Source of the DNA: an uncultured Eubacteriales bacterium
Lineage (GTDB): Bacteria; Bacillota; Clostridia; Lachnospirales; Bianqueaceae
Reading direction: 5' to 3'
Assembly (NCBI GenBank): GCA_900316145.1
Contig: ONBQ01000142.1
Coordinates: 1-64,000, forward strand
DNA length: 64,000 bases
Part shown: piece by piece, positions 1-64,000 of the stretch
Numbering within the stretch: the stretch's first letter is position 1
Layout: every line of letters starts with the position of its first letter
Program-made: the position numbers and the translations under genes
The notes under the pieces: model-generated
Told to the model about the DNA's origin: nothing
Databases searched by the model: none
What the model saw: the letters and a program-made list of their open reading frames with translations, nothing else

Positions 1-104
1 CATACGTATGCATCCAAAATCTGACTGATTTTTGTCTTTCAGACTTCAGAATCACTCTGTTTCATGGCGTAGAAACCTGTCTTTTGGGTCTGATCAGGGT
101 CCTC

Positions 105-145
105 TACCCCACAGACACACATTTTTTTACGCTTGCCGTGGGGTA
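105..145. repeat. TACCCCAC / GTGGGGTA inverted pair downstream of lacZ
   Basis: The arms are TACCCCAC at 105-112 and GTGGGGTA at 138-145, a perfect 8-bp inverted repeat around 25 bases. The same motif with the same loop length recurs at 21914-21958 behind another beta-galactosidase gene. There is no run of T after it, so it is not an obvious terminator. The rest of 1-218 holds no gene. It has a CATACGTATG palindrome at 1-10 and two direct copies of GTCTTTCAG (near 33 and 159). Confidence 0.55.
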
Positions 146-218
146 TGAACGCATCTTCTGTCTTTCAGTTTGCATATAAGGAAGATATATTCACCCATCG
201 ATGAATAAATACTCTTTT

Positions 219-4928
<4,710 letters not shown>

Positions 4929-4936
<8 letters not shown>

Positions 4937-6194
4937 TTTCAAAAGCCTGTTTCAGATCGTCGAGGATATCCTCGATGTTTTCAAGGCCGACAGAGAATCG
5001 TACCATACCGGCATCGATGCCCGCGGCGACCAGCTGCTCATCCGTAAGCTGACGATGGGTCTCGGAGGCCGGATGCAGGACACAGGTGCGGATATCCGCC
5101 ACATGGACTTCATTGGAAGCTAGCTTCAGGGAGTTCATGAAGCGCATGGCTGCGGCTTTTCCGCCCTTGATGACGAAGGAGATGACGCCGCTGGCGTGGC
5201 CGCCCAGATACTTCTGGCACAGCTCATAGTCCTCATTGCCGGGCAGACCCGGATAGCGGACGCTCTCGACCTTTTCATTCTCTTCCAGATACTTCGCGAC
5301 GGTCATCGCGTTCTCGCAATAGCGAGGCATGCGCACCGCCAGTGTTTCCAACCCCAAGTTCAGCAGGAAAGCGGAATGCGCCGCCGGGTACACGCCGAAA
5401 TCACGCATCAGCTGCATGCGGGCCTTGATGATATAGGCCATCTTTCCATAGGTCTCCACATAGGAGATGCCATGATAAGATTCATCCGGCTCGACCAGCT
5501 CCGGGAAGTTGCCGTTGGACCAGTCGAACTTGCCGGAATCGATGATAACGCCGCCGACCTGGACTGCATGACCGTCCATATACTTGGTGGTGGAATGGGT
5601 CACGATATCCGCGCCCCACTCGATGGGTTTGCAGAAAATAGGCGTAGCGAAGGTGTTGTCGATGATCAGGGGTACGCCATGATCATGGGCCAGTTTCGCG
5701 AACCGCTCGATATCAAAGACTGTAAGCGCCGGGTTGGCGATGGTCTCACCGAATACCGCCTTGGTGTTGGGCTTGAAGGCCGCCGCGATCTCTTCATCGG
5801 AGCTCTTCTTGTCCACGAAGATGCACTCGATGCCGAGCTTCTTCAGGGTGAAGGAGAACAGGTTGATGGTGCCGCCGTAGATCTCCGCGGTGCTGATGAT
5901 GGAATCACCGGCCTGGGCAATGTTGAGGATCGCCAGCAGGTTGGCTGCCTGACCGGAGGTGGTGCACATGGCGCCTACGCCGCCCTCTAAGGCCGCGATC
6001 TTCTCCTCGACCGCCATAACAGTGGGGTTGGCAAAGCGGGAATAGATGAGAGCTTTGGTCGGGTCATCAAAAACGGCCGCTACTTCTTCGGTGTTATCAA
6101 ATACATAGGTCGTGCTCTGCACGATCGGGACCACGCGGGGCTCCGTGTTTTTAGGGGTATAACCGGCATGCAGTACTTTGGTTTCGTCTTTCAT
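4929..6194 (-). CDS. metY: O-acetylhomoserine sulfhydrylase (Cys/Met PLP enzyme)
   Basis: A 421-residue enzyme of the Cys/Met-metabolism PLP family that joins O-acetylhomoserine and sulfide or a thiol to give homocysteine or a thioether. The PLP lysine is in THSTTKYMDGHA (Lys204), the cofactor Asp in IIDNTFATP, and the phosphate-binding region in TTSGQAANL. Length and the HPASETHRQL ending fit MetY well. A clear AAGGAG precedes the ATG. It is wedged between a glycosidase and ribulokinase with a 15-base gap and an 8-base overlap, an odd place for a sulfur amino-acid gene. Confidence 0.9.
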
Positions 6195-6209
6195 TTATGA
6201 TACTTCTCC

Positions 6210-7805
6210 TTAATTGAATAAATGGGTGCGGATCTTTAAAATGGTGGGCTCGTTGATGCGGATGTGCTCTTCATCACCGTTCAGAAGGCGGTTCAGCTGC
6301 CACTCGCCGTCTACGAATTCGCCCTCTTCGATGGACAGATACTCGATGAACGGTTTCTCCTCATCCAGCGAATTGAATCGCGGCATGACGCCGTAGCCCA
6401 GCATGTAATACTCGTTCGGCGCGGTACGGCAGACCAGGCAGGCGCCGCTTCCGACATTCAGACCTGGCATGTCAAAGAACGCACTGATCTCCGTGTCGCC
6501 AAAGGTCATGGTCCACTCTTTTGGATTCTCCTGAATGACCGCCTGCAAGTCCTCTGTTCCGTATTTCTCGGTCAGGATGGGCAGAAGGCCTCCGACCAGT
6601 TCATTGGCACGGGCATAGGTCTCCTTCTTCAGGACGCGCTTGATGTTATCATCCGAGGTATCCATGCCGACAGCCGCTCCCAGCGAAGCGTCCATCTGCT
6701 GGCCGATATCATCGATACCGAACGGAGCGAAGCACATGGCATGATGATGGCCGATAGCATAGATGAGGCGGGCGGTGGCACCGCTGTGCAGCGCGATCTC
6801 CGGAATAAACAACGGGTTGCCCTGCTTGGTGTACTTGTTGCAGGTATCGACAAATTCCGGAATATAGATGTCCGGTGCCAGCCAGTCAAGAGACTGGGCA
6901 ACCGTCTGATAGACTTCCATGACACGGTATACGGGGCCGCCGCTCGGGTAATCACCCGGCTGTCCGCCCTGGACCAGCCAGCAGTTGGCGTACATCGGGA
7001 TCGGGTACTCCGCCTTGCCCGCGGCCGCCACGGCTTCGATATGTTTCGCCGTGTAGTAAGCCATGAAGACTTCTTCCGCCGCCTTGCCAAAGACTTCCTT
7101 CCAGGTTCCTTCCTGGCACTTGTCCAGCGCTTCGCGGATGTCCTCTACCAGGCCTTCTTTACGGGCCAGCATACCGTCGATCAGCTCCTGCGGTACCTTT
7201 TCGGCAAATTTCTGATCCGCGATATCGCTGTTGTCACGAGCCGCGCCTAACAGGCCGGTCTCATTCTCGACCTGGATCAGGATGACGGTATGGTCGGTAT
7301 CATATTCCTTCAGATGCTTGCACAGCGCGGCAAAGGCGCGGGCATCGCACCGGGTCGTCTCCTCGCAGAAGGCTGAAAGCGTAGTGTATGGCATACGGAA
7401 GCTGTGGAATTTGATGTTATGGAAGTGACGTCCTTTTTTGACTTCCGCGCGCGGGAAACGTTCCATATCTGTCTTCACCCAGTCCGGCGCGTAGGAGCAG
7501 TTGGCGTTCTTCCAGCTGCCGAACCAAAGGATGCCGAATTTCATGTCATGGGCTTTAGCCTGCTCGATCAGGCCATCGACCAGTTCAAAATGATACTCCC
7601 CTTCCACCGGCTCGACCTGCTGCCAGGTGACCGGGAACAACAGGCTGTTCAGATGCACGCTCTGCATGTTGTCCCAGATGGGCTCCATGTATTTTGTCGT
7701 GGAAGAACTGGAATTATGCAGCTCACCGGACAACAATACGAAGGGTTTATCATCGACCATAAGGATCTTCTGACCGTTTCTGACTTCTACTCTTGGAATA
7801 CTCAT
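6210..7805 (-). CDS. GH35/GH42-like glycoside hydrolase (DUF5597-type)
   Basis: A 531-residue protein with a GH-A clan TIM barrel. FVLLSGELHNSS and NSLLFPVTWQQVEPVEG match GH35/GH42 beta-galactosidases. The likely acid/base is Glu182 in IQVENETG and the likely nucleophile Glu336 in FIPEIALHSG. The C-terminal part (about 440-531) resembles the DUF5597 accessory domain. No signal peptide is visible. AAAGGAG precedes the ATG. Family placement is by motif; substrate is inferred to be a beta-galactoside from neighbours only. Confidence 0.78.
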   Translation of the reverse strand: MSIPRVEVRNGQKILMVDDKPFVLLSGELHNSSSSTTKYMEPIWDNMQSVHLNSLLFPVTWQQVEPVEGEYHFELVDGLIEQAKAHDMKFGILWFGSWKNANCSYAPDWVKTDMERFPRAEVKKGRHFHNIKFHSFRMPYTTLSAFCEETTRCDARAFAALCKHLKEYDTDHTVILIQVENETGLLGAARDNSDIADQKFAEKVPQELIDGMLARKEGLVEDIREALDKCQEGTWKEVFGKAAEEVFMAYYTAKHIEAVAAAGKAEYPIPMYANCWLVQGGQPGDYPSGGPVYRVMEVYQTVAQSLDWLAPDIYIPEFVDTCNKYTKQGNPLFIPEIALHSGATARLIYAIGHHHAMCFAPFGIDDIGQQMDASLGAAVGMDTSDDNIKRVLKKETYARANELVGGLLPILTEKYGTEDLQAVIQENPKEWTMTFGDTEISAFFDMPGLNVGSGACLVCRTAPNEYYMLGYGVMPRFNSLDEEKPFIEYLSIEEGEFVDGEWQLNRLLNGDEEHIRINEPTILKIRTHLFN

Positions 7806-7877
7806 TTGATGAAGCTCCTTTCATGTTCATAAGGAAAAGATTCCTGGGTTTCTTTCGTCGGTTTTTCAGTGGACCAT

Positions 7878-9842
7878 TCAGCTAATCACTACCATCTGAT
7901 GGATCGTCAGTTCCGGAACTTTAAAGCAGATCTCACCCTCGCCCTGTTCAAAGGGGATCTCCACATTCTGCGGGATCTGGCATACTTTCTGGATCTTCTC
8001 GGGTACACGGATGGTGACCGGAATGTCACGGATGGTCGGGAAATCTTCCATAACATCCACACCGCCGCGGCGGATCGGGGATCCATACAGCAGGTGCAGG
8101 ATGTACTGATCATCCTTTTTCACCATATGCAAACGGCCTTGCGCCGGCAGATCTGCCTCTGCCGCGGGTCTGGTATAGACTTGTCTTACCAGCCACTGGA
8201 AGTAACGGCGATGATAGACATTGCCATATTCACCATACAGATGGGCCATCTCATGCGCGATGTAAAGCACCTGGCCGCTTAAGGCCGCGGCCGGATATGC
8301 GACCTCTTCCTCGCTATATGGCGTGTTGTAATGAGAGCAGTAATGTCCGTAGGTACGGCTGAAATAAGGATTGCGTACGCAGGAGAGCTTCTGCCCGCCG
8401 CTTACCTTGTGGGCGCTGGAATAGCACAGGATGGGAGAAGTAGGAACGTTTTCGATATCGACCTGGATGAAATCCTTGTCATATTCGGAACGGCCTTCAT
8501 AGGTAAAGCCGGTGTTGAAGGCAAATTCGTCCTTGTCCTCTTTTAAGCCGCTTCCACCGAGCAGGATGACCTTGCCGCCCTGTTGGGCATAGTTGTCAAA
8601 CGCCTGGCCCCAAGCCTCATTCAGCCGCAGGCCGTCGGGAAGGAGCACAGTGTCGAATTTTTCCAGCTCATTCGGCGCATGAACCACATCAAAATCCAGA
8701 TGGCTGTCCAGAAGAAGCTTCGGAAGAAGCATATTGACGACCTTGTCTTCGCTGACCAGAACGCCCAGACGCGCGGTCTCCGTGGTTCCGAAGCAATACT
8801 CTTCGATCTGCTCGCCATAGGCATAGGCCTGACCTATATTCTTGTAGGTCTCCATATCCATGTGTCCGTCCGGATGCAGCTGATCACCGATGCTGACTCT
8901 GGCTCCGTTGGACATAAGAGAGGCCACCTCATACTTGAGCGCTTCCGGCGTTTTATAGCCGCCGAACTCGCCCCACGCGCGGTGGAACTTACCGGTCATG
9001 CCCAGGTAGTCCTTGCCCAGGCCGCTGAAATAGCGGGCCCGGATGGGCATTTTATCGTAACCGCCCCATACGGTGGGCAGGTCTTCCATCTCAAAATGGG
9101 TGTTGGCATAGTGCCACTGCGGCTTATCCATTTCCGCGCCGCCGGAATTGTAGAAGATGGTGGCATCCGGATGGTAGCTCTTGATGATGGCATTCAGGCC
9201 ATCGATCGTGACCTTCTTCTGGATCTGATAATACTTTTTGGCGTCAGACTCCTTAGCCGGGTCAAGGCCCATTTCCTTCATGCCCTTGACGCAGGAATCA
9301 CAATAGCAGACATCATAGACAAAGACGATGTCAAAGAAGATGCCGTCCAGACGCTCATAACGCTCACAAGCCTCTTTTGTCATATCGTAAAGATACTGAC
9401 GATACCCGCCTGCCGAGCACAGATGGACCCAGGAACACTCGGGCTTCGGATCATCCGGACCGGCCAGGAAGTCAAAATTGCCGCCCATATAAGCGCCCTT
9501 GCGGTCTCTTGCGATCCACTCCGGATGCTCGATCGCATCCAGCGCCGACCAGCCCAGGGTCAGGTACAACGGAGCGAATACGCCGATCTCATGGCAGGCA
9601 TCCATCATCTCACCGGAAAAGTCACGCCCTGGCGTAAGCCCCGGATGCAGGGTGCCGACCTTGGTCGGAAAATAATGATATCCGTGATGGCACTTGCCGA
9701 AAACCGTCATGGAATTGATGTGGCCGGCCTTTAAAGCGGCCTGGAACTGCTTCTTATCAAAATTCTTGCCGATACCGGCGATATCACCGGAGGTGTGAAA
9801 ATCAAGGTGGACCTGGCGGGAAGGCATGGTACGCATAGACAT
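7878..9842 (-). CDS. GHL6-type hydrolase with beta-galactosidase trimerisation domain
   Basis: A 654-residue protein that starts at MSMRTMPSRQ, chosen because GAAAGGAG lies directly upstream; an upstream in-frame ATG has no such site and overlaps the promoter. The N-terminal half looks like the hypothetical glycosyl hydrolase 6 barrel (VHLDFHTSGDIAGIG, then LDGIFFDIVFVYDVCYCDSC). The middle (ARLGVLVSEDKVVN onward) looks like the beta-galactosidase trimerisation fold. No biochemical function is known to me for this architecture. It is the first gene of the glycosidase-metY-araB operon, with a 72-base gap to the next gene. Confidence 0.7.
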   Translation of the reverse strand: MSMRTMPSRQVHLDFHTSGDIAGIGKNFDKKQFQAALKAGHINSMTVFGKCHHGYHYFPTKVGTLHPGLTPGRDFSGEMMDACHEIGVFAPLYLTLGWSALDAIEHPEWIARDRKGAYMGGNFDFLAGPDDPKPECSWVHLCSAGGYRQYLYDMTKEACERYERLDGIFFDIVFVYDVCYCDSCVKGMKEMGLDPAKESDAKKYYQIQKKVTIDGLNAIIKSYHPDATIFYNSGGAEMDKPQWHYANTHFEMEDLPTVWGGYDKMPIRARYFSGLGKDYLGMTGKFHRAWGEFGGYKTPEALKYEVASLMSNGARVSIGDQLHPDGHMDMETYKNIGQAYAYGEQIEEYCFGTTETARLGVLVSEDKVVNMLLPKLLLDSHLDFDVVHAPNELEKFDTVLLPDGLRLNEAWGQAFDNYAQQGGKVILLGGSGLKEDKDEFAFNTGFTYEGRSEYDKDFIQVDIENVPTSPILCYSSAHKVSGGQKLSCVRNPYFSRTYGHYCSHYNTPYSEEEVAYPAAALSGQVLYIAHEMAHLYGEYGNVYHRRYFQWLVRQVYTRPAAEADLPAQGRLHMVKKDDQYILHLLYGSPIRRGGVDVMEDFPTIRDIPVTIRVPEKIQKVCQIPQNVEIPFEQGEGEICFKVPELTIHQMVVIS

Positions 9843-9866
9843 AACGAACTCCTTTCGCTTAGATAC

Positions 9867-9895
9867 TTGCAAATAAAAAACGACATAGCTATAAT
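9867..9895 (+). promoter_or_regulatory. Promoter of Fe-alcohol dehydrogenase
   Basis: TTGCAA (9867-9872), a 17-base spacer and TATAAT (9890-9895). Transcription would start about 25 bases before the ATG at 9928. It is interleaved with the opposite promoter at 9897-9925. Confidence 0.75.
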
Positions 9896-9896
9896 A

Positions 9897-9925
9897 ATTA
9901 TAAACCATGCAGAAAGGAAAAACAA
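9897..9925 (-). promoter_or_regulatory. Promoter of the GHL6-metY-araB-lacZ operon
   Basis: On the minus strand TTGTTT (9925-9920), 17 bases, TATAAT (9902-9897). The -10 boxes of the two divergent promoters are one base apart, so polymerase should not occupy both at once. Any operator here would control both genes. Confidence 0.7.
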
Positions 9926-9927
9926 TC

Positions 9928-11112
9928 ATGATTCAAAATTTCATATACAACACGCCTACCCGCGTTGTTTTCGGTCAGGATACCATCGGGCAGGTCGGCA
10001 AGCTGGCCAAGGAATTCGGCGCGACCAAGGTCCTGCTGCACTATGGCAGCGAGCGTGTCCAGAAGAACGGCCTCATGGAGCAGGTTCGCCAGGCTCTGGA
10101 CGCGGAAGGGATCGGTCATGTTGAACTTGGCGGCGTCGTACCGAACCCGCGCCTGTCCAAGGTCTATGAAGGCATTGAGCTGGCCCGCAAGGAAAACGTT
10201 GACTTCCTGATCGCCGTTGGCGGCGGCTCCGTGGTCGATTCCCTGAAAGCCATCGGCTATGGCCTGGCCAACGAGGGCGATGTCTGGGATTTCTATGATT
10301 TCAAACGCAAACCCGCAGCCTGCCTGCCGGTCGGCGTCATCCTCACCATTGCCGCGGCCGGCAGCGAAATGAGCAATTCTTCCGTCATCACCAAGGATGA
10401 AGGTGGCATCAAGCGCGGCTGCAATAACGAAGCCTGCCGGGCCAAGTTCGCTATCATGGATCCGAACCTCACCATGACCCTGCCGGAATATCAGACCATG
10501 AGCGGCGCCACCGACATCATGATGCACACCTTAGAGCGCTACCTCTCCTCCGGCGGCCACATGGAACTGACCGATGCCCTGGCGGAAGGCCTGCTGCGCA
10601 CCGTCATGCAGAACGCGAAGATCCTGCTGGAGGATCCTTCCAATTACGAGGCCCGCGCCGAAGTGATGTGGGCCAGCAGCCTCTCCCACAATGGTCTGAC
10701 CGGCTGCGGCACCGATGGCGGCGACTGGGCTTGCCACCGTCTGGAGCATGAACTGGGCGGCCTGTACGATGTCGCTCACGGCGCCGGTCTGGCGGCCGTA
10801 TGGGGCACCTGGGCCCGCTACGTACGCTCCAACGACAAGCAAGGCCGCTTCTACAAGCTGGCCACCCGTGTGCTGGGCGTCTCTGCAGAAGGCACGGAGG
10901 ATGAAGTCGTCCTTCGCGGCATCGAAGCCATGGAAAACTTCTTCCGCTCCATCCACATGCCCACTTCCCTTCGTGAGCTGGGTGTCGATCCCACCGAAGA
11001 AGAATACAAGGTCCTGGCCCACAAATGCGCCCTCTCCACCGGCAATAACTTAGGCTCCATCCGCAAGCTGCATGAAGAGGACATGGAAACCATCTACCGC
11101 GCAGCCAGATAA
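9928..11112 (+). CDS. Iron-containing alcohol dehydrogenase (butanol dehydrogenase-like)
   Basis: A 394-residue group III Fe-ADH, likely an NAD(P)H-dependent reductase of aldehydes. The start at ATG 9928 is preferred over 9907 because AGAAAGGAA sits just before it. The N-terminal IQNFIYNTPTRVVFG, the nucleotide site GGGSVVDSLKAI, the PLPxG-like segment ACLPVGVILTIAAAGSE and the metal-binding histidines of the C-terminal half (LEHELGGLYDVAHGAG) match BdhA/YqhD-like enzymes. It is divergent from the sugar operon and shares its control region, so it may reoxidise NADH during sugar fermentation (inference). Confidence 0.9.
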   Translation: MIQNFIYNTPTRVVFGQDTIGQVGKLAKEFGATKVLLHYGSERVQKNGLMEQVRQALDAEGIGHVELGGVVPNPRLSKVYEGIELARKENVDFLIAVGGGSVVDSLKAIGYGLANEGDVWDFYDFKRKPAACLPVGVILTIAAAGSEMSNSSVITKDEGGIKRGCNNEACRAKFAIMDPNLTMTLPEYQTMSGATDIMMHTLERYLSSGGHMELTDALAEGLLRTVMQNAKILLEDPSNYEARAEVMWASSLSHNGLTGCGTDGGDWACHRLEHELGGLYDVAHGAGLAAVWGTWARYVRSNDKQGRFYKLATRVLGVSAEGTEDEVVLRGIEAMENFFRSIHMPTSLRELGVDPTEEEYKVLAHKCALSTGNNLGSIRKLHEEDMETIYRAAR

Positions 11113-11132
11113 CATCTCCCATCGCAGATCAT

Positions 11133-11159
11133 AAAAAAGCCTCCGCAAGGAGGCTTTTT
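11133..11159. terminator. Bidirectional terminator between Fe-ADH and FNT gene
   Basis: AGCCTCC (11138-11144), loop GCAA, GGAGGCT (11149-11155) with A-tract before and T-tract after. It serves both convergent genes. Confidence 0.9.
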
Positions 11160-11181
11160 CTGTGAGATCATGGATGGAAAA

Positions 11182-11793
11182 TCATTTCGCTTCTTTACTT
11201 TCCGTCAGCCACCGAAGCAGCAGGGCGCCAACTCCGTTGAAAATACTGACCAGCACCAGGAACAGCAGATACTTCGGTACAGCCGCCACATTGGGGCAGG
11301 CGAAGATGAGATAGGACATATCCGCGATGCTGTGTTCGAAGCCGCACAGGATGAAGGCGGTGACGCACATAGCTACGCCAAAGATGCCGCTGACTTCATG
11401 CGGGTGACGACGGAAATTCTCGACCGCCGCGTACATGAGCATACCGCAGAAAAGCGCCGTGATGCAGACGGCCGGAATGGACATGGCCATCTTGGCATCC
11501 GCCATTTGCAGGGCTTTTTCCGCATACTGGGGTTTGGCAATGCGCACCAGGCCGGCCGTGATCAGGGAACCCACCAGGTTGCCGGCCCAGATCACCAGGC
11601 AGTTGGGGTCGTTTTTATTGCTGATCACATAGCCGATCTTGCCGGTAAAAAGATTCATGCCGAAAGAGCAGATCAGAAACAGGCCTACAGAGAAGAAAAA
11701 GGCTCCGGCTACTTTGCTTTCCGTAGCCAGGAAAATGGTCGCGCCGATGCCGATCATCATGCCGGCGGCCACCGCTTTTTTGAAGGTATTCAT
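11182..11793 (-). CDS. Formate/nitrite transporter (FNT) family protein, short form
   Basis: A 203-residue membrane protein with about six hydrophobic segments. SFGMNLFTGK and WAGNLVGSL correspond to FNT signature regions, and CGFEHSIADM carries the central pore histidine. It is shorter than typical FocA (about 280 residues), but no frame break is seen; short FNT members are a plausible reading. It may carry formate, nitrite, hydrosulfide or another small anion. AAAGGAG precedes the ATG. Confidence 0.8.
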   Translation of the reverse strand: MNTFKKAVAAGMMIGIGATIFLATESKVAGAFFFSVGLFLICSFGMNLFTGKIGYVISNKNDPNCLVIWAGNLVGSLITAGLVRIAKPQYAEKALQMADAKMAMSIPAVCITALFCGMLMYAAVENFRRHPHEVSGIFGVAMCVTAFILCGFEHSIADMSYLIFACPNVAAVPKYLLFLVLVSIFNGVGALLLRWLTESKEAK

Positions 11794-11824
11794 AGGGAAC
11801 TCCTTTGTCTCAGTTTATGGGTCC

Positions 11825-11853
11825 ATTATACAAAGAAAACACAGCTTCTTCAA
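11825..11853 (-). promoter_or_regulatory. Promoter of FNT gene
   Basis: Minus strand TTGAAG (11853-11848), 17 bases, TATAAT (11830-11825), about 30 bases before the start codon. Confidence 0.75.
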
Positions 11854-11875
11854 GAAAAGATTTTGGCCTGCGGGG

Positions 11876-11904
11876 TTACTTTCTTTTGTGAAATATGCTA
11901 TAAT
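11876..11904 (+). promoter_or_regulatory. Promoter of mgtE
   Basis: TTACTT (11876-11881), 17 bases, TATAAT (11899-11904) with extended TGC. The leader is only about 25 bases, too short for a magnesium riboswitch. Confidence 0.8.
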
Positions 11905-11936
11905 AAGTAAACCTTAACAGGAAGGAGGATTTCCCG

Positions 11937-13343
11937 ATGCCTGATGAAGAGAAAATCCTGATGGAACGTCCCGATTATGAAGAAGAGCTGATATCGATCA
12001 TACAAAGTGACGAAAGTCCAGAGGTCATTCGAGAACGTTTAGATGACTATCATGACAACGATATCGCTACCGTATTGCAGACGCTCACCAAGGAGGATCG
12101 ACTGAAAGCTTACCGCATCTTAGGGTTGGAACGTGTCTCCGAACTGTTCACCTACTATGATGAAGTTGCTCAGTACATCGACGAGCTGGATGTGGAGATC
12201 GCGGCGGACATTCTGGAAACGATGGACGCGGACGAAGCGGTCGATATCCTGGAAGAGCTTGATGAGGAAAAGCGGGCACAGCTGACCCGCCGCATCGATA
12301 AGTCCTCCATGGAAGACATCGCGATGATCCAGTCCTATGATGAGGATGAGATCGGTTCCCGCATGTCTACCAACTTCATCGTGATCCATACCGGACTGTC
12401 CATCAAGCAGGCCATGCGCGAGCTGGTCGCCCAGGCGGCGGAAAATGACAACATTTCCACCCTCTATGTCGTGGATGATCAGGAAGCCTTCTACGGCGCC
12501 ATCGATCTGAAAGATCTCATCGTGGCCCGCCAGGGTTCTAACCTGGAAGACCTGATCATGACCTCCTACCCGTATGTTTATGCTACCGAGCAGATCGCCG
12601 AATGTATCGAAGAACTGCGTGATTATTCCGAGGACTCCATTCCTGTCCTGGATGATGAAAAGAAGATTCTGGGCGTCATCACCGCGAACGAACTGGTCGA
12701 TGTCGTTGATGAAGAGTTGGGTGAAGACTACGCTAAGCTGGCTGGTTTGACCGCGGAGGAAGATCTGAACGAACCGCTCAAGAATTCCGTCCGCAAGCGT
12801 CTGCCCTGGCTGGTCCTGCTTCTCTGTCTTGGCCTGGTGGTCTCCTCCGTCGTTGGCGTGTTCGAGCACGTCGTCGCGCAGCTGCCGCTGGTCGTTCTGT
12901 TCCAGTCCATGGTTCTGGATATGGCCGGTAATACCGGCACCCAGACGCTGGCTGTCACCATCCGTGTCATCTCTGATACCGAGCTGACCGCTAAGCAGAA
13001 GTTCCATCACGTCATCAAGGAAATGCGCGTTGGCATGACCAACGGTTTCCTGCTTGGCATCGTTGCCTGTCTTTTGGTCGGTTTCTATATCACCATCGCC
13101 AAGGGCAAGCCGGTCATGATGGGTTTTGCCACCTCCGCCTGCATCGGCTTTTCCCTTCTTGTCACCATGATCATTTCTTCCAGTTTAGGCTCCTTGATCC
13201 CCATGGGATTCAAGAAGATCGGTGTAGACCCCGCGGTCGCTTCCGGTCCCCTGATCACCACCATCAACGATATGATCGCGGTCATCACGTATTACGGCCT
13301 GTCTTGGATCTTCCTGATCAATCTTTTAGGTTTTTCCGGGTAA
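11937..13343 (+). CDS. mgtE: Magnesium transporter MgtE
   Basis: A 468-residue MgtE with the family order: acidic N-terminal superhelical domain (about 15-140, with EADEAVDILEEL-type repeats), a CBS pair (about 140-265) that senses cytoplasmic magnesium, and five membrane helices (about 290-465). NTGTQTLAVTIR is the conserved pore-region motif. GGAAGGAGG precedes the ATG. Magnesium control is probably by the CBS gate. The next gene follows after only six bases. Confidence 0.95.
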   Translation: MPDEEKILMERPDYEEELISIIQSDESPEVIRERLDDYHDNDIATVLQTLTKEDRLKAYRILGLERVSELFTYYDEVAQYIDELDVEIAADILETMDADEAVDILEELDEEKRAQLTRRIDKSSMEDIAMIQSYDEDEIGSRMSTNFIVIHTGLSIKQAMRELVAQAAENDNISTLYVVDDQEAFYGAIDLKDLIVARQGSNLEDLIMTSYPYVYATEQIAECIEELRDYSEDSIPVLDDEKKILGVITANELVDVVDEELGEDYAKLAGLTAEEDLNEPLKNSVRKRLPWLVLLLCLGLVVSSVVGVFEHVVAQLPLVVLFQSMVLDMAGNTGTQTLAVTIRVISDTELTAKQKFHHVIKEMRVGMTNGFLLGIVACLLVGFYITIAKGKPVMMGFATSACIGFSLLVTMIISSSLGSLIPMGFKKIGVDPAVASGPLITTINDMIAVITYYGLSWIFLINLLGFSG

Positions 13344-13349
13344 AGTATT

Positions 13350-14657
13350 ATGGATCAAAGATCACTCCCTCGTTTTGACATGGCTCAGCCGCCGGTCCGC
13401 ACCAAGTGGTACCTGCGGCCTTTGTCTTATCTGCTGAGCGCGCCGGATGCCTGGCTGCACCGTGCCCGCATCACCGGCAAACATAAGCTTGACGGGCCTT
13501 GTGTCATCCTCTGCAATCACAACGCGTTTCTGGATTTTAAAGTTCTCACCACGGCCATTTATCCCAAGCGGGCCAATTATGTCGTCGCCATCGACGGCTT
13601 CATCGGCCGGGAAAAGCTGCTGCGCAACGTTGGATGCATCTGCAAGCGCAAGTTCACCAACGATGTGCTACTCCTGCGTCAGCTGCAGCAGGTCCTGAAA
13701 AACGGAGACGCCGCTGTCATTTACGCGGAAGCCCGTTACTCCCTGTGCGGCACCACTGCCGTGCTGCCGGAATCCCTGGGCAAGATGTGCCGCATGTTTA
13801 AGGTGCCGGTCTATACCTTCATCTGTCACGGCCATCATGTGGATTCTCCCTTCTGGAACCTGCACAAACGTGGCATCCGTCCCACAGAGACAGAGCTGAA
13901 GCTTCTCTTTACGCCAGAAGATCTGAAGGCTCTCTCCGTGGATGAGATCAATGACCGCATCGTAGAAGCCTACCAGTATGATGACTGGGCCTGGCAAAAG
14001 GAACGCGGCATCCGCACCAGGTATAAAGGCCGGGCAGAAGGCCTGCACAAGGTCTTATACCAGTGCCCTTCCTGCAAGACCGAATTCCGCATGGCGTCCC
14101 AAGGCACCCGCTTGTTCTGCAAAGCTTGCGGCAAGTCCTGGACCATGTCCGAGCTGGGCGAACTGATCGCGGATCAGGGCATGACCGAATTCTCCCACAT
14201 TCCGGATTGGTATGAGTGGGAACGGGCGAATGTCCGCGCCGAAGTCGAAGCCGGCACCTATTCTTCCGGCGAGCTGCCCGTCTGGGTGGACAGCCTGCCT
14301 AACGCAAAGCGCTACATCGGCCTCGGAAACGGCACCCTCGTCCATGACATGAACGGTTTCACCGTCCGCGGCAAGGATGTCGATGGCGACCCGTTCGAGA
14401 TGATCAAACCGGTCCCCTCCCTTTATTCCTGCCATATCGAGTATGATTATCTGGGCAAGAGCGGAGACTGTGTCGACCTGAATACCTTGGAAGACACCTG
14501 GTATATCTACCCTTACGCGAAAGACCGTAAACAGCAGGAAAAGCTGCGGGAAGAAAACCCGGACTTCTCCGTCACCAAAATGGCACTGGCCACGGAAGAA
14601 CTGTACTTCAAATGGCGCAGGGATGAAGGAAAACCCTGCCGAAAAGGACTGGCGTAA
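13350..14657 (+). CDS. PlsC-like acyltransferase with C-terminal zinc ribbon
   Basis: A 435-residue protein. Residues about 25-210 form a 1-acyl-glycerol-3-phosphate acyltransferase-like domain with the catalytic HxxxxD in CNHNAFLDF and the later block IYAEARYS. A CPSCKTEF...FCKACGKSW zinc ribbon follows near 235-265, then a region of unknown fold to the end. The zinc ribbon makes it longer than PlsC (about 240). It is probably co-transcribed with mgtE. The lipid or other acceptor is unknown. Confidence 0.75.
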   Translation: MDQRSLPRFDMAQPPVRTKWYLRPLSYLLSAPDAWLHRARITGKHKLDGPCVILCNHNAFLDFKVLTTAIYPKRANYVVAIDGFIGREKLLRNVGCICKRKFTNDVLLLRQLQQVLKNGDAAVIYAEARYSLCGTTAVLPESLGKMCRMFKVPVYTFICHGHHVDSPFWNLHKRGIRPTETELKLLFTPEDLKALSVDEINDRIVEAYQYDDWAWQKERGIRTRYKGRAEGLHKVLYQCPSCKTEFRMASQGTRLFCKACGKSWTMSELGELIADQGMTEFSHIPDWYEWERANVRAEVEAGTYSSGELPVWVDSLPNAKRYIGLGNGTLVHDMNGFTVRGKDVDGDPFEMIKPVPSLYSCHIEYDYLGKSGDCVDLNTLEDTWYIYPYAKDRKQQEKLREENPDFSVTKMALATEELYFKWRRDEGKPCRKGLA

Positions 14658-14660
14658 ACA

Positions 14661-14726
14661 TTGACAGCCCCCTTTATATATGATAATATATTTATACATA
14701 TATATCATCATATATAAAGGGGGCTT
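14661..14726 (+). promoter_or_regulatory. Palindromic promoter/operator of the antitoxin-PIN module
   Basis: TTGACA (14661-14666) is followed at 15-17 bases by GATAAT/TAATAT (14682-14689). The arms AGCCCCCTTTATATATGAT (14666-14684) and its complement ending AAAGGGGGCT (about 14708-14725) form a long dyad around the predicted start of transcription. T-rich sequence follows, so it could also end read-through from mgtE. The 3' arm carries AGGGGG, the only ribosome site for the GTG start at 14731. Confidence 0.7.
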
Positions 14727-14730
14727 TTTT

Positions 14731-15357
14731 GTGTCTGACCGTTCTAAAGTCCTGATCTCTGCTCAGGTAGGTGCTGCCGTTAAACAAGAGGCAATGAAAG
14801 TTATCCAGGCTGAGAATACAACTTTGACAGACCTGATCTCGACCATGCTGGAAGATATCGCTCGTAACAAACGTATTGCTCCTTACTATCTGCCATTATC
14901 TCTGGAAGCAACAGACTGGCATGTGTACTATGTCCAGTCATTAGAGGAAACGCCCTCTTTCATCCTGGCGCGTACCGAAAAAGACGCGCGCGCCTTGGAG
15001 CATTTTATGGAGCTGCGTGAAGATCAGGATATCCAGGTCGAAGAGCTTTTTACTTTAACGATAGAACAAAAACATTCCATAGCGGCTGCCGTTGAATCGG
15101 AAGGCGGGCTTCCTTGCTATGTTATGCCCTCTGTTATGTCTGCCTTAGGATTCCACAAAGCCTATCTTCATGTAGGCCAGGACGAAGGCTACATCAGCTG
15201 GCGATCCTATTTCGGATCCATAAAAGCCAATAAATGCTCCACATCTTCATTTGATCATCTGTGCACTTTCATCCGGAAAGCTCCGGAAGGTTTTGATGAG
15301 CAGACAGAACTTGCGTCATATCGGGAGGCTAAATATGCGAATACTGATCGACACTAA
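14731..15357 (+). CDS. Putative antitoxin of a PIN toxin module
   Basis: A 208-residue protein. I chose GTG 14731 because AAGGGGG lies eight bases upstream; the upstream in-frame ATG would lie inside the palindrome. The first 50 residues (VLISAQVGAAVKQEAMKV...TLTDLISTMLEDIA) look like a RelB/ribbon-helix-helix DNA-binding segment, as in antitoxins. The rest is not recognised and is long for a simple antitoxin. It overlaps the PIN gene by 23 bases. Autoregulation through the palindrome is inferred. Confidence 0.6.
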   Translation: MSDRSKVLISAQVGAAVKQEAMKVIQAENTTLTDLISTMLEDIARNKRIAPYYLPLSLEATDWHVYYVQSLEETPSFILARTEKDARALEHFMELREDQDIQVEELFTLTIEQKHSIAAAVESEGGLPCYVMPSVMSALGFHKAYLHVGQDEGYISWRSYFGSIKANKCSTSSFDHLCTFIRKAPEGFDEQTELASYREAKYANTDRH

Positions 15358-15757
15358 TGTCATCCTCGATTTTCTTCTTCACCGCGACCCCTGGTTTTCA
15401 TCTGCTTATGAACTGATCAGGCGCTGTGCTGATCAAAAAGGTCTTCAAGGTTTTGTCACCTCCCAGTCCATCGCCGATATGTTCTTCATTCTACGCAAGA
15501 TCTATACCCCGGATGAGCGCCGCGCTTTGCTGCTGGATCTGTGTCAGATCCTTTCTGTCGTCAGCCCTGATCATGATCAGGTCGTTCAAGCCTTAAAAAA
15601 CACCGCTTTTTCGGACTTTGAAGATTGCCTTCAGGAGACCTGCGCGGTATTCTCCGGTGCTGACTATGTCATCACGCGCAATGTGGATGACTTTACAGGA
15701 TCACGGATTCCTGTCCTTTCACCATCGCAGTTTCTGCAACAATATATAGACCTATAA
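15335..15757 (+). CDS. PIN-domain ribonuclease (VapC-like toxin)
   Basis: A 140-residue PIN protein that starts at MRILIDTNVILD, with GGGAGG seven bases before the ATG. The acidic residues are Asp6 in LIDTNVIL, the central Glu/Asp cluster in FEDCLQE, and the terminal Asp in ITRNVDDF. Family members cut RNA with a divalent metal. The overlap with the preceding gene is typical of toxin-antitoxin pairs. Confidence 0.85.
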   Translation: MRILIDTNVILDFLLHRDPWFSSAYELIRRCADQKGLQGFVTSQSIADMFFILRKIYTPDERRALLLDLCQILSVVSPDHDQVVQALKNTAFSDFEDCLQETCAVFSGADYVITRNVDDFTGSRIPVLSPSQFLQQYIDL

Positions 15758-15762
15758 AGAAC

Positions 15763-15796
15763 CCCCGCCTAAGGATCTCAGGCGGGGTCATTTGTT
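15763..15796 (+). terminator. Terminator of the PIN module
   Basis: CCCCGCCT (15763-15770) pairs with AGGCGGGG (15780-15787), followed by TCATTTGTT. The T run is weak. Confidence 0.7.
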
Positions 15797-15811
15797 AGAT
15801 CAGGTAATGTA

Positions 15812-17092
15812 TCATTTCGTTTCAGATACGTTAAACTGCCAGTAGCTCTTAAGGTCCGGATCCGGTCCATGGCCTACCAACCGGTCATAGTGATTTCCGG
15901 AGAAGGAGAAGAATACCGGAATCGTATCTGTATTTCCATCGGGGTATATGAATGAGATTTCCAGGGTATCCGGTCTGAACAGGGCGGGAAAGCCTCCATT
16001 GAACTGGATCAGTAACGTCTGTCCATCGGAGAGCCGTTCTACAAAAAGGAACTGCTCTTCCCCCAATCTTTCATCTTTCGGCATCATACCGTTTTTATCC
16101 AGATGATCCTTGGCAGGATCCGTCGTCATGGTCCCGCCGGACATATAGAGAACGTTCACATCGCCGGTCTTAGTGTCGATCATGTAAGGCGCAACAGCGA
16201 AGGCATAACGAGACGCATATAACAGGATGTGCTCCGCATCCGCACAAAGGATCATATCCGGCTCTCTGCCAAAGGATATCCGGCCCAGGTCATAGCACTC
16301 GATCGAGCCATCCGGCCGTTCGATCACCATCTTGCAGACCTCTCCGGTCTCTTTATCGAACATGATATCACGAAGGACCACGCAGATGCTCCCATCCGGC
16401 AAAAAGGAAGCGGCAGTAATGCTGCATCCCTCTTTCTCAAACCCTGCCTGTGCGGCATAGCTTTTTCTGGTCTCCTGCCCGGTCTTTTTGTCGATCAAGG
16501 TCACTTCCATCCTGGGCATCATCCCCAAGACCATCCAGGCATCCTCTTTTTCGGAGACATACTGTTTTCCGACACCGCCATACATTTTTCCGGTATCCGC
16601 ATCGATCATCCAAGAACCGCCCATAGGATCACCGACCCAGAAACAGTTGCCCTCCGCGTAATAAGAAACCGCGATCCCCGGCGGACCCTGCGGAAACCCG
16701 TTTCTTTGGGAAAGATAATATTCCAGAAGATCCTTTCCGTGCAATTCATCCAATTTGGCTATTTCTGCTTCAGTAGCATCAGCAGCCACGCCGTACTTGC
16801 GCAACAGCTCCTCTTCCTCAGCCCCTGCCGGGGTGAGATAGGTCTTCTCTTTCGTCTCAGGATCCCACAGATAAGGAGCGGTATGGTCTGTGATCAAGAA
16901 CTGACCGTCCGGCGCCATGGTGCGGCAGATGGATTCCGGATCCACGAAGGCTTCTTCAGGGATCTGGACCTTGCTGTACGTGACCGTCTTGCCCCAAAGG
17001 GTAGGCAACTCCGGCTGAAATACGTCCCGTATTCTCGTACTGCACCCGGTAAGCAACATCAGGGCCAGGCATACAGCGGCTATCCTTCTCAT
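15812..17092 (-). CDS. Lipoprotein of unknown function
   Basis: A 426-residue secreted lipoprotein. A hydrophobic signal ends in the lipobox LLTGC (Cys17). No enzyme motif is recognised. The mature part is rich in short beta-type segments with repeated G-[DN]-x-W/Y patterns, so an all-beta fold such as a propeller is possible. It starts two bases after the glycerol-1-phosphate dehydrogenase stop, with GAGGA upstream, and is probably co-transcribed. Confidence 0.75.
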   Translation of the reverse strand: MRRIAAVCLALMLLTGCSTRIRDVFQPELPTLWGKTVTYSKVQIPEEAFVDPESICRTMAPDGQFLITDHTAPYLWDPETKEKTYLTPAGAEEEELLRKYGVAADATEAEIAKLDELHGKDLLEYYLSQRNGFPQGPPGIAVSYYAEGNCFWVGDPMGGSWMIDADTGKMYGGVGKQYVSEKEDAWMVLGMMPRMEVTLIDKKTGQETRKSYAAQAGFEKEGCSITAASFLPDGSICVVLRDIMFDKETGEVCKMVIERPDGSIECYDLGRISFGREPDMILCADAEHILLYASRYAFAVAPYMIDTKTGDVNVLYMSGGTMTTDPAKDHLDKNGMMPKDERLGEEQFLFVERLSDGQTLLIQFNGGFPALFRPDTLEISFIYPDGNTDTIPVFFSFSGNHYDRLVGHGPDPDLKSYWQFNVSETK

Positions 17093-17094
17093 GA

Positions 17095-18453
17095 TCAGTC
17101 CTCTGCTTCTTCTTCCAGGATCTTTACGTAATCATCGGTCTCGCCCAGATCCCACAGCACGGTGCTGGTCATGTATTTATCCCTGATATCGCGGGAGCCG
17201 ATGAAGGCATCCACCGTATCCTTAAGAGAAATACCCAACTCCGACGGACGGGTCGGCTCGCCGATCATTTCCATCTTGGCCCGGATCGTCTCGAGCTGCG
17301 GCAGCTCTTCATCGATGATCCGGCAGATCTCATCCCAGCCATTCAGGATCCGCTCCAGACGCACCGCGTGCTTGGCCGGATCATTTTTGTGCGCTTTTTC
17401 CTCGATCGCCAGCACCTCTCCGGTCGTCTTGCCGAAGATACGTGCCATCTCCGCCTCCCAGACCTTCGGATCAAAGGATGCCATATGGGCCTCCGCCTTC
17501 TCCCGGCTGGGTTTCAGCGCGCGGATGTGCTTGTACAGCTTCAATGTCAGCACTGTTCCGACGCCGACCTGGATGCCGTGGAGATCATAGGGTTCGTCCC
17601 GCTCCAGGGCCATCATCTCCCACATATGGGAGAAATAATGCTCCAGACCGGAAGCCGGACGGGAGATCTGCGCATACGCCATGGCAATACCTGCCAGGAC
17701 CAGGCCCTCCGCGATGGTACCCACCGCGTCCGGATCCCGGGCCGGAATGCCATCCGCCCCTTCCACGACACGTGACAGCGCATGACGCATGAGCGCCGCC
17801 ACTTCCTCACAATAATACTCACCGGTCACCAGATGGGCGATGCGCCACTCACAGGTCGCGATATACTTGGCGATCATATCACCAAAGCCCGCCTGCAGCA
17901 TGCGCATCGGCGCCTGGGCCAGGATCTCGGTATCCAGCAGAATACCGCACGGCGCGTGGTTATACAGTGTAGTCTTGACCTTGTTGACCTCCATGGAGGA
18001 GGAGTTCGAAGCATAGCCATCCATGGACGGTGCGGTGCCCACGACCGCGTTCGGAATACCGGTCGCCAGCGACACCACCTTGCAGATATCATTGAGCACG
18101 CCGCTGCCTACCGCCAGCAGCAGATCGCAGGACGGGTCCAGATGCATGACCACACTGCCGACCTCCCACTCACCCGGCTTCGGTCGCTCCATCGGCACCA
18201 GGTAATTGACATGCTCGATGCCAGCCTCGGTCAGGATCTGGTCGACCCTCTCCCCCGCCGCCTTCCAGGTGTTCGGATCGCACACGACAAACGGCTTCTT
18301 CGCCCCGATGGCTTCCAGCATCTTCGGCACCTCCGTCACGATGCCCCGTCCGATATTCAGATATTTCAGTTCGCAGACATGCTGTCTGCCGCAGGAACAA
18401 GTATATCCACCCGGAATGATCAGCTCCTGCAAAGTCTTATTCACGAATTTCAT
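17095..18453 (-). CDS. sn-glycerol-1-phosphate dehydrogenase (AraM/EgsA-like)
   Basis: A 452-residue member of the dehydroquinate synthase-like/Fe-ADH fold. AVGSGVLNDICKVVS binds NAD(P), APSMDGYAS is the conserved substrate motif of G1P dehydrogenases, and metal histidines lie in GLEHYFSHMWE and DLHGIQVG. The start at ATG 18453 follows AAAGGA; upstream in-frame ATGs fall in the intergenic hairpins. It should reduce dihydroxyacetone phosphate to sn-glycerol-1-phosphate. In Bacillus AraM sits in an arabinose operon; here it lies next to xylulokinase but has its own promoter. Confidence 0.88.
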   Translation of the reverse strand: MKFVNKTLQELIIPGGYTCSCGRQHVCELKYLNIGRGIVTEVPKMLEAIGAKKPFVVCDPNTWKAAGERVDQILTEAGIEHVNYLVPMERPKPGEWEVGSVVMHLDPSCDLLLAVGSGVLNDICKVVSLATGIPNAVVGTAPSMDGYASNSSSMEVNKVKTTLYNHAPCGILLDTEILAQAPMRMLQAGFGDMIAKYIATCEWRIAHLVTGEYYCEEVAALMRHALSRVVEGADGIPARDPDAVGTIAEGLVLAGIAMAYAQISRPASGLEHYFSHMWEMMALERDEPYDLHGIQVGVGTVLTLKLYKHIRALKPSREKAEAHMASFDPKVWEAEMARIFGKTTGEVLAIEEKAHKNDPAKHAVRLERILNGWDEICRIIDEELPQLETIRAKMEMIGEPTRPSELGISLKDTVDAFIGSRDIRDKYMTSTVLWDLGETDDYVKILEEEAED

Positions 18454-18484
18454 AGTTTGTAGTCCTTTCCTCTCGGATAGTAAT

Positions 18485-18513
18485 AATATAGCAGATTTAA
18501 GAGAAGGAAGCAA
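18485..18513 (-). promoter_or_regulatory. Promoter of glycerol-1-phosphate dehydrogenase
   Basis: Minus strand TTGCTT (18513-18508), 17 bases, TATATT (18490-18485). Confidence 0.65.
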
Positions 18514-18534
18514 TGGGGTTCTCCCCCGCCACGC

Positions 18535-18559
18535 AAAAAGGACCCACGATCGTGAGTCC
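18535..18559 (-). terminator. Terminator downstream of xylulokinase
   Basis: On the minus strand GGACTCACGATCGTGGGTCC (18559-18540), a near-perfect palindrome, followed by TTTTT (18539-18535). Confidence 0.75.
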
Positions 18560-18591
18560 ATGCAGCAAAACGTGGCCAGGGGGATGAGGGT

Positions 18592-18642
18592 GTGGGGGAA
18601 GGGGGCGCGGCCTTCGTAACTACGAGCACCCCCTTCCCCCAC
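18592..18642. repeat. 14-bp G-rich/C-rich inverted repeat behind xylB
   Basis: GTGGGGGAAGGGGG (18592-18605) and CCCCCTTCCCCCAC (18629-18642) are perfect complements. The 23-base loop holds a second small dyad, TTCGTA/TACGAG. It begins six bases past the xylB stop and is separate from the terminator at 18535. Confidence 0.8.
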
Positions 18643-18648
18643 AAAGTA

Positions 18649-20178
18649 TCAAAATCCCTTACTTGCGCTGAAATCATACACGCTCTTAAGCGCCGGATAG
18701 ATCTTATCGTAGATCTCGAAGGAATCCTGGTAGGCTGCCTGGTTGGCCTTGATGGGCAGGGTCTCGGTCTCGACCTTGACGATGCTGCAGGCTTCCTGCA
18801 GATTCTTCCAGACACCGGCTCCCACACCGGCGACCATGATCGCGCCATAGGCACCGCCTTCGGAAGCCGCGGACATGGTGTAGACCGGCATGTCGAAGAT
18901 ATCGGCCTGCATCTGGCGCCACAGCGGGGAAACGCTGCCGCCGCCGGAGGTGTAGACCTTCTCACACGGGGTAAACGCGCGCAGGATATCGATGATCTGC
19001 TTCAGAGAATAGGTGACACCTTCCATGACGGAACGGGTGATGTCCGCCCGGGTGGTGTTCAGCGACAGGCCATAGAAAGAGGCACGGGCGTTCGGATCCG
19101 GATACGGGCAACGCTCGCCGGTCAGGTACGGGGTAAAGATGACGCCATGAGAACCCGGCACAGAGTTCTCCGCCTCACGACCCATGATGTTGTAGACGTT
19201 CTCGCCGGTCAGCTTTGCTTCCGCGATATTGTGCTGGCACAGCTCATCTCGATACCAGCGATACGCCCCGCCGGCCGTCAGCGGGCAGCCAAAGGCATGC
19301 CACAGCCCCGGCTCGTTATTGCAGAACATCTGCAAGTCCCCGTTCGGGTTATCGTTGAATCGATCCAGTCCCATGGACACGTTGCCGGAGGTGCCGATGA
19401 CCACGCCAATGATGCCAGGCTTGACCAGGCCGGCACCGGTGGTCTGGATGACCGCGTCACCGCCGCCGAAGTAGACGTTCAGGCCTTCCGGAAGACCGGT
19501 CAGTTCGGCCGCTTCCTTGGTAACGTGGCCGGCCAGCTCGGTCGACTCATGCGCTTCCGGGAAGATGCTGCGGGGCAGGCCTGCGATCTCGATCAGCTCA
19601 TCGCTCCAGCAGCGTTCTTTGGTATTGTAGAAACCGGTACCAGAAGCATCGGAAACATCGATGCCGATCTCGCCCGTCAGCATGTAACGGATATAGTCCT
19701 TCGGGCAGAAGAAGGTGACCATCTTTTCGAAGTTCTCCGGCTCCTCATCACGCAGCCAGAGGATCTTGCCGCCGGTATAGCCGGTCAGCATCTGGTTATT
19801 GGTATAGGTCAAAAGCTTTTTCAGGCCGCCGGCCTTCTTGGTGATCCAGTCGCACTGCTTCTGGGTGCGCTGATCACACCACAGCATGGCCGGGCGGATC
19901 ACGTTCAGATCCTTATCCAGCGCGACCAGGCCGTGCATCTGTCCGGAAAAGCTGATACCCACGATATCTTCTTTATTCACCTTGGGGAGGATGGCCTGAA
20001 GACCCCGCACGACTCCATTCCACCAGTCGATGGGTTCCTGCTCTGCCCAACCGGGACGGGGGGTATATAAAGGATACTCCTGGGTAGAGGAAGCCAGGAC
20101 CTTGCCGTCTTCATCCGCAACGATACACTTGGCGCCGGACGTGCCGACATCCAGACCAACCAAAAGGCGCTTATTCAT
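18649..20178 (-). CDS. xylB: Xylulokinase
   Basis: A 509-residue FGGY kinase that phosphorylates D-xylulose. Signature segments are GLDVGTSGAKCIVADEDG, GISFSGQMHGLVALD, LWCDQRTQKQCDWI and YLTGERCPYPDPNARASF, all typical of XylB. ATG 20178 is chosen because GGAGGG lies seven to eight bases upstream. It is a single-gene unit with its own promoter and terminator, and no xylose isomerase is nearby. Confidence 0.92.
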   Translation of the reverse strand: MNKRLLVGLDVGTSGAKCIVADEDGKVLASSTQEYPLYTPRPGWAEQEPIDWWNGVVRGLQAILPKVNKEDIVGISFSGQMHGLVALDKDLNVIRPAMLWCDQRTQKQCDWITKKAGGLKKLLTYTNNQMLTGYTGGKILWLRDEEPENFEKMVTFFCPKDYIRYMLTGEIGIDVSDASGTGFYNTKERCWSDELIEIAGLPRSIFPEAHESTELAGHVTKEAAELTGLPEGLNVYFGGGDAVIQTTGAGLVKPGIIGVVIGTSGNVSMGLDRFNDNPNGDLQMFCNNEPGLWHAFGCPLTAGGAYRWYRDELCQHNIAEAKLTGENVYNIMGREAENSVPGSHGVIFTPYLTGERCPYPDPNARASFYGLSLNTTRADITRSVMEGVTYSLKQIIDILRAFTPCEKVYTSGGGSVSPLWRQMQADIFDMPVYTMSAASEGGAYGAIMVAGVGAGVWKNLQEACSIVKVETETLPIKANQAAYQDSFEIYDKIYPALKSVYDFSASKGF

Positions 20179-20218
20179 AGAAGGACCCTCCTGATCATAT
20201 GTAATAGTTGTTTTCTTT

Positions 20219-20247
20219 ATCATAGCAAATTACGGGGCCATTTTCAA
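20219..20247 (-). promoter_or_regulatory. Promoter of xylB
   Basis: Minus strand TTGAAA (20247-20242), 17 bases, TATGAT (20224-20219). Confidence 0.7.
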
Positions 20248-20302
20248 TATGATCGGCTTTTAAAAAATTTTTGAAAAGGCTGTAACAATTTGTATCTCTA
20301 TA

Positions 20303-20340
20303 TGCTATTATAGGTATAAGAACAAAACAAACAAGGAGGA
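20303..20340 (+). promoter_or_regulatory. Extended -10 promoter and ribosome site of the 59-residue ORF
   Basis: TGCTATTAT (20303-20311) is an extended -10 box without a good -35. AAGGAGGA (20333-20340) is a near-perfect ribosome site eight bases before the ATG. Confidence 0.55.
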
Positions 20341-20348
20341 CATAAACC

Positions 20349-20528
20349 ATGGCCAGCATCCCAACCAACAAATATTACGAGTACAGAGAAATGATCGAAA
20401 CGATCTGCAAGCACGGTGACAAAGAAGCAATGGAGCGCCTTTATCGCGAGATCATCGCCCTCTATGGACGTGACTGTGACGATCTTCGTCAGCTTGACAA
20501 ATATAACACCCGCTGGTCTATCCTGTAA
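20349..20528 (+). CDS. Small hypothetical protein, 59 residues
   Basis: ATG at 20349 to TAA at 20526-20528 encodes a 59-residue charged, mainly helical protein that begins MASIPTNKYYEYREMIE and ends LDKYNTRWSIL. It is supported by the strong ribosome site AAGGAGGA, an extended -10 box and its own terminator, so it is a complete monocistronic unit. I do not recognise a family. It has two cysteines but no CxxC motif. Confidence 0.7.
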   Translation: MASIPTNKYYEYREMIETICKHGDKEAMERLYREIIALYGRDCDDLRQLDKYNTRWSIL

Positions 20529-20546
20529 GGCCGGCCACTTCACCTG

Positions 20547-20580
20547 AAAAGGGACTGCGCAAAGGCAGTCCCTTTTCTTG
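20547..20580 (+). terminator. Terminator of the 59-residue ORF
   Basis: AAAAGGGACTGC (20547-20558) pairs with GCAGTCCCTTTT (20565-20576) over a six-base loop, then CTTG. Confidence 0.85.
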
Positions 20581-20638
20581 ACTTCTCCTGATCCCGCCGA
20601 TATAACGAAATGGATCATCTGATAAGGAAGTTCAAATC

Positions 20639-21199
20639 ATGAATCATAAATACAGGCAGTTGTTTTTCTCCACGCTGTACCTAAGCGCCTTCACATTCGG
20701 CGGCGGCTATGTCATCATCACCCTGCTCAAGCAAAAGTTCGTAGACAAGCTCCATTGGATCGATGATGATGAAATGCTGGACTATGTGGCCATTGCCCAG
20801 TCCTCGCCCGGACCGATCGCAGTCAACGGCGCCATCGTAGTCGGTTACAAGCTGGGCGGCTTTCCCGGCATCCTGGCCGCTGTCGCCGGTGCCATCATTC
20901 CGCCCTTTGTCATTCTGACTATGATTTCTTTCTTTTATGACGCTTTCAAAGACAGCTTCGCCATCCAGGCCTTGCTGAAAGGGATGAAATCCGGCGTCTG
21001 CGCTGTCATCCTCTCCGTTGTTTTCGACATGACATCCGGCATCGTCCAATCCCATGACTTTATTCTTTGCATCGTCATGGTCCTCGCTTTCATCGCCAAC
21101 TATTTTCTGCACACCAACGTGATCTTCATCATCCTGGCTGTGGCCGTCTTTGGCGTGATCCGCACCCTTCTCACAGAGCGAAAGGGGGCCTCGAAATGA
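20639..21199 (+). CDS. Chromate transporter family protein, first half
   Basis: A 186-residue single-domain CHR protein. AFTFGGGYVIITLL and IAQSSPGPIAVNGAIVVGYK are the family motifs, and there are about six membrane segments. Short CHR proteins are usually encoded as adjacent pairs that act together, which is the case here: the next gene overlaps by four bases. Substrate could be chromate or another oxyanion; resistance is not proven. Confidence 0.9.
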   Translation: MNHKYRQLFFSTLYLSAFTFGGGYVIITLLKQKFVDKLHWIDDDEMLDYVAIAQSSPGPIAVNGAIVVGYKLGGFPGILAAVAGAIIPPFVILTMISFFYDAFKDSFAIQALLKGMKSGVCAVILSVVFDMTSGIVQSHDFILCIVMVLAFIANYFLHTNVIFIILAVAVFGVIRTLLTERKGASK

Positions 21200-21747
21200 T
21201 CTACCTCAAACTCTTCCTGGCCTTCCTGCAGATCGGCGCGTTCAGCTTTGGCGGGGGATACGCGGCCATGCCGCTCATCCAGGCCCAGACGGTCGAACTG
21301 TACCACTGGCTCACCTTGTCGGATTTCACGGATCTTGTGACCATCGCGGAGATGACGCCTGGACCTATCGCGATCAACGCAGCCACCTTCGTGGGCAATC
21401 AGGTGGCGGGCATTCCCGGCGCCGTGATCGCTACCCTGGGCGTGGTGCTGCCCTCCTGCCTGTTCGTCACCATTCTCGCTATCCTCTATACCCGCTACCG
21501 CAAGCTCAGTCTGATGCAAGGCGTGCTGAAATCACTGCGTCCGGCCGTGGTCGCCATGATCCTGGCCGCCGGCCTTTCGATCCTGCTGCCTGCTGTCTTC
21601 CCTTTGGGCACGCTTCGTTCTGTTGATTGGCTGGCTCTTCTCTTATTCCTTGGCGCTTTTCTCCTGCTGCGCTGGAAAAAATGGAACCCCATTCTGATCA
21701 TGGTCGGCTGCGGCGTCGTGGAGCTGATCGTAGAACTCATTCATTGA
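21196..21747 (+). CDS. Chromate transporter family protein, second half
   Basis: A 183-residue CHR-domain protein, paralogous to the one before it (AFSFGGGYAAMPLI, EMTPGPIAINAATFVGNQ). The ATG at 21196 overlaps the upstream TGA as ATGA, with AAAGGGGG just before, so the two are translated together and probably form one heteromeric transporter. Confidence 0.9.
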   Translation: MIYLKLFLAFLQIGAFSFGGGYAAMPLIQAQTVELYHWLTLSDFTDLVTIAEMTPGPIAINAATFVGNQVAGIPGAVIATLGVVLPSCLFVTILAILYTRYRKLSLMQGVLKSLRPAVVAMILAAGLSILLPAVFPLGTLRSVDWLALLLFLGAFLLLRWKKWNPILIMVGCGVVELIVELIH

Positions 21748-21756
21748 TTCCGTTCC

Positions 21757-21797
21757 TACCCCACTGATCTTTGCTTTTTCTTCTTGTTTCCGGGGTA
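21757..21797. repeat. TACCCCAC / CGGGGTA inverted pair
   Basis: TACCCCAC at 21757-21764 and CGGGGTA at 21791-21797, in opposite orientation about 33 bases apart. This is a weaker version of the pair at 21914-21958. Confidence 0.4.
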
Positions 21798-21826
21798 TTT
21801 GATCAGTTTATACATCCATATTCATT

Positions 21827-21887
21827 AAAAAAGAGGCTGCCTAAGGTCTTCCATTGCGTTGGAAGCCCTCAAGGCAACCTCTTTTTT
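21827..21887. terminator. Large bidirectional terminator
   Basis: AAAAAAGAGG...CCTCTTTTTT form the outer stem, with GCCT/AGGC and an inner CTTCCA/TGGAAG hairpin. It lies 80 bases past the chromate transporter stop and would also stop transcripts from the minus strand. Confidence 0.8.
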
Positions 21888-21913
21888 CATTCATTGGGGT
21901 GGTTTCCCGTCTC

Positions 21914-21958
21914 CTTACCCCACGAAATGGGATTATTTTGAAAACCCAGTGGGGTAAG
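21914..21958. repeat. CTTACCCCAC / GTGGGGTAAG inverted pair downstream of GH42 gene
   Basis: CTTACCCCAC (21914-21923) and GTGGGGTAAG (21949-21958) are perfect 10-bp arms around 25 bases. It matches the pair at 105-145. A further dyad, ATGCAC/GTGCAT, lies near 22001-22017 just before the GH42 stop codon. Confidence 0.65.
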
Positions 21959-22021
21959 AACTTATCAAAGGCGCATCAGAATGCATAAAACACGGCTAAT
22001 ATGCACTCGAGGTGCATTTAA

Positions 22022-24070
22022 TTACATGACGTTATCCTTCAGCAGGAAGCGGATGCCATAAGGCTCCAGCTTGATGTGGGTGGTATACTCGCCGGTCTCG
22101 ATATCCGTGACCGCATTCTCCAGGCTGACCGTGGTCGGGAACGGGTTGAAGTTCTGCACGATGGCGATCTCTTCCTCATCGCTCTTGCGCAGGGAGGCTG
22201 TCACGTTATGCGGCAATGCAGCGTTATCCAACGCTCTCTCCAGCTGCAGATCATCCGCGATCTCCTCATAGAAATCTTTATAGAACTCCTGGTCCGCTCT
22301 GGCGCACAGGTAGTATGCCTGCCCAAAGCCAAAGAAATTCAGGGTCAGAGCCGGATTGCCGGCATAGTAGTCTTCCTTATAAGTGCCCAGCACCTGCGCC
22401 GTGGAAACATGGACCACATCGCACAGCTCACGCAGCTCATACTCCGCGCCGCTGGCCGACATGACCATCTTGTTGCGCTGATCCGGATACAGGGCATCGA
22501 TCTCCTCACTGTACAGACCGAAGACATCCTGCATTCCATACGGTGCGAAGCTCTGGAAGCACAGGTCATTTTCATTGACCAAACCGCTCCAGTACGTGCC
22601 GACCAGCGTGCCGCCCTTCTCGACAAAGCTTCTCAGTTTCTCGACGATGCCCTCTCTCTGCATGTACAGCATCGGCGCAATGACCAGCTTGTAGCCACTG
22701 AAGTCGCAGGACATATCCACAAGATCCACCGGGATGCCCATCCGCCAGAAAGCTTCATAGTGCTCCAGCACGGTCGGTACATAGTTCTTCGACTGCTCCT
22801 TACTAACATTGAGCAGGCCCTGCACCTCTCCCAAAGCCCATCGGTTTTCCCAGTCAAAGATGATCGCCACTTCCGGCTTCACATTGGTCTTGCAGACCTC
22901 CGGCAGCTTCTTCAGCCGGGATCCGACAGTCGCCACCTCGCGGAACACTCTGGTATTGGCCGTACCATCATGACCGACCACCGCGCCATGGAATTTTTCC
23001 GAAGATCCGCGGGATTTTCTCCACTGGAAGTACTGGACGGAGTTGGAACCATGGGCCACCGCCTGCAGCGAGGACAGCTCATGCATGCCCGGCTTCTTCA
23101 TGCGGCAGACCGGATGCCAGTTAGTCACGCCCGGCACGCTCTCCATCAACAGGAACGGCTCCTGCTTGATGCAGCGCATCAGATCATGGGTCGCCGCCGC
23201 CGTGATCGCGACCTGGCTCTCATCCTGCGGATTGGTATGCCAGAAGGGATAGTTGTCCCACGACGCGATGTCCAACACATCGCGGAATTTGAAATAGTTC
23301 AGACCATTATAGAAGCCCATCAGGTTGGTGGTCACCGGAACATCCGACCCGCCCGCACGGATCGCAGCCTTCTCCCAGGCACAGAAATCCACGGTGCGAT
23401 CGGTCACGAAACGCTTCCAGTCCAGCACTAGGCCATGCACGGAATGCTCGCCTCGAAGCAGCGGCGGCTCGATCTGATCAAAGGAAGAATAGGTGTGGCT
23501 CCAGAACGCCGTCCACCACTGATGGTTCAGCTCCTCGATGGTACCATACTTTTTCTTCAGCCAGTTTCTGAACTCCTGCTGGCAAAGCGGGCAATAGCAT
23601 TCCCCACCATATTCATTGGAAATGTGCCACAGGATGACCCCAGGATGCTTGCCAAAATTCTCTGACAGCTTCTTATCCATATCCCACACCTTCTGCCGAT
23701 AATACGGAGACGTGTAGCAGTGATTGTGACGGCCGCCCATCTGATTGCGCACCAGGTCCGGACCCACGCGCAATACCTCCGGATGATTCAGTGCCATCCA
23801 GATCGGACGCGCGCCGGACGGCGTCGCAAGCACCGTGTAGATGCCATTGTTGTACAAGTTGTCGATGACCTTCTCCAGCCAGTCGAACTCATAGCGCCCC
23901 TCTTCCGGCTCCAGCGCCGACCAGGCAAAGATACCCACAGAAGCCGCATTCACATGGCTCTGCTTCATCAACTCGATATCTTTTTTCAAGATATCCGGCC
24001 GATCCAGCCACTGGTCCGGGTTATAGTCTCCGCCATGCAGCATCTGCTCATTCAGGATTTTCCATTCCAT
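22022..24070 (-). CDS. Beta-galactosidase, glycoside hydrolase family 42
   Basis: A 682-residue GH42 enzyme that releases terminal beta-galactose, usually from plant or milk oligosaccharides. The acid/base is Glu153 in HISNEYGG and the nucleophile Glu310 in LLMESVPGVTNW. The GH42 zinc site is visible as Cys118 and Cys158/160/163 (GECYCPLC). The trimerisation and C-terminal beta domains follow. No signal peptide. AGAAAGGACTACA precedes the ATG, a leader much like that of the glycerol-1-phosphate dehydrogenase gene. It is monocistronic. Confidence 0.95.
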   Translation of the reverse strand: MEWKILNEQMLHGGDYNPDQWLDRPDILKKDIELMKQSHVNAASVGIFAWSALEPEEGRYEFDWLEKVIDNLYNNGIYTVLATPSGARPIWMALNHPEVLRVGPDLVRNQMGGRHNHCYTSPYYRQKVWDMDKKLSENFGKHPGVILWHISNEYGGECYCPLCQQEFRNWLKKKYGTIEELNHQWWTAFWSHTYSSFDQIEPPLLRGEHSVHGLVLDWKRFVTDRTVDFCAWEKAAIRAGGSDVPVTTNLMGFYNGLNYFKFRDVLDIASWDNYPFWHTNPQDESQVAITAAATHDLMRCIKQEPFLLMESVPGVTNWHPVCRMKKPGMHELSSLQAVAHGSNSVQYFQWRKSRGSSEKFHGAVVGHDGTANTRVFREVATVGSRLKKLPEVCKTNVKPEVAIIFDWENRWALGEVQGLLNVSKEQSKNYVPTVLEHYEAFWRMGIPVDLVDMSCDFSGYKLVIAPMLYMQREGIVEKLRSFVEKGGTLVGTYWSGLVNENDLCFQSFAPYGMQDVFGLYSEEIDALYPDQRNKMVMSASGAEYELRELCDVVHVSTAQVLGTYKEDYYAGNPALTLNFFGFGQAYYLCARADQEFYKDFYEEIADDLQLERALDNAALPHNVTASLRKSDEEEIAIVQNFNPFPTTVSLENAVTDIETGEYTTHIKLEPYGIRFLLKDNVM

Positions 24071-24150
24071 AGTGTGTAGTCCTTTCTGTGTTGATATGTT
24101 GCGTTTGATTTAACATTTCTTGTTATATTGGTAATTTATATTATTTATTA

Positions 24151-24179
24151 TTGTCTATTTGTAGTTTCTGTGGTATTAT
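24151..24179 (+). promoter_or_regulatory. Promoter in front of inverted-repeat array A
   Basis: TTGTCT (24151-24156), 17 bases, TATTAT (24174-24179) with extended TGG. The array starts 22 bases past the -10 box, so it lies in the 5' leader of the nuclease-like gene. Confidence 0.7.
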
Positions 24180-24201
24180 TAAATATCTTCTTGTTCTCTG
24201 G

Positions 24202-24561
24202 ACACTTGCTGCGGTTAAAATTTTCTTCTTCAGCAAGTGTTTTTCATTCATCACACTTGCTGGTCTGTTGCTTTGTTTCTCTCAGGCAGTGTTTTTCTTA
24301 ACACCCACTGTCTGGTCAATAAGTTTTTTCTGTCAGGCAGTGTCAATTTTTCTTTTTTTCTACAAAACCACAGCTTTTTAGACGCCTGTCTTCTTGGAGA
24401 GCTCGCTCCTTAAACAAATCACACTGTCTCTGGATACTATTTATTTTCCCAGCAAGTGCCCCTCTTCAAAAACACTTGCTGCTAAAACAAATGATCTTCG
24501 CAGGCAGTGCGCATCTTGTCAGACACTATCTGAGAAACAGAAATCAATCATCAGCAAGTAT
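24202..24561 (+). repeat. Array A: twelve alternating inverted 10-mers, 51-52 bp period
   Basis: The gene-free 506-base gap 24071-24577 is filled by short motifs that alternate strictly in orientation. Forward copies (ACACTTGCTG or CCACTGTCTG type) start at 24202, 24253, 24305, 24421, 24472 and 24523; reverse copies (CAGCAAGTGT or CAGGCAGTGT type) start at 24231, 24283, 24334, 24450, 24501 and 24552. Forward-to-reverse spacing is 29-30 and reverse-to-forward 22, except one 87-base step in the middle. The bases between motifs are not conserved. Two sub-motifs (GCAAG and GGCAG/GACAG) occur. Each neighbour pair could form a hairpin with a loop of 19-20 or 12 bases. Confidence 0.9.
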
Positions 24562-24577
24562 TCAGAAAGGAGTTTTC

Positions 24578-25390
24578 ATGCCGGGTTTCTACTTACCGAT
24601 CGAACATCAGCTATCCATCCTCGAATCTCTCCGCAAAAAGGCTGAAGCCTCGCTTTCCAAACGGCCACCCGGGCATCTTACCATCCAAAAGAGCGGTCAC
24701 ACGTATCAATATCTGTATCGTCCCACGCAGAATACCCGCAGGCAGTATGTTCGCAAAAGCAATATGCCCTTCGTTCGTGATCTTGCTCAAAAAGAATATG
24801 AAGAAGCCTTTCTGCGTGAGGCGGCAAAGGAAAGAGCGCGGCTCTTAAAGGCGCAGAGCAAAAGTCACGCCTGCAGCGCATCCTTCATGTATCACGCTTT
24901 GGCCGCTCCTTACGAAAAGCTTTCCTCGGAGCGCAAGTCTCTTATCACACCCTATGTTCTGCCGGATGACGAATATATTCAAGCCTTTCTAAACACGCCC
25001 TATGAGCACAAGGGATTTGATAAGGATTTTCCGGTCATCGAGACGGAAAACGGCGAGCGGGTGCGTTCCAAAAGCGAGAAGATCATCGCAGACAAGCTGA
25101 AAGCGCTGGGCATCCCCTATCTTTATGAATACCCTCTCAAGCTAAGCAGGCTTGGCTGGGTGCATCCGGATTTCACCATGCTGGATATCAGAGAACGTAT
25201 CCTGGTGATCCTGGAGCATTTTGGCAAGATGCTGGATCCGGATTATGTATCTTGGAATATGCGGAAGATGGAGAACTATATCGAGGATGGGTATATACCC
25301 GGCGACACCTTGCTATCTACCTTCGAGGGCGGTCCTCATGTGCTAGGCGTATCATGTCTGGACAAGCAGCTCAAAGAGCGGTTCTTTTGA
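24578..25390 (+). CDS. Probable PD-(D/E)XK nuclease-like protein
   Basis: A 270-residue soluble protein whose ATG follows AGAAAGGAG. The N-terminal half (about 1-130) is basic and helical (ESLRKKAEASLSKRPPG, then an E/K/R-rich stretch). The C-terminal half has ENGERVRSKSEKIIADKL (Glu167), then VHPDFTMLD (Asp198) and ILEHFGK (Glu213), in the order of a restriction-endonuclease-like core. The exact ExK lysine is not clear, so activity is uncertain. It follows the inverted-repeat array and overlaps the coaBC end by 20 bases on the other strand. Confidence 0.6.
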   Translation: MPGFYLPIEHQLSILESLRKKAEASLSKRPPGHLTIQKSGHTYQYLYRPTQNTRRQYVRKSNMPFVRDLAQKEYEEAFLREAAKERARLLKAQSKSHACSASFMYHALAAPYEKLSSERKSLITPYVLPDDEYIQAFLNTPYEHKGFDKDFPVIETENGERVRSKSEKIIADKLKALGIPYLYEYPLKLSRLGWVHPDFTMLDIRERILVILEHFGKMLDPDYVSWNMRKMENYIEDGYIPGDTLLSTFEGGPHVLGVSCLDKQLKERFF

Positions 25391-26567
25391 GGATCGCGTC
25401 CAGGAGCTCGTGCGCGGCCTGATCCTTGCTCATGAGCGGCAGTTCCTCAACGCCATCATTGGTGATCAGGGTCAAGACGTTGGTGTCGCCCTGGAAGCCG
25501 GCGCCTTCGACTTTAACGTTGTTGGCGGCGACCATGTCCAGGTTTTTCTTAACAAGCTTGGCGCGGGAGTTTTCGATCAGGTTCTCCGTCTCCATGGAGA
25601 AGCCGCACAGGAACTGCCCTTCACGCTTGTTTTGTCCCAAGGCACCTATTATATCCTTCGTGCGTACCAGGGGGATGGCCATGTCGCCATCCTTCTTTTT
25701 GATTTTGTTGTCGGCATAAGTGGCAGGTGTGTAGTCTGCCACGGCTGCGGCCTTGATGATGATATCCTGCTGCGCCGCGCGGGATGTCACGGCTTCATAC
25801 ATGTCCGCCGCGGAGACAACGGGCACAGTTTCGACAAAGCGTGGGGCTTCCAAGGCGGTGGGGCCGCTAACCAGTGTGACCGAAGCCCCGCGCAGCATGG
25901 CGGCTTTCGCGATAGCATAGCCCATCTTGCCGGAGGAATGGTTGGTCAGGAAGCGGACGGGATCCAGCGCTTCCTGGGTGGGTCCGGCGGTGACGAGCAC
26001 CTTTTTGCCCTGAAGATCTTTTTCGTACGCGATGGCCCGCTCCAGATATTCAAACAAAACAGCCGGCTCCGGCATCTTGCCGGCTCCGTCGTCCCCGCAG
26101 GCCAGGTGCCCGCTTTCCGCGCCGATGACCGTCCAACCATATTTGCGGAGTGTTTCCATGTTGTCCTGCACGACAGGATTCTCGTACATGCGGGTGTTCA
26201 TGGTGGGGCTGATGAGCATGGGGCATCGGCATGCCAACACCGTGGTGGAAAGCATGTCATCCGCGATGCCGTGGGCGATCTTGCCGATGATGTTGGCGGT
26301 GGCCGGCGCGATGAGCACTGCATCCGCCTTCTTGCCGAGCGAAACATGCTCGACATCCATGGTGAAGTTCCGGTCGAAGGTGTCGACCAGGCATTTATTC
26401 TTTGTCAGACTTTCAAACGGGATCGGCGGGATGAACTCTGTGGCGTTCTTGGTCAGGATCACGTGCACATCCGCATGCTGCTTAACAAGCATGCTGACCA
26501 GATTCGGGATCTTGTAAGCGGCAATGCCGCCGGTCACGCCGATAAGGATCGTTTTTCCGGTAAACAT
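25371..26567 (-). CDS. coaBC: Bifunctional phosphopantothenoylcysteine decarboxylase/synthetase
   Basis: A 398-residue CoaBC with an N-terminal FMN decarboxylase (about 1-185) and a C-terminal CTP-dependent ligase (about 190-398). GVTGGIAAYK, AHVSLGKKADAVLIAPATAN-type flavin site, PTMNTRMY and, in the ligase, VTAGPTQEALDPVRFLTNHSSGKMG are typical. It converts 4'-phosphopantothenate plus cysteine to 4'-phosphopantetheine. GGAGG before the ATG can partly fold back on CTCC (26569-26581), which may dampen initiation. Confidence 0.95.
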   Translation of the reverse strand: MFTGKTILIGVTGGIAAYKIPNLVSMLVKQHADVHVILTKNATEFIPPIPFESLTKNKCLVDTFDRNFTMDVEHVSLGKKADAVLIAPATANIIGKIAHGIADDMLSTTVLACRCPMLISPTMNTRMYENPVVQDNMETLRKYGWTVIGAESGHLACGDDGAGKMPEPAVLFEYLERAIAYEKDLQGKKVLVTAGPTQEALDPVRFLTNHSSGKMGYAIAKAAMLRGASVTLVSGPTALEAPRFVETVPVVSAADMYEAVTSRAAQQDIIIKAAAVADYTPATYADNKIKKKDGDMAIPLVRTKDIIGALGQNKREGQFLCGFSMETENLIENSRAKLVKKNLDMVAANNVKVEGAGFQGDTNVLTLITNDGVEELPLMSKDQAAHELLDAILKRTAL

Positions 26568-26600
26568 CGAGGAGTCTCCTCCTTATTTTTCTTTTTTGTC

Positions 26601-26629
26601 ATTATAGCATCGAGGGGAAAGAATGGCAA
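26601..26629 (-). promoter_or_regulatory. Promoter of coaBC
   Basis: Minus strand TTGCCA (26629-26624), 17 bases, TATAAT (26606-26601). Confidence 0.75.
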
Positions 26630-26646
26630 TAAAAAACGGTCGTTTC

Positions 26647-28065
26647 TTATCTCTCAAAAGCTTTTAGGACCAGCATCTTCCAACGGTTTTTCGCGCCTTC
26701 ATAGGGGTGTTCCCGAAGGGGAAGATTGTATTTATTCGAGCCATACAGCACCGTAGTGGGATGAGTGAATTCACGAAATCCCCAGATGCCGTGATAGGCG
26801 CCCATGCCGGAATGTCCGGTTCCGTTGAAGGGTACGCCTTTGACCATCAGATGCATCACCACTTCATTGACACAGCCTCCGCCGTATTGCTGAGTGCCCA
26901 TGACCTTCTCTGCCCAGGTCCTGTCCTTGGTGAAAAGATAGAGGGCCAGGCCATGCTCCCTCTCTGCGATCTTTTGCATCAGATTGTCCGCTTCCTGGTC
27001 CGGGAAGGGCACGACCGGCAGCAGGGGATCAAACAGCTCGTGCTGCACGATCGGCTCGTCCGCCCCGACGGGATACACGATCGTTGGCTCAAATTTCATT
27101 GTTTTTTCATCCCCGTGGCCGCCATATACGATGCGTTCCTGATACTTGGCCGCTTCCTCCGCGCAGACCGTATAGGCTTTCTGGCTGATCAGTCTCGGAT
27201 ACTCTTTGTTCTTCAGCGGTTCCTCGCCGATCTGACGACGGAACTGTTTTTTCAATTCCTCCACGAATGAGTCCGCCACCTCTTCCGCCACGGCGACCTG
27301 ATTGATATTGATGCAGATCTGGCCGGCATTCAGGATCTTGAAGAAGGCGATCTTTCTGGCCGCGTCCCGGATGTCTGCGTCTTTGCGGATGACGCACCAG
27401 TTTCCAGTCTCCCCGCCAAGCTCAAGGGCCACCGGCGTCAGGTTTTTCGCGGCCTTTTCCATTACATGCCGCCCTACCTTCGGAGATCCGGTATAGAAGA
27501 TCTTGTCAAAACGCTGCTCCAGCAGCAGATCTGCCGTGTCATGATCTCCATCCACCACGCAGATATAGCCATCCGGGAAGACGGAGCTTATGATCTTCTG
27601 CATGACCTCGGTGCAGGCTTTGGATTTGGAACTAGCTTTGATGATGGCCGTGTTGCCGCCGGCGATGCTGGCCGCCAGGACACCGAAGGAAAGCAGGATC
27701 GGAAAATTGAACGGACTGATGATGAGCGTCACGCCATAGGGCATCTTATACACTTTTGTCAACAGGCTGGGGAAGCAGTGCAGCCCGCTGTAATGAAGCT
27801 CCGGCCTAGCCCACTTTCTGATTCCACGGATGATCTCGTTGATCTCTAAGATCGTAGAACCGATATCGCAGAAATAAGCCTCTGCCTTGCTGCGGCCAAG
27901 GTCCTGCTCCAAAGCCTTCTCTATCTCCTTCTCATGCGCTTTTATAGCACTGCGAAGTCGCTTAAGCTGACGGATGCGCCACTCAACATCCAACGTTGAA
28001 CCACTCTGAAAAAAGGAACGCTGACGTGAAACCAGTTTGCGGATCTTCTCTTCTGTCCAGATCAT
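26647..28065 (-). CDS. Aldehyde dehydrogenase, class 3-like
   Basis: A 472-residue NAD(P)-dependent aldehyde dehydrogenase. The start at MIWTEEKIRK follows GAGAGG. Motifs are IISPFNFPILLSFG, the NAD loop FYTGSPKVGRHVM, the catalytic Glu in LELGGETGNW, and the nucleophile Cys in LNAGQICININ. The C-terminal GHSGMGAYHGIWGFREFTHP is typical of class 3 and fatty-aldehyde enzymes. The usual Pro in ELGGKSP is replaced (GGETGNW). Substrate is unknown. Confidence 0.9.
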   Translation of the reverse strand: MIWTEEKIRKLVSRQRSFFQSGSTLDVEWRIRQLKRLRSAIKAHEKEIEKALEQDLGRSKAEAYFCDIGSTILEINEIIRGIRKWARPELHYSGLHCFPSLLTKVYKMPYGVTLIISPFNFPILLSFGVLAASIAGGNTAIIKASSKSKACTEVMQKIISSVFPDGYICVVDGDHDTADLLLEQRFDKIFYTGSPKVGRHVMEKAAKNLTPVALELGGETGNWCVIRKDADIRDAARKIAFFKILNAGQICININQVAVAEEVADSFVEELKKQFRRQIGEEPLKNKEYPRLISQKAYTVCAEEAAKYQERIVYGGHGDEKTMKFEPTIVYPVGADEPIVQHELFDPLLPVVPFPDQEADNLMQKIAEREHGLALYLFTKDRTWAEKVMGTQQYGGGCVNEVVMHLMVKGVPFNGTGHSGMGAYHGIWGFREFTHPTTVLYGSNKYNLPLREHPYEGAKNRWKMLVLKAFER

Positions 28066-28134
28066 CTTGAGGAACCTCTCTTTCTCTCTATAATGGACAT
28101 GACCAATATACCACAGATCACGAAAGATTACTAC

Positions 28135-28178
28135 AAAAGAAACCGTGAGACAACGGCTTGTTTGCCATCTCACGGTTT
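28135..28178 (-). terminator. Terminator of the zinc-ribbon gene
   Basis: AAACCGTGAGA (28140-28150) pairs with TCTCACGGTTT (28168-28178). On the minus strand a TCTTTTG run follows. It separates the zinc-ribbon gene from the aldehyde dehydrogenase gene. Confidence 0.75.
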
Positions 28179-28280
28179 TGTACTTTCTCTGTCTGTTCTA
28201 TAAATCGCTATTATCAGCTGATATTAAAACAGCTTTCTCTCCATAAGATACATATTGCTGCCTTTTTCATCACATTGCTT

Positions 28281-28904
28281 TTATTGCAGGCTCTCTCCGC
28301 AGTTCATGCAGAAGCGGGCTCCCGGGGTGATCTTCTTGCCGCAGTACGGGCAGAAGTTGAAGGGCTTTCTCTTTGGGGCGGGCTCTGCGGCGGCCGGTGT
28401 CGGGGCAGGAGCGGGATCCGCCACAGCCCGTGCCTGCAGGGCTTGGCCCTGGGTGGGCAGTCCGTTCGAGGGATCCGGGATGTAGGCCGGCATCACGGCC
28501 TGGCCGATGCATTCTTTGCGCATGTTCAGGTGGATATGCGCGCCGTTCTGGATCTGTTCCAAGGTGTTGCCAGGGAATTTGTAAACGTTTGGGTAGACTT
28601 CCTGGATCAGGAGGAATAACGCGCAGCCTTCGATGTAGCCGATGTTCGGGTCGCTCATCTTTTCCGTGGTGAACGGTTCATAGGTGAAACGGGCGGGGTC
28701 CCATGCGGCGGTCCAGAACACTCCACTTTGCGTGCCCTCGATCTGCACGGGCGGGTGATGGACGTCCTGTCCGATCAATTTGTAGAAGAGCGCTGCGAAC
28801 TGCGAGGTTCCGCGCAAGTTGTTCTGCACATTCAAAATGCTTTTACGAAGGTTACTCTGGGATGAAAAATACTGTGCGGTATTGACTAAATCTACGAGAC
28901 TCAT
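28281..28904 (-). CDS. Unknown protein with C-terminal zinc ribbon
   Basis: A 207-residue protein that starts at MSLVDLVNTAQYF, with AGAAAGGAA upstream. Residues 1-125 form an unrecognised domain. A Pro/Ala-rich linker (PAPAPTPAAAEPAP) follows, then a zinc ribbon CPYCGKKITPGARFCMNCG at the end. No membrane segment. The layout resembles bacterial proteins that use a zinc ribbon as a docking module, but no function is assigned. Confidence 0.75.
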   Translation of the reverse strand: MSLVDLVNTAQYFSSQSNLRKSILNVQNNLRGTSQFAALFYKLIGQDVHHPPVQIEGTQSGVFWTAAWDPARFTYEPFTTEKMSDPNIGYIEGCALFLLIQEVYPNVYKFPGNTLEQIQNGAHIHLNMRKECIGQAVMPAYIPDPSNGLPTQGQALQARAVADPAPAPTPAAAEPAPKRKPFNFCPYCGKKITPGARFCMNCGESLQ

Positions 28905-28929
28905 GGTGATTTCCTTTCTTAGTATCCTC

Positions 28930-28986
28930 TTACACGAACGATGACGATCCATCGACGATCTGTGTTTCGCAATTCGTGCAGAACAT
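28930..28986 (-). pseudogene. 18-codon zinc-ribbon-like fragment
   Basis: An ATG with AAGGAAG upstream starts an 18-codon frame, MFCTNCETQIVDGSSSFV, that looks like the first half of a zinc ribbon (CxxC then DGS). The expected second CxxC is missing because of the stop. It ends 26 bases before the start of the zinc-ribbon gene. It may be a decayed N-terminal ribbon of that gene or a tiny leader peptide. Confidence 0.4.
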
Positions 28987-29104
28987 CTTAGTGTCTTCCT
29001 TGTTTTTGCTTCTTTATCTCTAATACTCGTCTGGGGAAGACTCTGTTACACAGAATGAGAAAAAATTTTTTAATGTTGTTTAAGCTGTTTCGCTCCAAGG
29101 TCGG

Positions 29105-29444
29105 ATACCCACCAAAATTCAATCTGCTGCAATCGTGTATGCAGGTCTATGTCTGTCTGATCGTCAAAAAGCACACCTTTTTCAGTTTAGAATAAAAACA
29201 GTGGGTCTTCCGTTCTCCTATCTGCAGAGGAACGACCCACTAAATCAGTTATCTGCTGAAAAATGTATGTCTTTTTATCATATAATTTCTTTCTTAACTT
29301 AGGATCATACCCACATATTTCTCTTTATTTTTAAACTTGTATGTAGAATGCTTCTTTTTCTTCCTTTGACATGCATACATTAAATGGATAATTCTTCATT
29401 ATGTGGGTAGATTCCGCAAATGGGCAAAAAAACATACCCACATA
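29105..29444. repeat. Region B: degenerate alternating motifs around CATACCCACATA
   Basis: The 676-base gap 28905-29581 holds mostly non-coding, AT-rich sequence. CATACCCACATA occurs at 29306-29317 and 29433-29444, and its reverse TATGTGGGTAG at 29400-29410; ATTATGTGGGTA and TACCCACATAAT there are perfect 12-bp arms. Looser copies in alternating orientation lie near 29105, 29135, 29264, 29340 and 29374. TATAAT at 29281-29286 lies 20 bases before the first good copy, as in arrays A and C. Spacing (26-42) is irregular, and no convincing ORF follows. Confidence 0.5.
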
Positions 29445-29472
29445 ATAGATCCAAAGCAAAAAAAGGTGTGCT
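29170..29472. repeat. 13-bp inverted repeats flanking region B
   Basis: AGCACACCTTTTT (29170-29182) and AAAAAGGTGTGCT (29460-29472) are perfect complements that enclose 277 bases with most of region B. There is no transposase and no clear target duplication. It could be a small non-autonomous element or a very long-range stem. Confidence 0.5.
29191..29241 (-). terminator. Terminator-like hairpin inside region B
   Basis: AGTGGGTC (29200-29207) pairs with GACCCACT (29234-29241), with an inner GTTC/GAAC pairing. On the minus strand GTTTTTATT follows. The arms also fit the TACCCAC-type motif of region B. Confidence 0.5.
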
Positions 29473-29503
29473 AACGACCTAACGGACAACTGTCCTCTCA
29501 TAC

Positions 29504-29559
29504 AAAAATGCTCCCTTTCGGGCAGACAAGTAAAATAACTTGTTGCCCGAAGGGAGCAT
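29504..29559 (-). terminator. Terminator of the GH94 gene
   Basis: ATGCTCCCTTTCGGGCA (29508-29524) pairs with TGCCCGAAGGGAGCAT (29544-29559) with one bulge, and the loop has an inner ACAAGT/ACTTGT stem. On the minus strand TTTTTG follows. Confidence 0.9.
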
Positions 29560-29581
29560 ATCATGGTTTCACATGTATTTT

Positions 29582-32017
29582 TCAGCCAAGTACTACGCGG
29601 ACTTCTGCCTCTGTCTTGCCTTCTGCGATCGGGATGATGTTGCCTTCGACCTTAACGCCGTCCACATACATGGCGGCCACGCCCTTCTCGGCATGGGCGC
29701 TGTTGTCGACAGTGATGTGGTATGTGACGCCACGGAAGCGGCGGTCCAGTGTGAAGCCGTCCATGGAAGCCGGGATACACGGGTCGATCATCAGACCGGT
29801 CAGCATCGGCTTGATGCCCAGGATGTACTGGCTGATGGCGGTAAATGTCCAGGCGGCCGTACCGGTCAGCCAGCTGTTCTTGCCTTCACCAAAGGTCGGG
29901 GCGTCCTTGCCGGCGACCATCTGGCAGTAAACGTAAGGCTCTGTGCGATGGACTTCGCTGATCTCTTCCAGATAGACCGGGCAGGTCTTCTTAAAGACTT
30001 CAAAGGCGCGGTCTCCATGGCCAAGCTCCGTCTCCGCGCACACGATCCACGGATTGTTGTGGCAGAAGATCCCGGCGTTTTCTTTATATCCTGGCGGATA
30101 GGAAGAGATCTCACCCAGTTCGACGTGATACTTGGTGTAGGCCGGCTGGTGCAGGACGATGCCGAATTTGGAATCCAGTCTCTCTTCTACACTCTTCAGC
30201 GCGGCGGCTGCCTTGCCATCTTCGATGCCGATGCCGGCCATGACGCACATGCCCTGGGGCTCGATGTAGATCTGGCCTTCTTCGCAAGACTTGCTGCCGA
30301 CCGGGTTGCTGTAGGCGTCATAGGCGCGGATGAACCATTCTCCGTCCCAGCCGGCGTCCTCAACGATCTCTACCATTTCGGCGACCTTGGCGCGAACGTC
30401 GGCCGCTTCTTCCGCCAGTCCCTTGGCCTCGCACAGTTCGGCATATTCTTCACCGTACTTGACATACATGCCGGCGATGAAAACAGACTCCGCCACCGGG
30501 CCCTCGCTCGGGCCGAAGGTCTGGAAGCTCTCGCCCGGCTCTTCGGAGAAGCAGTTCAGGTTCAGGCAGTCATTCCAGTCCGCACGGCCGATGAGCGGCA
30601 GATTGTGCGGGCCACGGTTTTTGGTCGTAAAGGCAAAGCTGCGGCGCAGATGCTCCATCAGCGGAACGGCCTTGGAGAAATCACTGTCAAAGGCACAGGG
30701 TTCGTCCAGAATGGAAAAATCTCCCGTTTCACGAATATAGGCTGCCGTACCGGCGATCAGCCACAGCGGGTCATCATTGAAACCACCGCCGATGTCCGCA
30801 TTGCCCTTCTTGGTAAGGGGCTGATACTGATGATAGGTGCTGCCATCCTCGAACTGGGTGTTGGCGATGTCGATGATACGCTCTCTGGCGCGCTCCGGGA
30901 TCAGGTGCACGAAGCCCAGCAGATCCTGGCAGCTGTCACGGAAGCCCATGCCGCGGCCCAGACCGCTTTCATAGTAACTGGCGGAGCGGCTCATGTTGAA
31001 GGTGACCATGCACTGATACTGGTTCCAAACGTTGACCAGTCGGTTGAGCTTGTCATCCGACGTTTTGACGGTATAAGTGGACAGCAGATCGTCCCAATAC
31101 TTTTTAAGATCCGCAAACGCGGCAAGGACCTGCTCATCTGTCTGATACTTGGCCAGCAGCTCGTTGGCCGGTTTCTTGTTGATGATGTTGGGGGCTTCGA
31201 ACTTCTGATCACGCGGGTTCTCGCAATAGCCGAGTACAAAGACGAAACTGGTCTCTTCACCCGGCTTGAGGCAGGCTTTCAGATGATGGGAGCCGATGGG
31301 GGCCCATCCGTGTGCCTCAGAGTTGCGGCTCTTGCCTTCGAAGACCGCGTCCGGATTGTGGAATCCGTTGTAGGAGCCAAGGAACGCGTCCCGGCTGGTG
31401 TCAAAACCGCAGATCTCTTTATTGACGGAATAGACAGCGTAATGGTTGCGGCGCTCACGGTATTCGGTCTTGTGATAGATAGTGCTGCCGATCACTTCCA
31501 CCTCACCGGTCGAGAAGTTGCGCTGGAAGTTGGAGCTGTCATCCTGCGCGTTCCACAGGCAGAATTCAATGAAGGAGAACAGGTCGACCTCTTTGGTTTC
31601 TTCGCTCTCATTGGTCAGCGTTACACGGTGCACCTCGCAATTGTCATGGACCGGAACGAAAGCGCACAGCTGCGCCTTCAGGCCATTCTTGGCGCCGGTG
31701 ATGACGGTGTAGCCGAGGCCGTGACGGCACTCATAGCTGTCCAGTTCAGTCTGCACAGGCTGCCATCCGGGATTCCACACCGTATCGCCATCCTTGATAT
31801 AGTAATATCTTCCTCCGCTGTCAGACGGAACGTTGTTATAGCGGTAGCGGGTCAGGCGCAGCAGCTTGGCGTCTTTATAGAAGGAGTAGCCGCCGGCCGT
31901 GTTGGAGATCAGGCCAAAGAATTCCTGGGATCCTAAATAATTGATCCATGGCAGCGGTGTTTTGGGTGTTGTGATGACGTATTCCTTGCGGGCATCGTCA
32001 AAATATCCGAATTGCAT
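29582..32017 (-). CDS. GH94 phosphorylase, cellobiose phosphorylase-like
   Basis: An 811-residue GH94 enzyme, the usual length for cellobiose phosphorylase, which splits cellobiose with phosphate into glucose 1-phosphate and glucose in the cytoplasm. [12 protein letters not shown] (about 359-370) and [10 protein letters not shown] (about 478-486, with the catalytic Asp) are family motifs. [18 protein letters not shown] is in the C-terminal phosphate/sugar region. The start follows GGGAGG. N,N'-diacetylchitobiose or another disaccharide is possible. It is a monocistronic gene. Confidence 0.9.
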
Positions 32018-32065
32018 ATGATCGTCCTCCCTTATTTTTAGTATTATGATCCAAAATTCAGCTTC

Positions 32066-32094
32066 ATTATAGCAAATGTTTCTGCATAATACAA
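32066..32094 (-). promoter_or_regulatory. Promoter of the GH94 gene
   Basis: Minus strand TTGTAT (32094-32089), 17 bases, TATAAT (32071-32066). It is back-to-back with the ECF/coaX promoter, with their -35 boxes three bases apart. Confidence 0.8.
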
Positions 32095-32097
32095 TCA

Positions 32098-32126
32098 TTG
32101 ACAGGAGAATCTTTTTTTCGTATAAT
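32098..32126 (+). promoter_or_regulatory. Consensus promoter of the ECF S-component and coaX
   Basis: TTGACA (32098-32103), 17 bases, TATAAT (32121-32126): a full consensus match. The leader of about 90 bases (32133-32221) can form GAGCC/GGCTC and GGGC/GCCC hairpins. I could not match it to a known riboswitch. Confidence 0.9.
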
Positions 32127-32221
32127 GACCTCGCGGTGCATCATAAGAGCCATCTGATACGAGGCTCATGCAGAGCACCAGCACATGGGCCTTGCAAGCC
32201 CAAACGAAAGGACAACCGCAT

Positions 32222-32866
32222 ATGAACACAACATCTGATAAGAGCCGGGCTCTCGGCCTTGTACAGACCGCACTGCTAGGCGCCATCATCTTCATTCTGG
32301 CTTTCACTCCGTCTTTAGGTTACATTCCTCTGGGCGTGATCAATGCCACCATCATCCATGTGCCGGTCATTATCGGTTCATTGGTCCTGGGTCCGAAGAG
32401 AGGCGCTATTCTTGGTTTTCTCTTCGGTTTATCGAGCATGATCTTGGCTACCACGTCTCCGGCGCTCACATCCTTCATCTTCTCCCCCTTCTTGTCGAGC
32501 GGTATCACCCCTCTGGGTCCGGTCTGGAGCACGATCATCTGCTTCATCCCTCGTATTCTGGTCGGCGTTGTACCATACTATGTGTATGAAGCGCTGAAAA
32601 AGGTCTTTAAAGGCAAAAAGGGAAGCGACGCCACTTCTTTGCTGATCAGCGGTGTCGCCGGTTCTCTGACCAACACACTGCTGGTCATGGGACTCATCTA
32701 TGTACTGTTCGGACATGCCTACGCGGACGCGATCGGCATTTCCTATGGCGCCCTGTTCGGGGCCTTCTTAAGCGTCATCGCCATCAATGGCGTGCTGGAG
32801 GCCATCGTAGCCGCTATTCTTTCCAGCGCCATCGTCAAGGCTCTGCGCTATGTCAACCGGAGGTAA
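32222..32866 (+). CDS. ECF transporter S component, probably for pantothenate
   Basis: A 214-residue membrane protein with about six helices, starting at MNTTSDKSRALG after GAAAGGA. IFILAFTPSLGYIPLGVINATIIHVPVIIG matches the S-component helix 1-2 pattern seen in PanT-like proteins (shown here only in parts: LGYIPLG and IHVPVIIG). It would bind a vitamin and work with a shared ECF energy module that lies elsewhere. Direct coupling to coaX (four-base gap) suggests pantothenate as substrate (inference). Confidence 0.8.
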   Translation: MNTTSDKSRALGLVQTALLGAIIFILAFTPSLGYIPLGVINATIIHVPVIIGSLVLGPKRGAILGFLFGLSSMILATTSPALTSFIFSPFLSSGITPLGPVWSTIICFIPRILVGVVPYYVYEALKKVFKGKKGSDATSLLISGVAGSLTNTLLVMGLIYVLFGHAYADAIGISYGALFGAFLSVIAINGVLEAIVAAILSSAIVKALRYVNRR

Positions 32867-32869
32867 GCT

Positions 32870-33634
32870 ATGTTAATCGCACTGGATACCGGCAACACCA
32901 ACATCGTCATCGGCATCGTGAAGGACGACAAGATCCTGTTTTCCGCCCGTGTAGCCACGGACCATCAGAAGACCGAGCATGAATATGCCGTCTTCTTCCG
33001 CAATATCATGCTCATGCACGGCATCGACCGTCACGAGATCACCGGCGGCATCATTTCCTCTGTCGTGCCGCAGCTGACCGACATCCTCAAGCGTTCGCTG
33101 CAGATCTGCTGCGAGATCGAACCGCTGGTCGTCGGCCCTGGCATCAAGACCGGCCTGAACATCCTGATCGATAATCCCAAACAGCTGGGTTCCGACCTGG
33201 TGGTCGACGCGGTCGCCGCTTTGGCGGAATACAAGCCCCCGCTCATCGTCCTCGATCTGGGCACGGCCAGCACCATGAGCGTCCTTGACCGCAACGGGAA
33301 TTATCGCGGCGGCGTCATCATCCCTGGTGTGCGCATCTCTCTGGATGCTCTGGCGTCCCGCGCTTCCCAGCTGCAGAACATCAGCCTGGAAGCCCCGGCG
33401 CACGTGGTCGGCACCAATACCATCGACTGCATGAAGAGCGGCCTCATTTATGGCCAGGCTTCCATGTTTGACGGCATGATCGACCGCATCGAAGAAGAGC
33501 TGGGTGAAAAGGCCACCATCGTCGCGACCGGCGGCCTGGCCCGTCCCATCCTGATGCACAGCCACCACGAGATCATCATCGATGACGATCTGCTGATCAA
33601 GGGACTGGTCCATATTTATAAAAAGAATCACTGA
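32870..33634 (+). CDS. coaX: Type III pantothenate kinase
   Basis: A 254-residue CoaX of the acetate/sugar kinase fold that phosphorylates pantothenate, the first step of CoA synthesis. Motifs are ALDTGNTNIVIGI (phosphate loop), GPGIKTGLNI and LDLGTASTMSVLDRNG (catalytic Asp region). GGAGG overlaps the stop of the upstream S-component gene. With CoaBC at 25.4 kb it covers much of CoA synthesis. Confidence 0.95.
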   Translation: MLIALDTGNTNIVIGIVKDDKILFSARVATDHQKTEHEYAVFFRNIMLMHGIDRHEITGGIISSVVPQLTDILKRSLQICCEIEPLVVGPGIKTGLNILIDNPKQLGSDLVVDAVAALAEYKPPLIVLDLGTASTMSVLDRNGNYRGGVIIPGVRISLDALASRASQLQNISLEAPAHVVGTNTIDCMKSGLIYGQASMFDGMIDRIEEELGEKATIVATGGLARPILMHSHHEIIIDDDLLIKGLVHIYKKNH

Positions 33635-33661
33635 GCTGACCCTTACGGGCCATAAATACGA

Positions 33662-33708
33662 AAACACCTTCCATGTCCTGGGTGTCAGGACCTGGAAGGT
33701 GTTTTTTT
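33662..33708 (+). terminator. Terminator of coaX
   Basis: AAACACCTTCCA (33662-33673) pairs with TGGAAGGTGTTT (33693-33704), with an inner GTCCT/AGGAC stem, and TTTTTTT follows. Confidence 0.9.
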
Positions 33709-33722
33709 CGCGAGTGCAGGCG

Positions 33723-33740
33723 GGTTACTGAACAGTAACC
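33723..33740. repeat. GGTTACTGAACAGTAACC palindrome, copy 1
   Basis: A perfect 8-bp-arm palindrome about the central AA/C in the gap between coaX and the lipoprotein gene. A near-identical copy with similar G-rich left flank lies at 50299-50316. Here it is between convergent genes, so it is not an obvious promoter operator. Confidence 0.6.
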
Positions 33741-33773
33741 ATTTCGGCCTTTGGCTTACCTTTCTGACAGTCA

Positions 33774-34658
33774 TCACGGTCTTGGGTCAAAGGGATCATA
33801 TTTAAACACATAATAGGCGATGCTCGTGATCTGTCCGCCCGTAAGCGTTACATCGATGAGGGCGAAGTTCTCGATCTCACGGGCGTTCAGCCGAAGCATC
33901 TGGTCGTAAGCGGCCTCTACGATGGCATAGTATTCTTTAGCGCCGGGCTGCTGATAGATCTCCGCGATATTATCAACTTCTATGCCCGGCATACTGTAGG
34001 TCAATGACGTAAGCCCATAGATCGTATCCTTTTGCCTCATGAGGTCTGTGCACTCCTGCGGCATGTTGTTCAAGTAGGAAGAGACATCGACCTTGGCTCC
34101 ATCCACAGTCAGCATCATAAAATGATGATCGTCCATCGGCTTGTTGGTGCCGAACCCTCTTCCGAAAACTCCTGTATCGATGTATTCGGACAGATCATTC
34201 TGGCTGTTCGTCCGGCTCAGTCCATCCGCCGCCTGGAAGGATAAAAGCGGCCCTTCCATCTGCTCTCTGACATAAAAAGCATAGACCATCTGCTGGATCC
34301 CGTCATTCGGAGTTTCTAATTCCTGTCTATCTTTCATTACTTTCCAGGGAGTAGGCACTTCTCCTTTGAAATAGATCAGTTTGTTTTTATCGACATCTTT
34401 TATATTGATCTTTTCCTGACTGTACTTGCCTCCGGCACCATAAAAGTTGAACGTCAGATAATTCACCACGCGGTTGCCGTTTACGTACATCTGATCCAGC
34501 ACCGAAGCAGCATCCTCACCCAGATCATAGGTCTGGCCGGCCAGTGTGACCTGAAGCATATCCGGTCCGGCCTTCTTGAAGGTTTCGCGAACCGAGGCGG
34601 AGCCGCAGCCGGTCATAAGCAGAATGACGCATAGCAGAAGAACGATTCCTTTTTTCAT
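33774..34658 (-). CDS. Lipoprotein of unknown function
   Basis: A 294-residue lipoprotein. The signal MKKGIVLLLCVILLMTGC ends in a lipobox (Cys18). AAGGAG lies six bases before the second of two adjacent ATGs, so I chose that one. No domain is recognised; the mature part is mixed alpha/beta with a GxGTNKPMDDHHF stretch. It has its own unit between two terminators and is probably surface-exposed on the membrane. Confidence 0.75.
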   Translation of the reverse strand: MKKGIVLLLCVILLMTGCGSASVRETFKKAGPDMLQVTLAGQTYDLGEDAASVLDQMYVNGNRVVNYLTFNFYGAGGKYSQEKINIKDVDKNKLIYFKGEVPTPWKVMKDRQELETPNDGIQQMVYAFYVREQMEGPLLSFQAADGLSRTNSQNDLSEYIDTGVFGRGFGTNKPMDDHHFMMLTVDGAKVDVSSYLNNMPQECTDLMRQKDTIYGLTSLTYSMPGIEVDNIAEIYQQPGAKEYYAIVEAAYDQMLRLNAREIENFALIDVTLTGGQITSIAYYVFKYDPFDPRP

Positions 34659-34671
34659 CATGATCTCCTTT

Positions 34672-34728
34672 ATAAAGAAAAGATTACTTGACAGGTCGTT
34701 GTCAAACGATCCTTGCAGGTAATCTTTT
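34672..34728 (-). terminator. Terminator of the sda-ridA operon
   Basis: On the minus strand AAAAGATTAC and GTAATCTTTT (34728-34719 and 34687-34678) form the outer stem, with an inner TTGACA/TGTCAA hairpin and TTTCTTT after it. Confidence 0.8.
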
Positions 34729-34749
34729 CTCACATTAACAGACTTTGGT

Positions 34750-35202
34750 TTATTCGACCTCAAATACGACTTCGATCTCGACCGGAACGTTCAGCGGCAG
34801 AGCGGCCATGCCGATCGCGGAGCGGGCCGGCGCCGGCGCGTCGATCACATCCAGCAGCAGCTGGGAACCGCCGTTGGCGACCTGTGCCTGGCTGTAGAAG
34901 TCCGGAGCGGACTGGATAAAGGCGACCATCTTGACCGCGCGCTTGATGTTATCCAGGGTGCCGAAGGTGGCCTTGTAAGCGGCCAGGCAGTTCAGGATGC
35001 ACAGGCGGGCTGCTTCCTGTCCCTGCTCAATGGTAAGGTCGCTGCCAAGCTTGCCGCGCAGCGGGTTTTCGGTAGCCGCCGGAACGAAGCCGGATCCAAA
35101 GACCAGGTTGCCGGTCCGTACGAAGGGGGAATACAATCCGCCGGGAGCCGGTGCTTCCGGTAAGGTGATGCCCAGTTCATTCAGTTTTTTCTCGATGCTC
35201 AT
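34750..35202 (-). CDS. ridA: RidA family enamine/imine deaminase
   Basis: A 150-residue YjgF/RidA-like protein that starts at MSIEKKLNELG after AAGGAG. The layout GNLVFGSGFVPA...ILNCLAAYKATFG...GMAALPLNVPVEIEVVFEVE matches the longer RidA subgroup. RidA proteins hydrolyse reactive 2-aminoacrylate and related imines. It follows serine dehydratase by four bases, which makes, or can leak, that intermediate. Confidence 0.88.
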   Translation of the reverse strand: MSIEKKLNELGITLPEAPAPGGLYSPFVRTGNLVFGSGFVPAATENPLRGKLGSDLTIEQGQEAARLCILNCLAAYKATFGTLDNIKRAVKMVAFIQSAPDFYSQAQVANGGSQLLLDVIDAPAPARSAIGMAALPLNVPVEIEVVFEVE

Positions 35203-35206
35203 GTTG

Positions 35207-36094
35207 TTACTCCTTATCTTTTTTGCAGAATATTTGATCACATAACGCACAGGCTGTAGGCGTAGCCGCCACACCGCCCAGCGCGGTCTCACGAAGTTCA
35301 TAAGGGATGCTGCGGCCGACACGGTACATGGCCGTCACCATCTCGTCAAAAGGAATACGGGCCGGAATGCCTGCCAGGATCATCTGCGCGCAGACCAGGG
35401 CATTGGCTGCCCCAATGGCGTTGCGTTTCTGACAAGGGACCTCGACCAGGCCAGCGATGGGATCGCACACCAGGCCCAGCATGCCGCTCATCACATCGGA
35501 AGCGGCGTCCAGGCACTGTTCCGGCGTGCCGCCCAACAATTCTACCACGGCAGAAGAGGCCATAGCCGCCGCAGAGCCGATCTCAGCCTGGCAGCCGCCT
35601 TCCGCGCCGGCTACCGTTCCGTTCTGCATGATGAGGTAGCCCACGGCTCCGGCATTGAACAGGGCCTGGGTCATTTGCTCATCGGAGAATCCGTGCGCTT
35701 CCTGCAGGGCCAGGAACACGCCGGGGATAACGCCGGAGCTGCCAGCCGTTGGTGCCGCCACGATCAGGCCCATAGAGGCGTTGACTTCAAGCACGCCCAT
35801 GGCGTAGGCGCTGGCCCGGGATATGGTAGACCCGCAGGTACCGTGCCCATTCTCCGTCCAATCCAGCATTTTCCTCGCTTCACCGCCCAAAAGCCCCCCG
35901 ATGGAATGGAGCTTGCCGGACGCGCCTTCTTTGACAGCGTCCTTCATGATGCCATAAGCACGGCTCATACGAGCAATGATCTCCTCCCGGGTGCTGTCGG
36001 AAATGGAGACCTCGCGCTGGATCATCGCCTCGGAAATGGATATATTTTCTTTTTTACACTGCTCCAGAAGAGCCTGTCCTGTTTTGAATTTCAT
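35207..36094 (-). CDS. sdaAA: L-serine dehydratase alpha subunit (Fe-S)
   Basis: A 295-residue alpha subunit of the iron-sulfur L-serine dehydratase that turns serine into pyruvate and ammonia. GHGTCGSTISRASAYAMG, TAGSSGVIPGVF, and the cluster cysteines in AEGGCQAEIGSAAA, LVCDPIAGLVEVPC are visible. The start is taken at MKFKTGQALL with GGAGGG upstream. It is followed by ridA and preceded by the beta subunit. Confidence 0.93.
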   Translation of the reverse strand: MKFKTGQALLEQCKKENISISEAMIQREVSISDSTREEIIARMSRAYGIMKDAVKEGASGKLHSIGGLLGGEARKMLDWTENGHGTCGSTISRASAYAMGVLEVNASMGLIVAAPTAGSSGVIPGVFLALQEAHGFSDEQMTQALFNAGAVGYLIMQNGTVAGAEGGCQAEIGSAAAMASSAVVELLGGTPEQCLDAASDVMSGMLGLVCDPIAGLVEVPCQKRNAIGAANALVCAQMILAGIPARIPFDEMVTAMYRVGRSIPYELRETALGGVAATPTACALCDQIFCKKDKE

Positions 36095-36110
36095 CTTCTT
36101 CAGGCCCTCC

Positions 36111-36779
36111 TTACACCGTGATTTGGGTAACATCCGTGATCAACGGGTGCTCTTTCAACGCGTTCAACAGGCTTTCCGGTGCCGGGGTATCGATGGTCAT
36201 CTCCGCGTAGGCGGTCTCCCCGCGGGCTTCCCGGTGCATACGCAGCGCGGCGATGTTGATGCCCCACTGGCTGATGCAGGTGGCGATATAGGCCAGGGCG
36301 CCCGGCTTGTCGATGTGCTTGACCAGGAGCGTGGTGCCCGCGCCTTCTATGTTGACGGCCACATCATCCAGCTTACGCAGGACGACCTCACCGCCTCCTA
36401 CGGACTCTCCGACGATGGTATGGACCCGTCCGTCTTCTGCTGTGGCGATGATCTTAACGGTATTGGGATGCACGTCCTGATTGGTGGTATTGGTCGAAAA
36501 CTCCACTTCCAGGCCGGCTTCTTCCGCATACCGGTACGCGTCACGGATGCGCTTATCTTCCGTATCATAGCCGAGCATGCCCGCGATCAAGGCCCGGTCC
36601 GTTCCGTGGCCGCTGTAGGTGCGGGCAAAAGACCCGTACAGGCGGAAATGCACCTTTTTCACCGGCCCGCCGATGATATGTCTGGCCATGAGCGCGATCT
36701 TGAGCGCCCCGGCCGTATGTGAACTGGACGGACCGATCATGTTCGGCCCGATCACATCAAAGACACTGATGTCTGTCAT
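36111..36779 (-). CDS. sdaAB: L-serine dehydratase beta subunit
   Basis: A 222-residue beta subunit. The N-terminal domain begins DVIGPNMIGPSSSHTAGALKIA, and a C-terminal ACT domain (about 148-222; LLVKHIDKPGALAYIA) probably senses amino acid. It is the first gene of sdaAB-sdaAA-ridA. Confidence 0.93.
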   Translation of the reverse strand: MTDISVFDVIGPNMIGPSSSHTAGALKIALMARHIIGGPVKKVHFRLYGSFARTYSGHGTDRALIAGMLGYDTEDKRIRDAYRYAEEAGLEVEFSTNTTNQDVHPNTVKIIATAEDGRVHTIVGESVGGGEVVLRKLDDVAVNIEGAGTTLLVKHIDKPGALAYIATCISQWGINIAALRMHREARGETAYAEMTIDTPAPESLLNALKEHPLITDVTQITV

Positions 36780-36807
36780 ACGTTCCTCCCCTTTACGACT
36801 TAGTTCT

Positions 36808-36835
36808 ATTATACTTTTTTTATACAGGTTTGCAA
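36808..36835 (-). promoter_or_regulatory. Promoter of the sdaAB operon
   Basis: Minus strand TTGCAA (36835-36830), 16 bases, TATAAT (36813-36808). Confidence 0.7.
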
Positions 36836-36843
36836 GCTTTTCG

Positions 36844-36872
36844 TTGACGGTTTTTCGATGGCATGGTATAGT
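36844..36872 (+). promoter_or_regulatory. Promoter of the DUF1846 gene
   Basis: TTGACG (36844-36849), 17 bases, TATAGT (36867-36872) with extended TGG. Confidence 0.75.
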
Positions 36873-36917
36873 AATAGATGTTTTTGTTTGACCTATCTAA
36901 CTTAACGGAGGAACCTT

Positions 36918-38402
36918 ATGAAACTCGGTTTCGATAATGAAAAATACCTTAAGACTCAGTCAGAGCATATCCGGGAGCGCATCGCTCAGTTCGGCGGCAA
37001 GCTGTATCTGGAATTCGGCGGCAAGCTGTTCGATGATTACCACGCTTCCCGCGTCCTGCCCGGTTTCGAGCCCGATTCCAAGCTTCAGATGCTGCTGCAG
37101 CTGAAAGATCAGGCGGAGATCGTCATCGTCATCAGCGCGGAAGACATCGAAGAAGGCAAGATCCGCGGCGACCTGGGCATCACATATGATATGGACGCGC
37201 TGCGCCTGGTGGATGCTTTCCGCGAGATCGGCCTGTACGTTGGCTCTATCTGCATCAACAAATACAATCATCAGCCGGCGGCGGATCAGTTCCGCGAGAG
37301 GCTGTCAGAGCTGGGCATCCCGTCTTATCTGCACTACATCATCCCCGGCTATCCTAGCGATGTAGCCCGTATCGTGAGCGATGAAGGCTATGGCCGCAAC
37401 GAATATATCCACACCTCTCGTCCGCTGGTCGTCATTACGGCGCCCGGCCCCGGATCCGGCAAGATGGCAACCTGCCTGTCTCAGGTCTATCATGAGCACA
37501 AGCATGGAATCCAGGCCGGATACGCCAAGTTTGAAACCTTCCCCATCTGGAATCTTCCGTTAAAGCATCCTGTCAATATCGCGTACGAGGCTGCCACCGC
37601 GGACTTGAACGATGTCAACATGATCGATCCTTTTCACCTGGAAGCCTATGGCGTGACCACCGTCAACTATAACCGTGATGTAGAGATCTTCCCGGTCCTG
37701 AATGCCATGTTTGAGCAGATCCTCGGCGAAAGCCCCTATAAATCTCCCACCGACATGGGCGTCAACATGGTCGGCAACTGCATCATCGATGATGAGGCCT
37801 GCTGTGAGGCCTCCCGTCAGGAGATCATCCGTCGCTACTTAAAGACCCAGGCGGATTTAAAGCGTGGTGCTGATTGCAAAGATGCCTATTACAAGCTGGA
37901 GCTGCTCATGAAGCAGGCTCACCTGACCACCGAGGACCGTCCTGTCGTAGGCGCGGCCCTGGCCCGTGAGCAGGAGACCGGCCACCCGGCCATGGCCATC
38001 GAGCTGCCGGATGGCAAGATCGTGACCGGTAAGACGTCCGACCTGTTAGGCGCTGCTGCCTCTGCCCTCATGAACGCGCTCAAGGAGCTGGGCGAGGTCG
38101 ATCATGAACTCAAGCTCATCAACTCCGCCTTCATCGAGCCCATACAGCGACTGAAGACGGACTATCTGGGCGGCCGCAACCCCCGCCTGCATTCCGATGA
38201 GATCCTGATCGCGCTTTCCTCCTCCGCCGCGGTGAACCCGCTGGCTGAGGTGGCCTTAAAGCAGCTGCCGAAGCTCAAAGGCTGCGAAGCGCATTCCTCC
38301 GTTTTACTCTCTTCTGTGGATGAAAAACTCTACAACCGGTTGGGGCTGCACCTTACCTGCGAACCCAAATATGAGGTGGACAAAGCTTACCACGGCCGCT
38401 AA
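36918..38402 (+). CDS. DUF1846 family protein
   Basis: A 494-residue member of DUF1846, a conserved Bacillota family whose cellular role is not established. The N-terminal KLYLEFGGKLFDDYHASRVLPGF and the P-loop-like APGPGSGKMATCLSQVYHEH (nucleotide binding likely) are well kept. GGAGG precedes the ATG. It is monocistronic with promoter and terminator. Confidence 0.9.
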   Translation: MKLGFDNEKYLKTQSEHIRERIAQFGGKLYLEFGGKLFDDYHASRVLPGFEPDSKLQMLLQLKDQAEIVIVISAEDIEEGKIRGDLGITYDMDALRLVDAFREIGLYVGSICINKYNHQPAADQFRERLSELGIPSYLHYIIPGYPSDVARIVSDEGYGRNEYIHTSRPLVVITAPGPGSGKMATCLSQVYHEHKHGIQAGYAKFETFPIWNLPLKHPVNIAYEAATADLNDVNMIDPFHLEAYGVTTVNYNRDVEIFPVLNAMFEQILGESPYKSPTDMGVNMVGNCIIDDEACCEASRQEIIRRYLKTQADLKRGADCKDAYYKLELLMKQAHLTTEDRPVVGAALAREQETGHPAMAIELPDGKIVTGKTSDLLGAAASALMNALKELGEVDHELKLINSAFIEPIQRLKTDYLGGRNPRLHSDEILIALSSSAAVNPLAEVALKQLPKLKGCEAHSSVLLSSVDEKLYNRLGLHLTCEPKYEVDKAYHGR

Positions 38403-38436
38403 AGCCAGGCTTCTTCGTCATTCCTATAAAAAGAAA

Positions 38437-38492
38437 GTCCCCTGATGAAAACCATGAAAACTCGTTTTTCGATCTTCATCAGGGGACGTTTT
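38437..38492. terminator. Terminator after the DUF1846 gene
   Basis: GTCCCCTGATGAA (38437-38449) pairs perfectly with TTCATCAGGGGAC (38475-38487), followed by GTTTTT. It ends next to the stop of the opposite gene and may serve both. Confidence 0.9.
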
Positions 38493-38495
38493 TGA

Positions 38496-39347
38496 TCATC
38501 CGAAAGCGTCCTGGTTCTGTACCGGGCTGCTTCGCTTTTCCATGTTCGGGAAGCGATGCTCCAGCGCCGCCAGGGAGATCTCGATATCTTCCTCCGCTTC
38601 CTCGGCGGTGAAAGCGCCAACTGTGACCATATCCTTTTCACGGATCGCGTTCCAGGAGAAGGTCAGGCCAATGTACGGCGTGGTGCGGCCGGCGGCCATA
38701 GGTTTGATGGTCATGACAGGCTTTTTCGCGTTGTGAATGATGGAAGCGACTGTTTCGACCTCGACTTGCATCAAAAAGCCCATGCAGTTGAAGATCTGGA
38801 TGTAAGTCTCCACATCATAGCCGTTCGCGTCGGAATAGACGATCATTTCCGGCATATGCGCGGACAGACCCGGGATCAGGCCGGCATCACGGATCATCTT
38901 GGTATAATCATCCAGGCGGACGATCTGTCCCAGATTCTTGTTGACCAGCTGTTCAGCGCAGGCGTGATGGATCAGGCAGAAGGTCGAACCTCTCTCGGCT
39001 GACTCTTTAACCGCCTGTTCGGCTTCTTTTCTTCCTTCCGGCGTATCATCCATGTTCAGGAACGGAGTATCCACCATGATGATGCGGCGGGCCTGCTTCT
39101 GCTCTGTTTCATGGATGGCGCGCACCAGTTCCGGCGAAGCTCCGAACGGGGCCATGATGGTATCCACGCCATACTTCAGATATGTCTCCAGCACCGGTTT
39201 AAATTTCTCCACGCTGTCATAGCGGCGTTTGATCATTTCATCGGCGGATACGCTGGTGTGGCTCCAGCCAAGGAGCCAGTTGGTCCCGATGATCATGCGG
39301 GATAGAGACTTCCCGGCTACGGTCGTCCGGGGAAACTGTGTATACAT
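38496..39347 (-). CDS. Uncharacterised TIM-barrel-like protein
   Basis: A 283-residue soluble protein that starts at MYTQFPRTTVAGKSLS after GGAGG. Order of segments (SRMIIGTNWLLGWSH, then YGVDTIMAPFGAS, RIIMVDTPF, KPVMTIKPMAAGRTT and a final AEEAEEDIEISLAALE) resembles an aldo/keto-reductase-like barrel, but the catalytic Tyr-Lys pair is not evident. Function is unknown. It may belong to the aspS-rarA-truA-MTHFS operon (52-base gap). Confidence 0.6.
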   Translation of the reverse strand: MYTQFPRTTVAGKSLSRMIIGTNWLLGWSHTSVSADEMIKRRYDSVEKFKPVLETYLKYGVDTIMAPFGASPELVRAIHETEQKQARRIIMVDTPFLNMDDTPEGRKEAEQAVKESAERGSTFCLIHHACAEQLVNKNLGQIVRLDDYTKMIRDAGLIPGLSAHMPEMIVYSDANGYDVETYIQIFNCMGFLMQVEVETVASIIHNAKKPVMTIKPMAAGRTTPYIGLTFSWNAIREKDMVTVGAFTAEEAEEDIEISLAALEHRFPNMEKRSSPVQNQDAFG

Positions 39348-39399
39348 AGTTCTTACCTCCTGACAAAAGCGTTTAGGCAGATGTGTTACGTACTTTTCC

Positions 39400-39969
39400 C
39401 TAAATATAACCGATGATCCTGGTTTCTGCAACTATTTTTCGAGGCCGGATATCAAAAGATTCCGCTGGGACTTGCGGCAGGATCTGGAAATCATAGCAGA
39501 CGGCCATCGTATGCCCCAGGGCTTTAGGGTTGCGGGCCAGATACCTGTCATAATAGCCTCCGCCATGTCCGATGCGATGGCCGGCTTCATCAAAGGCCAC
39601 GCCGGGCATGATCATGAGCATCTTATCCCGGTCCCAGGAAACAGCGTCATTTCCTTTCGGTTCCCGGATGCCATAGAAGCCTTCTGCCAGGTCTGCATCC
39701 GAGTCAAAATAAAAGAATTCCATCTCCCCGTCCCGGATGCGCGGCGCGGCTGTACGCTTGCCCAAAGCCCGGCAGGCCTGAATGATCTTTTCCATCTCCA
39801 CTTCGTTGTGGATCGGCAGATACAGGCAGACCGTGTCCGCCTTTTGGAACTCTTCCGTGGCAAGGACCTGGTCCTGGACCCGGGCGGAGCGTTCCAAGAC
39901 TTCTTGTCGGTTCATGTCCATCCGCTTATCCTTAAGCATAGCGCGGATCTGTTGTTTGGATTTTTCCAT
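39400..39969 (-). CDS. 5-formyltetrahydrofolate cyclo-ligase
   Basis: A 189-residue MTHFS that converts 5-formyl-THF to 5,10-methenyl-THF with ATP. KSKQQIRAMLKDKR at the start, CLYLPIHNEVEM in the middle and the phosphate-binding RIGHGGGYYDRYL near the C-terminus are diagnostic. It starts three bases after truA. Confidence 0.92.
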   Translation of the reverse strand: MEKSKQQIRAMLKDKRMDMNRQEVLERSARVQDQVLATEEFQKADTVCLYLPIHNEVEMEKIIQACRALGKRTAAPRIRDGEMEFFYFDSDADLAEGFYGIREPKGNDAVSWDRDKMLMIMPGVAFDEAGHRIGHGGGYYDRYLARNPKALGHTMAVCYDFQILPQVPAESFDIRPRKIVAETRIIGYI

Positions 39970-39972
39970 GAT

Positions 39973-40722
39973 TCAGTAATCCACCTTCAGCAGGCACAAT
40001 CCCTTAGGCGGTGCCGTAGGACCGGCCTGTACACGATCCTTGGCCTCCAGCAGCTTTGCGATGCTTTCCGGCGTCCGCTTGCCTTCTCCCACCTCCAGCA
40101 GCGTCCCGGTCAGGATCCGCACCATATACTGAAGGAATCCGGATCCATGGTAGGTAAAGGTGATGCGGCTTCCTCTTTGCTCGATCTCGATGGAATCCAC
40201 CTGCCGTACGGTGGATTTTTTCATTTTAGGATTGCCGCAGAAGCTTTTGAAATCATGCTCGCCGATCAGGAAGGAGGCAGCTTTACGCATCGCTTCGATA
40301 TCAGGCTTTGTCTCCAGCACGTGGATGTACCGGCGGTCAAAGACCGGTTTGGCCGGGCCATACCAGCACGTATAACGATAGGTCTTGCCCACCGCATTAT
40401 AGCGGGCATGAAAACGGTCGGATGCTTCTCGCACATCCCATGCGCCGATATCATCCGGCAGATAGCGGTTCAGATAGCTTTGCACTTCTTCCGGAGCCAT
40501 GTTCGTATCCAGGTGCACGTTGCAGACGAAGCCATCGGCATGGACACCGGCATCGGTCCGGCCGCAGCCGATGATATTCGGGATCTTTCCCTCCGGGTAT
40601 TCCATCATGCGCGCGAGCACCTGCTCCAGCTTGCCCTGGATGGTGTTGTCCTTGCCCGGCTGATGCTCCCATCCCAGATACCGGGTCCCGTCATATTGCA
40701 GTGTGATCTTATAGTTCTTCAT
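39973..40722 (-). CDS. truA: tRNA pseudouridine(38-40) synthase
   Basis: A 249-residue TruA with the catalytic Asp in CGRTDAGVHADG, plus YLPDDIGAWDVREASDRFHARY and FLQYMVRILTGTLLEVG. The ATG overlaps the rarA stop as ATGA, so I rejected an upstream in-frame start inside rarA. Confidence 0.93.
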   Translation of the reverse strand: MKNYKITLQYDGTRYLGWEHQPGKDNTIQGKLEQVLARMMEYPEGKIPNIIGCGRTDAGVHADGFVCNVHLDTNMAPEEVQSYLNRYLPDDIGAWDVREASDRFHARYNAVGKTYRYTCWYGPAKPVFDRRYIHVLETKPDIEAMRKAASFLIGEHDFKSFCGNPKMKKSTVRQVDSIEIEQRGSRITFTYHGSGFLQYMVRILTGTLLEVGEGKRTPESIAKLLEAKDRVQAGPTAPPKGLCLLKVDY

Positions 40723-42059
40723 GGCAGTTCCACCGTATCGTCCCCGGCCTTCCACCGGCGGATCTTGTCCAGGCGCTCGGAGATCTCTTTCTCCGCGCCC
40801 TTATTGCCAGGGCGATAATACTGCTTATCCTTCAGCGAATCCGGCAGACACTGCATCCTTGCGATCTTTTCTTCCGTGTCGTGGGCATAGATGTAACCCT
40901 TGCCATAACCGGCCTCGTCCATCAGCTTGGTCGGCGCGTTGCGGATCTGCAGCGGGACAGGCTCCGCCGGGGCGTTCTTGACATCCATCTTGGTCTCGAT
41001 CGCGGCGACATCCAAGGCATTGGATTTAGGCGCCATGGCCATGTACACCACCGCATGGGCCAGATGCACATCGCACTCCGGCACGCCCAGGAAGTGACAG
41101 GCCTGATAAGCTGCAATGGCCAGCGGCAGCGCGTTCGAATCCGCCATACCCACATCTTCCGAAGCAAAGCGCACGATGCGGCGGGCGATATAGAGCGGAT
41201 CCTCGCCCCCGTCCAGCATGCGGCGCATCCAGTATACGGCCGCGTCCGGATCCGAGTTGCGCATGGATTTATGCAGAGCTGAAATCAGGTTATAGTGCTC
41301 CTCCCCGCTCTTATCATACAGTAAAGACCGGCGGTCCATGCACTGCGACAGTATCTCGCTATCTACGTGAATGACCCCGTCCGGGCCTATCTTTCCATTC
41401 AGGACGACCATTTCCAGGGTGTTGAGCGCCGTACGCGCATCGCCATTGGCGAATCGGGCAATGACCCGCAGCTGATCCTCACTGATATCGATCAGCATGT
41501 CACCCAGGCCCTTCGGGCTCTTTAAGGCCATCTTCAGCATTTCAAAAAGGTCATCCTCTTCCAGCGCCTGCAGAATGAAGACCTTGCAGCGGGAAAGCAG
41601 AGCGGAATTGATCTCAAAGGAAGGATTCTCCGTGGTCGCGCCGATCAGGATGATGCTGCCTTTTTCGACATAAGGAAGAAAGGCATCCTGCTGCGCGCGG
41701 TTGAACCGATGGATCTCATCGGTGAACAGCACGGTGCGGACACCCAAAAGCCGGTTCTTCTCCGCCTGGCTCATAACTTCCTTAACTTCCTTGATACCAC
41801 TGGTCACGGCGGAAAACTCGACGAATTCCGCCCTCGTCTGCTTGGCGATGATGCGGGCCAGGGTGGTCTTGCCAACGCCCGGCGGCCCCCAGAAGATCAT
41901 GGAAGAGATCTGATCATTCTCGATCAGGCGGCGCAGAAGCTTGCCCGGACCGACCAGGTGCTTCTGCCCCACATACTCATCCAATGTTTCCGGCCGCAGA
42001 CGACTGGCAAGAGGAGCGGATACCGGCCGCTCCTCTGCGAAAAGATTCATCTGATCCAT
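40719..42059 (-). CDS. rarA: Replication-associated recombination ATPase RarA/MgsA
   Basis: A 446-residue AAA+ ATPase that acts at stalled replication forks. PLASRLRPETLDEYVGQKHL, Walker A GPPGVGKTTLARII, Walker B LFTDEIHRFNRAQQD and sensor ATTENPSFE are clear. The C-terminal tetramerisation domain contains VYMAMAPKSN. Its ATG shares a base with the aspS stop (TAATG). Confidence 0.95.
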   Translation of the reverse strand: MDQMNLFAEERPVSAPLASRLRPETLDEYVGQKHLVGPGKLLRRLIENDQISSMIFWGPPGVGKTTLARIIAKQTRAEFVEFSAVTSGIKEVKEVMSQAEKNRLLGVRTVLFTDEIHRFNRAQQDAFLPYVEKGSIILIGATTENPSFEINSALLSRCKVFILQALEEDDLFEMLKMALKSPKGLGDMLIDISEDQLRVIARFANGDARTALNTLEMVVLNGKIGPDGVIHVDSEILSQCMDRRSLLYDKSGEEHYNLISALHKSMRNSDPDAAVYWMRRMLDGGEDPLYIARRIVRFASEDVGMADSNALPLAIAAYQACHFLGVPECDVHLAHAVVYMAMAPKSNALDVAAIETKMDVKNAPAEPVPLQIRNAPTKLMDEAGYGKGYIYAHDTEEKIARMQCLPDSLKDKQYYRPGNKGAEKEISERLDKIRRWKAGDDTVELP

Positions 42060-43837
42060 TATTCTTCTACGACTTTGATGTGCAGCTCTTCGAGCTGATG
42101 TAATTCGACCGGAGCTGGAGCGCCCATCATGATGTCCTGCGCGTTCTTGTTCATCGGGAACGGAATGACTTCACGGATCGTCTCCTCACCGGACAGCAGC
42201 ATGACCATACGGTCTACGCCCGGAGCGATACCGGCATGTGGCGGCGCTCCATAGCAGAACGCGTTGTACATGGCCGGGAACTTAGCCTTTACATCCTCTT
42301 CACCCAGGCCGACCAGCTTGAAGGCCTCGACCATGATCTCCGGATCATGATTCCGGACCGCGCCGGAGGACAGCTCTACGCCGTTACAGACCAGGTCATA
42401 CTGATCCGCGACCAGGCTTAAGGGATCGATCTCACCGACTGCCGCCTTGAGCAGTGCCTCGCTGCCGCCCTTCGGCATAGAGAACGGGTTGTGACCGAAT
42501 TCCAGCTCGCCGGACTCTTCTCCGATCTCATACATCGGGAAGTCGACGATCCAGCAGAACTCATAGCGTTCTTTATCCATGTGGCCTTCGCAGGCGGTAC
42601 CCAGCATCTTGACCGCGACACCGGCCGTCTTCTGGGCCTGGCCCTTCTGGCCGCTGGCCAGGAACACCAGCGTATTGGGCTCCAGCTTCAAGGCTTCTTT
42701 GACCTTCTGCGCTCTCTCCTCATCCGCATTGATGAACTTGGCGATGCCGCCGGCGATGTTTCCCTGCTCATCCGTCTTGAACCAGTACGGCTTGGAGCCT
42801 GCCTGCACTTCCACATCCGCCACCAGCTTGTCGATCGCCTTGCGGGCCAGCTTGCAGTTAGATACCGGAACGGCCTTCACGACACCTGCCGCGAAAGGCT
42901 CAAAACCGCAGTCCTTCAGCAGCTCCGTCACATCAGACACACGCAAGTCGATGCGCAGATCCGGCTTATCGGTACCGAAGGTCTCCATCGCTTCGCGATA
43001 CGGAATGCGGGTAAACGGCGCCTCAGAGGCGATATCATAAGTACCATACTTCGCGAAGACCGGCGGAAGCACGTCCTCCATGACCGCGAAGACATCCTCC
43101 TGAGAGGCAAACGCCATCTCCATATCCAGCTGATAGAACTCACCCGGGCTTCTGTCGCCACGCGCGTCCTCATCACGGAAGCATGGCGCGATCTGGAAAT
43201 AACGGTCAAAACCGGAGGCCATGAGCAGCTGCTTGAACTGCTGCGGCGCCTGCGGCAATGCGTAGAAACTGCCCGGATGCTTGCGGGACGGCACCAGATA
43301 GTCACGGGCGCCTTCCGGTGAAGAAGCCGTAAGAATAGGCGTCGTGATCTCCAGGAAATCATGGTCGATCATACGCTGACGCAGCTCCGCGATAACCTTG
43401 GAACGCATGATGATATTCTTCTTGACCGCCGGGTTGCGCAGATCCAGATACCGATACTTCAGACGAGCGGTCTCATCCGCGTCCTTGGACCGGTTGATCT
43501 CAAACGGCAGCTCGCTGTAGCGGCAGCGGGACAGGACCTTGATCTCCTCCGGAACGACTTCGATCTCACCGGTCGGGATCTTGCTGTTCTTGCTGCTTCT
43601 CTCACGCACGGTACCGGTGACCTGCAGCGTCGATTCCTTGTTCAGCGGCTTTACGATAGCCATCATCTCTTCACTCTCGATAACGACCTGAGTGATCCCA
43701 TAGAAATCACGCAGAACGACGAAAGCCAGATTGCTGCCGACCTCACGGATGTTCTCCATCCATCCGGCAATGGTAACCTTTTCGCCTGCATTGGCCAGAC
43801 GCAGCTGCCCGCAGGTGTGTGTTCTTGACTGGAACAT
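42059..43837 (-). CDS. aspS: Aspartyl-tRNA synthetase
   Basis: A 592-residue class II synthetase of the bacterial type. An OB-fold anticodon domain (about 1-110), the catalytic core with motif 2 FRDEDARGDRSPGEFYQLDMEM, a GAD insertion (about 290-420) and motif 3 GAPPHAGIAPGVDRMVMLL (split here as GAPPHAGIAPG and VDRMVMLL) are present. It is the first gene of the operon aspS-rarA-truA-MTHFS and is controlled by a T-box leader. Confidence 0.97.
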   Translation of the reverse strand: MFQSRTHTCGQLRLANAGEKVTIAGWMENIREVGSNLAFVVLRDFYGITQVVIESEEMMAIVKPLNKESTLQVTGTVRERSSKNSKIPTGEIEVVPEEIKVLSRCRYSELPFEINRSKDADETARLKYRYLDLRNPAVKKNIIMRSKVIAELRQRMIDHDFLEITTPILTASSPEGARDYLVPSRKHPGSFYALPQAPQQFKQLLMASGFDRYFQIAPCFRDEDARGDRSPGEFYQLDMEMAFASQEDVFAVMEDVLPPVFAKYGTYDIASEAPFTRIPYREAMETFGTDKPDLRIDLRVSDVTELLKDCGFEPFAAGVVKAVPVSNCKLARKAIDKLVADVEVQAGSKPYWFKTDEQGNIAGGIAKFINADEERAQKVKEALKLEPNTLVFLASGQKGQAQKTAGVAVKMLGTACEGHMDKERYEFCWIVDFPMYEIGEESGELEFGHNPFSMPKGGSEALLKAAVGEIDPLSLVADQYDLVCNGVELSSGAVRNHDPEIMVEAFKLVGLGEEDVKAKFPAMYNAFCYGAPPHAGIAPGVDRMVMLLSGEETIREVIPFPMNKNAQDIMMGAPAPVELHQLEELHIKVVEE

Positions 43838-43854
43838 GAGTTTCTCTCCTTATG

Positions 43855-44094
43855 TATAGATATACCCGCTTTCTCCCTACTGTTTTGGGACGAAAGCGGG
43901 TATTGATTTTAGCTTCGTGGTGCCACCCAAATTCGATGGATCCTAAAGACCCATCCTCTTTGTTTCCGGCTTGCGCGGGCCGGATGCCGTGCTCCCCTGC
44001 TGTCTTCCCTGATGCCTGTCCGGGCGGCTCTCAGCCTGGGCTGCCCTCTCTGTACGGATGGTCGATCAGCTACTCCTGCAAGATCATCGCAGAT
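43855..44094 (-). ncRNA. T-box leader of aspS, specifier GAC
   Basis: The minus-strand leader carries the T-box core GGGTGGCACCACG (about 43928-43915). AGTA (44074-44071) and GAA-GAC-A (about 44007-44001), flanked by CTGAT/ATCAG, form the specifier loop. GAC (44004-44002) is an aspartate codon. A terminator stem, ACCCGCTTTC...GAAAGCGGGT (43904-43864), precedes the ribosome site AAGGAG. Uncharged tRNA-Asp should favour the antiterminator. Confidence 0.9.
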
Positions 44095-44100
44095 GGAAGT

Positions 44101-44129
44101 ATTATAGCATTGAACGCAGGGATTTTCAA
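44101..44129 (-). promoter_or_regulatory. Promoter of the aspS operon
   Basis: Minus strand TTGAAA (44129-44124), 17 bases, TATAAT (44106-44101). Confidence 0.88.
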
Positions 44130-44247
44130 GATGTGAAGAGGAATTGTAATGTATTTAATATATTTTCGTTAATCTACATTTTAGCGATGTATTTTACTGT
44201 TCAAATCTCGTTTTTTGATAATATTTCTTTTATGTTTCGGTTTGCTG

Positions 44248-44256
44248 TGTTATAAT
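44248..44256 (+). promoter_or_regulatory. Extended -10 promoter in front of array C
   Basis: TGTTATAAT (44248-44256) with only TTTTAT at the -35 place. Array C starts 25 bases later. The AT-rich stretch 44137-44247 between the two divergent promoters holds nothing else I can name. Confidence 0.6.
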
Positions 44257-44281
44257 TACGTTCTATTCTGCGAATAGCCAT

Positions 44282-44520
44282 TGCTCCTACGTTTTCTCAT
44301 TTCTTGCTGAAAATGTAGGAGTTTTCCTACTATTCCGCCGTTTCTTCTTTATAGTAGGAAAAAGAGATGTCCATTTTCCTACTTTCACATTTTGATTTCG
44401 GAGAATGTAGGTTTTTCTTATCCTTTTTCCTACATTCTCTTTCCTGATTTATGATCCGGTAGGAAAATAACACTTCCATTTTCCTGCTAAAACCCAGCAT
44501 CTTCACTGTATGTAGGAATC
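44282..44520 (+). repeat. Array C: ten alternating inverted 10-mers, 51-54 bp period
   Basis: Forward copies (TTTTCCTACT type) start at 44282, 44322, 44374, 44425 and 44479; reverse copies (AGTAGGAAAA type) at 44314, 44353, 44406, 44458 and 44511. Orientation alternates without exception. Forward-to-reverse spacing is 31-33; reverse-to-forward is 19-21, except the first, which is 8. Good arms include TTTTCCTACTAT/ATAGTAGGAAAA and GAGAATGTAGG/CCTACATTCTC, so alternative hairpins compete. It lies between the promoter and a 54-residue ORF. Confidence 0.9.
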
Positions 44521-44549
44521 GTTGTTAATTCAAACCAGAAAGGAGTCCT

Positions 44550-44714
44550 ATGCATCCCTATTTTCTTTCTCTGACCTTCCGCAATAACAAGACCGCTGTT
44601 GCTCTGATCCATATGCCGAAAAACGCGGACCTGTACTTTGCAAACTGTGTTTATGAAGGCAATGAAGTCGACTTCGACAACCAGGCCGGAAACAAGATCC
44701 TGGATGAGTATTAA
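44550..44714 (+). CDS. Small hypothetical protein, 54 residues, behind array C
   Basis: ATG at 44550 to TAA at 44712-44714 encodes 54 residues beginning MHPYFLSLTFRNNKTAVALI and ending NKILDEY. CAGAAAGGAGT lies just before the ATG and closely resembles the site in front of the array A gene (CAGAAAGGAGT there too). The protein is acidic at its C-terminus and has no membrane segment. I know no family. Position after a promoter and array suggests it is expressed. Confidence 0.6.
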   Translation: MHPYFLSLTFRNNKTAVALIHMPKNADLYFANCVYEGNEVDFDNQAGNKILDEY

Positions 44715-44811
44715 ACATATTCCAGTACGGCTATAAAAGGAATTATATCATTTCTCTGTTTTTCCGCGAATAAGCAGGGAGTTTAGGATTTTCAAAGGAA
44801 ATAGATTTAAA

Positions 44812-44850
44812 AAGTCCCCGCCCGGCATTCGTCGGTGCGGGGACTTGATC
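44812..44850. terminator. Terminator-like hairpin after the 54-residue ORF
   Basis: AAGTCCCCGC (44812-44821) pairs with GCGGGGACTT (44837-44846). The T run is better on the minus strand (CTTTTTAAAT). Confidence 0.7.
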
Positions 44851-44896
44851 TATACATAAATACTTCTCTTATAACGCTTTTCATCCGAATAATCCA

Positions 44897-44926
44897 TTGC
44901 TTCTTTCCTTCTTTCCATGCTATACT
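44897..44926 (+). promoter_or_regulatory. Promoter of MATE transporter 1
   Basis: TTGCTT (44897-44902), 18 bases, TATACT (44921-44926). Confidence 0.65.
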
Positions 44927-44958
44927 GTTTTCCGATGCTTAAAAACAAGAGGAATGCC

Positions 44959-46350
44959 ATGAAAAAAGAATCATCTCTTCCGGAAGGAGCTCTATCCTCC
45001 CGGGACTTTACCAAAATGGCATGTGCCATCGCGCTGCCCATCGCAGCGCAGAATATGATCAATACGCTGGTCAACTCGGCGGATGTCGTGATGCTGGGTT
45101 ATGTCAGCCAGACGGCGCTGTCGGCCTCGTCGCTGGCCAACCAGGTGCAGTTTATCCTGGGCGGCGCGTATTACGGGCTGATGGCCGGTGCCGGCATCCT
45201 GGTCGCCCAGTACTGGGGCAAGAAGGATACGGTCACCATTGAGCGGGTGCTGGGGCTGGCGCTCCGGTTCTCCATGCTGCTGTCTGTCCTGTTCTTTCTG
45301 CCGGCGTTTTTCTGTCCAGGCCTGGTGATGCGGATCTTTACCAACGAAAAGCCCATCATCGAAGAAGGCGCCAGGTATTTGAAGTATATTTCCTTCACTT
45401 ATCTGCTGCAGGGCTTTTCACAGATGTACCTGGCGGTCATCCGCAGCAAGGAGCGAGTCATTTTGCCGGCGGTCACATCCAGCATATCTTTGTCACTGAA
45501 CATCCTGATCAACGCGATCTTCATCTTCGGCCTGTTCGGCGCGCCGAAGCTGGGGCTGGTCGGTGTGGCTATCGGTACGCTGGCGGCCCGTGTGCTGGAA
45601 GTGCTCATCTGTGTGATCGATTCCATGCGCAGCAAGGATGTCAAGTTCCGCGTAAGCCGGGTCTTTGAGAAAGGCGGCGTTCTGATCAAGGACCTGCTGA
45701 AGCTTGGCGCGCCGGCCATGATCAATGATATTGCCTGGAGCATGGCTTTCTCCATGTATTCCGTTATTCTGGGGCATATGGGCAGCGACGCCGTTGCTGC
45801 CAATTCTGTGGCTCAGATCGCGCGCAACTTAGGAACGGTTCTGTGTTTTGGCTTTGCGAACGGCACGGCTATCATCCTGGGCAAGGCGATCAGCGAGAAG
45901 GGCGTTGCGGTGACACGGCTGTATGCCAAGCGCATGGTCCGCATCACTTCCGTTGCGGGTATCGTTGGCGGCTTGCTGATCCTGGCTGTGCGACCGTTAC
46001 TGCTTCTTTTTGCCGGAAATCTGACCAAGACGGCGGCTTCTTACTTAAACATGATGCTGCTCATCAACTCTTATTATGTCTGGGCGCAGGGCGTCAACAC
46101 CTGCTGGATCTGCGGATGTTTCCGGGCCGGCGGGGACACGCGCTGGGGCATGATCTGCGATATTCTGGATATGTGGTGTTTCTCCGTGCCGCTGGGATTC
46201 CTGGCTGCGTTCGTGCTGAAGCTTCCGGTCTTGTGGGTGTACTTCTTGCTTTGCCTGGATGAGTTCGTCAAGATCCCCTTTGTTATCCATCACTTCAACA
46301 AATTCACATGGATCCGCAATATCACCCGAAACGAAGAAGAACTTGCCTGA
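44959..46350 (+). CDS. MATE family efflux transporter 1
   Basis: A 463-residue MATE (MatE domain twice, about 12 helices) that exports drugs or metabolites in exchange for sodium or protons. ACAIALPIAAQNMINTLVNSADVVMLG and the matching half MINDIAWSMAFSMYSVILGHMGSDAVAAN (given in parts) show the internal duplication. ATG 44959 is chosen for the AGAGGA seven bases upstream; two upstream in-frame starts lie at the -10 box. Its stop is inside a terminator hairpin. Confidence 0.9.
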   Translation: MKKESSLPEGALSSRDFTKMACAIALPIAAQNMINTLVNSADVVMLGYVSQTALSASSLANQVQFILGGAYYGLMAGAGILVAQYWGKKDTVTIERVLGLALRFSMLLSVLFFLPAFFCPGLVMRIFTNEKPIIEEGARYLKYISFTYLLQGFSQMYLAVIRSKERVILPAVTSSISLSLNILINAIFIFGLFGAPKLGLVGVAIGTLAARVLEVLICVIDSMRSKDVKFRVSRVFEKGGVLIKDLLKLGAPAMINDIAWSMAFSMYSVILGHMGSDAVAANSVAQIARNLGTVLCFGFANGTAIILGKAISEKGVAVTRLYAKRMVRITSVAGIVGGLLILAVRPLLLLFAGNLTKTAASYLNMMLLINSYYVWAQGVNTCWICGCFRAGGDTRWGMICDILDMWCFSVPLGFLAAFVLKLPVLWVYFLLCLDEFVKIPFVIHHFNKFTWIRNITRNEEELA

Positions 46351-46371
46351 ATTCAAGCAAGTTCTTTTTTT
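46337..46371. terminator. Terminator built into two convergent gene ends
   Basis: AAGAACTTGC (46337-46346) pairs with GCAAGTTCTT (46357-46366), then TTTTT. The MATE stop codon lies in the loop, and the 3' arm is also the last codons of the opposite methyltransferase gene. Confidence 0.88.
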
Positions 46372-46967
46372 ACACATTCCACATAGGTGAGGGGGAAGGA
46401 GGCTTTCAAGGTCCGCCCCTGGACGAACTCCCAGCCGTTCTCCCGCAGGAAATCGATGAATTCGTCCCGGCTCCAGTCATGCTCGGTCCGAAAGCCGGTA
46501 ACACGGGTCATCAGACCGGAGAGAAGTTTCTGCGCGGCGTTCGTTTCCGCATGGGTAAAGGTCGGGGCGATCAGAAGGCCATCGTCTTTCAAGACCCGGC
46601 TGATCTCGCGCAAGGCTTTTTCCGGTTCATTCATGATGTGCAGGGCATTGATGATGACCACCACATCAAACTGCTGATCTCCGAAATTCAACCGCGTCGC
46701 GTCGGCCTGTTCAAAGACGACATTAGGCGGGAACCCACCTTTCATGGCTTGTTTCAGCATGTTTTCGGAGTAGTCCGTGGCGGTCACCGAGCGGGCCGTT
46801 TCGCTGATCGCTCTGGCCACGCGGCCGGTCCCTGTTGCCAGTTCCAGCACATCTTTGTCACGCACCGCGTGCCGGATCAAGGCGTTCAGCTGCTGGTAGG
46901 CAGCTTCATCCTTTTTCATGAACAGATCATAGATCCCGGCAAACCGGTTCCAATACTCTTTTTCCAT
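46353..46967 (-). CDS. Class I SAM-dependent methyltransferase
   Basis: A 204-residue methyltransferase. VLELATGTGRVARAI is motif I (SAM binding), followed by TATDYSENM-like (VTATDYSENMLKQA) and VVIINALHIMNEPEKALRE. It looks like the UbiE/Methyltransf_11 group. GGAGG lies in the end of apbE, so it is the last gene of the MATE-NusG-II-Gx-ApbE set. The acceptor is unknown. Confidence 0.85.
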   Translation of the reverse strand: MEKEYWNRFAGIYDLFMKKDEAAYQQLNALIRHAVRDKDVLELATGTGRVARAISETARSVTATDYSENMLKQAMKGGFPPNVVFEQADATRLNFGDQQFDVVVIINALHIMNEPEKALREISRVLKDDGLLIAPTFTHAETNAAQKLLSGLMTRVTGFRTEHDWSRDEFIDFLRENGWEFVQGRTLKASFPLTYVECVKKELA

Positions 46968-46968
46968 T

Positions 46969-47964
46969 TTATTCCTCCAAAACGCTGAACTCCATATCCG
47001 ATGTGAACATTCCCTGCAAAGGCGCGGTGATGTACAATTCTCCCTCCTCTGTCAGGAGGATCATATCAAATCGATCCGGACTCTTTTTCCAGAGTTCATA
47101 GGCTTTGTCCTTGCCCATCACGAAGCAGGCGGTGGACAGGCCATCGGCCAGGGCGCCCTCTTCGCTGACGATCGTGACGGAAGTTAAGCCGCTGTCAGCG
47201 GGAAAGCCGGTGGACGGGTCGATGATGTGATGGTATGTCTTTCCGTTTTCTTCGAAGTACCGCTCATATCCTCCGGATGTTATGACTGCTTTGTCTGTCA
47301 GTGTCAGCACTCCCAGGTATCCTTCTCCGCCGTCCGGCTTCTGGATACCCACGCGCCACAGAGACCCGTCCGGCTTGGTGCCCATGCACTGCACATTGCC
47401 TCCCAAAGAGATCAAAGCGCCGGTCACACCGTTTTCCGCGAGCACTTCCATGACCCGTCCGGAGGTGTAGCCTTTCGCGACCGCTCCGAAATCGATGCCC
47501 TGCCCTTCTTCCAACGTGACCGTCTGACCGTCATAACGGATCCTGGAGGCATCGACCTTGGCCAGGGTCTGCTCCAGTTCTTCGTCGGAAGGGACTTTCC
47601 GATCCTTCCCGGTAAAGCCCCACAGGTCCATGACCGGGTAGATGGTGATATCCAGCGCGCCGTCCGTCGCTTCATAGAGCGAAAGGGAAAGGTCCATCAG
47701 CTCTCCTGTCTCCGGACTGACCGGACCGGAGCCGCTCTGATTGATCTGGCTGACTTCACTCTTTTCCTGTCCTACGGACCACAGCTGATCCAGCCGGCGG
47801 ATCTCGGCCGCTGCCTGATCCAACGCTTTTTCAGCGTCTTTTCCGTAGGCCGTCATGGTCATGTAAGTGTCCATGGCGAAGAGTTCCTTGGTCACAGGAG
47901 TCTTGGACTGGCAACCCGTAAGCAGGAGGATCCCTGTCAAAATGATCAGCTTCCATTTTTTCAC
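46969..47964 (-). CDS. apbE: FAD:protein FMN transferase ApbE, lipoprotein
   Basis: A 331-residue ApbE that attaches FMN to threonines of exported proteins. The signal ends in the lipobox LLTGC (Cys18). MDTYMTMTAYG, DFGAVAKGYTSGRVMEVL, ISLGGNVQCMG and HIIDPSTGFPAD are the FAD and metal sites. It acts outside the membrane. It overlaps the Gx gene by four bases. Confidence 0.93.
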   Translation of the reverse strand: MKKWKLIILTGILLLTGCQSKTPVTKELFAMDTYMTMTAYGKDAEKALDQAAAEIRRLDQLWSVGQEKSEVSQINQSGSGPVSPETGELMDLSLSLYEATDGALDITIYPVMDLWGFTGKDRKVPSDEELEQTLAKVDASRIRYDGQTVTLEEGQGIDFGAVAKGYTSGRVMEVLAENGVTGALISLGGNVQCMGTKPDGSLWRVGIQKPDGGEGYLGVLTLTDKAVITSGGYERYFEENGKTYHHIIDPSTGFPADSGLTSVTIVSEEGALADGLSTACFVMGKDKAYELWKKSPDRFDMILLTEEGELYITAPLQGMFTSDMEFSVLEE

Positions 47965-48476
47965 AGGCTTTCATCCCCCTTCATAAAGCGCGTGACCGGC
48001 CCCTCCAGGCGCTTGACCAGTTCGTTGCCGAGGATGCCGATCAAAGCACCGCTGGCCAGTCCGGAGAACCACAACGCCACCAGATACCAGGCCACCATGC
48101 CTGTCTCCATCACGATCATCGCCACCAGGATCTGGCCGATGTTATGCGCGATGCCGCCCGCGATGCTGACCGTGACCCGGTGAAACTTAAGCTTCAGCAG
48201 GATCATGACCAGTCCGCTCAATAAGGCTCCGGCCGCGCTGAAATACAGGCTCATCCCATTGCCGAACATGGCGGCGGCCAAAAACACCCGCAGCAGGCTG
48301 ATCACCAGCGCTGCCTGAGGGCCCAGCAAATACAGGGCTGCCAGCACTACGATATTGACCAGTCCCAGCTTCATGCCCGGTACCGCGAAGAAAGCCGGCA
48401 CCTGCGCTTCTACATAGCTCATAAGAAGGGCCAGCGCGGTCAGCATTCCGTATAACGCAGCTTTTCTCGTCTTCAT
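47961..48476 (-). CDS. Gx transporter family protein (EetB-like)
   Basis: A 171-residue membrane protein with about five helices of the Gx/Hpre_diP_synt_I family; PGMKLGLVNIVVLAALYLLG is the signature. This family sits next to NusG-II and ApbE proteins in many anaerobes and in flavin-based electron-transfer loci (EetB). It overlaps genes on both sides by four bases, so strong coupling is expected. Confidence 0.85.
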   Translation of the reverse strand: MKTRKAALYGMLTALALLMSYVEAQVPAFFAVPGMKLGLVNIVVLAALYLLGPQAALVISLLRVFLAAAMFGNGMSLYFSAAGALLSGLVMILLKLKFHRVTVSIAGGIAHNIGQILVAMIVMETGMVAWYLVALWFSGLASGALIGILGNELVKRLEGPVTRFMKGDESL

Positions 48477-48835
48477 TTGGCTATCTCATCTACTTCATTT
48501 TCCTGTCCGTGGATCTCAATGACCACCTTATTGGGCAGGCAGATGATGGACTGTCCGCTTTTGGACAGATGTCCCATCTTCATGCACAGATGATCCGGGC
48601 AGCTTGCTTCCTCCATCCAGACCTCTCCGTTCCGGATGATGATCTTGTTGTACCGGCCATCCTCCCCCTGGATCTCGTATTCCTGTTCTTTCTCCAGGGA
48701 AAAGGTCATGACCTCCCGGCCATCGACCCGTACGCTGACCGTATTTCCCGGCTTGCCGCTGAAAAAAACGATCAGACCGATCAAAAGGCCGGCCGTGATC
48801 AGGCCGGCCAATAAGTAGATATCTTTACGCTTCAA
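48473..48835 (-). CDS. NusG domain II protein (EetA-like)
   Basis: A 120-residue protein with one N-terminal membrane helix (about 7-26) and an extracytoplasmic NusG-II beta domain. SCPDHLCMKMGHLSKSGQSIICLPNKVVIEI is the typical ending (shown by parts SCPDHLC and IICLPNKVVIEI). The cysteines could hold a metal or redox site. It overlaps the MATE 2 end by 11 bases and the Gx start by four. Confidence 0.88.
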   Translation of the reverse strand: MKRKDIYLLAGLITAGLLIGLIVFFSGKPGNTVSVRVDGREVMTFSLEKEQEYEIQGEDGRYNKIIIRNGEVWMEEASCPDHLCMKMGHLSKSGQSIICLPNKVVIEIHGQENEVDEIAK

Positions 48836-50198
48836 GGCTCGTTTGATTCCAATTCTTGTCCTTCTTCGTAACCATCAGGTAGATAACGATGGCCATGATA
48901 AAGGAGATCAGGTCGGCGGCCGGCTGGGCCCACAAGGCTCCGTACAAGCCCATCAGGCTCATGACCAACAGCACCGGAATGTAGACCAGGCCCTGTCTCG
49001 ACAACGAAACGATCAGGCTGGGCAAGCCCTTGCCCATGGACTGGAACAGGTTGGTCAGCAGATACAGAACGCCTAAGAACGGCGCGGAGGCGCAGTTGAC
49101 ACGCAGGATGTAACGGCCGTAGCGCACCACATCCGGATTGTCCATAAAGAACCGCACCAAAGGACCTGCGAAGATCTCGATCAAGAGGCCCGCACCGGTA
49201 CCGAAGATGATCTGCACGATCGCGGTATAGCGCAAGGCTTCCTTAAACCGGGCCTGATTGCGGGCTCCGTAATTATAAGCCATCAGCGGCTGGATGCCGA
49301 AAGCGATCGCGATCAGAACCATCATGCAGATGGAATAGACCTTCATGGAAACGCCAAGGCCCGCGATGACCACATCGCCATAAGCAACAAGCTTGTTGTT
49401 CAGGATCAGGTTAGCGAAACTGGTCATGATGTTGGATAAAGAAGCAGGAACGCCAACGACCAGGATCGGCAGCGCCATGTTCTTCCAGGAAGCATTGTAC
49501 AGTTTCGGCGCGATGGACTGGGTCTTGCTCTTAAAGATGACATACAGCGCGAAGTAGATATTGGCGCACAGGTTGCCGATGACTGTGGCAATAGCCGCGC
49601 CGACGACGCCCATGTTGAAGACGAAGATCATGATCGGGTCCAGGATGATGTTGATAACGGTACCCATCATCTGACCGATCATCGTTTCCTTGGCACCGCC
49701 CTCGCTGCGGACCAGGTTGGACAAAACGTAGTTCAGGACCATGATCGGCGCGCTGATGCCGATGACCAAAGTATAATCATGCGCGAATTTAACAGTATTT
49801 TTGCTCGTACCGAAAACTTTCATCAAAGGATCGATGAAGCTTAAGATAAGCACTCCGCTGATGACACCGATGCCCAGCGCCGTCCAGAAACAGAAGCTGG
49901 AGATCTTCTTGACTCTCTCATGTGCGCCTTCTCCCATGGAACGGGCCAGGTAGGCGCCTCCGCCGATGCCGAACACATTGCCAAAGCCCATCAGCGCCAT
50001 GAATAACGGTCCGCACAAAGACACCGCCGCGACCTGGTTCGGATCCCCGATCTTGCCGATAAAGTACATATCCACCAGGTTATACAGAACACCTGTCAGC
50101 ATGGACAGGATATTCGGCAGACACAAGGTCCACATGGCCTTGCTGACTGGCATGCTCCGGAACATTTCCTCGCGATTCGTTACTGCCATTTTTTTCAT
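48825..50198 (-). CDS. MATE family efflux transporter 2
   Basis: A 457-residue MATE with 12 predicted helices. MWTLCLPNILSMLTGVLYNLVDMYFIG-type first half (key part LYNLVDMYFIG) and GFGNVFGIGGGAYLARSMG fit the NorM/DinF-like group common in anaerobes. GGGAG is about 12 bases from the ATG. It heads the operon MATE 2, NusG-II, Gx, ApbE, methyltransferase. Why an exporter is joined to a flavin-transfer set is unclear. Confidence 0.9.
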   Translation of the reverse strand: MKKMAVTNREEMFRSMPVSKAMWTLCLPNILSMLTGVLYNLVDMYFIGKIGDPNQVAAVSLCGPLFMALMGFGNVFGIGGGAYLARSMGEGAHERVKKISSFCFWTALGIGVISGVLILSFIDPLMKVFGTSKNTVKFAHDYTLVIGISAPIMVLNYVLSNLVRSEGGAKETMIGQMMGTVINIILDPIMIFVFNMGVVGAAIATVIGNLCANIYFALYVIFKSKTQSIAPKLYNASWKNMALPILVVGVPASLSNIMTSFANLILNNKLVAYGDVVIAGLGVSMKVYSICMMVLIAIAFGIQPLMAYNYGARNQARFKEALRYTAIVQIIFGTGAGLLIEIFAGPLVRFFMDNPDVVRYGRYILRVNCASAPFLGVLYLLTNLFQSMGKGLPSLIVSLSRQGLVYIPVLLVMSLMGLYGALWAQPAADLISFIMAIVIYLMVTKKDKNWNQTSLEA

Positions 50199-50232
50199 AG
50201 TTTTCTTACACTCCCTTTAGTAGATCATATCT

Positions 50233-50261
50233 ATTATAAAACGCTCCTTCTGTTTTGTCCA
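50233..50261 (-). promoter_or_regulatory. Promoter of the MATE 2-apbE operon
   Basis: Minus strand TGGACA (50261-50256), 17 bases, TATAAT (50238-50233). Confidence 0.75.
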
Positions 50262-50298
50262 TGTTTTTTCTGTTACTCTTCAGTGCCAGGGCGGGGCA

Positions 50299-50316
50299 GG
50301 TTGCTGAACAGTAACT
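50299..50316. repeat. GGTTGCTGAACAGTAACT palindrome, copy 2
   Basis: Sixteen of 18 bases match the palindrome at 33723-33740. A weaker relative (GTTACT...AGTG) lies at 50271-50286. Here it falls between the divergent promoters of the MATE 2 operon and the GTPase-nuclease gene, so an operator role is possible but unproven. Confidence 0.55.
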
Positions 50317-50344
50317 TTTTCTAACTTCAAAAGGGGATAACCTA

Positions 50345-50374
50345 TCGACTTAAGCCCCTGTTGTATGCTATAAT
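50345..50374 (+). promoter_or_regulatory. Promoter of the GTPase-nuclease fusion gene
   Basis: TCGACT (50345-50350), 18 bases, TATAAT (50369-50374) with extended TGC. Confidence 0.7.
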
Positions 50375-50407
50375 CGTTTTACTGTCTGAAGAAAAGGAGG
50401 TGTCCCT

Positions 50408-53062
50408 ATGTCTGGATCGCATCTGTGCATTGGCCTGCTGGCACATGTCGATGCCGGTAAGACCACTTTATCCGAAAGCATCCTGTATCTGACCGGCGTG
50501 ATCCGCAAGCTGGGCCGTGTCGATCATCAGGACGCCTTTTTAGATACCGATGCCCAGGAAAAGGCCCGTGGCATCACCATCTTTTCCAAGCAGGCGGAAT
50601 TGACCCTTGGGGACCGGTCCGTGACCTTGCTGGATACGCCCGGTCATGTGGATTTTTCCGCGGAAATGGAGCGCACCCTGAGTGTGCTGGATTATGCCAT
50701 CCTTGTCATCAGTGGAGCGGATGGAGTGCAAGGCCACACCCGCACGCTTTGGCATCTGCTGGAACGCTATCATGTTCCTGTCTTCCTGTTTATCAATAAA
50801 ATGGACCAGCCGGGCACGGACCGGGCTCAGCTACTCTCCTCTTTGCGGGCTCATCTGAGCGATGGGTGTCTGGATTTCGGCCAGCCTATGGAAGAGCTGG
50901 AAGAGGATCTTTCCGTTTTCGATGAGGCTATGATGGAACGCTATTTAAGCGGCGGCCATCCGGATCTTGCCTATATTCAGGATCTGATCGCTTCCCGTCA
51001 GGTCTTCCCCTGCTTCTTCGGCTCTGCCCTCAAGGTCTTCGGCGTCCAGGAGCTTCTGGACGGCATCGCTACTTATGCCCGGCCGCCCGTCTATCCGGAA
51101 CAGTTCGGTGCGAAGGTATTCAAGATCACGCATGATCAGCGCAATCAGCGACTCACGCATCTGAAGATCACCGGCGGAACGCTGAAAGTCAAGGATGATC
51201 TCTCTGCGGAGGACTGGACCGAAAAAGTCAACCAGATCCGTATCGAATCCGGTGCCGGCAGCACCCAGGCGGATGAAGTCCATGCCGGTCAGATCTGCAT
51301 GGTCACTGGCCTTACCCGCACCTATGCCGGGCAGGGATTGGGCGTCGAACCGGAAGGGGCCCGTCCCTTATTGGAGCCGGTACTCAACTATCAGATCCGC
51401 ATCCTTCCGGATGCCAGCGGCCACACAGCCGATCCCCACACCATGCTGACCCGCCTGAAAGAGCTGGAGGAAGAGAATCCCCAGCTGCACATCCTGTGGG
51501 ATGAGGAGCTCAAGGAGATCCACGCCCAACTCATGGGCGAGATCGAGATCGAAGTTCTGAAACGGCGTATCTATGAGCGTTTTGGCGTCCCGGTGGATTT
51601 TGATACCGGCCGCCTCATCTATAAAGAAACCATTGCCGCTCCGGTAGAAGGCATCGGCCACTTTGAGCCCCTGCGCCACTATGCGGAGGTGCATCTTATG
51701 CTCACGCCCGGGCCTTTAGGCTCCGGTCTGACTTTTGATACCCTTTGCTCGGAGGACGACCTGGCCAAGAACTGGCAGCGTCTCATCCTGACCCACTTAA
51801 AGGAAAAGGCCCATCGAGGCGTTCTGACCGGCTCCTTGATCACGGATATGCGCATCGCCCTGATCGGTGGGCGGGCCCATATCAAGCACACTGAAGGCGG
51901 AGATTTCCGCCAGGCGACCTACCGCGCCGTACGCCAGGGCCTGATGAAAGCCAAAAGCATCCTGCTGGAGCCCATGTATGACTTCCGCCTGGAGATCCCC
52001 GCCGAAAACACCGGACGCGCCTTATCCGATGTGCAGAAGATGTTCGGCGAGATCACCGATCAGGAAATGAACGGCAGTACGGCCATTTTGACCGGTCATG
52101 CCCCGGTCTCCACCATGCGTGAATATCAAAAAGAGGTGACTGCCTACAGCCATGGCAGCGGGCATCTTTCCTGCACGCCGGCCGGCTACGCGCCTTGCCA
52201 CAACACGGAAGAAGTGCTTCTGGAGCGCGGGTATGATCCGGAAGAGGATCTGGCCAACCCCACCGGTTCCGTCTTCTGCGCGCATGGCGCCGGATTCCTG
52301 GTGCCCTGGGATCAGGTCGAAGACTACATGCATCTGGAAGGAATGGATCTGTCCGAACGTCCGGCCGATACGCCTTCCGTCAGCGCCAGACGCGCTGTCA
52401 CCTCCAACATCTCCTTAGCAGATGAAGAGGAACTCAACGCCATCTTTGAGCGCACGTATGGCAAGATCGAGCGGGAGCGCAACCGCTTCAGCCGCAACAA
52501 AGCCCGCGAAGCCATAGAGGCAGAGCAAGCCCGAAGATACCGCTCCCCCTTCGCCTCCGCCCAGCGGGACAACACAGTAAAATATCTGCTGGTCGATGGC
52601 TACAACATCGTCTTTGCCTGGGAAGAACTGTCCGACCTGGCCAAGACCGATCTGGATGCGGCGCGGGCCGCCCTTATGGATATCTTAAGCAACTACCAAG
52701 GCTTTACGCAGGAGCACCTGATCCTCGTCTTTGACGCTTACAAGGTCAAGGACAACCCCGGCTCCACCCTGAAGTTCAATGGTATCGATGTTGTCTTCAC
52801 CAAGGAAGCCCAGACCGCTGACTCCTACATCGAGCAGGTCGTCCACGAGATCGGACGTAAATATGCCGTCACCGTGGCCACCAGCGACGCGCTGGAACAG
52901 ATGATCATCTGGGGCGAAGGAGCCCGCCGCATGTCCGCCCGGGAACTGAAAGAAGAGGTCGAAGCGGTCAGCGAAAAGATCCGCGAAACCTACGCAAGAT
53001 ACAATAGCAAGGACAAAAACAAGCCCCTGGAAGGGCTGTCCGATCTGATCAAAGATAAATAA
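50408..53062 (+). CDS. TetM/EF-G-like ribosomal GTPase fused to a Rae1/YacP-like NYN nuclease domain
   Basis: An 884-residue fusion. Residues 1-about 650 are a translational GTPase like ribosomal protection proteins: G1 AHVDAGKT (12-19), G2 RGIT (54-57), G3 DTPGH (76-80), G4 NKMD (130-133), then domains II to V. A charged linker (about 650-722) leads to a YacP/Rae1-like NYN domain (724-884): VDGYN (Asp730, Asn733), FDAY (Asp776), ADSY (Asp805) and TSD (Asp827). Rae1 cuts mRNA in the ribosomal A site. The fusion should therefore bring a nuclease to the ribosome (inference). AAAAGGAGG precedes the ATG. A tetracycline-resistance role is not shown. Confidence 0.88.
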   Translation: MSGSHLCIGLLAHVDAGKTTLSESILYLTGVIRKLGRVDHQDAFLDTDAQEKARGITIFSKQAELTLGDRSVTLLDTPGHVDFSAEMERTLSVLDYAILVISGADGVQGHTRTLWHLLERYHVPVFLFINKMDQPGTDRAQLLSSLRAHLSDGCLDFGQPMEELEEDLSVFDEAMMERYLSGGHPDLAYIQDLIASRQVFPCFFGSALKVFGVQELLDGIATYARPPVYPEQFGAKVFKITHDQRNQRLTHLKITGGTLKVKDDLSAEDWTEKVNQIRIESGAGSTQADEVHAGQICMVTGLTRTYAGQGLGVEPEGARPLLEPVLNYQIRILPDASGHTADPHTMLTRLKELEEENPQLHILWDEELKEIHAQLMGEIEIEVLKRRIYERFGVPVDFDTGRLIYKETIAAPVEGIGHFEPLRHYAEVHLMLTPGPLGSGLTFDTLCSEDDLAKNWQRLILTHLKEKAHRGVLTGSLITDMRIALIGGRAHIKHTEGGDFRQATYRAVRQGLMKAKSILLEPMYDFRLEIPAENTGRALSDVQKMFGEITDQEMNGSTAILTGHAPVSTMREYQKEVTAYSHGSGHLSCTPAGYAPCHNTEEVLLERGYDPEEDLANPTGSVFCAHGAGFLVPWDQVEDYMHLEGMDLSERPADTPSVSARRAVTSNISLADEEELNAIFERTYGKIERERNRFSRNKAREAIEAEQARRYRSPFASAQRDNTVKYLLVDGYNIVFAWEELSDLAKTDLDAARAALMDILSNYQGFTQEHLILVFDAYKVKDNPGSTLKFNGIDVVFTKEAQTADSYIEQVVHEIGRKYAVTVATSDALEQMIIWGEGARRMSARELKEEVEAVSEKIRETYARYNSKDKNKPLEGLSDLIKDK

Positions 53063-53066
53063 AAAG

Positions 53067-53109
53067 CCTGCCGAAAGACTAAAACAAGTCTCTCGGCAGG
53101 TCTAATTTT
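53067..53109. terminator. Terminator after the GTPase-nuclease gene
   Basis: CCTGCCGA...AGACT pairs with AGTCT...TCGGCAGG (53067-53100), followed by TCTAATTTTT. An A run before it lets it serve the opposite GH127 gene as well. Confidence 0.85.
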
Positions 53110-53122
53110 TCCTGGTGATGTT

Positions 53123-55021
53123 TTACACTTCCGGCAGCCACACCCGCATTTCATTCAGGCCACGGTTGCCCCAGGTGTAATAGGGGATCAGGTCGATCTG
53201 GACCGGTTCCAGCTTCGGACGGGTGGTGGAATACAGCGTACCTTCTTCCGTGTGTACGCAGTAGCCGTCCGCTTTCAGTTTTACGGTGCCGCAAAGGGTA
53301 TCGGTGTAGGGCTCTGCGATGATCTGCCCATTGCCGGCTAAGCGCAGAGAAAGCACATCGCCGCCGTTGTCCACGCCTTCCGCACAGTAGACCAGAGGCC
53401 CTCGCATAACGGCCGTCAGTCCGCTGTCCGACGCGACACGGCTGGACGCATAGACACGGACCGGATCCATATCCAGATACAGCTCGATGGTCTGCGCGTC
53501 TGAGATATACTGATATCCCTTATAGGGCCACACGGTGATCGGAACACCGTTGACCAGAAGTTTGGTGTGGCGGCTCCACTCTGGGATGCGGATGGCCATG
53601 CGGATCGGCACTCCTTCGATATGATACTTCACCTTGCCCTCATAGGGGTAGCGGGTCTCGACCGTGATCCTGGCGCCCAGTTCTTTGGTCAGATCCAGCT
53701 CACCGCCCAGGAACAAGTGAGAATAGACGGTCTCATCCTTCAGCCCCCAGGCATACTTCGCGATAGAGGCGATGGTGCGGGATACATTGGGCGGGCAGCA
53801 CGCGCAGCCGTACCACTTGGGACGCTGCGGCAAGGCGTGGCGGTAACCTGGCACGACACCGGAAATACCGGGCACCACTTCCAGCGGATTGACATAGAAG
53901 AACCGCTGTCCATCCAGCTGCATACCGGCCAACACTGTATTGTACAAGGCCCGTTCCATCACATCGGCGTAACGGCCGTCTGCCTCCAGCTCCAGCATGC
54001 GGCGCGCGAAGAAGATCAGACCGATGGAGGCGCAGGTCTCCGCGTAAGCCGTGGCATTCGGAAGGTTATAGTCCTTGGTGAAGGCCTCTCCATGGACCGT
54101 GGAGCCAATGCCTCCGGTGATGTACATCTGCTGGGTCGTGATATTGTCCCAAAGCGTGCGGCAGGCTTTGATCAAATCCTTATCTCCGGTCTCCGCGGCC
54201 AGATCTGCCATGCCGGAATACAGGTAGACGGCGCGTACCGCGTGGCCTGTTGCCTTGGTCATATCGCGGACCGGCATCTGGTTCTGCGCGTAGGTTCGGT
54301 CCTCTGCTTCCATGCCCCAGACCTGCCAGCCTCTGGCAGCCGCTTCCTTCACAAAATAATCCGGGTCTACGCCGCGCACATTGATGAAGTGGGCGGAAAG
54401 TTCTTTGTACTTCTCCTCCCCGGTAGCATGATACAAACGCATCAAGGCTAGTTCGATCTCCGGATGGCCGGGATAACCCGGGTGTCCTTCCACTACGAAA
54501 CGCTGGTAGATATGATCCGCCATGCGCTTCATGGTATCCAAGAGCACGGTCTTGCCGGTCGCCTCATAGTTCGCGACCGCCGCCTCGATCATATGGCCGG
54601 CGCAGTACAGCTCATGGGCTTCCTGCAGGTTGGTCCACTTTTTGTCCGGCGCTTTTAGCGTGAAATACGTGTTGAGGTAACCGTCAGGGTATTGGGCATC
54701 CTTGATGGTCTCGATCACCTCATCCAGTCTGGCTTCCAGATCCGGATCCGGCTTCTGCAGCAAGGAATAGGACGCGGCCTCGATCCACTTGGCCAGGTCG
54801 GAATCCTGGAATACCATGCCATAGTATTCGCCCGGCTCCGCGCCATTTTGCATCACATCCGCCGCCATCTTGAAATTCTCGATGGAATGGCTCTTTTCCG
54901 CGTCCGGGATCTGGTCCCTGAGGGCCGCTTCCTGATAGGGAATGACCACATCGGTCAAAAGGTCCTCATACCGTTTCCAAAACGGGTCGGATATCTTAAA
55001 GTTCTGGATCCAGTTATTCAT
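53123..55021 (-). CDS. Beta-L-arabinofuranosidase, glycoside hydrolase family 127
   Basis: A 632-residue GH127 enzyme that releases L-arabinofuranose from beta-linked arabinosides, as on plant hydroxyproline glycoproteins. Compared with HypBA1, the catalytic set is complete: Glu312, Glu328, Cys330 and the zinc/nucleophile cysteines Cys406, Cys408 and Cys409 (WYGCACCPPN). The start at MNNWIQNF is preferred since GGAGG lies eight bases upstream. No signal peptide, so it acts on imported oligosaccharides. It pairs functionally with araB at 3.3 kb. Confidence 0.93.
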   Translation of the reverse strand: MNNWIQNFKISDPFWKRYEDLLTDVVIPYQEAALRDQIPDAEKSHSIENFKMAADVMQNGAEPGEYYGMVFQDSDLAKWIEAASYSLLQKPDPDLEARLDEVIETIKDAQYPDGYLNTYFTLKAPDKKWTNLQEAHELYCAGHMIEAAVANYEATGKTVLLDTMKRMADHIYQRFVVEGHPGYPGHPEIELALMRLYHATGEEKYKELSAHFINVRGVDPDYFVKEAAARGWQVWGMEAEDRTYAQNQMPVRDMTKATGHAVRAVYLYSGMADLAAETGDKDLIKACRTLWDNITTQQMYITGGIGSTVHGEAFTKDYNLPNATAYAETCASIGLIFFARRMLELEADGRYADVMERALYNTVLAGMQLDGQRFFYVNPLEVVPGISGVVPGYRHALPQRPKWYGCACCPPNVSRTIASIAKYAWGLKDETVYSHLFLGGELDLTKELGARITVETRYPYEGKVKYHIEGVPIRMAIRIPEWSRHTKLLVNGVPITVWPYKGYQYISDAQTIELYLDMDPVRVYASSRVASDSGLTAVMRGPLVYCAEGVDNGGDVLSLRLAGNGQIIAEPYTDTLCGTVKLKADGYCVHTEEGTLYSTTRPKLEPVQIDLIPYYTWGNRGLNEMRVWLPEV

Positions 55022-55049
55022 GTTCATAACCTCCTGTTGAGTTGACCTC

Positions 55050-55078
55050 ATTATAAAGGAATCCGGAAGAAAGGTCAA
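55050..55078 (-). promoter_or_regulatory. Promoter and possible operator of the GH127 gene
   Basis: Minus strand TTGACC (55078-55073), 17 bases, TATAAT (55055-55050). The inverted repeat TTGACCT/AGGTCAA (55042-55048 and 55072-55078) brackets the core promoter. Confidence 0.75.
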
Positions 55079-55198
55079 TGACAGGCCTTACTTTCCCTGT
55101 AAATTCAGACAAATCGGTACTTTTCTTTTCCCCTGAAATGTGATAGAATATATTGAATATGACTTTTGGTCAAATTTTCCAGAAAGGATCTGGCAGCT

Positions 55199-55963
55199 GT
55201 GAAAAAGAAGATCAGCGCGTTCATCTTTCGAAACATCATCGTTCCCCTGGTAAGGGCGGCTTTTCCCAAATACCAGTTGAAAAACGTAGAGAATATCCCA
55301 AAAGAACCCTGCATCCTGGTCGGCAATCATTCCCAGATGCACGGTCCTGTCGCGGCGGAATTGTATATGCCCAGGCCCCGTTACACCTGGTGCGCCGGTG
55401 AAATGATGAACAAGGACGAAGTCGTGGAATATGCCTATCGTGATTTCTGGTCGCAGAAGCCGGCCTGGACCCACTGGTTCTTCAAGATCCTGGCTCATCT
55501 GATCAAGCCTATCGCGCTTTGCATTTTCAACAACGCGGCTACCCTTCAGGTCTATCATGACGTGCGTGTGATCGATACCTACCGCCTGTCCATGGAGCGT
55601 CTGCAGGAAGGATCCCACATCATCATCTTCCCGGAAAAAGACGAGAAATACAACCACATCCTATATGAATTCCAGGATAAATTCGTGGATCTGGCCCGCT
55701 TCTACTATCGCAAATATAAAGTCGAACTTGATTTCGTTCCGTTCTATCTGGCACCTAAGCTGAAGACTCTGACCTTTGGCCAGCCCATCCATTTCCATCA
55801 TGAAACTCCTATCGATGAAGAGCGTAAGCGAATCATTCAGGAGATCAAGGACCAGATCACGTCGATCGCTGAAAGCCAGCCTCTTCATACCGTCATTCCG
55901 TACCGCAACATTCCTAAGCATCTCTATCCTAAAAATATCGTTTCCCAAGGAGCAAAAAAATAA
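55199..55963 (+). CDS. PlsC-like acyltransferase with atypical motif I
   Basis: A protein of about 254 residues. I chose GTG 55199 since AGAAAGGA lies ahead; a TTG 33 bases earlier is possible. It has the glycerolipid acyltransferase layout: ILVGNHSQMHGP (motif I), FNNAATLQVYHD, and IIIFPEKDEKYN (motif III). The usual Asp of HxxxxD is Gly here, so catalysis may differ or be lost. The PAP2 gene follows after two bases, so both probably act on phosphatidate-type lipids. Confidence 0.75.
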   Translation: MKKKISAFIFRNIIVPLVRAAFPKYQLKNVENIPKEPCILVGNHSQMHGPVAAELYMPRPRYTWCAGEMMNKDEVVEYAYRDFWSQKPAWTHWFFKILAHLIKPIALCIFNNAATLQVYHDVRVIDTYRLSMERLQEGSHIIIFPEKDEKYNHILYEFQDKFVDLARFYYRKYKVELDFVPFYLAPKLKTLTFGQPIHFHHETPIDEERKRIIQEIKDQITSIAESQPLHTVIPYRNIPKHLYPKNIVSQGAKK

Positions 55964-55965
55964 AA

Positions 55966-56637
55966 ATGAAAAAACCGGTCGTCGATTACCGACAGTTTCG
56001 CTTATCGCGTTTGAATGATCCCGAGTTTGCCCACCTGAAATACTGGCTGACATGGCTCATCTACTTTGCCTTGTACTTTCTCACCGAAAACCTTATCCCG
56101 GTGGAAAAGTGTCATCCGATCCACAGCGTGCTGGATGATATGATCCCCTTCTGCGAGTGGTTCGTGATCCCTTACACCATGTGGTACCTGCTGGTCTTCC
56201 TGTCACTGGTCTACTTCATGTTCTATGACATCGATGCCTTCAAAAAGCTCTCCACCTATATCTTTATCACGCAGCTGATCGCCATGTTCGTCTACATCGT
56301 CTATCCCAGCCGTCAGGATCTCAGGCCGGCGGTCTTTGAGCGCGACAACATCCTGACACGGATCATCGGGATGATCTATGCCTTTGATACCAACACCGGC
56401 GTCTTTCCTTCACTGCATGTCGGGTACTCCCTGGGCATTGCCTCCGTCTGGATCCGGAAAAAGGACGCTCCCGTGGTCTGGAAATGCTGCGTGGTGGTCC
56501 TGGTCATCCTGATCTGCATGGCAGTCGCCTTTGTCAAACAACATTCCGTGCTGGATATCTTTTCCGCCCTGCCCATGTGCCTGGTGGCCGAGATCCTCAC
56601 CTTCTACGTATTCCATAGAAAAAGGGAATCTTCCTGA
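55966..56637 (+). CDS. PAP2 family membrane phosphatase
   Basis: A 223-residue membrane protein with about six helices. The PAP2 motifs are RPAVFERD (Arg), PSLHVGYS (Ser-His) and KQHSVLDIFSA (His-x3-Asp). It may remove phosphate from phosphatidate or an isoprenoid diphosphate, or act as an inositol phosphoceramide-synthase-like transferase. AAGGAG lies in the end of the acyltransferase gene. It ends in a shared terminator. Confidence 0.85.
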   Translation: MKKPVVDYRQFRLSRLNDPEFAHLKYWLTWLIYFALYFLTENLIPVEKCHPIHSVLDDMIPFCEWFVIPYTMWYLLVFLSLVYFMFYDIDAFKKLSTYIFITQLIAMFVYIVYPSRQDLRPAVFERDNILTRIIGMIYAFDTNTGVFPSLHVGYSLGIASVWIRKKDAPVVWKCCVVVLVILICMAVAFVKQHSVLDIFSALPMCLVAEILTFYVFHRKRESS

Positions 56638-56669
56638 AACCCCTCAGGTTTCAGAAAAGATTCCCTTTT
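56620..56669. terminator. Bidirectional terminator overlapping the PAP2 stop
   Basis: AAAAGGGAATCTT pairs with AAGATTCCCTTTT, with an inner CTGAAACC/GGTTTCAG stem that contains the TGA. The serpin gene ends two bases later on the other strand. Confidence 0.88.
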
Positions 56670-56670
56670 C

Positions 56671-58023
56671 TTATTCTATATTCTTCACGATACCGGCAAA
56701 CAGGACCGAACCATCCCGGCCTGTCACCATAAACAGGAACGGCCGGTCCACGATGAAGTCGATCTCTTCTTCAGGCTCCGCAGCCCCTTCCGCTAAGGCG
56801 ATCTCTGTATAGGCCGCGCCGGTGACCCCGTTCTCATCCACCTCTACCATAGCGGCATGCTCCGCCTGACTGATATAGACATTTTCGGTCAGCGGAGAGA
56901 AATCCGCCAGTGCCGGATCCAGCGCGTCTGTTACGCCCAAAGCCTCCAGAGATTCCAGCAAGTCGGTCTTGCAGGAAGCTTTGAACTTCGGGATCGCCAG
57001 ATTGACCATAGGATAGGACCAGTGTTCATCCTTATCATAGTTTGTTGCTTCCAACAGCTGCGGATCGGTAAGCAGGGACTCTACGTCGACTCCCTCCTCC
57101 GGGAGAAGGAAGTACATCTGACCGCTGTCGTTTAGATTCAATCCTACGGCGGAGAAATGATCTCCGTTGTACACACCCATCATATCCGACCGATGCATCA
57201 TGTCCACCATGACATCTCCATTCCTGCCATGGAAAACTCCTTGAGAAATATTATTCGGATAGAACACGTCGGTCCAGCCTGCCTTATAATACAATGTCGA
57301 GACCAGAGCCATAACCGTAGATGGTTCCAGTTTCAGATCTTTGGTATATTCCGTCAGCAGGTCACCGGTGTGCGCGTTCGTCCAATCCTGCAAGGCCTTC
57401 GTCATCTCCTCTGAGCCCGGATCTCCATAATACGAGGAAGCATGATACTGCTCTGCGAGGAAGGAAAGTGTTTCCTGGTTGAAATCCGATGTTTCTCTCA
57501 GCCACAAAGAGTTAGCCAGAAGGCTTTTCAGGATCGGGGTATCGATGGCGTTGCTGTCCCATAGAGCCTTAGCTTTGACACGCAAAGCCTCGATCGAATC
57601 CACCTTCAGCATATCCAGGATCTGCGCTCTGGTATTGCCGTCTGCCGTTTCCGCCAGCATGGCGAAGGCCAGATACAGATTGACCGGCGAACAAACGGTG
57701 TTTTCTTCCTCCCCGGCCAGGATCTGCGCCATGATGCTCTGATAGAAGGGTGCCATGTCCTTCTGCTGAGCGGCCGAGACTTCCATCTTTTTACGATAGG
57801 CATCCCACCAGGTCCAGTGGTCCTCGCTCTCCATAAACTGCTGCGCCGTCATATCTTTCGCGACGGGTTCAGCTTCCAAAGCCTGGACCGCCTTTATGCC
57901 ATTCACATCAACCATCTCCTTGTCTTTTGCCGGCGTATTCTTTCGCAGCACGATCCATAATCCTGCCAGCACGACCAACAAAGCAACGACCGTAGCCAGT
58001 ATCCGTATTTTCAGTGATTTCAT
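56671..58023 (-). CDS. Membrane-anchored serpin (serine protease inhibitor)
   Basis: A 450-residue serpin with an N-terminal signal or anchor (about 8-26, VVALLVVLAGLWIVL), so it is exported. The serpin body spans about 85-450. The hinge is DENGVTGAAYTEIAL and the closing signature FIVDRPFLFMVTG. If Glu of DENG is P17, the P1-P1' pair is Gly-Ala, within the run LAEGAAEP. Serpins trap proteases by loop insertion; in gut bacteria they are thought to act on host or bacterial proteases. GGGAGG precedes the ATG. Confidence 0.9.
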   Translation of the reverse strand: MKSLKIRILATVVALLVVLAGLWIVLRKNTPAKDKEMVDVNGIKAVQALEAEPVAKDMTAQQFMESEDHWTWWDAYRKKMEVSAAQQKDMAPFYQSIMAQILAGEEENTVCSPVNLYLAFAMLAETADGNTRAQILDMLKVDSIEALRVKAKALWDSNAIDTPILKSLLANSLWLRETSDFNQETLSFLAEQYHASSYYGDPGSEEMTKALQDWTNAHTGDLLTEYTKDLKLEPSTVMALVSTLYYKAGWTDVFYPNNISQGVFHGRNGDVMVDMMHRSDMMGVYNGDHFSAVGLNLNDSGQMYFLLPEEGVDVESLLTDPQLLEATNYDKDEHWSYPMVNLAIPKFKASCKTDLLESLEALGVTDALDPALADFSPLTENVYISQAEHAAMVEVDENGVTGAAYTEIALAEGAAEPEEEIDFIVDRPFLFMVTGRDGSVLFAGIVKNIE

Positions 58024-58173
58024 GTCTTTTACCTCCCTTTTCCCATAAGGACGTAAAAACAGATCTTTGGTTGCTCAGTTTATTCAAAATAAATATCGAT
58101 CGAGGTATCCCCCTGTCCAAGCAAAGAAGCCATTTCTTCCGGCGTCGCGTCCTTGATCCGTCCCAGGCATCCA

Positions 58174-58202
58174 TTGAAAATGCTAACCGCGAATGCTATA
58201 AT
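58174..58202 (+). promoter_or_regulatory. Promoter of the isomerase-like gene
   Basis: TTGAAA (58174-58179), 17 bases, TATAAT (58197-58202). Confidence 0.85.
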
Positions 58203-58236
58203 ACTGGCAAATATCCAATTCAGGAGGTGACCTTCT

Positions 58237-59040
58237 ATGACTGATCGTAAAACCTGGCCGTTGGCCCTTTCTGTCGGACCGAGCCTGATGAATGACAGCT
58301 CTCTGGAAGCTCTGTCCCTTGCCGGTATTCACCAGATCGAATTGTCCTCTGGTCAGATCGATCCGTTTTATTCTATGCTGGACTTCCCTCACAAAGCCGT
58401 TCCAATCTGTCAAATGGCGGAGCAGCATGGCGTCAGCATCACTTCCGTACACTTGCCCTTCGCACCGTTCACGCAGATCGATCCCGCTTCCCTGGACCAG
58501 TCTGTGCGGGATCACGCCGTGAAGATCCAAACGGAACTGCTTCAGGCCATCGGCAAGGCGGGCATTCCCCTTGCTATCATTCATCCTTCCGGCGAGCCTT
58601 ATCAGGAAGAGGAACGTCCGGAGCGTCTGAAGCTGGCTATCGATACCATTCGGCGTATCTATGAAGCTGCCTGCGAGAACGGTGTGACCCTGTGTCTGGA
58701 AAACCTGCCCCGCACTTGTCTGTGCCGGACATCCGATGAGATGCAGGCCTTTCTGGATGCCATTCCCGGCCTGCAGGTAGTATTTGATACCAATCACAGC
58801 CTGCAGGAAGACAATGTCCATTACATTCATGCGGTCGGCTCCCGGATCAGAAGCCTGCATGTCTCAGACTATGACTTCATCGATGAGCGGCACCTGCTTC
58901 CGGGCGAAGGAAAGAATGACTGGCCCGCGATCCTTGCCGCTTTGGAAGAAGCGGGCTATCAAGGCCGCTTCCTGTATGAGCTCAAAGAGGGTTACTCCTT
59001 TGAAGCCGTCCGGGACAACTATCTGGGACTTATGTCTTGA
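58237..59040 (+). CDS. Sugar phosphate isomerase/epimerase-like TIM barrel
   Basis: A 267-residue xylose isomerase-like (AP endonuclease 2 fold) protein. Metal-site residues appear in order as VHLPFAP, IIHPSGE, LCLENLPR, VVFDTNHS and LHVSDYDF, then RHLLPGEGKNDW. Members isomerise or epimerise sugars and inositols; the substrate cannot be told. CAGGAGGTG precedes the ATG. It is a single-gene unit. Confidence 0.85.
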   Translation: MTDRKTWPLALSVGPSLMNDSSLEALSLAGIHQIELSSGQIDPFYSMLDFPHKAVPICQMAEQHGVSITSVHLPFAPFTQIDPASLDQSVRDHAVKIQTELLQAIGKAGIPLAIIHPSGEPYQEEERPERLKLAIDTIRRIYEAACENGVTLCLENLPRTCLCRTSDEMQAFLDAIPGLQVVFDTNHSLQEDNVHYIHAVGSRIRSLHVSDYDFIDERHLLPGEGKNDWPAILAALEEAGYQGRFLYELKEGYSFEAVRDNYLGLMS

Positions 59041-59067
59041 TCGATATTATCTTATAACAAATCAGAT

Positions 59068-59102
59068 GAGACTGTCGCGATATAGCGGCAGTCTCTTTTT
59101 TA
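59068..59102. terminator. Terminator of the isomerase-like gene
   Basis: GAGACTGTCGC (59068-59078) pairs with GCGGCAGTCTC (59085-59095), then TTTTTT. Confidence 0.9.
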
Positions 59103-59115
59103 TGATCTTTTGTTA

Positions 59116-60870
59116 TTAAAACTCAAGTGTCAGGTTGTTAAGTCCTAAAGAGTTGACATAATTGGCTTCTTTTACCATGCCCATGACCAGACGCAGACCA
59201 ATGTGGGCGACCGGATCATTGCTTTGATGCAGTTCCAGATAACTGGTGGGATCAAAATGAACACAGTTATCCCGCACGCGGATCACGTTATGTCCTTCCT
59301 CCAGTACCAGACGCACATCTACGTTGTGGGAATACTTGTCCTTCGTGAAACCATGCTCGATGATGTTTACCGTGATCTCTTCTACACAAAGACCGATCAG
59401 CATGGAGGTCCTGGCATCCAGGCCCTTCTCTAAGCAGAAATCATGCAGTTCCTGCGAGACCCGCACGGCATCCTCGGTCGATTCGACGATACTCTCGAGG
59501 CACCGCTCTTTGGGAACGCCGAAATCCTTATCTAACATACTGTACGCTTCTTTATTGAAGGCGATCTTGCCATGATGACGCCAGGCGATCCCGGAAAAGA
59601 TCAGGAATGTTGTGATCTCACCGCAAAGGAAACACAGCCAGATGCCGTTTACTCCCATGAAGCGGCTCAGCAGGAAAGCAAAGAGGATCGGACAAAGGAA
59701 GTTCTGCAGGAAAGAGATCAGGTTGGTCATGGACACCCGCTCAATGCCCTGATAATAGTTTTTGAATGTGGAGTTGATCGAGGCAAGCATCAGGCATGGC
59801 AGGAAGAAACGAAGCGCGGTAACCGCCATTCCTTTTACTTCCACATTGCCCCCCAGGAATAGGGATGTCAATGGATCGGCTATGATCACGCCTATGACCA
59901 CGACCGCAAGATCCAGCAGGATATCATAGCGCACCATCAGCCCGATCAGCATCTTGATGGAAGAACGGTCCCGATCCGCATAGAAAATCGTGGCCAGCAT
60001 CAAAGCCACCGCGCCGATGCCGGATCCGAAGCAGAAGCAGATATTGCTGATCGTAGAAAGAACGGAGTAGGCCGCGACCGCTTGTGTCCCTTCCACCGCA
60101 AGAAGCAGCCGGTTCAGCAGGAAAACCATAAAGACCATGCTGACGGAATTGACGATAGCAGGAATTCCGGCCGTAAATACTTCCTTGATCGTCGATCTGC
60201 GGATCAGGGAACGTTTAAAATGAAACATGCAGTCTTTTTGGAAGAAGTAGCCGACTCCTATAAAGAAAGCCACATAATAACTCAAGCTCGACGCCAGGCC
60301 CATGCCCAAGGTCCCGCCATGAAAAACAAAGACATTCATCAAGTCAAAGACGATATCGGTTACCGTCATCGCCGCGACCGCGACGACCAGTCTGGTACGG
60401 CGGCCTGAAAGCTGCATGTAGGGCACCATGATCTGCGCGCACAAAAAGGCAGGCGCGCCAAGGATAAAACCGATCAGATAATCCTTTGTCAGTCCAAAGA
60501 CCACGTTCTCCTTGCCAGGCCGTCCGGCGCCTAGCAAAGACGTGACCGGATTCAAAAATATAAACACGACAGCCAGGCCAATGACAGATATCAGCACCGC
60601 CAGAAACACCGAAACGCTAAAGCAGCTGTCCGTACCTTCCTGATCACCCTGGCCAATGGTCTTGCCGCATACGACCTGCACTCCGGCCGAGATCAACGTG
60701 CCAAACGCGGCAAAGATCAAAAGCAGCGGTGAGGCCAGTCCATAGGCACTCATGGAGTCAACGCCCAAAAAACGGCCGATCATGATGCTGTCTATCAGCA
60801 TGCATAATGTAACCGTCATAAGAGAGATGATCTGAGTGATGATCATCTGTCGAAAGAGTTTCTTAAACAT
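59116..60870 (-). CDS. MATE transporter fused to a C-terminal RsbW-like ATPase domain
   Basis: A 584-residue fusion. Residues 1-about 440 are a MATE exporter with about 12 helices (LMTVTLCMLIDSIMIGRFLG, FILGAPAFLCAQIMVPYMQL). Residues about 445-584 are a GHKL/HATPase_c domain: N box CVEEITVNIIEHG (Glu498, Asn502), G1-like RVRDNCVHFDP (Cys in place of the usual Gly) and a second glycine box HIGLRLVMGMV. Such domains occur in anti-sigma kinases. The fusion suggests a transporter under nucleotide or partner control. The neighbouring transporter gene carries a related domain. Confidence 0.85.
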   Translation of the reverse strand: MFKKLFRQMIITQIISLMTVTLCMLIDSIMIGRFLGVDSMSAYGLASPLLLIFAAFGTLISAGVQVVCGKTIGQGDQEGTDSCFSVSVFLAVLISVIGLAVVFIFLNPVTSLLGAGRPGKENVVFGLTKDYLIGFILGAPAFLCAQIMVPYMQLSGRRTRLVVAVAAMTVTDIVFDLMNVFVFHGGTLGMGLASSLSYYVAFFIGVGYFFQKDCMFHFKRSLIRRSTIKEVFTAGIPAIVNSVSMVFMVFLLNRLLLAVEGTQAVAAYSVLSTISNICFCFGSGIGAVALMLATIFYADRDRSSIKMLIGLMVRYDILLDLAVVVIGVIIADPLTSLFLGGNVEVKGMAVTALRFFLPCLMLASINSTFKNYYQGIERVSMTNLISFLQNFLCPILFAFLLSRFMGVNGIWLCFLCGEITTFLIFSGIAWRHHGKIAFNKEAYSMLDKDFGVPKERCLESIVESTEDAVRVSQELHDFCLEKGLDARTSMLIGLCVEEITVNIIEHGFTKDKYSHNVDVRLVLEEGHNVIRVRDNCVHFDPTSYLELHQSNDPVAHIGLRLVMGMVKEANYVNSLGLNNLTLEF

Positions 60871-60941
60871 AAAATTCGTTCCTTACTATCTATGTTTCTA
60901 AAGCAAAGAAATCAATACCCTGTGTACTGATCACGGTAATG

Positions 60942-60970
60942 ATTTTACCCGTTTTGTATGTGTGTGTCAA
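60942..60970 (-). promoter_or_regulatory. Promoter of the MATE-ATPase fusion gene
   Basis: Minus strand TTGACA (60970-60965), 17 bases, TAAAAT (60947-60942). It gives this gene its own start although the gene upstream is co-oriented. Confidence 0.8.
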
Positions 60971-60999
60971 ATAGAAATCCTTCCGATAGGCGGCCGCTT

Positions 61000-62610
61000 T
61001 CAGCTCGCAACGGTGTTGTCCCCGTTTTTCCACACATGCTTTTCTTCTATGGCGACCGTGACCAGATCTCCTGTTACATTGATGAGATTCTGTATGGCCC
61101 CGAAGAACACTTCCAGATACACAGCCGTCGGGATCAGCACGTCTGCTTTCAGGAACAGGGCGATGATCAAGGTGCCGATCAGGATCGATCCGGGCTGGTT
61201 CGGCGCTCCGAAAGAAAGAAATACGACCATGATCGCGATGACGATGATATGGAACCAGGAGGCACTGGTGACCATCATGAAGATGAACACCATCCCCATC
61301 AGCATGATGAGATAGCAGTTTCCATCCAGATTGATCTGGGCCAGAATGGTAAACTTGTCCGTGATCCGCTTCCGGTCCATCCCATAGTTCTTTACACAGT
61401 ATCGGATATTGAAGGGAACCGCATCGATGACGGAACCGATCTTATAGTTCTCCTTCAATAACGTAGGCAGATGTTTTAAAAAAGGTTTCAGCTTCACACC
61501 GCCGATCAGAAGCCGGATCAGGTAGAAGGCCACCATGATCACCAGGCTTGCCGCGGACAAGACGATGATGTACAGGATCAGCAAAAGGCTGTCGAAACCA
61601 ACGCCCAAGAGTGGATACAGCATCGCCAGGAAGCTGAAAAACGGAAAGGCGAACATGACGACATGCAGCATGCGGGAAAACAAGGTATAGCAGACATCCA
61701 CCGCCGCCTTCATCTTATCGAAATACTTTCCGACAGAACAAAACGCGTAGGTCACGATCCCCGCCACAAAGATCAGCGGAAACGGCATGATCGTTTCAAA
61801 GGGGGTAAAGATGTCTGAAGGCACCAGGGATTCAATGAGCTCCCGCCACGACGGCCTCGCGTCCAGCCCGCCGGCGCCGGCCAGCTCACTCATATCGTAA
61901 CTCAAGATCTCCGCGATGATAAAACCGGCCTCAATGGCCAGGATGACCGTAATCACAGACGTGATGATCGTTTTGACCTGCATTCGTCTTCCGACGGAAT
62001 TCCTCTCCGAAATGATATAGATGTCCGTGAAATTCTTTAGCAGCGAGAAGAAGGTCACCGGAGCACCGATCATCAGCATGGCATTGGAAAACAGCTTCAC
62101 CAGCGGAAAAACGATCTCCTCGCCCACTCTGGCCTGGTCCTCCAGACTGACGAACATGCTGATCGGAATATAAGCCAGGATCGCCAGAAGGATCGATGCG
62201 AAGCTTAAGAGCAGCGTATTCTGAAAGCTTCTGTTCACTACGATATGGATCAGATTGTACCCGTACTGGTAGCTGTAATCAAACTTATCCTCGTATTCCT
62301 GAAGGACCTTATCATCCTCTGTGAACGCGTCGGTCTCTTCGCTGATGGCTACGAAGGGCTTGCCCTCAAAGCCCAGATTGATATCGATCTCTCCAAAACT
62401 GTTTCTGGTCTTGATCGTGATCACAGTATTTTCATCGAAGCCTTGCCTCAGCATATTACGAAACAGCGCTTCAAAAACAAGCATCGTTTCCGACTGGATC
62501 TCTTTACTGATGCGGCTCCGCTTTAACCGCTTCCCGATAAAGTCTTCCGCAGCTTTCAGATTCTTTGCCGCCGCCGTTATTTCCATCGAATTGGATTTCA
62601 TTAAGCTCAT
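61000..62610 (-). CDS. SDF-type cation symporter with N-terminal RsbW-like domain
   Basis: A 536-residue fusion. Residues 1-about 125 look like a degenerate GHKL/RsbW fold (IQSETMLVFEALFRNML as N-box position, then GEIDINLGFEGKP and SYQYGYNLIHIVV). Residues about 130-530 are a dicarboxylate/amino acid:cation symporter with GAPVTFFSLLKNF, FETIMPFPLIFVAGIV and INLDGNCYLIMLMG. The domain order is the reverse of the MATE fusion next to it. It starts 17 bases after the RhuM-Fic gene. The substrate is unknown. Confidence 0.8.
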   Translation of the reverse strand: MSLMKSNSMEITAAAKNLKAAEDFIGKRLKRSRISKEIQSETMLVFEALFRNMLRQGFDENTVITIKTRNSFGEIDINLGFEGKPFVAISEETDAFTEDDKVLQEYEDKFDYSYQYGYNLIHIVVNRSFQNTLLLSFASILLAILAYIPISMFVSLEDQARVGEEIVFPLVKLFSNAMLMIGAPVTFFSLLKNFTDIYIISERNSVGRRMQVKTIITSVITVILAIEAGFIIAEILSYDMSELAGAGGLDARPSWRELIESLVPSDIFTPFETIMPFPLIFVAGIVTYAFCSVGKYFDKMKAAVDVCYTLFSRMLHVVMFAFPFFSFLAMLYPLLGVGFDSLLLILYIIVLSAASLVIMVAFYLIRLLIGGVKLKPFLKHLPTLLKENYKIGSVIDAVPFNIRYCVKNYGMDRKRITDKFTILAQINLDGNCYLIMLMGMVFIFMMVTSASWFHIIVIAIMVVFLSFGAPNQPGSILIGTLIIALFLKADVLIPTAVYLEVFFGAIQNLINVTGDLVTVAIEEKHVWKNGDNTVAS

Positions 62611-62627
62611 TTTTCTGCTCCGTTACC

Positions 62628-63572
62628 TTAGGCTATGCAGTTCATGATCACACTGATCATCATTTCTTTTTCTTCCGTACGGGACTCTGCGATCATGATG
62701 GTAAGCGCAACCAATGTATGGTCATCCAACAGTTTATTGCCAGTCTCATCGTACAGGATTCCGTTACGATCCAGAAAGTAAAGGAACATGGCTGCAGCGA
62801 TGCGCTTGTTGCCATCCGAAAAACTGTGATTCTTTGTCACAAAATACAGCAGATTGGCGGCCTTCTCTTCAATGGATGGATAGATCTCCTGCCCGCCAAA
62901 AGACTGATAAATATTACCGATGCTGCCCTTGAAAGAATCATCCTTCTCGTTCCCGAACAGCGCTGATTCCGAGCCGAACCGCATCTGATCGATCACCCGG
63001 CGACACTCTTCATATGTCAAAACATACGCTCCCGGCGTCCCTTTTGGACGGGTCATCCTCTGATGATCATAGTCATTCAAAAGATCCAGCGCTGCATTGA
63101 ACCGTTCAATAACTGACAGCACTTGCTTAGATTCCAGGCTGGATTCGATCCTTTTCATCAGCCGTACAGCTTCTCCAAGTTGTTTTAACCGGGTCTCATT
63201 GGCAGCGAACCCTTTCAGAATATAGTCTTTCAATACAGAATTCGCCCATTTGCGGAATTCCACGCCGCGTTGCGATTTGACCCTGTAACCGACAGAGATG
63301 ATTACGTCGAGGTTATAATACTCAATCTTTCTTTCGACTTGTCGATTTCCTTCCTCCTGAACTGTTGCAAATTTTGCAACAGTTGCATTCCGGTCTAATT
63401 CATTTTCTTGAAACACGTTTCGTATATGTCTGGAAATAGTTGACTTATCGCGCATAAACAACGCAGAAATCTGTTCGATATTCAGCCACATCGTATCTTG
63501 TTCGACCGTTACGGGAAGTGTAACCTGTCCGTCCCGACTGGTGAACAGTATCAGCTCATTTCTCTTTTCCAT
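62628..63572 (-). CDS. RhuM family protein with Fic/Doc domain
   Basis: A 314-residue protein that follows GGAAGGA. Residues 1-about 130 are the RhuM/virulence-type DNA-binding-like domain (MWLNIEQISALFMRDKSTISRHI, KIEYYNLDVIISVGYRVKSQRGVEFRKWAN, given as landmarks ISALFMRDKSTISRHI and GYRVKSQRG). Residues about 170-314 are a Fic fold with the active motif HSFSDGNKRIAA (His-x-Phe-x-Asp-Gly-Asn-Lys-Arg). Fic proteins add AMP or another group to a target. It may be a solitary toxin or defence protein. Confidence 0.88.
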   Translation of the reverse strand: MEKRNELILFTSRDGQVTLPVTVEQDTMWLNIEQISALFMRDKSTISRHIRNVFQENELDRNATVAKFATVQEEGNRQVERKIEYYNLDVIISVGYRVKSQRGVEFRKWANSVLKDYILKGFAANETRLKQLGEAVRLMKRIESSLESKQVLSVIERFNAALDLLNDYDHQRMTRPKGTPGAYVLTYEECRRVIDQMRFGSESALFGNEKDDSFKGSIGNIYQSFGGQEIYPSIEEKAANLLYFVTKNHSFSDGNKRIAAAMFLYFLDRNGILYDETGNKLLDDHTLVALTIMIAESRTEEKEMMISVIMNCIA

Positions 63573-63611
63573 ATTCCTTCCCTACTTTTGTCTTTTTAGC
63601 ATATTCAAGTG

Positions 63612-64000
63612 TTATTGGGCTATTAAGGCTGCTCTGTTCAGATTCTTTTCTTTTTCAAAGAAGGCTTTTTTCAACTGCCTGTACTCCTCATCCGTGCATA
63701 CCTCTCGGCACATCGGTTCAAAGGATTCTGTCACCGCAAAGCAGTCTTTTATATTGTCGCAAGGATACTCTTGGCACTCACCGCACGTCTTGACCCCATG
63801 GTCTTCACAGCACTGGATCACCCGATATCTGCACCAGTTGTCCGGCTTGCAGCCGTGACAGGCGATCTCTTCGTTGGACACGATATGATCCCGATACCCG
63901 ATCTTCATCCATAGTTCCGCGGTATGATGCAGCTCTTCCTCTGACTTCTCATAGGGAGGGGCCGAGAACCTGGGGCAGGCGGCACAGTCGTTTCCGCATG
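63612..64000 (-). CDS. DUF3795 cysteine-rich protein, N-terminus cut by window edge
   Basis: The frame runs open to the window end and encodes at least 129 residues. The first visible part CGNDCAACPRF, then CHGCKPDNWCRYRVIQCCEDHG and CGECQEYPCDNIKDCF give many cysteine pairs, typical of DUF3795, which probably binds metal. An internal ATG at 63908 is unlikely to be the start since the upstream codons continue the family pattern. Function is unknown. Confidence 0.85.
   Translation of the reverse strand, partial: CGNDCAACPRFSAPPYEKSEEELHHTAELWMKIGYRDHIVSNEEIACHGCKPDNWCRYRVIQCCEDHGVKTCGECQEYPCDNIKDCFAVTESFEPMCREVCTDEEYRQLKKAFFEKEKNLNRAALIAQ

Follow-up and report, generated by a model that had tools for sequence, protein, structure and literature searches.

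Alternating, helically phased sites before a putative PD-(D/E)XK nuclease gene: a probable set of double-stranded DNA sites with dispersed relatives

The leader of a nuclease-like gene in an uncultured Eubacteriales bacterium contains twelve short sites in strictly alternating orientation (array A). These sites probably constitute a cis-acting double-stranded DNA element to which, most likely, the product of the downstream gene binds; that product would be a nuclease paired with dispersed repeats of its own. The array is located in the window, a stretch of 64,000 nucleotides (positions 1 to 64,000 of contig ONBQ01000142.1, assembly GCA_900316145.1), whose features are collected in Table 1. The sites are 9-10-mers situated within 24202-24561 with a period of 51-52 bp. 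Their consensus is CACT-NN-CTG, with TG, GC, GT or AT in the middle, and sites 7, 11 and 12 are imperfect copies. The second block of six sites ends a little upstream of the ribosome-binding site.

Table 1. Features of the window discussed in the text (positions are those of the whole stretch).
Feature	Positions	Strand	Description
Candidate promoter	24151..24179	+	TTGTCT-17-TATTAT; upstream of array A; weak
Array A, first block	24202..24343		six alternating sites: 24202+, 24231-, 24253+, 24283-, 24305+, 24334-
Array A, central gap	24344..24420		start-to-start distance of sites 6 and 7: 87 bp
Array A, second block	24421..24561		six alternating sites: 24421+, 24450-, 24472+, 24501-, 24523+, 24552-
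Nuclease-like gene	24578..25390	+	270-aa protein MPGFYLPIEHQ...; confident predicted structure
N-terminal half	24578..25027	+	residues 1-150; helix, beta-hairpin, long helix; variable
C-terminal PD-(D/E)XK-like domain	25034..25327	+	residues 153-250; profile match, Foldseek, invariant residues
Array B	44284..44518		ten alternating TTCCTACATT-type sites; pairs 27-29 apart, inter-pair distances mostly 23-25
ORF behind array B	44550..44714	+	54 aa; starts MHPYFLSL; resembles family members in the first residues only

A preliminary description of the window, made from the letters alone, had reported twelve motif copies that alternate without exception, at spacings of 29, 22, 30, 22, 29, 87, 29, 22, 29, 22 and 29; both the copies and every one of these distances were recovered. 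It had also raised the question whether such order might arise when the leader is shuffled. With a chain detection based on 9-base words, at most two mismatches and strict alternation, 11 sites of array A were chained, whereas no chain in 1000 dinucleotide shuffles of this leader was longer than 8. The first six-site block, which excludes the gap, was equalled by none of 1000 shuffles (best 5). The "good promoter" that the preliminary description placed before the array fared less well, as the promoter-like match agrees at 9 of 12 positions and a single such match was found where 1.1 would be expected by chance.

Comparison with the leader of the ortholog in a sister species (L013) revealed which parts of the array are maintained. 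The distances of the sites from the start codon equal those of array A within about 2 bp and the central gap has the identical length, while spacer identity reaches only 48% and the orthologous protein is 60% identical to that of the window. All twelve sites are in register between the two leaders, with CAC kept in 33 of 36 positions. At 11 of the 12 gene-linked sites the two species differ in motif position 4, with T in one and A in the other, and arrays situated away from the gene (solo arrays) follow this change, being of the CACT type in the window genome (G000) and of the CACA type in G009. In one solo array (L199), the central gap is likewise kept within a base or two. These observations substantiate the earlier statements that the bases between the sites are not conserved and that motif, orientation and spacing are under selection. 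A chance origin or ordinary tandem duplication of functionless sequence could draw on the tandem-copied units present inside some arrays (L029, G265 and one array with two identical spacers). It is nevertheless of negligible probability, as no shuffle matched array A, motif, orientation and spacing stay the same where spacers diverge, and reversed-pattern controls in the genomes concerned returned zero for both the AAGCAGAA and the CACT searches.

The preliminary description had left two readings side by side, an RNA in which hairpins compete and a DNA stretch that offers numerous sites to a protein, which might be the product of the gene itself. The periods of 39 arrays cluster at 51-54, 61-64 and 73-75 bp. 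In a Rayleigh test over these arrays, R was 0.84 at 10.5-10.7 bp with a phase near 0 (p ~1e-12, an optimistic value because not all 39 arrays are independent), and none of 5000 uniform simulations exceeded 0.55. Deviating bases were matched in neighbouring partner sites in 8.6% and 5.2% of cases, compared with 6.2% in non-neighbouring sites. Compensatory changes between paired sites are thus not evident, and the flanks are not more complementary either. Periods at multiples of the helical turn together with this lack of compensatory changes indicate that the sites are phased on double-stranded DNA and most probably do not form RNA hairpins.

It is therefore very improbable that the leader acts as RNA through competing hairpins, such as those of an attenuator or of an antitoxin in the style of type III systems. 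The leader of array A does fold better than its shuffles (z -5.66), as inverted repeats generally would, and a candidate promoter is present upstream. However, the good fold is best regarded as a by-product, because partner sites do not compensate each other and the periods obey the 10.5-bp DNA helix. Arrays are also found downstream of genes, between convergent genes and standing alone, and a search of Rfam gave no match above the gathering score. The second of the two earlier readings is hence favoured, with the sites being the probable binding places of a protein. The view of the array as an element of the leader was too narrow, since the motif forms arrays elsewhere and the gene has hundreds of relatives, many of which carry arrays of other motifs.

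The gene behind array A lies between neighbours that are GH42-like (divergent) and coaBC-like as named from their sequences. No model in Pfam or NCBIfam matches its protein and no relative was found by sequence in the PDB, where a family profile gave two weak matches only. The last ~100 residues match the C-terminus of PADLOC PDC-S68 (E 4e-20), a match common to all 73 family members analyzed. The AlphaFold model is confident (pLDDT 94), and Foldseek aligned its C-terminal part, and that part only, with the PD-(D/E)XK nucleases Bax1, DrdV and R2 endonuclease, though weakly (best E 7e-3). Invariant or nearly so in the 73 members are R163-S-K-S-E167, D198, E213-H214 and G216. The acidic residues of a PD-(D/E)XK site (E167, D198 and E213) are thus invariant; a lysine two residues after E213 is absent, and H214 stands next to it. 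By this PD-(D/E)XK-like C-terminus the protein is a putative nuclease, which agrees with the earlier label of a nuclease-like gene. The N-terminal half, for which the model is confident yet finds no confident fold match in the PDB, is the candidate DNA reader.

At least 583 relatives were identified in a scan of public genomes. Among the 80 matches listed, most belong to rumen and gut Lachnospiraceae, others to Treponema, Fibrobacter, Saccharofermentans and further groups. One to eight copies each are present in 18 of 19 genomes of the window's taxonomic family, and a class-wide sample gave a match in 44 of 291 genomes, some of them partial. No Pfam or NCBIfam family is common to all 73 members, and Y1 transposases are absent among the matches listed for them. 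An origin as a phage or plasmid gene was considered and discarded, as there were one distant phage record, two partial plasmid matches and eight weak viral contigs.

Many relatives of the gene are likewise accompanied by alternating arrays, whose motifs differ from that of array A and from each other: AAGCAGAA (31/21), TTCACCAA (29/25), TACCAGTG (28/34), TTTAGCCT (30/44) and others. These gene-linked arrays comprise 6-22 sites and are located upstream of the gene, where they often occupy the stretch preceding the ribosome-binding site, or, less often, downstream. A strict alternating-chain detector was applied to the 74 named loci for which 500 bp or more of upstream sequence were available; it found chains of at least five sites in 31 regions and of at least six in 20, with a maximum of 16; the remaining 43 regions stayed below five sites. 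None of 592 shuffled controls exceeded four sites. Four loci have 8-10 sites within the 600 bp that follow the gene, and a second nuclease gene is absent from these stretches. A fifth locus (L061) exhibits a 22-site array further downstream. The leader of another (L030, G009 C196) has TTACCTGA as outer and AATACTGT as inner sites and seemingly mixes two motifs in one array. As to the question, also raised earlier, whether relatives keep the gene in the absence of alternating repeats, the answer is mixed: some copies do lack an adjacent array, but arrays may also sit elsewhere in the genome. One such copy is found in the window genome (L011, G000 C74:757-1551), where promoter-like sequence directly precedes the start codon.

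Pattern searches and sampled stretches were used to survey genomes for arrays. In all six genomes searched for the motif of their gene, this motif was also found to form arrays away from it, and most of the genomes tested have solo arrays at only 1-6 places. Among 19 genomes, AAGCAGAA pairs at a distance of 31 bp are confined to G006 and G008, both of which carry the cognate gene, with 6 and 3 places away from it in these two genomes; one match in G005 has another spacing. In G006, AAGCAGAA arrays of up to 12 sites occupy several places apart from the gene, mostly between convergent genes. An array-like match in the same genome (GAAGACTC, C4:63798-64125) lies in low-complexity coding sequence and is a false positive of the detector. 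Solo arrays are also present in the genome of L132 and in Butyrivibrio hungatei DSM 14810, a cultured strain whose TTTAGCCT motif forms one gene-linked and two solo arrays. The window genome contains a six-site solo array at C134, and at C134:6649-6685 its first pair is part of a longer stem of 14 bp with six T behind it, which could also serve the preceding gene as an intrinsic terminator. The interpretation of the solo arrays as a promoter regulon was set aside, as they are not located in divergent promoter regions, with the exception of one doubtful case in G265.

A second array within the window itself (array B) has a motif unrelated to that of array A and no nuclease gene behind it. The short ORF that follows is likely, judging by its first residues, to be a remnant of a family gene. 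The TTCCTACATT motif also forms a five-site array at G000 C61, behind a GAPDH-like gene.

Evidence for multiplication of the arrays varies between genomes. The single-contig genome G265 has 17 arrays with five motifs in 400 kb. Several of them are 70-90% alike between loci, which indicates that they were copied from one locus to another, and the copies of one motif occur at many places, mostly in tandem intergenic regions. Recent copying is not clear in G006 because the spacers differ between loci, and in the majority of the tested genomes solo arrays show no clear spacer similarity to gene-linked ones. Where spacers are unlike, copying is old or never happened.

A possible dependence of an array on its gene can be followed at one place in related genomes, between the genes for proteins that begin with MIDRLTSFDSC and MxNIFDYL. 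Here, G009, in which the nuclease-like gene is intact, has twelve sites with a gap of ~87 bp. Only two sites each are present at the same place in G010, where the gene is a pseudogene, and in G011, where an ortholog was not found. The pairs retained in G010 and in G011 are counterparts of different pairs in G009, which points to a long ancestral array that shrank independently in both genomes. Such a collapse together with gene loss was observed at this locus alone; at a different solo pair, G009 with its intact gene and G010 with its pseudogene have two sites alike.

Motif and protein appear to change together. Motif similarity showed a partial correlation of 0.16 with N-terminal identity when C-terminal identity was held constant (2 of 1000 permutations as high), compared with 0.045 for C-terminal identity when the N-terminal half was held constant (177 of 1000 permutations as high). 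The link with the N-terminus is small in size, and the permutations ignore shared ancestry among arrays that are partly non-independent. As far as these sequence comparisons go, motif similarity tracks the variable N-terminal half of the protein.

Based on these observations, a model can be outlined for the probable role of array A. Each inverted pair would be bound by the protein, probably as a dimer, and the bound protein would build a regular nucleoprotein on one face along the array. In the leader of its own gene, such binding would repress the synthesis of the protein. Elsewhere, by analogy with the action of RAYT on REP/BIME, the nuclease may act on the arrays, which would account for their upkeep and probable multiplication. 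In a broader and tentative form of this proposal, PD-(D/E)XK nucleases would recognise an 8-bp motif through their fast-evolving N-terminal half and would build, keep and copy phased alternating arrays of this motif around the chromosome, with several orthogonal pairs of protein and motif in one genome.

Two other explanations also place a protein on the sites. In the first, the arrays are operators that serve the host: a domesticated DNA-binding nuclease would regulate itself and act at solo arrays as a roadblock, insulator or chromosome organiser, with no self-serving spread. The frequent position of gene-linked arrays before the ribosome-binding site, the location of several solo arrays between convergent genes and the vertical inheritance of solo arrays at an identical place in sister species would fit this explanation. 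It is nonetheless unlikely, given that arrays are sometimes located downstream of the gene, that the same-motif arrays of G265 are mutual copies at many places, mostly in tandem intergenic regions, and that a pure regulator would not need the active-site residues that are invariant in 73 members. In the second, the arrays act as a DNA sponge or antitoxin that holds the nuclease harmless, so that a cell keeping the gene must keep the arrays. Collapse of the array at the locus where sister species have a lost gene or a pseudogene speaks for such an arrangement, as does the position of arrays on either side of the gene. On the other hand, gene copies with no adjacent array exist (G000 C74) and it would be unusual for a nuclease to be restrained by the site that it recognises, which makes the sponge quite improbable. 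The preferred reading remains that of phased double-stranded DNA sites for a nuclease to which these dispersed repeats belong.

If this reading is correct, the arrays and their genes would represent a second, independently built bacterial pairing of an enzyme with dispersed repeats. The gene family comprises hundreds of members, is common in rumen and gut Clostridia and has no name in curated databases. It would offer many natural pairs of a protein and an 8-bp site for studying the two-sided evolution of DNA specificity, and the alternating geometry in whole turns would suit the study of protein-DNA assemblies. The preliminary description knew of no described element of this kind, and likewise no account of alternating arrays with a nuclease gene was found in open-access papers, an earlier report elsewhere being possible.

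Among known systems, REP/BIME-RAYT is the nearest parallel in behaviour, while its enzyme and repeats are unrelated. Both cases feature dispersed extragenic repeats that alternate and are regularly spaced, a cognate enzyme gene that adjoins some of the repeats, a motif that goes with the enzyme and repeats that are species-specific. However, the enzyme described here is PD-(D/E)XK-like by its fold matches and not a Y1/HUH transposase (no Pfam match for the protein behind array A and no Y1 transposase among the matches listed for the 73 members). Its repeat unit is a non-palindromic site of 8-10 bp and not a palindrome of 20-40 bp as in REP, and the spacing is locked to the DNA helix. REPs show compensatory changes, indicating selection for complementary mutations, and exist in 37-427 copies (PMC2817692), whereas the arrays described here lack such changes and number few to tens. 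The differences in enzyme class, repeat structure and complementary mutations lead to the conclusion that the system is not a member of REP/BIME-RAYT. The PD-(D/E)XK nuclease and its phased arrays perhaps form a repeat-and-enzyme class of their own, unrelated to REP/RAYT.

The C-terminal domain resembles the candidate defence proteins PDC-S68 and HEAT_CxxC_PDDEXK of PADLOC. Those of the PDC-S68 type are ~1200 aa long and only profile positions ~1084-1233 are matched, by the last ~100 residues; the N-terminal half and the arrays lie outside both models. Short repeats preceding a nuclease gene are also known from type III toxin-antitoxin systems, in which toxI repeats precede toxN. There, the repeats are direct RNA repeats and the toxin has a different fold, while the repeats described here alternate and, on indirect evidence from phasing and compensation, probably act as DNA. 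Finally, several sites in a gene's own leader recall the operator arrays of autorepressors, from which the present arrays are set apart by up to 22 sites, by their occurrence at distant or downstream positions and by the conserved nuclease-like domain of the protein.
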